41,478 bases of DNA, taken from the NCBI GenBank assembly GCA_903870905.1, contig CAIQEU010000007.1:1-41478 (forward strand), in the 5' to 3' direction. Each line of letters opens with the position of its first letter. Position 1 is the stretch's first letter. Shown in pieces: positions 1 through 41,478 of the stretch. Position numbers and translations under genes: made by a program. This DNA comes from an uncultured Actinomycetes bacterium. GTDB taxonomy: Bacteria; Actinomycetota; Acidimicrobiia; Acidimicrobiales; RAAP-2. Below the pieces are notes generated by a model. The model was not told the origin of the DNA. It did no database searches and saw only the letters and a program-made list of their open reading frames with translations.

Positions 1-801
1 GAGGGTCGAGACCCGAACCTGATTGACACCCTGGTGGCCGCTGGTGGACCAACGGTCGTCGACTGCCACAGCGACCCCCACCACCACCGCAGTGTCCTCA
101 CCCTCCTCGGTCCGGCCGATGCAGTGGTTGCTGGGGCTCTCGGGATCCTGAGCGCAGCACGCCGCACCCTCGACCTCGTTTCCCACGAGGGCGTCCACCC
201 TCGCTACGGCGTCGTTGACGTCGTACCCTTCACGCCGTTCCTCCCCAACCGGGATCCATCGACCGCCGTTGACTTCACTGAGGCATCAGCGGCCGCAACC
301 ACCTTCGCTGCAGCTGCAGCCAGCCGGGGACAAGCAACCGCGACCTACGGCGTCGGCGGCTCGTTCGCCACCTTGCCCGAACTCCGGCGTCACCTACGAA
401 CCACACCGACGCCCGAGGCGCATGCCGGGATCATCAGCGTCGGCGTACGTGACGTACTCATCGCCTACAACGTGATCGTGACTGGGCTCGATTCGTCGGC
501 GCTCGCCCAGGTTGCGAGCGCAGTGCGGTCGCCTGAGCTCCGCACGCTCGGACTCACCCTCGGCGACGGACCAGACGCCGTACTCCAGGTGAGTTGCAAC
601 ATCGTTACGCCGTTCACCCTCACCCTCGACCATGTGGTCGACCGCGTGGCCGATACGCTCCCCAAGGGAGCCAGTGTTCTGCAGGGCGAACTCGTGGGCC
701 TCATGCCCGCTTGGGCCCTCACCGCACTCCCCCCGGGGCGGTGGTCCGAACTCGGCGTGTCGCCGTCCTCAACGCTTGAGGCACACCTCAAGCACTCGTA
801 A
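1..801 (+). CDS. Glutamate formiminotransferase-like protein, 5' end cut by window edge
   Basis: Reading frame 1 is open from the first base and gives EGRDPNLIDTL before the first GTG at 34, so the gene begins outside the window. EGRD near the start, a VVDCHSDPHHHRSV block, a SHEGVHPRYGVVDVVPF block and a later GVRDVLIAYNV stretch are hallmarks of the formiminotransferase N- and C-subdomain family (FTCD N-terminal half). Family members transfer a formimino or formyl group between glutamate and tetrahydrofolate in histidine degradation or one-carbon metabolism, in the cytoplasm. No cyclodeaminase domain follows: the protein ends about 265 residues after the window edge, which fits a stand-alone transferase. 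The specific substrate cannot be read from sequence. The stop lies 3 nt from the stop of the convergent whiB gene. Confidence 0.85.
   Translation, partial: EGRDPNLIDTLVAAGGPTVVDCHSDPHHHRSVLTLLGPADAVVAGALGILSAARRTLDLVSHEGVHPRYGVVDVVPFTPFLPNRDPSTAVDFTEASAAATTFAAAAASRGQATATYGVGGSFATLPELRRHLRTTPTPEAHAGIISVGVRDVLIAYNVIVTGLDSSALAQVASAVRSPELRTLGLTLGDGPDAVLQVSCNIVTPFTLTLDHVVDRVADTLPKGASVLQGELVGLMPAWALTALPPGRWSELGVSPSSTLEAHLKHS
774..793. terminator. Short hairpin at the convergent formiminotransferase/whiB 3' ends
   Basis: A perfect inverted repeat, GCTTGAGG-CACA-CCTCAAGC (8-bp stem, 4-nt loop), covers the last codons of the formiminotransferase gene and lies just beyond the whiB stop. There is no clear U-tract on either strand, so it could be a weak bidirectional terminator or an mRNA 3'-end stabiliser. 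The repeat is seen directly; its role is inferred. Confidence 0.4.
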
Positions 802-804
802 TTC

Positions 805-1089
805 CTAGGAGGCGCTCACCGCGACGGTGCGGCGCTCGACCGCACGGGCACGACGGAGACGGCGGCGCTCACGCTCGCTCATTCCTCCCCAAATTCCGAA
901 CTTCTCCCCGTTGGCGAGGGCGTACTCGAGGCAGTCGTTCTGGACGACACATCCACGGCACACTTCCTTCGCCTCCTTGGTGGATGCCCCCCGCTCGGGG
1001 AAGAAGAGGTCTGGGTCAACTCCCATGCAGTTGGCCTGGGTTTGCCAGCCTTGGTCTTGTCGTCCGTTCAGTACCACGCTTACGTCCAT
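805..1089 (-). CDS. WhiB-family iron-sulfur transcription factor, WhiB2/WhmD-like
   Basis: The 94-residue protein has the four conserved cluster cysteines (C21, C44, C47, C53; CxxCxxxxxC at the last three). These are followed by the FGIWGG turn (residues 64-69) and a basic tail, SERERRRLRRARAV. WhiB proteins are actinobacterial [4Fe-4S] regulators that act with the primary sigma factor. PDLFFPERG...STKEAKEVC and CLEYALANGEKFGIWGG are closest in my memory to the WhiB2/WhmD group, which controls septation and division; that subgroup call is tentative. I chose the ATG at 1089 because GGGGGG lies about 5 nt upstream; an in-frame start 10 codons earlier lacks such a site. The gene is downstream of the VWA gene but has its own promoter-like sequence. 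Confidence 0.93.
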   Translation of the reverse strand: MDVSVVLNGRQDQGWQTQANCMGVDPDLFFPERGASTKEAKEVCRGCVVQNDCLEYALANGEKFGIWGGMSERERRRLRRARAVERRTVAVSAS

Positions 1090-1148
1090 GAGTTCCCCCC
1101 GGTCTCGACACCACCTCAATGTGGCACCGATGTAATTACAACGATGTC

Positions 1149-1177
1149 ATTGTCCCCCATAACCATCAATCTGGCAA
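1149..1177 (-). promoter_or_regulatory. Putative sigma-70 promoter of whiB
   Basis: On the minus strand TTGCCA (1172-1177) and GACAAT (1149-1154) are separated by exactly 17 nt. The -10 box lies about 60 nt upstream of the chosen whiB start, leaving a leader of roughly 50 nt. The 119-nt gap between the VWA gene and whiB holds nothing else recognisable. Confidence 0.5.
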
Positions 1178-1208
1178 ATGGAACGCCCGAAGGTGGACTG
1201 CTCAGGAC

Positions 1209-3218
1209 CTAGCCAGCAGGCCGGAGCAGTCGTCGCTGCTTCAAGAAATCAACGAGGGCGTAGCCGCCAATCTGGTCGTTGGTGGTGTAGAACGTGCGCC
1301 CCTTATTCACCCGAGAGATCTGCTCGACGAACGGATACTCCGTTCGGTCGAGGTCGAGGGCGAAGGTATTGATGGTGATTCCTGCCCGAGTGCACCGGAG
1401 CACCTCTGCCATGGTCAGGTGCTGGGTGTAGGGAAGCGGCGGGTAGTTGAAGTAGGGCAGGCCGCTCGTCGGATCGATGTGGGAGGTGGGCTCACCATCG
1501 GTGATGACGATGATCTGCTTGGTCCCCCGCTCCTTGGCCAGCAGCTTTCGACTGAGCATGAGGGCGTGTTGGAGATTCGTGCCGTACTGATTGTCGTCGA
1601 GGGCCAAAGTGGCCACGTCTTCGGGCTTCAGCTCATAAGCCAGGAGCGAGAAGCCCACGATGGCGAAGTAGTCCCGCGGAAACTTCATCGACACCAGCTG
1701 ACTGAGGGCCATCGCCAGACGCTTCGCTGGGACGAAGTTCCCGCGCATCCCCATCGAGAGCGAGAGGTCAAGGCACAGCACCGTGGCCGACCGAGTGAGC
1801 GCTTCGTTCTCCACGACTTCGAAGTCATCGGGCGAGAGGCGGACGGGTGTCCCCCGCCCCGATCGCCGGACCGCGTTGTGGACGGTGGCCGACAGATCCA
1901 AGTTCATGGGATCGCCGAACTCATAGGGCTTGGTGGTCTCTTCACGGTCGTGACCGGTGCCAATCAGGGTGGACTGGTGGTCGCCGAGGTCACCACCACG
2001 GATTTGGTCGAAGAGGTCGGCGAGGGCTTGTCGGCCGAGGGCACGAATGCCCTGGGCCGTGAGTTCGAGCTTGCCGCCAGTGTTCTTGAGCACCCCGGCG
2101 TCTTGCATGGTCTTGGCCAACTTCGACAGCTGCTCGAGGTGGCGAGCGGCGTCATCGGAGAGGTTCCGACGGATGGACTCAATGTCGAGCTCGGACAACA
2201 TCGACGGGGTGACCCGACGCTCGAGCATTTCTTCGAGGCGGCCGAGTTCGTTCAGTTGGCTGGCCACGTCGGTGGCCTCCGCCATCGACATCTGCCCCAT
2301 ACCCCGCATCTGGTGCGCACGGTCCCAACCAGCATCGGGAAAAGCTCGCTCTAAGTTTCGACTGAGGCGGTCCATCTGCCAGTTGAGATCAGCGTTGTCC
2401 ATGAGTGAGCTCATGAGCGAGGAGAGGTGTGCTCGCTGCTCGGGACTCATGGAGTTCCACATGGCTTGCGCTGCTGCCATCCGGTTCGCCAGTTGCTCGA
2501 GGAGGTCGTCGAGGTTCTCTGCCCCGGGGAAGAGGTCACCGAACTCTTCCATGAACTCGCTGAAGGCCTCGTCGGTGTCCTTGCCGTCGGCCCGCATCTC
2601 GAGGAGCTCGTTCAAGCTGTCGAGCGCATCTCGCATTCGACTGAGCGCTTCATCATCCATCGATCCGAGCGCATCGGCCATACCCTGGAAGTAGGTGTCG
2701 GTGATGTCTTTGCGGAGTTCTTCCACCATCTGCTCGAACTGCTCTCGAGCCTCGGTCGACACGAAGTCGTAGTGCTGCATGGACTGAATCCGGCCCGGCA
2801 CGTCGCCGGGGAGGAGATCGAGCGCCATCCGTCGCTCGGCAGTGACCTCGCTCGTGACATCGATTCGCCGATCGTCACCGGATTCGAGCGCCTCGGTGTC
2901 GAGTTCGTCAATCGCAGCGCGCTCGAGGCCCTCGATGGCCTTCAGTTGATCGGCGTACTGCGCGAACTGCCCATCAGGATCGCCGCGTTCTTCCAGTTCC
3001 CGTCGACGCTGACGCACCTCTTCCAAGATGTCTCGCAGTCCTCGGACCTGTTCCCCATCGGGCTTCTCGAAGCCCTGGCGGAGCAGTCGCTCGAGGGCCT
3101 CTTCGACGTCACCGTTCTCGAGCAGGTCATCAGCGAGTGCCGCCAAGAGACCATCAGCGTCCACCTCGGTGAACTCTTGACTCCCATCCCAGGGTCGGTA
3201 GACGTACTCGGCGTCCAT
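1209..3218 (-). CDS. VWA-domain protein partnered with a MoxR-type ATPase
   Basis: The 669-residue protein has no membrane segment. Residues 1 to about 450 are highly charged, largely helical and Met/Gln/Glu-rich. The C-terminal part is a von Willebrand factor A domain with a complete MIDAS metal site: DLSLS at 484-488, Thr in YGTNL at about 547, and Asp of VITDGE at 574. The start is 3 nt after the stop of the AAA+ ATPase gene, so the two are almost certainly cotranscribed. In this kind of pair (as with MoxR/VWA, CbbQ/CbbO, RavA/ViaA) the ATPase and VWA protein usually cooperate to remodel or insert metal into a client enzyme. The client is not evident here: the flanking genes are whiB and, divergently, sdhCAB. 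Its function is unknown. Confidence 0.85.
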   Translation of the reverse strand: MDAEYVYRPWDGSQEFTEVDADGLLAALADDLLENGDVEEALERLLRQGFEKPDGEQVRGLRDILEEVRQRRRELEERGDPDGQFAQYADQLKAIEGLERAAIDELDTEALESGDDRRIDVTSEVTAERRMALDLLPGDVPGRIQSMQHYDFVSTEAREQFEQMVEELRKDITDTYFQGMADALGSMDDEALSRMRDALDSLNELLEMRADGKDTDEAFSEFMEEFGDLFPGAENLDDLLEQLANRMAAAQAMWNSMSPEQRAHLSSLMSSLMDNADLNWQMDRLSRNLERAFPDAGWDRAHQMRGMGQMSMAEATDVASQLNELGRLEEMLERRVTPSMLSELDIESIRRNLSDDAARHLEQLSKLAKTMQDAGVLKNTGGKLELTAQGIRALGRQALADLFDQIRGGDLGDHQSTLIGTGHDREETTKPYEFGDPMNLDLSATVHNAVRRSGRGTPVRLSPDDFEVVENEALTRSATVLCLDLSLSMGMRGNFVPAKRLAMALSQLVSMKFPRDYFAIVGFSLLAYELKPEDVATLALDDNQYGTNLQHALMLSRKLLAKERGTKQIIVITDGEPTSHIDPTSGLPYFNYPPLPYTQHLTMAEVLRCTRAGITINTFALDLDRTEYPFVEQISRVNKGRTFYTTNDQIGGYALVDFLKQRRLLRPAG

Positions 3219-3221
3219 GGC

Positions 3222-4661
3222 TTACCGGCGCCGCTGGCGGTAGAGGGCACGAGCGCCCGACGCGTCCTTGTTGAGGCGCTTGGTCAGGTGCAGGCCATCG
3301 AGGAGGAACTCGAGCGCTGCTGCCATCTCTTCGGGACCAGCACTCGCTCCAGCGATTGCTCGGGTCGGCGGCTCGAACAGCGGGAGGTCAGCGAGGGTTT
3401 CGAGGTAGATCGATGCCGGCAGATCTTCACCAGCGTGGATCACCGTCTCCTCGGTGACCGATTCCACGAGTTCAGCCGAGTCATCGAGGACTACCCGGCG
3501 ACGGAACACCTGCAGCGTGGCCATGGCCGCGAGTTGTGCGACGAGTTCACTCTCGAGACCGTCTTCGAGGGCTTCGAGTTCGATTTTGCCTTGGGTCGAG
3601 GTCACCATGGCGGCGAGGTCACTCGGGCGTGGCACCACGACCTGGTCACCGAGGCGCAGCGCCCGTCGGTAGGCATTCGCGATGACGGATTCGTAGTTGG
3701 CGACGGTCAAGCGGACCGAGACACCTGATCGCTGGTTGATCGCCGTACTGCGTCGGGCGAGTTGACTGAACTCCGCAACGATTTCAGCGAGGTAGTCCGG
3801 AACGATCGTCGGGAGATTCCCGGTATCGACCGAGGCTTCTTGCTGCATGATCTGCACTTCGAGGCCAGTCTCCCTCGGGTAGTGGGTGCGAATCTGGGCC
3901 CCGAATCGGTCCTTCAACGGGGTGATGATCCGTCCACGGTTCGTGTAGTCCTCAGGGTTGGCCGAGGCGACGAGCACGAGGTCCAGCGGCAACCGGATGC
4001 GGTGGCCGCGAATCTGGATGTCGCGCTCTTCGAGCACGTTCAAGAGGCCGACTTGGATGCGCTCGGCGAGATCGGGAAGTTCGTTGATGGCGAAGATCCC
4101 ACGGTTGACTCTCGGAACGAGGCCGTAGTGCACGGTCAGTTCATCGGAGAGGTAGCGGCCTTCGGCAACTTTGATGGGGTCGACCTCGCCAATGAGGTCA
4201 GCAATGGACGTGTCGGGCGTGGCCAACTTCTCGCCGTAGCGATCCTCGCGGTGGAGCCAGGTGATCGGGGTGTCGTCACCCATCTCAGCAACGAGGTTCT
4301 TGGCGTGGCGAGAGACGGGGTGGTAGGGGTCGTCGTTGATCTCCGAGCCAGCGACCACGGGAATCCACTCGTCGAGGAGCGCCACCATTGACCGGATGAG
4401 GCGGGTCTTGGCTTGGCCGCGCTCGCCGAGCAAGATGACGTCGTGCCCGGCCAAAATCGCGGTCTCGAGTTGGGGAATCACGGTGTGCTCGTAGCCCATG
4501 ACTCCCGTCACGAGGGGCTCGCCGGCTGCGATCTTGGCAACCGCGTTCCGTCGAAGTTCTTCAGCCACGCTGACCGAGGTCCAACCAGAACTCCGGAGGG
4601 CCCCAAGCGTTGCGGGCAAGGTGGACGGATCGGTCGAAACTGGCGCAGGTGAACTCGGCAT
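3222..4661 (-). CDS. MoxR/Mg-chelatase-like AAA+ ATPase
   Basis: The 479-residue protein has a ChlI/MoxR-type AAA+ core. The P-loop is GERGQAKT (79-86), with Ala in place of the usual Gly before Lys. The Walker B region is GIFAINELPDL, where Asn193-Glu194 stands in place of Asp-Glu. Sensor 1 lies in LVASANPEDYTNRGR (about 230-244), followed by TPLKDRFG. From memory, these substitutions recur in the subfamily often annotated as 'magnesium chelatase' or 'sigma-54 interacting', so they probably do not mean loss of ATPase activity. The C-terminal region (about 300-479) is helical. It is a cytoplasmic chaperone-like ATPase that likely acts with the adjacent VWA protein. No Shine-Dalgarno precedes the ATG, but a -10-like box lies 6 nt upstream, suggesting a leaderless start. 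Confidence 0.88.
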   Translation of the reverse strand: MPSSPAPVSTDPSTLPATLGALRSSGWTSVSVAEELRRNAVAKIAAGEPLVTGVMGYEHTVIPQLETAILAGHDVILLGERGQAKTRLIRSMVALLDEWIPVVAGSEINDDPYHPVSRHAKNLVAEMGDDTPITWLHREDRYGEKLATPDTSIADLIGEVDPIKVAEGRYLSDELTVHYGLVPRVNRGIFAINELPDLAERIQVGLLNVLEERDIQIRGHRIRLPLDLVLVASANPEDYTNRGRIITPLKDRFGAQIRTHYPRETGLEVQIMQQEASVDTGNLPTIVPDYLAEIVAEFSQLARRSTAINQRSGVSVRLTVANYESVIANAYRRALRLGDQVVVPRPSDLAAMVTSTQGKIELEALEDGLESELVAQLAAMATLQVFRRRVVLDDSAELVESVTEETVIHAGEDLPASIYLETLADLPLFEPPTRAIAGASAGPEEMAAALEFLLDGLHLTKRLNKDASGARALYRQRRR

Positions 4662-4667
4662 GGTTGG

Positions 4668-4673
4668 AGCCTA
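4668..4673 (-). promoter_or_regulatory. -10 box of a predicted leaderless promoter (AAA+ ATPase/VWA operon)
   Basis: TAGGCT on the minus strand is followed by six bases (CCAACC) and then the ATG at 4661. With the usual distance from the -10 box to the transcription start, the mRNA would begin at or next to the A of ATG. No convincing -35 box or Shine-Dalgarno is seen. Confidence 0.5.
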
Positions 4674-4780
4674 GAGGTCATCGGTCCTGCAGTTGCAGAC
4701 AGGGAAACAACTGGCGACGACCTTCTGAATGGACCGTCCAATCCGGCACTAGATTGACGGAGGCTTGCGAACAGAATCAC

Positions 4781-4796
4781 GACCTCACATGAGGTC
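4781..4796. promoter_or_regulatory. Inverted repeat upstream of the sdh operon, possible operator
   Basis: GACCTCA-CA-TGAGGTC is a perfect 7-bp inverted repeat with a 2-nt centre. It ends 16 nt before the sdhC GTG and just upstream of its GAGGAG ribosome site. The compact symmetry resembles a dimeric repressor site more than a stable RNA hairpin. A TAGATT at 4750-4755 (+) could be the -10 box that it would control. Role inferred. Confidence 0.4.
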
Positions 4797-4812
4797 GACA
4801 GAGAGGAGACCC

Positions 4813-5628
4813 GTGGCTGTCGACGACGCAACGAGGACCGAGGTCAGCCTCGGTGGACGACGAGGTGGCCCAGATGTCGCCACCCTCCGAACCGACAAGT
4901 GGTGGAAGCTTCCAGCCGTCACCGTTGCTGGGCTTTCTGCTTTCGTGGTCTACGCCACGTGGGCGGCATTCTTCGGTGACCAGAACTTCTTCCTTGTCGA
5001 GCACAACTTGATTTCCCCCTTCTACTCCCCGTGCCTCGGCCACGTCTGCAAGGCAGCTGGGAATACCGGTTCGCCGTTGTTCGACTGGTGGCGAATCTCC
5101 CCTGCGCTCATCATCTTGGTGTTCCCGCTGGGATTCCGAATGACCTGCTACTACTACCGCAAGGCCTACTACCGCTCCTTCTGGCGCTCGCCGGTTGCCT
5201 GCGCGGTCCAAGACGCGCACTCGAGCTACAGCGGCGAGACCAAGGCCCCGCTCATCCTGCAGAACATCCACCGCTACTTCTTCTACGCCGGCCTCGTGTT
5301 CAACGTGCTGTTGACCATTGACGCCGTCGAAGCCTTCATGTGGCCCGTCGGTGGCGTCCACATGAGCATCGGCACGCTGGTGCTCTGCGCCAATGCCTCG
5401 CTGCTCTGGCTCTACTCGCTCAGCTGCCACGCCTGCCGCCACCTCTGCGGTGGTCAGGTGCGGAGTTTCTCCAAGCACCCCATTCGCCACAAGCTCTGGA
5501 AGTTCGTGACGCCGCTCAACGCTCGCCACATGCAGTTCGCCTGGGCCAGCCTCATCGTCGTGGCCCTCTCCGACGTCTACGTGCGTCTGGCCGCGAGCGG
5601 CGCCATCACCGACATCAAGATCTTCTAG
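4813..5628 (+). CDS. sdhC: Succinate dehydrogenase membrane anchor, mycobacterial Sdh1 type
   Basis: The 271-residue protein has about five hydrophobic membrane segments (roughly residues 32-55, 93-115, 155-178, 182-205 and 240-262). It matches the single-subunit membrane anchor of mycobacterial Sdh1 (Rv0249c type, about 273 aa) in length and gene order (anchor, flavoprotein, iron-sulfur). It tethers SdhAB and passes electrons to menaquinone. Cys/His clusters stand out: C74-x2-H77-x-C79 and CHACRHLC (205-212). They resemble metal-ligand sets, and a membrane-embedded Rieske-type cluster has been reported for the M. smegmatis enzyme. I chose the GTG at 4813 because GAGGAG lies 4 nt upstream; ATG codons further upstream (4765, 4789) lack a ribosome site. 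sdhA follows after 26 nt. Confidence 0.88.
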   Translation: MAVDDATRTEVSLGGRRGGPDVATLRTDKWWKLPAVTVAGLSAFVVYATWAAFFGDQNFFLVEHNLISPFYSPCLGHVCKAAGNTGSPLFDWWRISPALIILVFPLGFRMTCYYYRKAYYRSFWRSPVACAVQDAHSSYSGETKAPLILQNIHRYFFYAGLVFNVLLTIDAVEAFMWPVGGVHMSIGTLVLCANASLLWLYSLSCHACRHLCGGQVRSFSKHPIRHKLWKFVTPLNARHMQFAWASLIVVALSDVYVRLAASGAITDIKIF

Positions 5629-5654
5629 GTCGAGCCGAAAAGGAATCTGAACCC

Positions 5655-7469
5655 ATGGCTACAACCGAACACCACAGTTACGACGTCATCATCATCGGCG
5701 CCGGTGGCGCTGGCCTCCGGGCTGCCATTGAAGCCAAGGAGCGTGGCCTCAAGGTCGCACTCGTGTGCAAGTCCCTCCTCGGCAAGGCCCACACCGTCAT
5801 GGCCGAAGGCGGCGTCGCTGCTGCGATGGGCAACGTCTACGAAGAGGACAACTGGAAGGTCCACTTCCGCGACACCATGCGTGGCGGCAAGATGCTCAAC
5901 AACTGGCGCATGGCGCAGTTGCACGCCCAAGAGTCTCCGGACCGAGTCCTCGAGCTCGAGGCCTGGGGTGCACTCTTCGACCGCACCAAGGACGGCAAGA
6001 TCCTCCAGCGTGACTTCGGTGGTCACCGTTACGCCCGCCTCGCCCACGTGGGCGACCGCACCGGCTTGGAGCTCATCCGCACGCTGCAGCAGAAGGCCGT
6101 GTCGATGGACATCGACGTCTTCATGGAGTGCAAGATCCTCCGCCTGCTCCGCGACGACAACGGTCGCATCGCTGGAGCGGTGGGCTACTGGCGTCCAACG
6201 GGTGAGTTCATCACCTTCGCCGCCAAGGCCGTGATCTTGGCGTCTGGTGGCGTGGGCAAGTCCTGGAAGTACACCTCGAACTCGTGGGAAGGCACCGGTG
6301 ACGGCCACGCCATGGCGCTGTGGGCCGGTGCTGAGCTCATCGACATGGAGTGCGTCCAGTTCCACCCGACGGGCATGGTGTGGCCGCTGTCGGTGCGCGG
6401 CATCCTCGTCACCGAAGGTGTCCGTGGTGACGGTGGCGTGCTCCGCAACAGCGAGGGCAAGCGCTTCATGTTCGACTACGTGGCCGATATGTTCCGGGCC
6501 GAGACGGCTGAATCCGAGGAAGAAGCCGACAAGTGGTACGACGACCACACCGCAGGTCGCCGCCCTCCAGAACTCCTCCCCCGCGACGAAGTCGCTCGCT
6601 CGATCAACGCTGAGGTGAAGGCTGGTCGTGGAAGCCCGCACGGCGGCGTGTTCTTGGACATCGCCACTCGACGCAGCGCCGAGTTCATCCGTCGCCGTCT
6701 CCCGTCGATGTACCACCAGTTCATGGAACTCGCCGGTGTGGATATCACGACCACCCCCATGGAAGTTGGCCCGACGCTGCACTACATCATGGGTGGCGTC
6801 CGTGTCGATGCCGACACTGCTGCGACGGGCATCCCGGGCCTCTTCGCCGCTGGTGAAGTCGCCGGTGGCATGCACGGTTCCAACCGCCTCGGCGGCAACT
6901 CTCTCTCCGACCTCATCGTCTTCGGCCGCCGTGCCGGCATGGGTGCAGCCGACTTCATCGAAGGCGCATCGGGCGAGCCGACCTTCAGCCAAGCTGAAGT
7001 GGACGCGGTCATTGCAGAGGCGCTCGAGCCGTTCTCCCGTGAGTCTGGCGAGAACCCCTACGACATCCAGCACGACTTGCAGGAGCTCATGCAGGCCAAC
7101 GTCGGCATCATCCGCACCGGCGCTGAGATCGACGAGGCGCTGGAGCAACTCGAAGTCATGAAGGACCGAGCTGCCAACGTTGCCGTCAAGGGCGGCCGGA
7201 TCTACAACCCGGCGTGGAACCTCGCCACGGACCTCGGTGCGATGCTGACGGTGTCGACGTGCGTGGCCCTCGGTGCCACCCACCGAAAGGAGAGTCGTGG
7301 CGGTCACACCCGCGATGACTTCCCGAAGGCTGACCCAGAGCTCGGCAAGGTCAACATGGTCCTGTCCCAACCACAAGGAACGGGCGTCCGTGGGGCCGTG
7401 AAGGTCGACCCGCAACCCATCCCTGAAATGCCCGAAGAGCTGAAGGCTCTGTTCGAGGAGGCGAAGTAA
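5655..7469 (+). CDS. sdhA: Succinate dehydrogenase/fumarate reductase flavoprotein subunit
   Basis: This 604-residue cytoplasmic-face subunit oxidises succinate to fumarate. The N-terminal FAD-binding GAGGAGLRAA is at about 15-24. His46 in KAHTVMAEGG is the expected covalent FAD attachment site. Further family blocks are HPTGMVWP, RGDGGVLRN and GGVRVDADTAATGIPGLFAAGE, and the C-terminal fumarate reductase/SDH domain follows. The ATG at 5655 is preceded by AAAAGGAA; a longer in-frame extension overlaps sdhC and is not used. The stop overlaps the sdhB start as TAATG, indicating coupled translation. The sequence and order match the mycobacterial Sdh1 group. Confidence 0.97.
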   Translation: MATTEHHSYDVIIIGAGGAGLRAAIEAKERGLKVALVCKSLLGKAHTVMAEGGVAAAMGNVYEEDNWKVHFRDTMRGGKMLNNWRMAQLHAQESPDRVLELEAWGALFDRTKDGKILQRDFGGHRYARLAHVGDRTGLELIRTLQQKAVSMDIDVFMECKILRLLRDDNGRIAGAVGYWRPTGEFITFAAKAVILASGGVGKSWKYTSNSWEGTGDGHAMALWAGAELIDMECVQFHPTGMVWPLSVRGILVTEGVRGDGGVLRNSEGKRFMFDYVADMFRAETAESEEEADKWYDDHTAGRRPPELLPRDEVARSINAEVKAGRGSPHGGVFLDIATRRSAEFIRRRLPSMYHQFMELAGVDITTTPMEVGPTLHYIMGGVRVDADTAATGIPGLFAAGEVAGGMHGSNRLGGNSLSDLIVFGRRAGMGAADFIEGASGEPTFSQAEVDAVIAEALEPFSRESGENPYDIQHDLQELMQANVGIIRTGAEIDEALEQLEVMKDRAANVAVKGGRIYNPAWNLATDLGAMLTVSTCVALGATHRKESRGGHTRDDFPKADPELGKVNMVLSQPQGTGVRGAVKVDPQPIPEMPEELKALFEEAK

Positions 7470-8245
7470 TGGCTGATGTGACGATGCGCCTGTGGCGCGG
7501 CGACCAAGACGGCGGCGAACTCGTCGACTACACGATTGAGGCCCAAGAGGGCGAAGTCGTCTTGGACGTCATCCACCGCCTCCAGGCGACCCAGATCCCT
7601 GATCTGGCTTGTCGCTGGAACTGCAAGGCCGGAAAGTGTGGGTCCTGCTCGGCAGAGATCAACGGTATGCCCCGCCTCATGTGCATGACGCGAATGGACC
7701 AGCTCCCCGAGGGCCCCGTCACCGTGACGCCTATGCGGACCTTCCCCATCATTCGCGACCTCGTCACCGATGTCAGCTTCAACTTCGAGCAGGCCAAGCG
7801 CGTTCCCGCCTTCAACCCGGGCACCGTCCCTGCCGACGGCTTCCGCATGCAGCAAGCGGACGTGGAGCGTGGCCAGGAGTTCCGTAAGTGCATTGAGTGC
7901 TTCATGTGCCAGAACGTCTGCCACGTGATTCGCGACCACGAGGAGAACAAGCCCAAGTACGCCGGGCCTCGATTCTTCATTCGCTACGCCGAACTCGAGA
8001 TGCACCCCATGGACACCAACGACCGTCGTGAACTCGTGCGGGAGAAGATGGGCCTCGGCCTGTGCAACATCACGAAGTGCTGCACTGAGGTGTGCCCTGA
8101 GCACATCAAGATCACCGACAACGCCATCATCCCGTTGAAAGAGCGCGTCGTCGACGCCCACTACGACCCGGTGGCGTGGCTTGGCCGGAAGATCTCAGGT
8201 CGCAAGAAGCGCACGGCTGACGAGGCCGCAGCGCATCGCCCCTAG
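7469..8245 (+). CDS. sdhB: Succinate dehydrogenase/fumarate reductase iron-sulfur subunit
   Basis: This 258-residue subunit moves electrons from the SdhA FAD to the membrane anchor. The N-terminal ferredoxin domain holds the [2Fe-2S] ligands (C52, C57, C60, C72). The C-terminal domain has CIECFMCQNVCH and CNITKCCTEVCPEHIKI, the expected ligand sets for the [4Fe-4S] and [3Fe-4S] clusters. The start shares an A with the sdhA stop codon. A short SCP2-like gene begins 6 nt after the stop, so the operon probably continues. Confidence 0.96.
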   Translation: MADVTMRLWRGDQDGGELVDYTIEAQEGEVVLDVIHRLQATQIPDLACRWNCKAGKCGSCSAEINGMPRLMCMTRMDQLPEGPVTVTPMRTFPIIRDLVTDVSFNFEQAKRVPAFNPGTVPADGFRMQQADVERGQEFRKCIECFMCQNVCHVIRDHEENKPKYAGPRFFIRYAELEMHPMDTNDRRELVREKMGLGLCNITKCCTEVCPEHIKITDNAIIPLKERVVDAHYDPVAWLGRKISGRKKRTADEAAAHRP

Positions 8246-8251
8246 GTCTTC

Positions 8252-8614
8252 GTGAACCTCGACGCAGTCAACCGTGCAGGTGCGGCACTGACCGAGGAGG
8301 AATCCACCGCAGCGGTGGCCCTTCTCGGCGGTGCCGCATCGCTCGTTGTGGCCACCGTTGATCCACGGGGGGATGGCGCACCGCGCTTCCTCACCATCAC
8401 CCCCTCAGCGGTTGAGGTCACGACCGAGGGGGATCTCGCTGGTGCTGCGGTGACCGTGAGCATCGACGCGGCAACTGCCGCAGCGCTCGATGCAGGTTCG
8501 CTCAGCCCCGCTCGTGCCATCGCCGAAGGGCGCACCAAGATCAGTGGCGATGCTGCCCTCCTCGCACGGGCACAGAACCTCTTCGCCTCAGTGCTCAGCC
8601 GCGTCGCCCCATGA
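8252..8614 (+). CDS. Small SCP2-like (sterol carrier fold) protein, tentative
   Basis: The 120-residue protein starts with GTG. It has no signal peptide or membrane helix and is Ala-rich. The C-terminal stretch RTKISGDAALLARAQNLFASVL resembles the end of SCP2-type lipid-binding domains (a G-D-x-x-L-L turn then an amphipathic helix), and the alternating strand pattern before it fits that fold. I do not recognise the exact family and the assignment is weak. It lies 6 nt after sdhB and its TGA overlaps the ATG of the nucleoside phosphorylase gene (ATGA), so it is probably translated with both neighbours. A fatty-ligand or small-molecule binding role is inference only. Confidence 0.5.
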   Translation: MNLDAVNRAGAALTEEESTAAVALLGGAASLVVATVDPRGDGAPRFLTITPSAVEVTTEGDLAGAAVTVSIDAATAAALDAGSLSPARAIAEGRTKISGDAALLARAQNLFASVLSRVAP

Positions 8615-9378
8615 GGTTCGAGGAGCTCCCCCTGGCCGAAGATGACCGAGGAGCACCCGGTGTCCTCGAACCCTCGTTGATCTTCAGTGACCGAGGGCTG
8701 CCGCCTCGGACCGTGCTCTGCTTCTTCCAAGACGTCCTCTCCTCGCTCGCAGCATCGGGTCGCATCACCAAGGTCAGCGAGTTGTCCTCAGAGGTCGGCG
8801 TGAATCCCATCTACGCCATGGACGTCGATGGGACCACCATCAACGTCGTCCACCCTGGCGTCGGGGCGCCCCTCGCCGCAGCGCTCCTCGAGGAGATGAT
8901 CGCCCTCGGCACGACGAGGGTTGTGGCCGTGGGTGGCGCAGGAGCCCTCATTGAGGACCTGACGCTCGGTCACCCCATCGTGGTGGAGTCGGCACTTCGC
9001 GACGAGGGGACGTCCTTCCACTACGCCGCCCCCTCTCGCACGATTGACGCCGATCCTCACGGGGTTGCCGTGCTCGCAACGCTGCTCGCTGAGCGGTCGA
9101 TTCCCTTCGTGACGGGGCGAGCCTGGACGACCGATGCCATCTACCGAGAGACTCGAGACCGCGTCGACCGGCGCCGGGCAGAGGGGTGCATTGCGGTCGA
9201 CATGGAGGCGTCTGCGTTCATGGCGGTCGCCAGGTACCGGGGCATCTCCTTCGCGCAACTCCTCTACGCCGGTGACACTTTGGCCGGAGCGCAGTGGGAT
9301 GAGCGGGGGTGGATGGGGCACGGTGACCTGCGCACCAACCTCTTCGAGCTCGCCGCAGCTGCGGTCGTTCGCCTCTAG
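8611..9378 (+). CDS. Nucleoside phosphorylase (PNP/UDP family, uridine-phosphorylase-like)
   Basis: The 255-residue cytoplasmic protein belongs to the PNP/UDP phosphorylase family, which splits nucleosides with phosphate into base and ribose-1-phosphate. Diagnostic features are VVAVGGAGALIEDLTLGHPIVVESALRDEGTS (about 107-138), with the phosphate and ribose loop, and AVDMEASAFMAV (about 199-210), the family's ribose-contacting M-E motif. The region before VHPGVGAP replaces the more usual TGIG-type loop. Uridine or a modified purine are both possible substrates. The start overlaps the preceding gene by 4 nt. The stop codon shares CTAG with the stop of the convergent TetR gene. Confidence 0.82.
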   Translation: MRFEELPLAEDDRGAPGVLEPSLIFSDRGLPPRTVLCFFQDVLSSLAASGRITKVSELSSEVGVNPIYAMDVDGTTINVVHPGVGAPLAAALLEEMIALGTTRVVAVGGAGALIEDLTLGHPIVVESALRDEGTSFHYAAPSRTIDADPHGVAVLATLLAERSIPFVTGRAWTTDAIYRETRDRVDRRRAEGCIAVDMEASAFMAVARYRGISFAQLLYAGDTLAGAQWDERGWMGHGDLRTNLFELAAAAVVRL

Positions 9379-10013
9379 GGCACGCGCCGCGGTGGGAGTC
9401 CGAGGACGGTGAGCGTCGCATCCACGGTCTGCGATGACCACGCGTCGAGGCTGCTCGGTTCGTCGATCTCCGCGAAGAACCGAGAGAGCACGAGACCGAG
9501 GAACCACGAGCTGAAGGCTCTGAGGCTGACGGACGCATCGATGAGGCCGCGGTCCTGCAGGATCGCCAAGGCACCCGCCACGTTGTCGTAGTGCGCACTC
9601 TGATGCCGAGCGATCTCGGCCAAGACCTCTGGGCGGTACACCGCTGCACCGAGTGCGTTGATGCGGCGGTGGCGGTTTTTGGAGAGTTCACTCGAGCCGT
9701 AGCGCTCAACTTCACTGATCACGAGAGCAACGACATCGTCCACCGTGGTCGCAGCCTCTACCGCTGCCCTGAACTCCTCGAGCCCCAACGACAAGGTTGC
9801 GACGTAGCGTTCGACCAGTGCTGCTTGGACGAGGCCCTCCCGACTTCCGAAGTGGTGGTAGATCGACCCGTAGGAGCTCTCGGACTCCTCGAGGATTCGA
9901 GCGACGCGCACCGATGCTTCACCGGTTTCTTCCATGTCGGCCATTGCCGCGTGCAAGATGGCGAAGTAGGTCGCACTTCTAGGGCGTCCAGCGTCGCCTG
10001 GGGAAGGAGTCAT
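9375..10013 (-). CDS. TetR-family transcriptional regulator
   Basis: The 212-residue protein has an N-terminal helix-turn-helix in the region SVRVARILEESESSYGSIYHHFGSREGLVQAAL; the YHHFGSREGL recognition-helix pattern is typical of TetR. The C-terminal helical half would bind an unidentified ligand. I chose the ATG at 10013 because AAGGAGG lies about 10 nt upstream; an in-frame GTG 10 codons earlier sits before that site. The gene stands alone between the nucleoside phosphorylase (convergent) and mdh (upstream, same strand). Its target is unknown; a palindrome at 10142-10160 in the gap upstream is a candidate operator. Confidence 0.88.
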   Translation of the reverse strand: MTPSPGDAGRPRSATYFAILHAAMADMEETGEASVRVARILEESESSYGSIYHHFGSREGLVQAALVERYVATLSLGLEEFRAAVEAATTVDDVVALVISEVERYGSSELSKNRHRRINALGAAVYRPEVLAEIARHQSAHYDNVAGALAILQDRGLIDASVSLRAFSSWFLGLVLSRFFAEIDEPSSLDAWSSQTVDATLTVLGLPPRRVP

Positions 10014-10141
10014 CGACCGTCTTCCTCCTTGGGAATTAGGCACAACTGCAGCCTATTCCCCACAGCAATTGCCACCGTGCCTGTGCGCTGTGGGTTCGGT
10101 GGATCGCCGGCGACGTGTGCGACGAGCAGTTGGCGATCGCT

Positions 10142-10160
10142 GCGAGGTGCAGCACCTTGC
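10142..10160. promoter_or_regulatory. Palindrome upstream of the TetR gene, possible operator
   Basis: GCGAGGTGC-A-GCACCTTGC is an inverted repeat of 9-nt arms with one mismatch around a single central base. It sits about 130 nt upstream of the TetR start, in the 234-nt gap between mdh and the TetR gene. That gap holds no plausible gene. Length and odd-centred symmetry suit a TetR dimer site, but the distance from the start codon is large; it might instead be part of an mdh 3' hairpin. Confidence 0.3.
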
Positions 10161-10222
10161 GACGAGGCCACCGTTCGAGCGATCAGTCGCTCACCCGGTG
10201 GCCCGCAGAACCGTCGATGCTC

Positions 10223-10267
10223 GAGCGTCAGCCGACCAGACCGAGCGTCAGCCGATCAGACCGAGCG
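10223..10267. repeat. 20-bp tandem repeat across the mdh stop codon
   Basis: Two adjacent 20-bp units (10223-10242 and 10243-10262) differ at one base (C/T) and are followed by the first five bases of a third. The downstream copy encodes the last mdh codons and its stop. The extra copy therefore looks like a local duplication of the mdh 3' end that does not change the protein. Confidence 0.85.
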
Positions 10268-11243
10268 CCTTCACATCATCACGCTCGCCGAGGAGCTCGT
10301 CGGTGGTGGCTTGAACGCGACCCTTGGCGAACTCGTCGTGCTCGAGGCCCTCGAGAACCGACCAGCCGCCCTCGCCGTCAGCGATGATCGGGTAACCGAA
10401 CTGGAGACCGGCGGGGACGCCGTACTCACCGTTTGAGCACACGGCCACCGACACCGAGTCACCAGGAGCGGTCTTGGTGCGAAGACCCACCACGGTGTCG
10501 ATCGCAGCGTTGGCAGCAGATGCTGCAGAGGAGGATCCACGAGCCTCGATGATGGCGGCACCACGCTTCTGCACGGTGGTGATGAAGTCACCCTCGAGCC
10601 ATGCCTGGTCAGTGATGACCGACGTCGTGGGCTGGCCACCAATCGTGGAATTGGCGAAGTCGGGGAACTGCGTGGCGGAGTGGTTGCCCCAGATCGCAAT
10701 CTGCTTGACGTCGGCAACGGACACGCCAGCCTTCTTGGCCAGCTGGGTTTGCGCCCGGTTTTGGTCGAGGCGGGTCATGGCGAACCAGCGGTCTGCTGGC
10801 ACCTCAGGAGCGTTGCTCCGAGCGATCAGGCAGTTGGTGTTGCACGGGTTGCCGACCACGAGGACGCGCACGTCGCTCGCCGCGTTCTTGGCGATCGCTT
10901 CGCCTTGGGGCTTGAAGATGCCGCCGTTGACGCTGAGCAGGTCGCCTCGTTCCATGCCCGCCTTGCGCGGGATCGAGCCAACGAGCAGCGCCCATGAGGT
11001 GTTGGTGAACGCCGTGTCGAGGTTTGAGGTGGCCTCGATACCAGCGAGTAGCGGGAACGCACAGTCGTCGAGTTCCATGACCACGCCTTCGAGTGCCTTC
11101 ATCGCTGGCTCGATCTCGAGCAAGCGGAGCACGACGGGCTGGTCCGCACCGAGGAGCTGACCACTGGCGATACGGAAGAGGAGCTGGTAGCCGATCTGAC
11201 CAGCGGCGCCGGTGACGGTGACATGCAGAGGTGACTTGGCCAT
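10248..11243 (-). CDS. mdh: Malate dehydrogenase
   Basis: This 331-residue cytoplasmic enzyme interconverts malate and oxaloacetate with NAD. Nucleotide-binding [18 protein letters not shown] is at about 11-28. The mobile loop arginines lie in [16 protein letters not shown]. The catalytic Asp is in MTRLDQNRA and the catalytic His in [12 protein letters not shown] (about residues 188-199). This is the MalDH type related to cytosolic eukaryotic enzymes, common in actinobacteria. AAGGAA precedes the ATG. It follows icd by 49 nt on the same strand, so the two TCA enzymes are likely cotranscribed. The 3' end carries a small tandem duplication. Confidence 0.97.
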
Positions 11244-11292
11244 GGAGATTCCTTGTTCGTGTTGGGGGTGGGTGTTAGGTACTGCGAGGAGG

Positions 11293-12489
11293 TTAGAGGC
11301 GGTCGACGATGGCGCTCGCGAATTCGGAGCACTTGACCTCGGTGGCGCCCTCCATCAAGCGGGCGAAGTCGTAGGTCACGACTTTGTCGGCGATCGTCGC
11401 CTCGAGGGCGGTGATGATGTCCTTGGCAGCGTCGGTCCAACCGAGGTGCTCGAACATCATGACGCCCGACAGGAGCACGGAACCGGGGTTGACCTTGTCT
11501 TGGCCGGCGTACTTCGGTGCCGTACCGTGGGTGGCTTCGAAGATTCCATGACCGGTGACGTAGTTGATGTTGCCACCAGGAGCGATGCCAATACCGCCGA
11601 CTTGGGCAGCCAAGGCGTCGGAGAGGTAGTCACCGTTCAAGTTGGTGGTGGCGATCACGTCGAACTCAGCCGGACGGGTGAGGACCTGCTGCAGCGTGAT
11701 GTCGGCAATGGAGTCCTTCACGAGGACCTTGGACCCGGGCTTGCCACCACAGTCATCCCAACTAACCGCCACATCGGCGAACTCTTCACGGACGAGCTCG
11801 TAGCCCCACTTCATGAAGGCACCTTCGGTGTACTTCTGGATGTTGCCCTTGTGGACAATGGTGACCGACTCACGGCCCATCTCGAGTGCGTACTGAATGG
11901 CGGCTCGGATGAGGCGCTTCGAACCCATCTCCGAGATGGGCTTGATGCCGATTCCTGAGCCCTCACGAACGTTCCAGCCCATCTCGTCAGCCAAGAAGCG
12001 ACGCAGCTTCTCGACCTCGGGGGTGCCGGCTTCTGCTTCCATGCCGGCGTAGATGTCCTCAGTGTTCTCGCGGAAGATCACCATGTCCACTGCTTCTGGG
12101 TGGAGCACTGGAGAGGGCACACCGGTGAACCAGCGCACCGGGCGCAAGCACACGTAGAGGTCGAGGAGCTGGCGCAGCGCCACGTTGAGCGAGCGGATGC
12201 CGCCGCCAATGGGCGTGGTGAGGGGCCCCTTGATGCCGATCAAATGGTCGCGGAACGCCTCGACGGTCTCATCGGGCAACCAGTTGCCGGTCTCGTTGAA
12301 CGCCTTCTCGCCGGCGAGGACTTCTTTCCACTCGACGGTCTTGCCGTATTTCTTCGCAGCAGCGTCCAAGACCAACTTGGCCGCCGGCCAAATGTCGACG
12401 CCCGTGCCGTCACCTTCGATGAAGGGGATGATGGGGATTTCTGGAACGTGCAGGGTGCCATCGGCGCCCATCGTGATCTTTTCAGCCAT
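11293..12489 (-). CDS. icd: Isocitrate dehydrogenase, NADP-dependent (E. coli-like class)
   Basis: The 398-residue enzyme converts isocitrate to 2-oxoglutarate. Substrate-binding residues lie in [13 protein letters not shown] (about 96-108); [12 protein letters not shown] and the NADP loop [21 protein letters not shown] are present. The Lys-Tyr of APKYAG corresponds to the pair that selects NADP over NAD in E. coli Icd. It is the homodimeric class, not the monomeric IDH found in Streptomyces and Corynebacterium. There is no Shine-Dalgarno; a TAGAAT box 6 nt before the ATG predicts a leaderless mRNA, so icd-mdh may have its own promoter although metF ends only 45 nt upstream. Confidence 0.97.
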
Positions 12490-12495
12490 AGGGGC

Positions 12496-12501
12496 ATTCT
12501 A
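12496..12501 (-). promoter_or_regulatory. -10 box of a predicted leaderless promoter for icd-mdh
   Basis: TAGAAT on the minus strand is followed by GCCCCT and then the icd ATG, giving a 6-nt spacing that would put the transcription start at the start codon. It lies in the 45-nt gap after metF, so icd-mdh could be expressed separately from the upstream one-carbon genes. Confidence 0.55.
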
Positions 12502-12534
12502 CGCCGGGTCCGAGGGGGCTCCAGAAGACCGGGA

Positions 12535-13392
12535 CTACCGCGTGGCCAGCCGCTCCGTGATCTCTCTGGTGGCTGTCGACAGGTTGAGTGTGTAGAAGTG
12601 CAAACCGGGAACGCCGCGTTGCAGGAGCTCGGAGCACAGATCGGTGGCGAGGTCGATTCCCGCTGCTCGCACCGCGACATCGCCACCTTCGGCGTGGGCC
12701 CGCTGGAGCCGCTCAACGAGCCAGGTCGGCACCACTGATCCCATCTGCGCCATGCGATCCACGGCGCCGAGGGTTGTCACCGGCATGATGCCCGGGAGCA
12801 CTGGCTTGTCGACGCCGCGCTCATGGAGATCTTCGACGAGGGCACTCCACCGATCGGCTTCGAAGAGCATCTGGGTCACCGCGAAGTCGGCCATGGAGAG
12901 CTTCTCAGCGAGACGGTCGCGATCGGCGGCCATCGACGGCGAGCGAGGATGACCATCGGGATGGGCGGCCACACCAATGGAGAACGCACCGACGCTGCGG
13001 GCGAGCGCCACGAGCTCGCTGGCGTAGGTCAACTCCCCGATAATCGCATCAGGATGAGTGGGCGCATCGCCACCGAGTGCCATGAGGTTGACGATGCCTG
13101 AGGCGAGGTAGGACTCAAGGATCTCCTCGAGTTCCGCTCGGGTGTGGGCCACGCAGATGAGGTGGGCCATGGGCGTGAAGATGCCCCGATCAGCCATTGC
13201 GGTGACGAGGTCGTAAGTGCGCTGGCGAGATTCACGTCCGCCGCGGTAGGTCACCGAGACGAACGATGGACGGAGCGGTTCTAAGTTGGAGATCGTCTTC
13301 TCGAGGGTGGCGCGCTCGGCTTCACTCTTGGGCGGGAAGAACTCGAACGACGTGGTCTGCCCCGCAGCGAGCAGCGCATCGATCCGAGTCAT
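12535..13392 (-). CDS. metF: 5,10-methylenetetrahydrofolate reductase
   Basis: This 285-residue TIM-barrel flavoenzyme reduces methylene-THF to methyl-THF for methionine synthesis. TSFEFFPPKSEAE near the N-terminus carries the catalytic Glu, and VSVTYRGG, MAHLICV, NLMALGGDAP (FAD contact) and GIMPVTT follow in family order. The ATG overlaps the stop of the upstream cupin gene (TAATG). It ends a run of one-carbon genes (purN, purH, folD, cupin, metF). Confidence 0.96.
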   Translation of the reverse strand: MTRIDALLAAGQTTSFEFFPPKSEAERATLEKTISNLEPLRPSFVSVTYRGGRESRQRTYDLVTAMADRGIFTPMAHLICVAHTRAELEEILESYLASGIVNLMALGGDAPTHPDAIIGELTYASELVALARSVGAFSIGVAAHPDGHPRSPSMAADRDRLAEKLSMADFAVTQMLFEADRWSALVEDLHERGVDKPVLPGIMPVTTLGAVDRMAQMGSVVPTWLVERLQRAHAEGGDVAVRAAGIDLATDLCSELLQRGVPGLHFYTLNLSTATREITERLATR

Positions 13393-13760
13393 TAGTTGCG
13401 GCCGTAGTCGTCTTCGAGTCGCACGATGTCGTCTTCTCCGAAGTAGGTCCCGTGCTGGACCTCTACGAACACCACGTTGTCGGTGCCAATGTTCTCGATG
13501 CGATGCGCCGTGCCGATCGAGATGTCGATCGCTTCGCCGGCGGTCACCGTCCGGTCAACACCATCGAGGGTGACCTTGGCGGTGCCGGCCACCACGAACC
13601 AGTGCTCGGCACGCTTGGCGTGGCGCTGGTAGCTCAGGCGCTTGCCCGGGAACACCACGATGCGCTTGACCTTGTGGTCTGACGCCTCATCATCGAGCAC
13701 GAGGTACGTGCCCCACGGGCGCTCGTCGAACTCCCGACCCATTGCATCCTTCGTCGTCAC
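13392..13760 (-). CDS. Cupin protein resembling type II phosphomannose isomerase domain
   Basis: The 122-residue, single-domain cupin has RPWGTYLVLDD at the start, HAKRAEHWFVVAGTAKVTL (cupin motif 1, with the metal His/Glu set) and AHRIENIGTDNVVFVEVQ (motif 2). A C-terminal YFGEDDIVRLEDDYGR follows. These blocks match the C-terminal isomerase domain of bifunctional mannose-1-phosphate guanylyltransferase/phosphomannose isomerases, here without the nucleotidyltransferase part. It may isomerise mannose-6-P/fructose-6-P or bind another sugar phosphate. The GTG at 13760 overlaps the folD stop as GTGA and follows GGGGAG by about 8 nt; an ATG at 13742 is the alternative. Its link to folate metabolism is unclear. 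Confidence 0.8.
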   Translation of the reverse strand: MTTKDAMGREFDERPWGTYLVLDDEASDHKVKRIVVFPGKRLSYQRHAKRAEHWFVVAGTAKVTLDGVDRTVTAGEAIDISIGTAHRIENIGTDNVVFVEVQHGTYFGEDDIVRLEDDYGRN

Positions 13761-14608
13761 TGTGCACGCTCCCCTGCTAAGACCGCATTCTTGAGGAGCA
13801 TCGCTCGGGTCATCGGCCCAACCCCACCGATGCGAGGGGTCATCCAACCCGCCACCTCGGCGACGTCCTCGCGAACATCGGACAGCAACTTAGTGCCGTT
13901 CCAACTCGTTCCTGCACCAACGACTGCGGCTCCGGGCTTCACCATCTCGGGGGTGATCAACCCTGCGCTGCCAGCAGCGGCGATGATGACGTCGGCCTGA
14001 CGGGTGTACTCCCCGATACTTGCGACACCGGTGTGGACTTGGGTCACTGCGGCGTTGCAGCCTGGGCGCCTCGAGCTCAGCAGCACGCTGAGTGGACGAC
14101 CAATCGTGGTGCCACGGCCGACGATGACGACGTGACGCCCCTCAACGGGCACCTCATAGGCCGCCAAGAGTTCAATGATCCCTACCGGCGTGCAAGGGAG
14201 TGGCCCCGGGGCTCCGAGCAACATCTTTCCGAGGTTGACCGGGTGCAGGCCATCGGCGTCCTTCCGGGGGTCAATCCGGAGGAGGACTTCTTCTTCGTTC
14301 ATCCCCGCCGGCAACGGGAGCTGCACCAAGATCGCATGCACCGCCGGATCAGCGTTCAGTTCGTCGACCACCGCTTCGACGTCTCGCTGGGTTGCGGTGG
14401 CTGGAAGGGTTCGTCCAATGGACTCGATGCCGATCGCAGCACAATCCGCGTGCTTCATCGCCACGTACTTCGCCGACGGGCCGTCGTCACCGACGAGCAC
14501 GGTCGCCAAGCCCACCGTTCGGCCAACGGCGTGCAGGCGAGCGACTCGGTCGCCGAACTCCATCTTCATGCGCTGACTCAGGCGTTCTCCATCGAGCAGG
14601 ATGGCCAT
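13757..14608 (-). CDS. folD: Methylene-THF dehydrogenase / methenyl-THF cyclohydrolase
   Basis: This 283-residue bifunctional enzyme interconverts methylene-, methenyl- and 10-formyl-THF with NADP. SAKYVAMKHADC (about 45-56) carries the catalytic Lys. HAILVQLPLPAG, DPRKDADGLHPVNLG, the Rossmann loop GRGTTIGRPLSVLL and a C-terminal GGVGPMTRAMLL are all in place. GAGAGGT precedes the ATG. It sits between purH, which consumes its 10-formyl-THF product, and metF, which consumes its methylene-THF substrate. Confidence 0.97.
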   Translation of the reverse strand: MAILLDGERLSQRMKMEFGDRVARLHAVGRTVGLATVLVGDDGPSAKYVAMKHADCAAIGIESIGRTLPATATQRDVEAVVDELNADPAVHAILVQLPLPAGMNEEEVLLRIDPRKDADGLHPVNLGKMLLGAPGPLPCTPVGIIELLAAYEVPVEGRHVVIVGRGTTIGRPLSVLLSSRRPGCNAAVTQVHTGVASIGEYTRQADVIIAAAGSAGLITPEMVKPGAAVVGAGTSWNGTKLLSDVREDVAEVAGWMTPRIGGVGPMTRAMLLKNAVLAGERAQ

Positions 14609-14628
14609 GGTGTTACCTCTCTTTCGGC

Positions 14629-16152
14629 TTAGTGGCGGAAGTGGCGCTCGCCGGTGAGGACCATGGCGATCCCTGCGGCATTGGCGGCAGCGATCACCGC
14701 CTCGTCACGAATTGACCCTCCAGGTTGCACCACGGCGGACACCCCGGCGGCGGTCAGCGCTTCAAGGCCATCGGGGAAGGGGAAGAAGGCATCGGAGGCC
14801 CCAGCACCACCGACTGCCAGCGGTCCCGCCTTCGTGACGGCAATGCCAGCTGACACCACCCGGGACTGCTGGCCGGCGCCAATTCCCGCTGCGGTTCCGT
14901 CCTTGGCGATCACGATGGCGTTGGAGGTCGTCCGACCGCACACTCGCCACGCCAATTTGAGATCCACCCACTCAGCCTCCGTTGGCTGCCGCTCAGTCAC
15001 GACGGTCCACGTCTCTGGTGTCGCGAGGAAGTCATCGGCACTCTGGACGAGCATCGTCGACCCCATCGACCGGTACTGGACCGAGATGGCCTCAGGCGCT
15101 GGCGCCTCGAGCAGGCGCGTGGCCTTACGACGAGCCTGCAGCGTGGCAATCGTCCCCGGCGCGTAGGACGGGGCGATAATGACGTCGGCTTGGGGGCCCT
15201 CTGCAATGGCGGCGGCCACTGCCTCGGTGACTTCACCCGACAGCGCAATGATGCCGCCGAACGCCGACACCGGGTCACAGGCGAGCGCAGCGTCGAAGGC
15301 GCCCACGAGGTCAGTACGGACGGCAGCACCACAGGGGTTCGCGTGCTTGATGATCGCCACGGCAGTGGTACCGCTATCGGCGGCCAGTTCGTGCACGAGG
15401 CGCCAGGCAGCATCGGCGTCGAAGAGGTTCAAGTAGCTGAGTCCCGTCCCGCTGTGCTGGGTCACGCTGTCCCAGAAACTCGGAGCTGCACCGTCAATTC
15501 GGTAGCGAGCACCGCGCTGGTGGGGGTTCTCACCGTACCGAGCGATTTGGGCTCGGGTGAGCGCGAGGTGGATGGTGGGTGGCAGCTCCCGGTCCTCTTC
15601 GGGGCCCTCAGCGTCGAACCACGCAACGATGGCAGCGTCGTAGGCCGCCGTGTGGGCGAAGGCTGCTCGGGCGAGGCGACGGCGAGTGCCGTCCGACAGC
15701 GTTCCAGCCTCGCGCAGTTCAGCGAGGACGACGTCGTAGTCAGCGGGATCGACCACGATGCCGACGTGGGCCCAGTTCTTGGCTGCGGCGCGCACCATCG
15801 TCGGGCCGCCGACGTCGATGAGCTCGATGCTCGGATCTGAGGAGAAGGGGTAGAGGTTGCAGACCACGAGATCGATCGGGGTGATCTCGTGGCGCTCCAA
15901 ATCGTCGACGTGGTCCTGCTTGGACCGATCGGCCAGAATGCCGCCGTGGATCTTCGGGTGCAGGGTCTTCACCCGACCACCGAGCATCTCGGCGCTCCCT
16001 GTCACCGAGGTGACGTCGCTGTGAGGAATCCCTGCAGCGGTGAGCGCCGCCGAGGTGTTCCCGCTCGCAATCAGGTCGACACCGAGCGCCACGAGTCCCT
16101 CGGCCAAGGGCAACAGCCCGGTCTTGTCGTATACCGAGAGGAGTACTCGCAC
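14629..16152 (-). CDS. purH: AICAR transformylase / IMP cyclohydrolase
   Basis: This 507-residue bifunctional enzyme catalyses the last two steps to IMP. The N-terminal MGS-like cyclohydrolase domain contains GGRVKTLHPKIHGGILADR. The transformylase domain has RYGENPHQ, the catalytic Lys-His of IIKHANPCG, DPVSAFGGI, and near the C-terminus GIGAGQQSR and DAFFPFPDGLE. In the block before IGAGQ, GRTTSNAIV replaces the more common KxxKSNAIV; other active residues are intact. It starts with GTG one base after the purN stop. folD follows 20 nt after its stop. Confidence 0.97.
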   Translation of the reverse strand: MRVLLSVYDKTGLLPLAEGLVALGVDLIASGNTSAALTAAGIPHSDVTSVTGSAEMLGGRVKTLHPKIHGGILADRSKQDHVDDLERHEITPIDLVVCNLYPFSSDPSIELIDVGGPTMVRAAAKNWAHVGIVVDPADYDVVLAELREAGTLSDGTRRRLARAAFAHTAAYDAAIVAWFDAEGPEEDRELPPTIHLALTRAQIARYGENPHQRGARYRIDGAAPSFWDSVTQHSGTGLSYLNLFDADAAWRLVHELAADSGTTAVAIIKHANPCGAAVRTDLVGAFDAALACDPVSAFGGIIALSGEVTEAVAAAIAEGPQADVIIAPSYAPGTIATLQARRKATRLLEAPAPEAISVQYRSMGSTMLVQSADDFLATPETWTVVTERQPTEAEWVDLKLAWRVCGRTTSNAIVIAKDGTAAGIGAGQQSRVVSAGIAVTKAGPLAVGGAGASDAFFPFPDGLEALTAAGVSAVVQPGGSIRDEAVIAAANAAGIAMVLTGERHFRH

Positions 16153-16153
16153 G

Positions 16154-16762
16154 TCAGATCGCTCGCTTTTCGTTTAGGCCCTCGAGGGGCAGGTTCTGCT
16201 CGAGTCGGTCGAGCACCGTGAGAATGGTTGCTGGGTAGAGCACGCGCTCTACATCCTTGATGCGTTCTTGCAGGGTGGCGGGGTCATCGCCCGGCATCAC
16301 GGTAACGGCACGCTGAGCGAGGATCGGCCCCTCATCGAGCGCTTCGGTGGCGATGTGCACCGTGCAACCCGTCTCGGTCACCCCTGCGGCCAACGCATCG
16401 GCAACGGCATGCCACCCCTTGAACGCCGGGAGGAGCGAGGGGTGGGTGTTGAGCACCCGCCCAGGGAACGCCGCGTGGAACTCGGCCGTGAGGATGGTCC
16501 CGAATCCCGCCATGGCGACGAGGTCGCTCGTTGATTCGGTGAGCACGTCTGCCAACGCCGAGGAGTAGGCCACTCGATCGAACGATGCGGTGAACCCACC
16601 GAACCCTGCCCGGTCCACCAACACCGTCGAGAGGCCGAGCGCTGCGGCCACGTCGAGGCCGCGACAGGGTCGATCGGCCCCAACGAGGCCAATGGGCACA
16701 CCAGCAGCCACCATGGCTTCCATGATGGTTCCCGCCCCAGAGACGAGCACGGCGACGCGCAC
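16154..16762 (-). CDS. purN: Phosphoribosylglycinamide formyltransferase
   Basis: This 202-residue enzyme formylates GAR with 10-formyl-THF. The substrate loop SGAGT is near the start. The catalytic Asn-His are in LNTHPSLLPAFKG (about 104-116), and the catalytic Asp is in TGCTVHIATEALDEGPILAQ. GFGTIL replaces the common GFMRIL loop. It starts with GTG (GAGGA just upstream). It is one base from purH, an arrangement common in actinobacteria, and follows sucD by 48 nt, so the purine genes may ride on the sucCD transcript. Confidence 0.95.
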   Translation of the reverse strand: MRVAVLVSGAGTIMEAMVAAGVPIGLVGADRPCRGLDVAAALGLSTVLVDRAGFGGFTASFDRVAYSSALADVLTESTSDLVAMAGFGTILTAEFHAAFPGRVLNTHPSLLPAFKGWHAVADALAAGVTETGCTVHIATEALDEGPILAQRAVTVMPGDDPATLQERIKDVERVLYPATILTVLDRLEQNLPLEGLNEKRAI

Positions 16763-16810
16763 CGGCTCAGTCCTCGCCGGTTGGCATGAGGAGTGAGCCG
16801 GCAGCGGTCG

Positions 16811-17698
16811 TCACTTCAGGTTCTTCACAACCTCGATCATGGCGTTGCCGGCCTCAGTCGGGTTGAGGGCGATCGTCACACCAGCAGCTCGCAGCGCGTC
16901 CATCTTGGCCTGCGCGGTGCCTTGGCTCCCTGAGATGATGGCACCGGCATGGCCCATCTTGCGCCCAGGAGGGGCGGTGACGCCAGCGACGTAGGACACG
17001 ACGGGCTTGGTGACGTAGTCGGCGATGAACGCTGCAGCGCGCTCTTCTTCAGAACCACCAATTTCGCCGATCATCATGATGGCCTTGGTGTCTGGGTCTG
17101 CCTCGAATGCCGCCAAGCAGTCGATGAAGTTCGTTCCCGGGACGGGGTCGCCACCGATGCCGACGCAGGTGGTCTGGCCAACGCCCTGGCTCGAGAGCTC
17201 GTAGAGGGCTTGGTAGGTCAACGTTCCTGACCGACTCACGATGCCAACGGGACCGCCAGGGAGGGCGATGTCACCGGAGGTGATGCCGATGTTGCACTTT
17301 CCAGGGGAGATGATGCCGGGGCAGTTCGGGCCGAGGAGGCGGGTGCCGGGGAATTCTTGGACCAAGCGGGCGTAGGTGAGCGCCTCATCTTGGGCAGGGA
17401 TGCCCTCAGTGATGCAGACAATGAACTCAATCCCGGCTTGGGCGGCCTCGAGAATCGCAGCGCAGGCTCCTGCTGGAGGCACGACGACGAAGGACGCCGT
17501 GGCACCGGTGGCGGCGACCGCTTCGGCCATGTTGGCGTAGATCGGCACGCCGTCCACGTCGGTGCCAGCCTTGGTCGGGGACGTTCCCGCGACCACCTTG
17601 GTGCCGTAGTCGCGGTTGCGCAGTCCGTGGAACCGACCTTGACCGCCGGTCAGTCCCTGCACGATGACTTTGGTGTTCTCATCAACGAAAATACTCAT
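16811..17698 (-). CDS. sucD: Succinyl-CoA synthetase alpha subunit
   Basis: This 295-residue subunit forms the SucCD complex that converts succinyl-CoA to succinate with ATP or GTP synthesis. The CoA-binding Rossmann part starts with [27 protein letters not shown] and [14 protein letters not shown] follow, and the phosphorylated His lies in [10 protein letters not shown] (about residues 245-252). TAGGAG precedes the ATG, 9 nt after the sucC stop. Confidence 0.97.
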
Positions 17699-17707
17699 GG
17701 AAAGCTC

Positions 17708-18850
17708 CTAGTTTCCTGCGAGCGCAACGGCTCGGCGGGCGGCGTCGAGCATGGTGGGCTCGGCGATCAGACGGTCGTTCAGGTGCGGCTGGAGGATGGC
17801 ACGACCCTCGGTAGCGTTGGTGCCATCGAGACGGAGCACGATGGGCGAGGCGATCTCCACGCGACGGAGCGCCTCGAGGACGCCGTTGGCGACGTCGTCG
17901 ACCTTGGTGATGCCACCGAAGATGTTGACGAAGATCGCCTTGACCTTGGGGTCAGCGTTGATGACCTCCAACGCAGCGGCCATGACGTCAGCGTTCGCTC
18001 CACCACCAATGTCGAGGAAGTTCGCCGCTGAGCCGCCCACCTGGTTCACGACGTCGAGGGTCGACATCGCAAGGCCAGCGCCGTTGGCGATGATGCCGAC
18101 CGTGCCGTCGAGGCCGATGTAGTTGAGGCCCTTCTCCTTGGCCATCTTCTCGCGGGGGTCTTCCGTCTCACCCCAGGCGAAGGCCTCCCATTCGGGGTGG
18201 CGGTAGGCAGCGTTGTCGTCCAAGGTCACCTTGGCGTCGAGGGCGTGGACCTTGCCATCGGTGGTCAAGATCAAGGGGTTGATCTCTGCGAGGTCGCAGT
18301 CGCCCTTGGTGTAGCACTCATAGAGCTTCACGAGGAGGTCAGCCGCTTGGGCGCGAGCTTCCTCATCGAGGTTCGCCGCAGCAACCCACTCGGTGGCCAT
18401 GGCGTGGGTGAGTCCAACGACAGGGTCGATGGAGATCTTGGCGATGGCGTCGGGGTTCTCCTCTGCGACGACTTCGATCTCAACGCCGCCTTCCTTGGAC
18501 AGCATGCCCAGGTGGCACTTGTTCGGACGGTCGAGGGTGAAGCTGGCGTAGTACTCCTTGGCGATGTCGGAGGAGTGCTCAATCCACAGGCGGTGCACGA
18601 TGTGCCCCTTGATGTCCATGCCGAGGATGTTGCCGGCGTGGAGGCGGACCTCATCAGCGTCGTTGGCCAGCTTGATGCCGCCCGCCTTTCCACGACCACC
18701 AACTTTGACCTGCGCCTTGACGACCACGGGGTAGCCAGCGAGCTCCGCTGCGGCAACCGCTTCGTCCACTGTGTCAGCGACGCCGCCAGGTGACACCGAG
18801 ATGCCGAACTGGGCGAAGTACTGCTTGCCCTGATACTCAAAGAGATCCAT
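17708..18850 (-). CDS. sucC: Succinyl-CoA synthetase beta subunit
   Basis: This 380-residue subunit has an N-terminal ATP-grasp domain (VVVKAQVKVGGRGKAGG; CDLAEINPLILT metal/nucleotide site) and a C-terminal CoA-ligase domain (DGTVGIIANGAGLAMSTLD; NFLDIGGGA; FVNIFGGIT). It binds nucleotide and pairs with SucD. A good AAGGAG precedes the ATG. The 71-nt gap upstream separates it from the B12-binding mutase subunit, whose acyl-CoA mutase reaction could supply succinyl-CoA to this enzyme. Confidence 0.97.
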   Translation of the reverse strand: MDLFEYQGKQYFAQFGISVSPGGVADTVDEAVAAAELAGYPVVVKAQVKVGGRGKAGGIKLANDADEVRLHAGNILGMDIKGHIVHRLWIEHSSDIAKEYYASFTLDRPNKCHLGMLSKEGGVEIEVVAEENPDAIAKISIDPVVGLTHAMATEWVAAANLDEEARAQAADLLVKLYECYTKGDCDLAEINPLILTTDGKVHALDAKVTLDDNAAYRHPEWEAFAWGETEDPREKMAKEKGLNYIGLDGTVGIIANGAGLAMSTLDVVNQVGGSAANFLDIGGGANADVMAAALEVINADPKVKAIFVNIFGGITKVDDVANGVLEALRRVEIASPIVLRLDGTNATEGRAILQPHLNDRLIAEPTMLDAARRAVALAGN

Positions 18851-18921
18851 CAGTACTGCTCCTTCTTCATTGGATAGAGAGTGCGTGGCCGGCAGTCGCC
18901 GTCCACATTGAGAGGGGTGAC

Positions 18922-19338
18922 CTAACCGGCGAGTTCGGCCTCACGAGCGTCTAAGGCGGATTCCAGCCACGAACCAATGGACTCGAGGGGCGCACCCGGT
19001 GTGAAGACCGCCGCCACGCCCCGCTCTTTGAGCACGGGAATATCGGCCTCAGGGATGATGCCTCCCACCATGACGAGCACGTCAGCGCGCCCGGCTTCAG
19101 CGAGTTGCTCAATGATTCGGGGCACGAGGGTGAGGTGCGATCCCGACAGGATTGAGAGACCCACTGCATCGGCGTCTTCTTGGATCACCGCGTGGACGAC
19201 TTGCTCTGGCGTCTGGTGGAGCCCGGTGTACACCACTTCAAAGCCAGCATCTCGCAAGGCGCGAGCGATGACCTTGGCGCCGCGGTCATGGCCGTCAAGG
19301 CCGGGTTTTGCCACCACAACTCGATAGGGTCGTTGCAC
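18922..19338 (-). CDS. Stand-alone B12-binding subunit of an acyl-CoA mutase
   Basis: The 138-residue protein is a complete cobalamin-binding domain. VVVAKPGLDGHDRGAKVIA carries the D-x-H-x-x-G base-off motif with the cobalt-ligating His. GLSILSGSHLTL and VMVGGIIPEADIP line the nucleotide-tail pocket. It resembles the small subunits of two-subunit mutases such as methylmalonyl-CoA or isobutyryl/2-hydroxyisobutyryl-CoA mutase. The catalytic large subunit is not in the window. Position ahead of sucCD favours methylmalonyl-CoA to succinyl-CoA conversion, but that is inference. I chose the GTG at 19338 because a TATCAT -10 box ends 7 nt upstream (leaderless start); the ATG three codons earlier lies inside that box. 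Confidence 0.87.
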   Translation of the reverse strand: MQRPYRVVVAKPGLDGHDRGAKVIARALRDAGFEVVYTGLHQTPEQVVHAVIQEDADAVGLSILSGSHLTLVPRIIEQLAEAGRADVLVMVGGIIPEADIPVLKERGVAAVFTPGAPLESIGSWLESALDAREAELAG

Positions 19339-19345
19339 GGCGCCC

Positions 19346-19351
19346 ATGATA
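19346..19351 (-). promoter_or_regulatory. -10 box of a predicted leaderless promoter for the mcmB-sucCD series
   Basis: TATCAT on the minus strand is followed by 7 nt (GGGCGCC) and GTG. It faces away from the ubiA promoter about 60 bp to its right, giving a compact divergent control region. Confidence 0.42.
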
Positions 19352-19406
19352 GGTCGTTGAGGAGTGGCCTCCGTCGCCCAGACTCCAGAGCCGGCTCCAC
19401 CCTCAC

Positions 19407-19415
19407 TGGTAGCCT
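19407..19415 (+). promoter_or_regulatory. Extended -10 of a predicted leaderless promoter for ubiA-dprE1-dprE2
   Basis: TGG-TAGCCT is an extended -10 box (TGn plus hexamer). It is followed by 7 nt and GTG at 19423, placing transcription start at or one base before the start codon. No Shine-Dalgarno is present at a usable distance. Confidence 0.5.
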
Positions 19416-19422
19416 GAGGGAT

Positions 19423-20388
19423 GTGGGAACTGGCGAAGTCCCGGTGGGAGGCGCCCCAGTCCCACCATCTGCTGACGGCGGCATGCGCCGCTCAATCCCC
19501 ATTCCCACCCGGCTCAGCGCAACGCTGGAAGCGCTGCGCCCTCGACAGTGGGTGAAGAACGTCTTGGTCGCGGCCGCCCCGGCCGCCGCCGGTGTCCTCC
19601 ACGAGCCCGAAACCTTGCGAGTGACGGCGTGGACGTTCGTGGCCTTCTGCTTCGCATCATCAGCGATCTACTTGTTGAACGACGCACGTGACGCAGCAGC
19701 GGATCGTCGCCACCCGACGAAGTGTCATCGGCCAATTGCTCGAGGTGATGTCCCCGTTCCCATGGCCCTGGCCCTCGCTGCGGCCTTCGGCCTCGGTGCC
19801 GTGGCCCTCGGCTGGAGTGCGGGGACCGGCGCACTCGCCATCGTCCTCGTGAGCTACCTCACCATCAACGTCGCGTACTGCTTCGGCGTGAAGCGCATTG
19901 CGGTCATTGAACTCGGCGCCGTGGCATCGGGATTCATCCTTCGGGCTGCAGCTGGCGGCGCCGCCCTCCACCTCCCACTCTCGAAGTGGTTCCTCGCCGT
20001 TGTCAGCTTCTCGGCGTTGTTCGTCGTGACAGGGAAGCGCATGAGCGAGCTCCAGCAGATGGGCGAAGGCAACGACCAGACCCGCGCCGTGCTCGCCTCG
20101 TACACGCAGTCCTTCCTCCAATCGGTGTTGACCCTCTCTGCCGGCGTGGCGGTGACGACCTACTGCCTGTGGACGTTCGACAAGGGCATCCCCCACGCTG
20201 GCCACCTCCCCCGCTACGTCTTCTTGGAGCTCACCACGGTGCCCGTCGTCCTCGGCGTCCTCCGCGTCCTGCAGGCAATGGATGCTGGAGAGGGTGGCAG
20301 CCCCGAGGACCTCGTCTACCGAGACCGGACCCTGCAGATCCTCGGCCTTCTCTTCGTCGCCCTGTTCGCGGTTGGTGTCTATGGGTAG
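19423..20388 (+). CDS. ubiA: Decaprenyl-phosphate phosphoribosyltransferase (UbiA-like)
   Basis: This 321-residue polytopic membrane protein is of the UbiA prenyltransferase superfamily. It transfers phosphoribose from PRPP to a polyprenyl phosphate, the first committed step to decaprenylphosphoryl-arabinose. The RPRQWVKN opening and the Asp-rich loop NDARDAAADRRHPTKCHRPIA (starting at N86) are typical of the DPPR synthase branch, as is the later YCFGVKRIAVIELGAVASGFILRAAAGG. About eight membrane segments are visible. The pairing with dprE1 and dprE2 immediately downstream makes this call strong. The start is set at the GTG following the -10 box; the ATG at 19483 is the alternative and lacks a ribosome site. 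Confidence 0.92.
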   Translation: MGTGEVPVGGAPVPPSADGGMRRSIPIPTRLSATLEALRPRQWVKNVLVAAAPAAAGVLHEPETLRVTAWTFVAFCFASSAIYLLNDARDAAADRRHPTKCHRPIARGDVPVPMALALAAAFGLGAVALGWSAGTGALAIVLVSYLTINVAYCFGVKRIAVIELGAVASGFILRAAAGGAALHLPLSKWFLAVVSFSALFVVTGKRMSELQQMGEGNDQTRAVLASYTQSFLQSVLTLSAGVAVTTYCLWTFDKGIPHAGHLPRYVFLELTTVPVVLGVLRVLQAMDAGEGGSPEDLVYRDRTLQILGLLFVALFAVGVYG

Positions 20389-20392
20389 GTCA

Positions 20393-21739
20393 ATGGAACG
20401 CTTGACCGGCTGGGGCCGAACCATGGCGGTGCAGGCTGAGCGAGCAACGCCGAGCACCACCGACGAGTTGGCTGATCTCCTGTCGCCCACCGGCCCCGGC
20501 CACGGCGTCATCGCCCGAGGCCTCGGCCGCTCCTACGGTGACCCCGCCCAGGTGGCTGGCGGCACCGTCGTCGATCTCTCAGCGTTCAGCGCGATCTCCG
20601 CAGTCGACGAACGTACCCATGCGATCACCGTCGGGGCTGGCGTCTCCATTGACACCCTGCTCCACCACATCCTCCCTCTCGGCTACTTCGTCCCCGTGAC
20701 CCCTGGCACCCGGCAGGTCACCATCGGCGGTGCCATCGCCGCCGACATCCACGGCAAGAACCACCACGTCGACGGCTCCTTCGCCTCCCACGTGGTCTCG
20801 ATGGATCTCGTCACCCCCGTCGGCGTAATGACCGTGACCCGAGACCGTGATCCCGAGCTCTTCTGGGCGACCGCTGGGGGCATGGGGCTCACCGGCATCG
20901 TGACGGCCGCCACCATCACCTTGTTGCCCATTGCGTCCACGATGGTCAGCGTCGACACCACCCGGCACCGCAACTTGGACGAGGTCATGGCCGCCATGGT
21001 CGACGGCGACCACCGCTACCGCTACTCCGTGGCGTGGGTTGACTGCATGACGAGCGGGGCCACCATGGGTCGCGGCGTGCTCACCCGAGGCGACCACGCT
21101 CCCGCAGACCGGGGTCGCCCGCCGACCACCATCCCCACCGGTGCCAGCGTTGCCGTGCCGTTCAACGCACCCCCCGGCCTCCTCAACCGTCTCTCCATCA
21201 CCGCCTTCAACGAGGCGTGGTTCCGTGCTGCACCCAAGGAACGTCTCGGTGGCATCGAATCCATCTCCACCTTCTTCCACCCCCTCGATGGCGTCGCCAA
21301 CTGGAATCGCCTGTACGGTCCCCGCGGCTTCGTGCAGTACCAGTTCGCCGTTCCCGATGCCGCGAGCGCCACGGTGGCCACCGCAATTGAGCGCCTCGCC
21401 GCATCGAAGGTGCCGAGTTTCTTGGCGGTACTCAAGCGCTTCGGAGCCGGCAACCGCGGTCCGCTCTCGTTCCCGACGGCTGGCTGGACCTTGGCGCTCG
21501 ACCTGCCCGTGGGACCACCGGCACTGCCCGCCGTGCTTGATGACCTCGACGACCTCATCGCTGCTGCTGGCGGGCGGATCTACCTCGCCAAGGATGCGCG
21601 CCTCAACCCCGCCCACCTCGAGACCATGTACCCCGCACTCGCCGAGTTCCGTCGAGTCGCCGACCGGGTCGATCCCGAGCGACGCCTCACCTCAGATCTC
21701 GACCGACGACTCAACGTGAGAGGACCCCGTCATGCGTGA
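20393..21739 (+). CDS. dprE1: Decaprenylphosphoryl-ribose 2'-oxidase DprE1
   Basis: This 448-residue FAD oxidoreductase (VAO/PCMH fold) oxidises decaprenylphosphoryl-ribose at C2', the first half of its epimerisation to the arabinose donor. FAD-binding RGLGRSYGDPAQ and VTPGTRQVTIGGAIAADIHGKNHH match DprE1. The active-site Lys is conserved in IYLAKDAR (K400), as is that in VLKRFGAGN (K348). The residue matching M. tuberculosis Cys387, the covalent target of benzothiazinones, is Ala368 in GWTLALDLP. The ATG at 20393 is 4 nt after the ubiA stop. The 3' end overlaps dprE2 by 8 bp, as expected for a protein pair that works together. Confidence 0.94.
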   Translation: MERLTGWGRTMAVQAERATPSTTDELADLLSPTGPGHGVIARGLGRSYGDPAQVAGGTVVDLSAFSAISAVDERTHAITVGAGVSIDTLLHHILPLGYFVPVTPGTRQVTIGGAIAADIHGKNHHVDGSFASHVVSMDLVTPVGVMTVTRDRDPELFWATAGGMGLTGIVTAATITLLPIASTMVSVDTTRHRNLDEVMAAMVDGDHRYRYSVAWVDCMTSGATMGRGVLTRGDHAPADRGRPPTTIPTGASVAVPFNAPPGLLNRLSITAFNEAWFRAAPKERLGGIESISTFFHPLDGVANWNRLYGPRGFVQYQFAVPDAASATVATAIERLAASKVPSFLAVLKRFGAGNRGPLSFPTAGWTLALDLPVGPPALPAVLDDLDDLIAAAGGRIYLAKDARLNPAHLETMYPALAEFRRVADRVDPERRLTSDLDRRLNVRGPRHA

Positions 21740-22493
21740 CGCCTTCGGACAACCCCAAACTGCCATCCTCTTCGGCGGCACCTCTGAGATTGGTCTGGCC
21801 ATCGTCGATCGCCTCGCCGCCGCCCGACTTCGCCACGTCGTCCTCGTGGGTCGCAACCCATCGGCACTCGAGGATGCGGCCAGCGCACTGCGAGCTCGCT
21901 CGGTCACTGCCACAGTGGTCCTCGCCGATGCCGCCGACGCCGCGAGCGCCACCGATGCCGTCGATCAGGCATTCGGAGCACTCGGTGCCCCGTGCGATCT
22001 CGTGATCATGGCCGTTGGACTCCTCGGCGATCAAGCCGCGGACGATGACTCACCCGAGCGCACCGCCACGATGTTCGTCGTGAACACCGCGTGGCCGGCG
22101 GCAGTGCTCGCTGGATGCCGCGCTGCGCTCGTCGCCCAAGGCACCGGGCAAATCCTGGTGCTCTCTTCAGTCGCGGCGCTGCGAACTCGGCGAGCCAACT
22201 ACACCTACGGGGCCGGCAAGCAGGGGCTCGATGGCTTCACCCTCGGACTCGCCGAGTCCGTCCGGGGCACCGGCGTCACCGTGCACCTCATCCGCCCAGG
22301 GTTCGTCACCACCAAGATGACCGGACACTTGAGCCCTGCACCGTTCTCCACCACCGCTCCTGCGGTTGCAGAGGTTGCCGTGACGGCAGTCATGAAGGGC
22401 ACACCTGTCGCCTACGCACCGGGAATCTTGCGCTACGTCTTCCTCGGGCTGCGCCACTTGCCCTCGGCACTGTGGCGCAAGCTCCCTGGCTGA
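21732..22493 (+). CDS. dprE2: Decaprenylphosphoryl-2-keto-ribose reductase DprE2
   Basis: This 253-residue short-chain dehydrogenase uses NADH to reduce the keto intermediate made by DprE1, yielding decaprenylphosphoryl-arabinose. The cofactor loop is FGGTSEIGLAI (about 14-24). VLSSVAALRTRRANYTYGAGK carries the catalytic Ser and Tyr-x3-Lys. The C-terminal tail, YVFLGLRHLPSALWRKLPG, is typical of DprE2 and probably meets the membrane. GAGAGGA precedes the ATG. The stop is 2 bp from that of the convergent glycosidase-like gene. Confidence 0.93.
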   Translation: MRDAFGQPQTAILFGGTSEIGLAIVDRLAAARLRHVVLVGRNPSALEDAASALRARSVTATVVLADAADAASATDAVDQAFGALGAPCDLVIMAVGLLGDQAADDDSPERTATMFVVNTAWPAAVLAGCRAALVAQGTGQILVLSSVAALRTRRANYTYGAGKQGLDGFTLGLAESVRGTGVTVHLIRPGFVTTKMTGHLSPAPFSTTAPAVAEVAVTAVMKGTPVAYAPGILRYVFLGLRHLPSALWRKLPG

Positions 22494-22495
22494 CT

Positions 22496-23689
22496 TCAGC
22501 CTGTTGGCCCCGTGGTGCGCGCCTGCATTACGACGAAGTCCCGGTTGAACCAGGTGTCGAAGTAGCGCGCTGGTGACGAGGCCATCCCCGACAGCAACGG
22601 TGTGCCGTTCTGTCCATTCGCTCGGCCGTGTGGTCCGTAGTTGTAGGTCGAGTACTGCACCCAGTCCGTGTTGATGTCGGACTCCATGGCCCGAACCGCC
22701 CCGGCTCGCACCAACAGGTCAGCGAGGGAGACAATGGACAGCGACGGTCCGCCTACGTAGACGAGCGCACCGTCCTTCGTCACGCCGAGTCCTGAACGCC
22801 ACACGTAGACCCCGCCGCCGAGTGCGAGCCCCCACCTCGTCGACGCGGTGGCGGTGAGGCCGGGAACCGGCGCACCGTGATCCACGATGAGGTCGAGGTT
22901 CTGACGAACAGCGACCACGTCGGGGGTCATGGTGACGTCTTTGCCCCAGGCCCCAACGGTGGAGCTGCCGTTGCGGTAGATCACGAAGGACGCTCCGCCA
23001 TTTCGCAGTGGTAACCCAGCCAGGACGTGACCATCGGTGTAGTAGCCGCCTTGGGCATCTTGCATCCGGAACCCTGAGTTGAACGCCGCGACGACGGTCT
23101 TCGCGTTCTCCTTCGAGATCGGCGCGGTGTTCTGATACGGCCCACCACCGGGGATGAAGCTCCCCGAGTACAGCGAGGCCTTGAGGAGTGCCGTGTCCAT
23201 CCAGGCAATGGCGGCAACCTGGCTCGTGTGGACTGCGTCGACGCGCACGACCGTCTTCAAGATTGCCGGCTCACCGTGGACGCTGCGACCAACTTGGGTC
23301 CACACCCCTTCACCAGGAAGCGCCGGAACCGCAGGCGACACGACGCGTGGCGGGATGGGCAGCGCACCACCAGCACCTGATTGGAGCACCGGTCCACCGC
23401 CGGTGATGGCACCTGCTGGTGGCTTGCCGCCCTTGGGTGGCGGGTGACTCGAGTACCACCAGTTCTCGATCTTGGTGACGAGGGATCCCCCACCATGCTC
23501 GCGAGCCCACTCGGCAACCCGTGCCGACAAACTGGTTCCGTAGGCGGGATTGACGAGGAAGGTTCCGAGGGAGTAGCCGACGAATATCGACGCGACGAGG
23601 GCGACGGCGAGCAGGCCAACCGCAATTCGCCGACGCCGATACGTCGTGCGCATTGCGCCATGGCGAGGACGGTAGGACTGAGAAACCAC
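22496..23689 (-). CDS. Membrane-anchored phosphodiester glycosidase-like (NAGPA domain) protein
   Basis: The 397-residue protein starts with a basic segment and one hydrophobic helix (about 22-44), suggesting a signal anchor with the rest outside. A Pro/Gly-rich linker (about 80-125) leads to a C-terminal domain with TVVAAFNSGFRMQDAQGGYYTDG, WGLALGGGVYVWRSGLGVTKDGALVYVGG and VRAMESDINTDWV. This pattern matches the phosphodiester glycosidase (NAGPA/DUF2233) domain. Characterised relatives remove GlcNAc from GlcNAc-1-phosphodiesters, so a cell-surface polymer substrate is plausible. It is convergent with dprE2. The GTG start follows a GAGAG site; the ATG 12 codons later (MRTTYRRRR) is an alternative. 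Confidence 0.78.
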   Translation of the reverse strand: MVSQSYRPRHGAMRTTYRRRRIAVGLLAVALVASIFVGYSLGTFLVNPAYGTSLSARVAEWAREHGGGSLVTKIENWWYSSHPPPKGGKPPAGAITGGGPVLQSGAGGALPIPPRVVSPAVPALPGEGVWTQVGRSVHGEPAILKTVVRVDAVHTSQVAAIAWMDTALLKASLYSGSFIPGGGPYQNTAPISKENAKTVVAAFNSGFRMQDAQGGYYTDGHVLAGLPLRNGGASFVIYRNGSSTVGAWGKDVTMTPDVVAVRQNLDLIVDHGAPVPGLTATASTRWGLALGGGVYVWRSGLGVTKDGALVYVGGPSLSIVSLADLLVRAGAVRAMESDINTDWVQYSTYNYGPHGRANGQNGTPLLSGMASSPARYFDTWFNRDFVVMQARTTGPTG

Positions 23690-23733
23690 GGCGTCAGTCT
23701 CTCACCGCGAGGGTAGGAAATGGGTAAGGACGG

Positions 23734-26049
23734 TCATGGACGACGCAGCGGTGCCACCGAGAGCAGCAAGTTCTTCTCACCAACGTCTGCGAAGCGCACC
23801 TTCGCCGCAGCCATTTCTCCACTCCCCGAGGTTGACACCACGACACCCGCTCCCCACCGCTCGTGGATGACGGTCTCCCCAGCGGTCAAGTTGAGTCGTT
23901 CCGCCCCAGAGGTTGGTGCCGGTGGACGCTTGAACGCCGAAGGCCGGCCGAACACCCGACCGTCGTCGTCGCTCGGCCGCTCGAAGACCGGATCGTCGTT
24001 CCAGCGGCTGGGTCGTGGCATGCCGGCCGAGCCCAGGCGCACGGTCAGGTTCTCGGGGATCTCGGCGAGGAACCTGCTCGGCAGCGAGGTCGAGAACCCC
24101 GACCCTTGCTCACCGCCGAACCGGAAGCGTCGCTCAGCGTGGGTGAGCGCCAAGATTCGTCGGGCTCGAGTGATCCCCACGTAAGCGAGGCGTCGTTCCT
24201 CTTCGAGTTGCTCCTCGTCATCTCGGGACGAGAAGTGAGGGAAGATGCCCTCTTCGAGACCGGTGATGAACGCCGCTTGGTACTCGAGCCCCTTGGCCAC
24301 GTGCAAGGTCATCAAGCTGACCTTCGGCGCGTCGTCGTTCAGATCATCTTGCGCCGAGACGAGTGCTGCGGACTCGAGGAACTCATCGATGGTCTCAATG
24401 ACGCCATCGGCTTCCATCTGCGCAACGGAGTTGATGAGCTCGTGCAGGTTCTCGAGTCGAGACTCCGCCTCAATGGATTGTTCGGCGATGAGCTCGGCTT
24501 CGATACCGGAGCGATGGAAGACCTCGGCGAGGAGCGCGGAGGGCGTGAGCGTCTGAGCTTCAGTGCGCAAGGTCTCGAGCAGACCCGCCAGGCCAGTCGT
24601 CGCCGAAGCGGCCTTGGCCGTTAACCCCGCCTCGGCGGCTCGCTCCAGCGCCTCGCCGAACGAGATCCCCGACCGAGCAGCGAAGGAGCCGAGTTTGGTG
24701 ACCGAGGTCTGCCCAATCCCGCGCTTTGGCACGTTGATGATCCGACGGGCGGAGACCTCGTCGTCACGGTTGCGGATGAGGCGGACGTAGGCGAGGAGAT
24801 CGCGGATCTCTCGCCGGTCGTAGAAGCGAGTGGCGCCGACCAAGCGGTGGGCAATTCCTGCGCGGTTGAATTCTTCTTCGAGGACACGACTTTGGGCATT
24901 GGTGCGGTAGAAGATCGCAATCTCACTCAGGTCGATGCCCTCGTTGTGGTTGAGACGGACGACTTCAGCAGCAACCCACGCTGCCTCGTCCCGCTCGTCC
25001 ATGGCGCCGTAGACCGTGATCGGCACCCCGTCGCCCTCTTCGGTGAAGAGGTTCTTGACCACTCGGCTGGCGTTGTTGGAGATCACGGCGTTGGCGGCGT
25101 CCAAGATGCGCTGGGTCGATCGGAAGTTCTGCTCCAAGACGACAACGGTGGCGTCGGGGAACGTCGACTCGAAGTCCAAGATGTTGCGGATATCTGCGGC
25201 CCGGAACCGGTAGATCGACTGGTCGGAGTCACCAACCACGCAGACCTGTCGGTGCTCTCTCGTGAGCTGGAAGACGAGCTCGTTCTGGGCCCGGTTCGTG
25301 TCTTGGAACTCATCGACGAGGACGTGGCGGAATCGGTGCGCGTAGGCCTCGCGAATCTCTTCGTTGCGGCGGAAGAGTTCAACGGGCTTGTTGAGGAGGT
25401 CATCGAAGTCCACCGCACTGGCGGCGAAGAGCCGGCGCTCGTACTGCTCGAAGACCTCACCGGTGATCTGATGGAACGGGCCTTGGTAGAAGCCGGTGCC
25501 CTCGAGGAACTCCGCTGGGGTTTGGAGGTTGGCCTTGGCCAGGGAGATCTTCGACGCCACCGCCTTGGGCGTCAGTTTCTTCGGGTCGACGTCACGCTCT
25601 CGGAGGAGCTCTTGGATGAGCCGGCGAGAGTCGGTGTCGTCGTAGAGCGTGAGGCGCTGCTTATACCCAAGCGCCTCCGCCTCGTACTGCAAGATGCGGA
25701 AGAACGCCTTGTGGAAGGTCATCACCCACATCCGCCGCGCCCGCTCGCCGACGAGGGCGACCAGGCGCTCCACCATCTCGTTGGCGGCCTTGTTGGTGAA
25801 GGTGATGGCCAAGATATCTTGGGGTTCAGCGTCGCCGGTGGCTAAGAGGTGCGCGATTCGGCGCGTCAGCACTCGGGTCTTGCCAGATCCAGCACCCGCC
25901 ACGATGAGGAGGGGCCCGCCGCGGTGCTCGACCGCATCGCGTTGGGGTCCCGTCAAGCCGTCGACGAGTTCATCGGGAGTCTGTGGACCTCGTCGGGCCT
26001 GGGCAGCGTGGAGCCCACCGAAGAGATCCACCTGGTCGAATCCACTCAT
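23734..26049 (-). CDS. pcrA: ATP-dependent DNA helicase PcrA/UvrD
   Basis: This 771-residue superfamily 1A helicase acts in DNA repair and in removing proteins from DNA. All motifs are present: Walker A AGAGSGKT (51-58), DEFQDTN, GDSDQSIY, LEQNFRST, LMTLHVAKGLEYQ and RRLAYVGITRARR. The C-terminal 45 residues (GETVIHERWGAGVVVS...VRFADVGEKNLLLS) form the Tudor-like tail that binds RNA polymerase in PcrA/UvrD. No obvious Shine-Dalgarno precedes the ATG. A 17-codon open frame whose stop overlaps this ATG may couple its translation. It is divergent from the ABC exporter genes. Confidence 0.96.
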   Translation of the reverse strand: MSGFDQVDLFGGLHAAQARRGPQTPDELVDGLTGPQRDAVEHRGGPLLIVAGAGSGKTRVLTRRIAHLLATGDAEPQDILAITFTNKAANEMVERLVALVGERARRMWVMTFHKAFFRILQYEAEALGYKQRLTLYDDTDSRRLIQELLRERDVDPKKLTPKAVASKISLAKANLQTPAEFLEGTGFYQGPFHQITGEVFEQYERRLFAASAVDFDDLLNKPVELFRRNEEIREAYAHRFRHVLVDEFQDTNRAQNELVFQLTREHRQVCVVGDSDQSIYRFRAADIRNILDFESTFPDATVVVLEQNFRSTQRILDAANAVISNNASRVVKNLFTEEGDGVPITVYGAMDERDEAAWVAAEVVRLNHNEGIDLSEIAIFYRTNAQSRVLEEEFNRAGIAHRLVGATRFYDRREIRDLLAYVRLIRNRDDEVSARRIINVPKRGIGQTSVTKLGSFAARSGISFGEALERAAEAGLTAKAASATTGLAGLLETLRTEAQTLTPSALLAEVFHRSGIEAELIAEQSIEAESRLENLHELINSVAQMEADGVIETIDEFLESAALVSAQDDLNDDAPKVSLMTLHVAKGLEYQAAFITGLEEGIFPHFSSRDDEEQLEEERRLAYVGITRARRILALTHAERRFRFGGEQGSGFSTSLPSRFLAEIPENLTVRLGSAGMPRPSRWNDDPVFERPSDDDGRVFGRPSAFKRPPAPTSGAERLNLTAGETVIHERWGAGVVVSTSGSGEMAAAKVRFADVGEKNLLLSVAPLRRP

Positions 26050-26099
26050 GACCGCGCCTCAGCGTTCTCCAACTGCGACGTCCCCCCGGTGCTGGCCAT
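26046..26099 (-). CDS. Possible 17-codon leader peptide overlapping the pcrA start
   Basis: An ATG at 26099 opens a 17-codon frame (MASTGGTSQLENAEARS) whose TGA overlaps the pcrA ATG as ATGA. A TACGCT box 8 nt before this ATG could place a near-leaderless transcript start here, with pcrA then translated by termination-reinitiation. This would explain the poor ribosome site of pcrA. The peptide has no known features and the frame could be chance. Confidence 0.3.
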   Translation of the reverse strand: MASTGGTSQLENAEARS

Positions 26100-26107
26100 A
26101 GGGGTCG

Positions 26108-26113
26108 AGCGTA
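26108..26113 (-). promoter_or_regulatory. Possible -10 box for pcrA
   Basis: TACGCT on the minus strand lies 8 nt before the ATG of the possible leader peptide and about 58 nt before pcrA. There is no clear -35 box. It is one of two divergent -10-like boxes in the 116-bp pcrA/ABC gap. Confidence 0.3.
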
Positions 26114-26150
26114 CCGTTCAGGTCAGGCATCGACGCCGACTCCTGTCTTG

Positions 26151-26156
26151 TAGCGT
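26151..26156 (+). promoter_or_regulatory. Possible -10 box for the ABC exporter operon
   Basis: TAGCGT is followed by 9 nt and the ATG at 26166, predicting a leader of only 2-3 nt. No Shine-Dalgarno is present. Spacing is slightly longer than in the other leaderless candidates here. Confidence 0.4.
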
Positions 26157-26165
26157 GACTGGGCT

Positions 26166-27860
26166 ATGCGTACGATGCCCGTCGAGGATCCAGGAACCCC
26201 TGACCTCCAGTCCCCGGCGCGCTTTCTCATCTGGGTCGGCAAGCAGCAACTGTCGACCCTGCTCGGTGGGTTGATCTTCGGGGTGACCTGGATGTTGGCC
26301 CAAGCGTTGACGCCTGCGGTGATCGGTCAAGGGATCAACGCCATCAAGCGTGGCGACCACCACGCGCTCGTTACTTGGTCCGCCGCCGTGTTTGGGCTCG
26401 GGATCGCCATGGCGATCTCTGGTGTCGTCCGCCACCGATTCGCAGTCACGAACTGGATCGTGGCTGCCTTCCGCACCGTCCAACTCCTCGGCGAGCACGT
26501 GGCCGATGCTGGTATGCCGATCACCGCAACTATTGCCACTGGTGACGTCGTCAACACCATGGCTTCAGACGCCATGCGGATCGGTGGCGCCTACGACGTG
26601 GTCGCTCGATTCGTCGGTGCCATCGTCTCCTACCTCGTCGTGGCCTTCATCATGCTGCGCACGAGTGTGCTCCTCGGGACCATCGTGCTCGTGGGTGTTC
26701 CCCTCCTCGTGCTCGGCATCAGCCCCCTCATCAAGCCCCTCCAACAACGTCAGATGGCAGTTCGCGAGCAGGCTGGGAAGCTCACCGCTGTTGGCGCCGA
26801 CACCGTGGCCGGCCTCCGCATCCTGCGCGGCATCGGGGGCGAAGGCGTCTTCTTCGATCGCTACCGATCGCGCAGCCAAGACGTCCGAGCTGCTGGCGTG
26901 GCGGCAGCAACGCCCCAGGCCACCCTCGACACCGCACAGGTTGCCCTTCCGGCGATCTTCATCTTGGTCGTGACCTGGGTGGGTGCTCGCCTCACGATCT
27001 CCCACGAATTGAATGCTGGACAGCTCGTCGCGTTCTACGGCTACGCCGTGTTCCTGGTCGCCCCCCTGCGCACGGCAACCGAATTCGTGGAGAAGGTGAC
27101 CCGGGCCCTCGTCGGTGCCCGCAAGGTCATCGCCGTGCTGAGCATTGCCCCACTCGGTCGACACGATGCCAGTACCGCCTCGCCACCAGTTGGCAGTGCA
27201 CTCGAGGATCTCGTCACCGGTCTCCACGTCCCAGGGGGAACGTTCTGTGCCGTCGTGTCCGAAGACCCGAGTATCGCGGCATCGGTTGCAGAGCGGCTCG
27301 GCGCCTTCGCCGCTCCAGCTGGTCGCCTCGGTGGCACTGAACTCACCGAATTGGCCATTACCGAAGTCCGGCGTCGGATCGTGGTCTCTGAGACCGAGCC
27401 TCGCCTGTTCAGCGGACCCCTGCGGGGTGAACTCGATCCGACAGAGTCCGCCAGCGAGGTCGACCTCGCTGCTGCACTCCACGTGGCAGCCGCGCACGAC
27501 GTGATCGACGCCCTCCCAGCCGGCCTCGATGAGATCGTCGAGGAACGAGGACGGAGTTTCTCCGGTGGACAGCGTCAGCGCTTGGCGCTCACCCGTGCGC
27601 TCCTGACCAACGCCGAGGTCCTCATCCTCATCGAGCCAACGAGTGCCGTCGACGCCCATACCGAGATGGCGATTGCCGAGCGACTCCGTGCCGCACGTGC
27701 GGGCAAGACCACCGTCGTCGTGACCTCATCACCACTCCTCCTCGATCGCTGCGACCTCGTGGCCTTCGTCGCTGGCGAGACGTTGGTAGCCACTGGCACC
27801 CACCGTGAACTGCTGAGCACGCCGGCGTACACCGCAACCGTCCTGCGAGGCGCGGACTAA
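26166..27860 (+). CDS. ABC exporter half-transporter with degenerate nucleotide-binding domain
   Basis: The 564-residue protein has a type I exporter membrane domain (about residues 20-310, six segments) and a C-terminal ABC domain. The P-loop is gone: the region is VVSEDPSIAASV (363-374) with no Gly-Lys-Ser/Thr. The Q-loop position reads SETEPRLFSG. Walker B is VLILIEPTSAVD, with Ile for the Asp but the Glu kept. The switch His region is TSSP. In contrast, the signature FSGGQRQRL (465-473) is intact. The stop overlaps the start of the partner gene (TAATG). The loss pattern complements the partner, so this is a functional asymmetric heterodimer subunit rather than a decaying gene. Substrate unknown; drug or lipid export is typical. 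Confidence 0.88.
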   Translation: MRTMPVEDPGTPDLQSPARFLIWVGKQQLSTLLGGLIFGVTWMLAQALTPAVIGQGINAIKRGDHHALVTWSAAVFGLGIAMAISGVVRHRFAVTNWIVAAFRTVQLLGEHVADAGMPITATIATGDVVNTMASDAMRIGGAYDVVARFVGAIVSYLVVAFIMLRTSVLLGTIVLVGVPLLVLGISPLIKPLQQRQMAVREQAGKLTAVGADTVAGLRILRGIGGEGVFFDRYRSRSQDVRAAGVAAATPQATLDTAQVALPAIFILVVTWVGARLTISHELNAGQLVAFYGYAVFLVAPLRTATEFVEKVTRALVGARKVIAVLSIAPLGRHDASTASPPVGSALEDLVTGLHVPGGTFCAVVSEDPSIAASVAERLGAFAAPAGRLGGTELTELAITEVRRRIVVSETEPRLFSGPLRGELDPTESASEVDLAAALHVAAAHDVIDALPAGLDEIVEERGRSFSGGQRQRLALTRALLTNAEVLILIEPTSAVDAHTEMAIAERLRAARAGKTTVVVTSSPLLLDRCDLVAFVAGETLVATGTHRELLSTPAYTATVLRGAD

Positions 27861-29602
27861 TGGCCACCCCGCTTCCCGTCGCCGATGCTCGAGAGACACG
27901 GGTCCAAGCCATGGCCTACCTGCGCCGGCACCGTCGCGGGTTCATCCTGATCGTCCTCACCCAAACCGTCGCCGCCCTCTGCGGCCTCGTCGGCCCGTTC
28001 CTCCTCGGACGGCTCGTCAACGACATTGGCAACGGGCTGACGATGCACACGGTCAACATCTTGGCCGGACTCCTCGCCGCTGCGCTCATCTTGCAGAGCG
28101 CCTTCACGTTCTTGACGAGACGCCAGAGCTACATCCTCGGAGAAGAAGTCTTCGCCGAGTTGCGAGAGAACTTCCTCGGGCGACTCTTGGAACTCCCCCT
28201 CTCGGTCGTCGAGCGAGCGGGGACCGGTGACCTGTTAGCCCGAACGACCAACGACATGGACGCGCTCGCCTACACCGTGCGGTTCGCGGTCCCTGAATCA
28301 CTGGTGGCGATCGTGACCCTCGTCGTGACCATCGTGGCCGTCATCGCCACCTTGCCGGTCATGGGACTCGTCTGTTTGACCGGGACGCCTCTCCTCGTCC
28401 TCGGCACCCGGTGGTACCTCTCCCGAGCGCCCGAGAGCTACCGCCGAGAACGTGCCAGTTACGCCACCATGTCGGGAACCTTCTCTGAAACTGCTGATGG
28501 CGCTCGCACCGTCGACGCCTTGAGCCTCGCCGAGCGCCAGAAGCAGCGACTCCGCCGTGACCTCGCCGAGTCCTACAAGTGGGAGCGGCGCAACCTCTTC
28601 CTGCGCTGCACGTGGTTTCCCTTCGTCGATGCTGGCCTCTCCCTCCCGGTTGCGCTCTCGGTCTTCGTTGGTGGCCTGCTCTGCTTCTCGCACCATGCAA
28701 CCGTCGGCCAAGTCACCGCCGTCACCTTGTACGTCCAACAACTCGGAGATCCGCTCGACCGATTGCTGTCGTGGCTCGACGAGCTCCAGATCGGGACCTC
28801 GGCGCTGGCCCGACTGTTCGGCGTGGCCCTCGTCGCCGATGACCGGACCCCAACCGGGGCTGTGCCGGAAGATGAAGCGATCACGGCCACCGACGTCACC
28901 TACGCCTACCGAGAAGGTCACGACGTCCTCCGAAATGTGTCGGTCGCCCTCACGCCCGGGGAGCGCCTCGCCATCGTGGGACCCTCGGGTGCGGGAAAGT
29001 CCACCCTCGGACGGCTCCTCGCTGGCATCGATGGGCCTCGTCTCGGCAGCGTGGACGTGGGCGACGTGCCGCTCACCGACCTCGCCCTCAATGACCTCCG
29101 AGGCCATGTGGCGCTCGTCACCCAAGAGCACCACCTCTTCATTGGATCCGTCCGAGACAACCTGATCCTCGCCCGCCCCGGAGCCGACGATGCTGCCCTC
29201 CTCGCTGCGCTCGACGCCGTCGACGCAAAGGGGTGGGTCCTCGAGCTGCCGAGTGGTCTCGACACCGAGATTGGCTCGATTGGCCACCAGCTCTCCCCAA
29301 GCCAAGCGCAGCAGTTGTCGCTCGCTCGACTCGTCCTCGCTGATCCCCACACCTTGGTCCTCGACGAAGCCACCAGCCTCCTCGACCCCCGAGCTGCTCG
29401 CCACCTCGAGCGGTCCCTATCGGCCGTCGTCGACGGCCGAACCGTTGTCGCCATCGCCCACCGCCTCCACACCGCCCACGACGCCGACCGGGTCGCAGTC
29501 GTCGACGGCGGGCAGATCACCGAACTTGGAACCCACGACGAACTCATCGAACGCAACGGCTCCTACGCCGCCTTGTGGCGGAGCTGGCGCGACGAGGCCT
29601 AA
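27860..29602 (+). CDS. ABC exporter half-transporter, catalytic partner
   Basis: The 580-residue protein has an N-terminal six-helix exporter domain (about 30-310) and a C-terminal ABC domain. Walker A GPSGAGKST (374-382), Q-loop LVTQEHHLF, Walker B TLVLDEATS and the switch His in AIAHRL are all intact. The signature, however, is LSPSQAQQL (from residue 478) instead of LSGGQ. It is translated with the upstream half-transporter (TAATG overlap). In the heterodimer its Walker A would face the partner's intact signature to make one competent ATP site. The other site has neither a P-loop nor a proper signature. Confidence 0.92.
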   Translation: MATPLPVADARETRVQAMAYLRRHRRGFILIVLTQTVAALCGLVGPFLLGRLVNDIGNGLTMHTVNILAGLLAAALILQSAFTFLTRRQSYILGEEVFAELRENFLGRLLELPLSVVERAGTGDLLARTTNDMDALAYTVRFAVPESLVAIVTLVVTIVAVIATLPVMGLVCLTGTPLLVLGTRWYLSRAPESYRRERASYATMSGTFSETADGARTVDALSLAERQKQRLRRDLAESYKWERRNLFLRCTWFPFVDAGLSLPVALSVFVGGLLCFSHHATVGQVTAVTLYVQQLGDPLDRLLSWLDELQIGTSALARLFGVALVADDRTPTGAVPEDEAITATDVTYAYREGHDVLRNVSVALTPGERLAIVGPSGAGKSTLGRLLAGIDGPRLGSVDVGDVPLTDLALNDLRGHVALVTQEHHLFIGSVRDNLILARPGADDAALLAALDAVDAKGWVLELPSGLDTEIGSIGHQLSPSQAQQLSLARLVLADPHTLVLDEATSLLDPRAARHLERSLSAVVDGRTVVAIAHRLHTAHDADRVAVVDGGQITELGTHDELIERNGSYAALWRSWRDEA

Positions 29603-29626
29603 TGGGTCAGGGCCTGTGCTCAGCAG

Positions 29627-29632
29627 TAGCAT
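29627..29632 (+). promoter_or_regulatory. -10 box of a predicted leaderless promoter for the membrane-anchored protein
   Basis: TAGCAT is followed by exactly 6 nt (GCGGCC) and GTG at 29639. It lies in the 36-nt gap after the ABC genes, so the downstream gene may have its own leaderless mRNA. Confidence 0.5.
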
Positions 29633-29638
29633 GCGGCC

Positions 29639-30625
29639 GTGACTGATGCTCCGTCGATCAAGCTCAAGTACCTCATCGCCGGCGTTGCCGCCAGCGTGCT
29701 CCTCGCCGTTGTCGCTGTTGTCGGCATTGTGCTGGTCGTTGCTCCCGCCAGCCCCACGGTTGCCGAAGAGCACCGCGCACTCGCCACGACGCCTGGACCG
29801 ACGGGGCTGACCGCCGGCACCACGCCGACGCGCGCGAACACCGTCTGGGTGACCGCGTGGCAACCGCAGCACTCCCTCGCCGAGCTCCTGAGCCTACCGA
29901 CGGGACGAGTCCTCAACCAGATCATCTGCAAAGGTCCTGACGGCACGACGAATGATCTGAGCGCCACCGTGGTGGGCACCGCAGCATCCCTCCTCATCGT
30001 CGGGCTGACGAACCACCACACCGAGCGCACCTGGACCAACGTGCTGGCCTACTACGACGCAGCGACGGGAGCACCTCGTGGTTACACCCCGCTCCCAGAC
30101 GGCGCCATCAGAGACCTCAACACCAGTGCCACTGGGATGGGCGTCGACGTCCTCATCACGACGGGCCGCAGCGCCACCGACGTTGTTGTCAACGCCACCG
30201 CGCACCTCGCGGTGATCCCACCAACCGCCCCTGATCACACCGAGGTGGTTCGGCTCCCTGCGGCGACCATTGGCATGGTGCTCACGACGAACAACGCCAA
30301 GATCTACGCCCTCGAGCGCAACGGACGCGTCGCCGTGATTGACCGGAGCAGCGGCCAGGTGACGGGGACCATCACCGTCGATCCGGCGTCGTCTCGAATC
30401 GGTATCTCGGGCGACGGCACCGTGCTCTACCTCTTGGTGCCCGGAGCGAACGGCGGCCACGACCGCGTCGACCTCTACCGAGCGAGCGTTGGAGAGTTCG
30501 TGGTTGCCATGGACGCACCGCCACACACGCACTGGATTCTGCCAACCGCCAATGGCGAACGCATGGTCGATTTCGCCGGCACCTCGACCTCGGGGACGAT
30601 CGCCCAGTACCGAATGCTCGGCTAG
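29639..30625 (+). CDS. Membrane-anchored extracytoplasmic protein, possible beta-propeller
   Basis: The 328-residue protein has a short cytoplasmic start, one membrane helix (about 11-36) and an exported remainder. The outer part has repeated strand-rich segments with patterns like KIYALERNGRVAVIDRSSGQVTGTITV and SRIGISGDGTVLYLLVPG, reminiscent of WD/YVTN-type propeller blades. I do not recognise a named family. It follows the ABC exporter by 36 nt and converges on guaA (10-bp gap). A role as an accessory or sensor for the exporter is possible but not shown. Start GTG is set by the -10 box 6 nt upstream. Confidence 0.75.
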   Translation: MTDAPSIKLKYLIAGVAASVLLAVVAVVGIVLVVAPASPTVAEEHRALATTPGPTGLTAGTTPTRANTVWVTAWQPQHSLAELLSLPTGRVLNQIICKGPDGTTNDLSATVVGTAASLLIVGLTNHHTERTWTNVLAYYDAATGAPRGYTPLPDGAIRDLNTSATGMGVDVLITTGRSATDVVVNATAHLAVIPPTAPDHTEVVRLPAATIGMVLTTNNAKIYALERNGRVAVIDRSSGQVTGTITVDPASSRIGISGDGTVLYLLVPGANGGHDRVDLYRASVGEFVVAMDAPPHTHWILPTANGERMVDFAGTSTSGTIAQYRMLG

Positions 30626-30635
30626 GGCGTTCGAC

Positions 30636-32179
<1,544 letters not shown>

Positions 32180-32183
<4 letters not shown>

Positions 32184-33346
32184 TGACCCATTCCAACGCC
32201 CTGGCTGCGCTGGAGCTGCTTGCCCTCAGTCTGCAGAGAAGGTGCGATCATGACCTCGGCCTTCTGGAACTCCTTGACCGTCTCGTAGCCACAGGTGGCC
32301 ATCGAGGTACGCAGTGCACCCATCAGGTTCATGCGTCCGTCGTTCTCGTGCGCTGGGCCGAGCAGGATCTCCTTGAGCGTGCCGCGCACGGTGGTCTTCA
32401 CTCGGGCGCCACGCGGGAGCGTGGGGTGGAAGGTCGCCATGCCCCAGTGGAATCCACGAGCCGGCGCTTCAACCGCCGAGGACAGCGGGGAGCCAATCAT
32501 GACCGCATCTGCGCCACAGGCGATGGCCTTGGCGATGTCGCCACCCTTGGACATGCCGCCATCGGCGATGACGTGCACGTAGACACCGGTCTCGTCCAAG
32601 TGGCGCATCCGAGCGCCAGCGACGTCGGCAATGGCGGTGGCTTGAGGCACACCAATGCCGAGCACACCACGGGTGGTGCAGGCGTTACCGGGACCGACGC
32701 CGACGAGCACGCCGGCAGCTCCCGTGCGCATGAGGTGCAGGGCTGCTTGGTAGCTCGCGCATCCACCGACGATGGTTGGAATCTCGAACTCTCGGATGAA
32801 GCGCTTCAAGTTGAGCGGCTCGACCGTCTTCGACACGTGCTCAGCGGAGACCACGGTGCCTTGGATCACGAGCAGGTCGAGACCGGCAGCCTTGATGGCC
32901 TCTTGCATGAAGGCCGTGCGCTGCGGGGTCACGCTCGCACACGAGATCACGCCCGCTGCCCTGATCTCCTCGATGCGGGCCTGGACGAGTTCGAGCTTGA
33001 TGGGTTCGGCGTACATCTGCTGCATGCGAGCAGTCGCCTTCTCGTCGTCGAGCTCACGGATCTCGTCGAAGAGTGGGGTTGGGTCCTCGTAGCGAGTCCA
33101 CAGACCTTCGAGGTTGAGGCAGCCCACGCCGCCGAGTTGGCCGAGGGCGATCGCCGTCGCAGGGGAGACCACGCCGTCCATGCCCGAGGCCATGAGCGGA
33201 AGCTCAAACTTGTAGGCGTCGATCTGCCAAGAGATGTCGACATCCTCGGGGTCACGCGTGCGACGCGTCGGGACGATGGCAATGTCGTCGAAGCCGTAGG
33301 CCTTGCGGCCCGACTTGAAGATGCCGATCTCTACCTCAGAAGCCAT
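32180..33346 (-). CDS. guaB3: GuaB3-family IMP dehydrogenase-related protein
   Basis: This 388-residue TIM-barrel protein lacks the CBS domains of classical IMP dehydrogenase. The catalytic-cysteine loop reads [11 protein letters not shown] (IMPDH: GPGSxCxT), so Cys and Thr are retained. [32 protein letters not shown] is the phosphate-binding region. GuaB3 is widespread in actinobacteria and cyanobacteria, and IMPDH activity has been reported for a cyanobacterial member. Cotranscription with guaA supports a role in GMP synthesis here. The ATG at 33346 has GGAGG at good spacing; a longer in-frame start 10 codons upstream does not. Confidence 0.93.
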
Positions 33347-33424
33347 GATTCCTCCGCTCAGCGCCCGGCCCTGCAACCGTTCTCTGCGGCCAATCTAGTA
33401 GAGGATCACGAGCGCCCTACCGGG

Positions 33425-35350
33425 TCATGACGGCAGAGCGGCGGCGGCAAGCACGCAGTCTGCAGTTGCGAGTGGAGCTTTCCCCGCAGTCGATGCCGCA
33501 CAGCCCTCAATGACCGCATCGCTCAGATCGAGCGGGTGCACCTCATGGACGGATCGCCACAAGAGCACGAAGTCCCGCATTGCCGGACGCGTCCCCATGA
33601 TGGCGGTCAGTTCCGCATCGGCGAGGTTGTTGTTCCCAGCGATCGGGAACAAGAGCACATCGGTCACGTGGCGAACGGTGATGATCTTGGCGATGACCGC
33701 ACGCTCTTGCGCACTGAGCGCGGTGACCTGGAACGGTGACATGAACCCCTGCAGGACTCCGTCAGGCCCGGTCGGTGGAACGAGCCACGCCGACGCTGTC
33801 CCATGCGTCGTCGGTACGAGGACGTACCCACCGAGGAGATCGAAGCGGAAACCGTTCAGTGCTTGGTAGGTCATCGGCGCACTCGACCAACCGAGCCCAG
33901 CGTTCACGGAGGGCAATACCAGCACCCTCGCTCGGTGACCAGGCGTGCCGTGGATCGTTGCGTACCACGTCGACTGCGAGAAGCTCGACGAGGACGGGAA
34001 CGGCACCGGCGCCCCGAGAATCTGCGGAAGCGTCGCCGCGAGCACTGCGACGATGACGACGCTTCTGCGAACTCGAGGTGCCGCTGGTTCGAGGAGATCA
34101 GTCAGCGCTCGCCATCCGAGCGCAACGAGCAAGAGTGCAGCGAACGCGACCATCTGGGCGAAGCGGTCGGGGATCAGTTGCTCGACGACCGGGAGGTTGG
34201 CGAAGAGGCGCCACGGTGCCCACGACAGGGTCGCCACCCCGACCGTAGAGACCTGCACGGTGGTCCCAAGTTCGAGTACCACCGTGATGACGCCGACGAT
34301 CGCGAGGGCACGGACGCGCCGATCGTTCCACTGCCAGAGGATGGTCGCGAGGCACGTTGCCACCACGCCCCACCCGAGGAAGGCCAACGTCTCCCCCACG
34401 GTGCCCACGCCGCCGACGTACCCCGTGACCGCATCACCACGTCCGAACAACCGCGGCGTCACCACGATCGACGTCAACGAATTCCCCAATTCGAAGATCG
34501 AACCCCACGGACTCCCCGTCGTGTGCCGAGGGCCGAAGAACTCCACCCACAGCGGATACGCCAAGAAAACCACCGAAACGCCCCCGGCAACCCCGACTGC
34601 GACCAGGGCTCGCCGAGCGACCGCGTGCAGCGTCGAGCGGAAGAAGACCGCTGCGACGACGAGGCCGAGGCCAACCTCGAAGGCCACCATGGCCAGCTGC
34701 TCTGATCCGGTGAAGTACTGCACCACGATGGCTGAAGCGGCGAGGAATCCAACGGTGACCGGACGGCGGCGCTCCTGGACGAGATCGAGGGCCAGTAACA
34801 GCACGACCGGTTCGATGAACTGCACCGTTTGGTGGAATCGACCCGAGGGCAGGTTGGCCAAGACGTACGGCGACATCGCCCACATGGTCGCCGTCGTCGT
34901 GGCAATCCACCGCCGACCAACGATGCGCCGCACCAGCACGTACATCGGCCACGCCGACACCACGGGAGCGAGCACCAGCCCGACGTTGAAGGCGAACACC
35001 GGGCCAACGAGCACGGTGAGTGGAGCGAGGACGAGTGCTGGAGCGAACTCGGAGGTGTTCACCATCAGGTTCACCCCACCTGATCCAGCGAAGAGGGCAT
35101 GGGAGATGAAGGGATTCTGGAGGTGGAGCAGCGCATGCGGCAGCCAGGCGAGGAACCACACCTGCTCGGCGATGTCCCCTCCGGGCGTGGCGAGCGAGTG
35201 GGTCGGGTGACCGCCGAACCACGCGTGGCCATTGGCGAGGCCAGCGAGGAGGGCGACGATGCCGAGGCATCCGAGGAGACCGCGGTCGAGCGAGGGCCGT
35301 GTGGTTGGCCGGGGAACGTGGGCTCCGACCTGGTGGTGATCGATGGTCAT
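33425..35350 (-). CDS. Large polytopic membrane protein, GT-C glycosyltransferase-like
   Basis: The 641-residue protein has roughly eleven membrane segments in its first 450 residues and a C-terminal soluble part (about 450-641) likely outside. After the first helix, HSLATPGGDIAEQVWFLAWLPHALLHLQNPF carries an early extracytoplasmic acidic residue. It matches the opening loop of actinobacterial GT-C-like proteins, which use polyprenyl-phosphate sugars. I know no assigned substrate. Its presence not far from the decaprenylphosphoryl-arabinose genes is suggestive but not proof. The ATG at 35350 follows GGAG by 6 nt; an in-frame ATG 14 codons earlier is the alternative. The 106-nt upstream gap shows no gene. 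Confidence 0.75.
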   Translation of the reverse strand: MTIDHHQVGAHVPRPTTRPSLDRGLLGCLGIVALLAGLANGHAWFGGHPTHSLATPGGDIAEQVWFLAWLPHALLHLQNPFISHALFAGSGGVNLMVNTSEFAPALVLAPLTVLVGPVFAFNVGLVLAPVVSAWPMYVLVRRIVGRRWIATTTATMWAMSPYVLANLPSGRFHQTVQFIEPVVLLLALDLVQERRRPVTVGFLAASAIVVQYFTGSEQLAMVAFEVGLGLVVAAVFFRSTLHAVARRALVAVGVAGGVSVVFLAYPLWVEFFGPRHTTGSPWGSIFELGNSLTSIVVTPRLFGRGDAVTGYVGGVGTVGETLAFLGWGVVATCLATILWQWNDRRVRALAIVGVITVVLELGTTVQVSTVGVATLSWAPWRLFANLPVVEQLIPDRFAQMVAFAALLLVALGWRALTDLLEPAAPRVRRSVVIVAVLAATLPQILGAPVPFPSSSSFSQSTWYATIHGTPGHRARVLVLPSVNAGLGWSSAPMTYQALNGFRFDLLGGYVLVPTTHGTASAWLVPPTGPDGVLQGFMSPFQVTALSAQERAVIAKIITVRHVTDVLLFPIAGNNNLADAELTAIMGTRPAMRDFVLLWRSVHEVHPLDLSDAVIEGCAASTAGKAPLATADCVLAAAALPS

Positions 35351-35456
35351 CGCGTGCTCCTGCTCCTCAGCGCCCTCACCGTAGTTCCCCATCGGTTGTA
35401 TCCCATCGCATCCACGCACTGCACCGATCACGTTCGCGCCAACGCCTTCTCTCTGG

Positions 35457-36209
35457 CTACGCGATCTGCGGATCGAGGCCGAGGGCGAGGTGGAGGAGCT
35501 GGTAGAGCATTCGAGCCGTCGCCCCCCAGATGGTCTCACCTGCGAGGTCGAAGAAGAAGATCGGGAACGAACCGTCGGCGCTGTTCGTGAGGGGGCGATC
35601 CCCACGGATCCACCGCTCTTCGTGGAAGACCCCAGGAGCCAAGAGGTCTTCCAAGGCGACATCGAAGATGCGTGCAACTTCATCGGGTGATGGGGTCAAC
35701 GCCGGCCGGCGCTCGAGCACACCGACGAAGGGAGCGATGAAGGAACCCGAGACCACGGTGACGATGGGCCCGAGCCACCCGAGAAGCTCGACGGAGGACG
35801 GGTCGAGGCCTACCTCTTCTTCGGCTTCTCGGAGCGCCGCTGTCCACTCATCTTCCCCCTCGTCGAGACGGCCTCCCGGGAAGGCCACCTCGCCGCGGTG
35901 TAGGCGAAGTCCACTCGATCGGCGCGTGAGGATGACCCGTGCCCTGCCGTCCTCTTCGAAGAGCGCGCACAGCACCGCTGAGCGACGGATGCGCTCTGGC
36001 GGCACGAGGCCGTGGAGGACCGGATCGAGTTGGCGGGCGTGCTCCACGGGATCAACCGTGAGTGGTCCAAGCGTGCCGAAGCGAGCGAGGCCGGCGCGCA
36101 CGTGGTCAACGGTGAGTGCTCGATCGAGACCGTCGTGGACCTCCCAGCCCGCCGGCCGGCCCGGGGCCACATTCGGTGGCCGAGGAATGTGCTGGTCACC
36201 CCCGGCCAT
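35457..36209 (-). CDS. Nudix hydrolase, NudL/CoA-diphosphatase-like
   Basis: The 250-residue cytoplasmic protein has the Nudix signature in GGRLDEGEDEWTAALREAEEEVGL (G-x5-E-x7-R-E-x2-E-E-x-G), near residues 125-147. It is preceded by LTRRSSGLRLHRGEVAFPGG, the UPF0035-type extension that in NudL/CoAse proteins recognises CoA. It would hydrolyse CoA or a related nucleotide diphosphate. The ATG at 36209 is 17 nt after the stop of the metallo-beta-lactamase gene; a longer frame overlaps that gene and is rejected. Confidence 0.85.
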   Translation of the reverse strand: MAGGDQHIPRPPNVAPGRPAGWEVHDGLDRALTVDHVRAGLARFGTLGPLTVDPVEHARQLDPVLHGLVPPERIRRSAVLCALFEEDGRARVILTRRSSGLRLHRGEVAFPGGRLDEGEDEWTAALREAEEEVGLDPSSVELLGWLGPIVTVVSGSFIAPFVGVLERRPALTPSPDEVARIFDVALEDLLAPGVFHEERWIRGDRPLTNSADGSFPIFFFDLAGETIWGATARMLYQLLHLALGLDPQIA

Positions 36210-36226
36210 ACCTAGCGACTCCGTAC

Positions 36227-37051
36227 TCAGTTCGACCAGGTGAACAGGTCGACGGCGAGCTCGACGGGCCCTGCGAAGTGCTCGGCGGCCTCGGCCAGCC
36301 ACTCCCCTTCTGTGCCTGGCTGCGGGGCTGGCACGGGATGGGTGAAGATCAGGTGCTTGACCCCACCACGGGCCGCGGTCTGCGCTGCGGTCACCGTTGA
36401 GGAGTGGTAGTCGAGCACGTCCAAGAACCGTGGCAATCCGAGGGGGCGAATGAGCGCTTCACGCACCACGGTTTGGACGTAACAGTCGGCGCCGTCAACG
36501 AGGAGGTCGAGACCATCGCAGGGAATGGTGTCTCCAGCAACAGCGATCACGGCACCGTCAATCTCGAAACGGTAGCCAACGCTCGGACTCGCGGGGGCGT
36601 GATCAGTTGGCGCGGCGATGATGCGCACCTCACCGTCGTCGACGATGACGCCGCTCGTCACCTCGATGACGTTCACGATCGGCCCCTCGGTGAGGTCGTC
36701 GTGGTGGGCAATGCGGTAGCCAATGTCATCGGCCAACATCGCCATCGTCCGATCGACGAGGGAAGCGGTCCCTACGGGTCCGTAGATGGTGAGTGGGCTC
36801 GGACCGAAGGCCATGATCCAGCGCGTCGTGATCAGGTCGTTCAGATCGCAGATGTGATCACTGTGGAGGTGCGTCAGCAGCACCGCATCGAGTGCGGTCA
36901 CCGACCCGAATGCTGCGCTCAGGCGAAGTTGCACCCCTCGACCGGCATCGACGAGGAAACTGCGAGCACCCGAGCGGACGAGGGTTGCCGGTCCGGCTCG
37001 ATCCGGGCTCGGCAGCGGACCACCGGTTCCCAATGTGATGACCTCAACCAT
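36227..37051 (-). CDS. Metallo-beta-lactamase-fold hydrolase, RNase Z-like branch
   Basis: The 274-residue protein has the metal-binding THLHSDHICDL (H-x-H-x-D-H, about 60-70), TDHAP, AGDTIPCDGL and a final His in LIFTHPVP. The layout resembles the RNase Z/arylsulfatase side of the family. The tRNA-clamping exosite of true RNase Z is not evident, so a small-molecule or phosphodiester substrate is possible. GGAAGGGGAG precedes the ATG. It probably forms a pair with the Nudix gene. Confidence 0.82.
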   Translation of the reverse strand: MVEVITLGTGGPLPSPDRAGPATLVRSGARSFLVDAGRGVQLRLSAAFGSVTALDAVLLTHLHSDHICDLNDLITTRWIMAFGPSPLTIYGPVGTASLVDRTMAMLADDIGYRIAHHDDLTEGPIVNVIEVTSGVIVDDGEVRIIAAPTDHAPASPSVGYRFEIDGAVIAVAGDTIPCDGLDLLVDGADCYVQTVVREALIRPLGLPRFLDVLDYHSSTVTAAQTAARGGVKHLIFTHPVPAPQPGTEGEWLAEAAEHFAGPVELAVDLFTWSN

Positions 37052-37108
37052 GGCTCCCCTTCCGGCGCATCCGCTTCGAAGCGGTCAGCCACATCGAACC
37101 TACAACGA

Positions 37109-37142
37109 GAAGATGGCCGAGCCCTACGGCCCGGCCATCTTC
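37109..37142 (-). terminator. Hairpin terminator after groEL
   Basis: GAAGATGGCCG and CGGCCATCTTC form a perfect 11-bp outer stem. After one A-C mismatch, GCC and GGC extend it inward around a CTAC loop. It begins 22 nt past the groEL stop. The downstream T content on the minus strand is low, so termination may rely on the strong stem alone. Confidence 0.7.
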
Positions 37143-37164
37143 GAAGTGCACGCTGGTGCGTGGG

Positions 37165-38865
<1,701 letters not shown>

Positions 38866-39156
38866 CTAGGACAGCTTGGCGAGCACGTCGCGGGAGTTGA
38901 GGATCAAGAGGTCCTCACCATCCACGGTGATCTCCGTGCCGCCGTACTTGGAGTAGACGACCTTGTCGCCCACCACAACATCAACGGGGATGAGTTCACC
39001 GGTCTGCTCGGTCCGGCGACCCGGACCAACTGCCAAGACGTCGCCCTGCTGGGGCTTCTCCTTGGCGGTGTCGGGGATCACCAGTCCGGAGGCGGTGGTC
39101 TCCTCCGAGGCGGCGGGTCGGACGACGATACGGTCGTCGAGAGGGTGCAGCTTCAT
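38866..39156 (-). CDS. groES: Co-chaperonin GroES (10 kDa)
   Basis: The 96-residue protein begins [14 protein letters not shown]. It has the mobile loop [19 protein letters not shown] that binds GroEL and the core [22 protein letters not shown] lies 7 nt before the ATG. It is the first gene of the heat-shock operon, downstream of the CIRCE operator. Confidence 0.98.
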
Positions 39157-39178
39157 CTGTCGGCCTCCTTGGCGGTCG

Positions 39179-39205
39179 TTAGCACTCTCGTGCTGAGAGT
39201 GCTAA
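39179..39205. promoter_or_regulatory. CIRCE operator (HrcA binding site) of groESL
   Basis: TTAGCACTC-N9-GAGTGCTAA is an exact match to the CIRCE consensus, 22 nt upstream of the groES ATG. HrcA represses groESL through this element and is released on heat shock. hrcA itself is not in the window. Confidence 0.97.
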
Positions 39206-39233
39206 TAGTAACGACGCAAGGATAGCGACGCAA
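39205..39233 (-). promoter_or_regulatory. groESL promoter
   Basis: On the minus strand TTGCGT (39228-39233) and TACTAT (39205-39210) are 17 nt apart. The -10 box abuts CIRCE, so the transcription start falls inside the operator and HrcA would block initiation. Confidence 0.75.
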
Positions 39234-39250
39234 ACTGCTCGTCGAGCGCG

Positions 39251-39724
39251 TTAGCGGAATCTTCCCGGTCGCCAGTCGGGAACCACTCGCGTCGAGCCGA
39301 CTCGATCCCAGGCCGTGGCCCCCGTTGCACCCCACGCCAGCGCCAGGGCTGCCCCGTCGGCAATGGCTCCCCACCACGAACAGGCAACGGCGAGTCCGAA
39401 CACTGCTGCGCACAGCGTGCGCCGCACGACCGCTCGTGGTGCAGGGCGCGAGGATCCATCGAGAGCGCACAGGCGAATGTGGGTGAAGACCATGCCCGGA
39501 GTAGCCCCGAGGGGACTGAGGAAGAAGGTGAGGGCGAGGGCAGCCTGGACGAGGACAACGGCAATCGTGAACCACCTGCCGTGCACGCCGGCGACTCGCA
39601 CCACTTGGCACAACAGCGAGACCACGAAGAGGTCGACGACATAGGCCACGATGCGCGTCCACTTTGGAGCGGTCGCAACCGGCGCAGACCCGAGACCGGG
39701 GAGCGGCGGCGCGAACTCATTCAC
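39251..39724 (-). CDS. RDD-family membrane protein
   Basis: This small 157-residue membrane protein has about three to four hydrophobic segments. It matches the RDD domain pattern: WTRIVAYVVDLFVVSLL near the N-terminus, then FFLSPLGATPGMVFTHIRLCALDG, then a last helix. The function of the family is poorly known (some members affect ion transport). The GTG start overlaps the pdxH stop (GTGA); longer in-frame starts would lie inside pdxH. Confidence 0.8.
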   Translation of the reverse strand: MNEFAPPLPGLGSAPVATAPKWTRIVAYVVDLFVVSLLCQVVRVAGVHGRWFTIAVVLVQAALALTFFLSPLGATPGMVFTHIRLCALDGSSRPAPRAVVRRTLCAAVFGLAVACSWWGAIADGAALALAWGATGATAWDRVGSTRVVPDWRPGRFR

Positions 39725-40320
39725 GGTTGGAGCCGCTCGGCGTGCCAGCCCGTTGTCGTGTTCGTGCAGCGCACGCGGTCGTGGAGCCGATCGGGCTGGG
39801 CTCGCCAAAACTCCACCATCGTTGGTTCGATCCGAAAACCTCCCCAGTAGGGCGGACGAGGGATCGGCCCATCGCCGAAGCGCTCGGTGGCTCGGGCAAC
39901 GGCTGCTACGAGGACTGCTCGGTCCTCGAGCGGGGAGGATTGCTCCGATGCCCAGGCGCCAAGTTGGTGACCTCTCGGCCGGCTGGCGAAGTAGGCGTCG
40001 GCCTCACCGGCATCGGTCTCGACAACGGGGCCCACGAAGCGCATCTGCTGACCGAGCGGCTGGTGGAAGATGGTGGCGGCAGCTCGGTGCGTGGCGAGCA
40101 GCGCTCGACCCTTGTCCGAAGTGGCGTTGGTGTAGAAGGTCACCCCACGGTGGTCGATCCCCCGTGCCAGCACCATGCGCACCGCCGGCATCGCGTCGGC
40201 ATCGACGGTGGCGAGCGCCATGGCCTGATGCTCGGGAACGATCCCCCTGGCCGCATCCATCCACTGCCGGGCGAGCTGCATTGGCAGGAAAGAGCTGACC
40301 TCAGCGTAGAGATCGGTCAC
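39721..40320 (-). CDS. pdxH: Pyridoxamine 5'-phosphate oxidase
   Basis: This 199-residue FMN enzyme converts pyridoxamine or pyridoxine 5'-phosphate to PLP. AVRMVLARGIDHRGVTFYTNATSDKGRAL forms the FMN site and substrate loop. FASRPRGHQLGAWASEQSSPL and the C-terminal PPYWGGFRIEPTMVEFW and RLHDR are hallmark blocks. The GTG start overlaps the stop of the upstream SDR gene (GTGA). Confidence 0.96.
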   Translation of the reverse strand: MTDLYAEVSSFLPMQLARQWMDAARGIVPEHQAMALATVDADAMPAVRMVLARGIDHRGVTFYTNATSDKGRALLATHRAAATIFHQPLGQQMRFVGPVVETDAGEADAYFASRPRGHQLGAWASEQSSPLEDRAVLVAAVARATERFGDGPIPRPPYWGGFRIEPTMVEFWRAQPDRLHDRVRCTNTTTGWHAERLQP

Positions 40321-41126
40321 TTTTTCCCCGGGTGACGACGAGCCATGACGGTGGTGAGCGGGCCACGAGGGCTGAACCTGGCGACACGTGCGGCAATCGC
40401 ATTCACACGGCCTGGGATCACCACTCGACGGCCGGTGCGCAGTCCGCCAATTGCCGCACCGACGACCGCAGAAGCCTCAACCCACATGGCTTTGGGCAAC
40501 AGGTTGACCGAGTCTTCGGTGAACCCGGCGACCGAAGCGAACTCCGTCTCGACCGGTCCGGGGCACAGCGCCGTCACGGTGACTCCCCTCCCTGCAACTT
40601 CTGCGGCCAAGGCTTCGGTGTAACTGAGCACGAAGGCCTTCGTGGCACCGTAGCCAGCTTGGAAGGGAACGGGTTGGAAGGCAGCCGTCGAAGCCACGTT
40701 GCAGATCGCTCCGCCACCAGCAGCAACCATGGCTGGCAGCAGTGCGGTGGTGAGATCGACGATGGCGGTGCAGTTGGTCGCCACCATCGTGACTTCTGCG
40801 GTGCGATTCGCTTCGGCAACGGGACCGAGCGTTGAGAATCCGGCGTTGTTGATCAGTATCGAACACCTTCGTCCAGCAGCGGCCAATTCGCTGAGGAAGG
40901 CATCTCGACCTTCGGCGCTCGACAGGTCTGCAGCAAGAGCGGTGGCGCCGCTTCGGCCAGCGATGGAGCATGCCGCCACCACCGCATCGAGGCGATCTCG
41001 GCGTCGAGCAACCACGGTCACGTGGTAGCCGAGTGCGCTCAATTGTTCTGCGAACTGCGCACCGAGGCCGGAAGATGCCCCGGTGATGACCGCAGTTGTT
41101 GTCGCAGACGGGGCGGGAAGAGCCAT
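40317..41126 (-). CDS. Short-chain dehydrogenase/reductase
   Basis: The 269-residue classical SDR has the cofactor loop TGASSGLG (about 15-22), an NNAG motif at about 93-96, and catalytic Ser and Tyr-x3-Lys in NVASTAAFQPVPFQAGYGATK. The arginines after the second strand (VVARRRDRL) suggest NADP. Substrate unknown; the YGATKAF form is common in broad actinobacterial oxidoreductases. The start is predicted to be leaderless. It is the first gene of a coupled set with pdxH and the RDD gene. Confidence 0.88.
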   Translation of the reverse strand: MALPAPSATTTAVITGASSGLGAQFAEQLSALGYHVTVVARRRDRLDAVVAACSIAGRSGATALAADLSSAEGRDAFLSELAAAGRRCSILINNAGFSTLGPVAEANRTAEVTMVATNCTAIVDLTTALLPAMVAAGGGAICNVASTAAFQPVPFQAGYGATKAFVLSYTEALAAEVAGRGVTVTALCPGPVETEFASVAGFTEDSVNLLPKAMWVEASAVVGAAIGGLRTGRRVVIPGRVNAIAARVARFSPRGPLTTVMARRHPGKK

Positions 41127-41132
41127 GACCCG

Positions 41133-41138
41133 ATCCTA
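41133..41138 (-). promoter_or_regulatory. -10 box of a predicted leaderless promoter for SDR-pdxH-RDD
   Basis: TAGGAT on the minus strand is followed by 6 nt (CGGGTC) and the ATG at 41126. It lies in the 26-nt gap after tsaD. Confidence 0.5.
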
Positions 41139-41152
41139 GGACTGCTCCGCCC

Positions 41153-41478
41153 TCATCGCTCTCCGGGCGAGAGCGACAATCCGGGGTTGGGGCCGAGGGT
41201 GAGTGGATCTGGACCCCGGGTGCCCAGCGCGTGGGCACCCGCTGCAGCCACCATGGCTGCGTTATCCGTGCAGAACGCACGAGACGCCAGCGCGCAGGGA
41301 ACCCCCGCGTCAGCACAGGCGGCGGCGAGGCGAGATCGCAGCTCACCATTGGCCGCGACCCCACCGGCGAGGGCCACCGAAGCCGCACCGGTAGCTCGGA
41401 CTGCGGCCATGGTCTTGTCGACCAAGACATCGGTCACCGCCCGTTGGAAACTGGCGCAGAGGTCTTCGGTTGCGGCCA
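41153..41478 (-). CDS. tsaD: tRNA threonylcarbamoyladenosine synthase TsaD, 5' end cut by window edge
   Basis: Only the last ~108 residues are present, and the frame is open to the window edge, reading AATEDLCASFQRAVTDVLVDKT. VALAGGVAANGELRSRL and FCTDNAAMVAAAGAH are the diagnostic C-terminal TsaD (Kae1/Qri7) blocks, the latter carrying a metal-contacting Asp. TsaD transfers threonylcarbamoyl to A37 of tRNAs reading ANN codons. The stop is 26 nt before the SDR start. Confidence 0.95.
   Translation of the reverse strand, partial: AATEDLCASFQRAVTDVLVDKTMAAVRATGAASVALAGGVAANGELRSRLAAACADAGVPCALASRAFCTDNAAMVAAAGAHALGTRGPDPLTLGPNPGLSLSPGER

Follow-up and report, generated by a model that had tools for sequence, protein, structure and literature searches.

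Can an ABC exporter built from two half-transporters work with a single ATP site? This question is raised by a gene pair in the window, the 41,478-nucleotide stretch of DNA from an uncultured Actinomycetes bacterium that was analysed. An ORF check of the window confirmed that the two half-transporter ORFs, sub1 and sub2, lie where the preliminary description had placed them (Table 1), the stop codon of sub1 and the start codon of sub2 overlapping by one base (TAATG). Profile matches show an ABC_membrane TMD fused to an ABC_tran NBD in both subunits, an architecture also present in 40/40 members of alignment A1. The ABC_tran match in sub1 begins at profile position 45 of 137, and thus leaves the P-loop part unmatched. 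Indeed, all features reported for the two proteins can be read in their translations: sub1 has no P-loop, an Ile at the Walker B Asp position, no switch His, and an FSGGQ signature, and sub2 has every catalytic motif, except that LSPSQ replaces LSGGQ. More specifically, the Walker B of sub1 reads VLILIEPTSAVD, with Asp replaced by Ile and the Glu retained, and its switch region reads VTSSPL, with a Ser standing where His is expected. The other motifs of sub2 are LVTQEHH, LVLDEATSLLD, and IAHRL.

Table 1 Features of the exporter pair, with positions numbered from the first nucleotide of the window.
Feature	Residues	Positions	Strand	Basis
sub1, ABC exporter half (TMD + NBD), P-loop-less, 564 aa		26166..27860	+	ORF, profiles, motifs, model
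sub1 shortened N-lobe; the two strands bearing the A-loop in sub2 are absent	341-358	27186..27239	+	lengths (median 40 vs 58 residues), models
sub1 VVSEDPSIAASV replacing the P-loop; modelled strand 360-365 followed by helix 368-378	363-374	27252..27287	+	motifs, alignment, model
sub1 signature FSGGQ, intact; predicted to serve the competent site in trans	465-469	27558..27572	+	motifs, alignment
sub1 Walker B VLILIE; Ile for Asp, Glu retained	485-490	27618..27635	+	motifs, alignment
sub1 D-loop SAVD, intact	493-496	27642..27653	+	motifs, alignment
sub1 TSSP at the switch His stretch; Ser522 invariant (121/121)	520-523	27723..27734	+	motifs, alignment
sub2, ABC exporter half, full set of cis ATP-site motifs, 580 aa		27860..29602	+	ORF, profiles, motifs, model
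sub2 P-loop GPSGAGKST	374-382	28979..29005	+	motifs, alignment
sub2 degenerate signature LSPSQ; would act in trans at the dead site	478-482	29291..29305	+	motifs, alignment
sub2 Walker B Asp-Glu	502-503	29363..29368	+	motifs, alignment
sub2 switch His	534	29459..29461	+	motifs, alignment

We aligned 121 first subunits of this family (106 close and 15 distant) with 19 canonical ones, the latter being a selection among the matches listed, plus the pair from the window's own genome. The canonical count leaves out L158 and L163, canonical fusion proteins with two P-loops, and one of the 106 (L103) is a broken copy of which the C-terminal part alone aligns. In the position table, the P-loop Lys occurs in 0/106 close, 0/15 distant, and 19/19 canonical first subunits, and the GxxGxGK[ST] pattern is found in none of the 121 family members (within the profile-matched part of each) versus 19/19 canonical proteins. 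A looser pattern, [AG]xxxxGK[ST], matches 5/106 close members, every time at residue 513, an ordinary stretch preceding the switch strand, which rules out a P-loop hidden elsewhere in sub1. Even the first subunit with the lowest identity measured (31%, L108) is P-loop-less. Recent decay, for which a P-loop in relatives would have spoken, is not supported by these counts, and the P-loop-less state of sub1 is, on the evidence of the alignment, an old family trait.

Other changes accompany this loss. The switch His is present in 0/106 close, 0/15 distant, and 17/19 canonical first subunits, and Ser522 of sub1 is a new residue of the dead half that is invariant across the family. The A-loop stretch (positions 318 to 358) has a median length of 40 residues in the close, 49 in the distant, and 58 in the canonical proteins, with a Tyr anywhere in it in 18/106, 3/15, and 17/19, respectively. 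The signature Ser and second Gly, as well as the D-loop Asp, are found in all 106 close and all 15 distant members. The Walker B Asp remains in 9/106 close and 2/15 distant first subunits, and the catalytic Glu next to it is kept in 100/106 close ones; the replacement of this Glu seen in degenerate sites is not present in the window, Asp occupying the position in 11/15 distant and 18/19 canonical proteins. The Q-loop column of the position table is unreliable for the canonical first subunits, and the count was made over the segment instead: a Gln occurs there in 8/106 close, 0/15 distant, and 4/19 canonical proteins. As Gln is rare in the canonical segment too, the Q-loop change is not special to the P-loop-less family.

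In the sub2 homologues, the P-loop Lys is conserved throughout (101/101 close, 12/12 distant; position table). Their signature has the first Gly in 1/89 close and 1/11 distant proteins and the second Gly in 4/89 and 1/11, compared to 10/10 canonical second subunits for the latter residue. The signature Ser persists in 68/89 close members and a Gln or Glu in 74/89. Together with the Walker B Asp or Glu retained in sub1, these residues indicate that the dead site is not wholly stripped.

A quick tree of 49 of the 121 P-loop-less first subunits and 18 canonical ones, computed without the trait columns, places the P-loop-less proteins in a single clade with 100% support and a long stem (1.15 changes per column), and the tree of the partners recovers the same groups. 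On this tree the P-loop loss has one origin, and a correlation between the losses in sub1 and sub2 can for that reason not be shown. The dN/dS value of sub1 is lowest from the signature to the D-loop (0.13), intermediate in the TMD (0.34), and highest in the dead lobe (0.52), where constraint is weakest and still purifying; for sub2, the values are 0.22 in the P-loop lobe and 0.11 from the signature to the D-loop.

The AlphaFold model of sub1 (mean pLDDT 85) has no P-loop turn, showing a plain helix start instead, and lacks the A-loop strands, the remainder of the NBD being folded. The best Foldseek match of sub1 is TM287 (3qf4_A, E 7.1e-27; VIA Z 27.4, rmsd 5.8, 543 residues), and sub2 aligns with 4q4h_B (VIA Z 27.3, rmsd 6.0, 569 residues). 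The models of both subunits thus match solved exporters over almost their whole length, and the predicted fold is that of an ABCB-like (type IV) half-transporter.

The two genes are also conserved as a pair. A sub2 homologue scoring at least 300 bits adjoins sub1 in 78/80 loci, the remaining two (L010 and L062) being interrupted by contig ends, and in 72/80 loci the sub2 start codon lies -10 to +20 bp from the sub1 stop. Conversely, 38 sub2-profile matches were obtained from 396 genomes, of which 36 adjoin a P-loop-less sub1, one a sub1 remnant, and one a canonical partner; these genome counts are lower bounds, since three candidates were scored per genome in the phylum searches. The co-conservation on which the preliminary description depended is therefore observed. 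In 2/15 distant members (L159 and L124, the latter being the same gene as in L170), no sub2 was found within about 2.7 kb, nor in about 19 kb of surrounding sequence. A whole-genome search ruled out that these are orphan first subunits: in both cases the same region contains, on the same strand and at a distance of about 11 kb, a sub2-type gene with an intact P-loop (GATGAGK[ST]) and a degenerate signature (LDVTK).

We conclude that the pair is probably an obligate heterodimeric ABCB-like ABC exporter with a single composite ATP site, the other site being a nucleotide-free contact. As the sequences show, the competent site draws on sub2 for the A-loop, P-loop, Q-loop, Walker B, and switch His, and on sub1 for the signature and D-loop in trans. 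The proposal that only one site is competent and the other probably incapable of binding ATP is supported in that the reciprocal site has lost ATP-binding parts on both sides. Each cycle would involve the binding and hydrolysis of one ATP, with the dead half-site acting as a hinge that holds the NBDs in alignment and takes over the role of the bound nucleotide in TM287/288 and related pumps. A distinct transport cycle is a fair inference for this pair. More tentatively, and with somewhat less than an even chance in our estimation, these proteins could represent a natural one-nucleotide exporter family in which the second site is a permanent nucleotide-free hinge, needing neither two-site alternation nor ATP glue. 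Such a hinge would have its own conserved contacts, between the SPAQ segment of sub2 and two elements of sub1, the [D/T]P helix start and the TSP turn. Export as the direction of transport is a guess, as is a nonribosomal peptide as the substrate, perhaps, of some distant members.

An ordinary heterodimeric exporter with a standard cycle, in which ATP still binds to the degenerate site, if weakly or atypically, is unlikely but has to be considered. TM287, MsRv1273c, and BmrC have the same fold, the catalytic Glu and some Walker B Asp residues persist at the frequencies given above, and P-glycoprotein mutated at one Walker A Lys reportedly binds ATP (PMC4846820), so that P-loop loss alone is no proof of absent nucleotide binding. 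Nevertheless, the family shows more than a point change, as neither the Lys nor the P-loop glycines nor the A-loop stretch remains, a modelled helix begins at the expected place of the P-loop, and the partner signature is without both Gly in nearly all rows. It is much less probable that the pair is a non-pump complex, such as a gated channel or a sensor, with sub1 as regulatory partner. Such roles are filled by CFTR and SUR, ABC proteins that also have a degenerate site (PMC7756269), and the close group has no conserved neighbour gene indicating a substrate; however, every catalytic part of the competent site is under strong selection and the fold matches exporters.

The two last explanations seem to us highly improbable. 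Sub2 has a full cis motif set and two distant pairs are non-adjacent, as could be the case if sub2 were active as a homodimer and sub1 dispensable, but both resulting sites would then have degenerate signatures, the signature segment of sub1 is among its most constrained parts, and the two genes mostly overlap or abut. Pseudogene decay of one half might be suspected from two broken pairs in other genomes (L180 and L181), in which both members are damaged, and from the dead lobe being the fastest-evolving part. Against it, the frame is open in the window, no family member has the P-loop Lys, all tested parts of sub1 are under purifying selection, and new invariant residues have appeared; conservation and purifying selection rule out a pseudogene or an assembly error for the family.

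The preferred reading, a pump with one ATP site, can be compared with known systems. According to the preliminary description, known heterodimeric exporters normally retain a P-loop in each subunit, which agrees with the 19/19 canonical first subunits and with a review (PMC7756269). The nearest P-loop-bearing relatives found are actinobacterial pairs of the TM287/288 type, such as L133, L162, and, on contig C39, the pair from the window's own genome. Like TM287/288 of Thermotoga maritima, they have one consensus and one degenerate site with the same division between subunits, and the consensus site of this type, with cis motifs from sub2 and the signature from sub1, is found in our pair. Unlike our family, in which no pair has a P-loop in both halves, they keep it in the first subunit (19/19) and one signature Gly in the partner (10/10). 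The degenerate site of TM287/288 binds nucleotide (PMC5216877). MsRv1273c/72c of Mycobacterium smegmatis, likewise a heterodimeric exporter from an actinobacterium, has a degenerate site that shows a nucleotide-free contact in one state (PMC12038006); unlike in our pair, a Walker A serves that site too, and ATP is described there as glue.

In yeast Pdr5, the most changed case in the review, every motif of one site is altered on both sides, as in our pair, but the domain order is inverse (shared with ABCG) and the Walker A remains, with Lys replaced by Cys (PMC7756269). A return to canonical motifs is reported to lead to loss of activity in Pdr5 (PMC7756269). In human ABCG5/G8, Walker A and signature are altered in the same site, although the Walker A change is only Lys to Arg (PMC7756269). 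The human ABCB5beta isoform resembles sub1 in having an NBD without A-loop and Walker A (PMC11391348); it is a truncated full-transporter isoform with an extra partial N-terminal NBD, and not an evolved half-transporter family. P-glycoprotein with one Walker A mutated still transports (PMC4846820), one intact catalytic site being enough, as proposed for our pair; these mutants are engineered and reportedly still bind ATP, unlike what we propose here. No P-loop-less exporter family was found in the open-licence PMC literature, which is weak evidence.

The nucleotide of the degenerate site is viewed as a glue or hub in PMC7756269, PMC5216877, and PMC12038006. A stable family without the ATP-binding loop and without the partner signature is a natural knock-out of this glue, and a single ATP site bears directly on that view. 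As the P-loop-less state is common to an actinobacterial pump family, nature may already have built a pump needing one ATP site rather than two, and counting nucleotides in such a pump would discriminate one-site from two-site cycles directly.

In the four nearest loci (L005-L008), the pair adjoins uvrD, beyond which guaA follows in three of them, L006 ending first. Outside these loci the context varies, and the neighbourhood therefore gives no substrate for the close group; clustering covered 36 of the 80 loci, with single-linkage clusters that include spurious reverse-frame ORFs. Orthologues occur in culturable actinomycetes such as Nonomuraea, Streptosporangium, and Streptomyces. Occurrence beyond Actinomycetota was examined in 72,556 plasmid records (E limit 1e-20), of which 12 match, ten from Streptomyces, one from Nonomuraea, and one from Arthrobacter.

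Both halves of the ABC exporter pair match ABC_membrane and ABC_tran in Pfam, and the ABC_tran match of the first subunit starts only at profile position 45 of 137. The preliminary description had read no P-loop in the first subunit, and a P-loop with a degenerate LSPSQ signature in the second; these motifs are correct when reread in the translations. In its own genome the first subunit has no second copy, and the next match, only 26% identical, is a pair on contig C39 (L145, L146) with P-loops present. The gene downstream of the pair encodes a protein with a hydrophobic N-terminal stretch, for which a Pfam search returned no match; it shares 29-33% identity with the correspondingly placed gene at two related loci (L005 and L007) and is possibly a fast-evolving member of the operon. 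Upstream of the exporter pair, an oxidase and dehydrogenase pair resembles DprE1/DprE2.

Exporter pair and neighboring features in the window
Feature	Position	Strand	Remarks
First subunit	26166-27860	+	ABC exporter half, 564 aa; adjacent to second subunit, one base in common
Second subunit	27860-29602	+	ABC exporter half, 580 aa
328-aa protein	29639-30625	+	starts 37 bp after second subunit
FAD-binding oxidase and short-chain dehydrogenase	20282-22493	+	pair
Weak NAGPA match	22496-23689		adjoins oxidase/dehydrogenase pair

A scan of species genomes gave 111 relatives, of which the 80 listed loci are 41 to 76% identical to the first subunit and occur in Acidimicrobiaceae MAGs, Streptosporangium, Nonomuraea, Microbispora, Actinomadura, Jiangella, Streptomyces, Micromonospora, Longispora, and others. 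When 396 Actinomycetota genomes were searched with profiles, 25 contained a match with E no higher than 1e-90, and a distant group also emerged; in total, at least 28 of the 396 contain a close or distant member. Within the window's own family (code f1) it is present in 5 of 8 genomes, and these searches found no member in the genomes of the same order listed outside f1, so the distribution is patchy, likely owing to transfer or loss. Five of 12 plasmid members are annotated, as 'ABC transporter ATP-binding protein'. In NZ_LT559118.1 (Nonomuraea gerenzanensis), tblastn with the first subunit hits three places in one record, the best of which has no annotated feature listed under it.

Conserved positions in close and distant P-loop-less pairs and in canonical pairs, whose first subunits bear a P-loop (106, 15, and 19 first subunits; fewer second subunits, as many fetched stretches end within them)
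Residue	First, close	First, distant	First, canonical	Second, close	Second, distant	Second, canonical
P-loop Lys	0/106	0/15	19/19	101/101	12/12	18/18
Walker B Asp	9/106	2/15	19/19
Walker B Glu				79/79	2/2	10/10
Switch His	0/106	0/15	17/19	78/78	2/2	10/10
First signature Gly				1/89	1/11	1/10
Signature Ser	106/106	15/15	19/19
Second signature Gly	106/106	15/15	19/19	4/89	1/11	10/10
D-loop Asp	106/106	15/15	19/19	75/78	0/2	10/10

The P-loop-less state is a family trait. From these counts, the elements of the competent site (cis motifs of the second subunit, signature and D-loop of the first) are kept, and those of the degenerate site are lost in both subunits, with exceptions: the Walker B Glu (100/106) and, in a minority, the Walker B Asp on the first-subunit side, and the signature Ser (68/89) and, in the close group, the D-loop Asp on the other. 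In the dead half, newly conserved residues are Pro368 (95/106 close first subunits), Ala371 (94/106), and Ser522 (all 121 P-loop-less first subunits), the last in a region where the usual turn is TSP. Residue 490, the catalytic position, is Glu in 100/106 close first subunits even though the site looks dead, and Asp in 18/19 canonical ones.

A homolog of the second subunit (at least 300 bits) adjoins the first in 78 of the 80 listed loci, the other two (L010 and L062) reaching contig ends; its start codon lies -10 to +20 bp from the stop codon of the first in 72/80 and no more than 150 bp away in 78/80, L010 having no second subunit and L069 no nearby start. Of 38 matches to the second-subunit profile in the 396 genomes (E 1e-120), 36 adjoin a P-loop-less first subunit, one (G152) is itself a canonical partner, and one (G246, contig C11) adjoins an N-terminal remnant of the first subunit and is itself truncated. 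At this last locus (L180, G246:C11:224500-231500), the N-terminal part of the first subunit and the C-terminal part of the second adjoin downstream of a canonical exporter pair. In genome G042 the first frame is split and the second internally deleted. In the distant group, the second subunit adjoins 13/15 first subunits, several of these second subunits being truncated where the fetched sequence or its contig ends; at L124 and L159 it is encoded about 11 kb off in the same orientation, its P-loop is intact, and its signature reads LDVTK.

In the maximum-likelihood tree of first subunits (quick search, n = 67, six second subunits as root, trait columns excluded), the 49 P-loop-less sequences used form one clade (SH-aLRT 100%, stem of 1.15 changes per column), and P-loop status changes once, as does the P-loop Lys. 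The canonical rows have a joint support of 13 and therefore serve as background rather than as a clade. A FastTree tree of second subunits, which carried a warning that two long branches (L160, L161) meet, recovers these groupings too, with support of 100 for the close and 96 for the distant group. Among first subunits that have a P-loop, the closest resemble TM287; their Walker B is of the DDAT type, and their partners carry LSAGQ-type signatures. Within the P-loop-less clade the Walker B Asp has changed three times or more, so its loss and that of the P-loop are separate events. Given the single origin, the fact that both subunits show losses counts as one coincidence, not as repeated correlated evolution.

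The degenerate signature of the second subunit could be a free remnant or a conserved contact. Pooled Nei-Gojobori dN/dS (745 pairs of 88 sequences, sharing history and with absolute values biased by GC-rich codons) was, in the first subunit, 0.34 in the TMD, 0.52 in the dead lobe (345-405), 0.38 in 406-459, 0.13 in 460-500, and 0.35 in 501-558, and in the second 0.34 in the TMD, 0.22 in the P-loop lobe, and 0.11 from signature to D-loop. Because the degenerate segment is constrained equally to the intact one of the first subunit, a conserved contact fits better than a free remnant.

Both subunits were modelled as single chains. The first (mean pLDDT 85.1, pTM 0.61) shows a strand (360-365), a two-residue turn, and a helix (368-378); the second (84.0, 0.64) shows strands 341-349, 355-364, and 369-373, then helix 378-387, with the P-loop between the last strand and the helix. 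In the second subunit the A-loop Tyr is flanked by strands 341-349 and 355-364; the first-subunit model has no counterpart of either. Foldseek ranked TM287 best and MsRv1273c second for the first subunit, for which many exporters tied in VIA-align; the second aligned best with the ABCB6 NBD and IrtA, TM288 being slightly lower.

In the excerpts of published work considered here, degenerate sites mainly carry signature changes and Glu to Asp, with Lys to Arg in ABCG5/G8 and Lys to Cys in Pdr5, where all motifs are changed, and MgATP is suggested as a stationary hub there (PMC7756269). Nucleotide in the degenerate site keeps the NBDs from separating (PMC5216877), and ATP is described as glue, yet so is a nucleotide-free contact state (PMC12038006); TAP (PMC4242082), single-site P-gp mutants (PMC4846820), and ABCB5beta (PMC11391348) are also treated. 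A search of open-licence PMC literature, weak evidence by its scope, turned up no P-loop-less family of heterodimeric exporters. Motif readings and family conservation together confirm the asymmetric pair, and the proposal of one competent ATP site and possibly a distinct cycle is supported as far as sequence allows. These are most likely single-site ABC exporters, and we infer a nucleotide-free hinge at the dead site. The split pairs L124 and L159 leave the odds of this reading unchanged.

Close to the distant-group pairs L173, L174, L170, and L159, Pfam identifies genes for phosphopantetheinyl transferase and nonribosomal peptide synthetase, and L170 and L159 also come, by eye, after condensation-domain-like ORFs; such pairs are possibly exporters of peptide metabolites. 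At L171 and L172, from two genomes with family code f33, a canonical exporter half with a P-loop stands a few kb from the P-loop-less pair.
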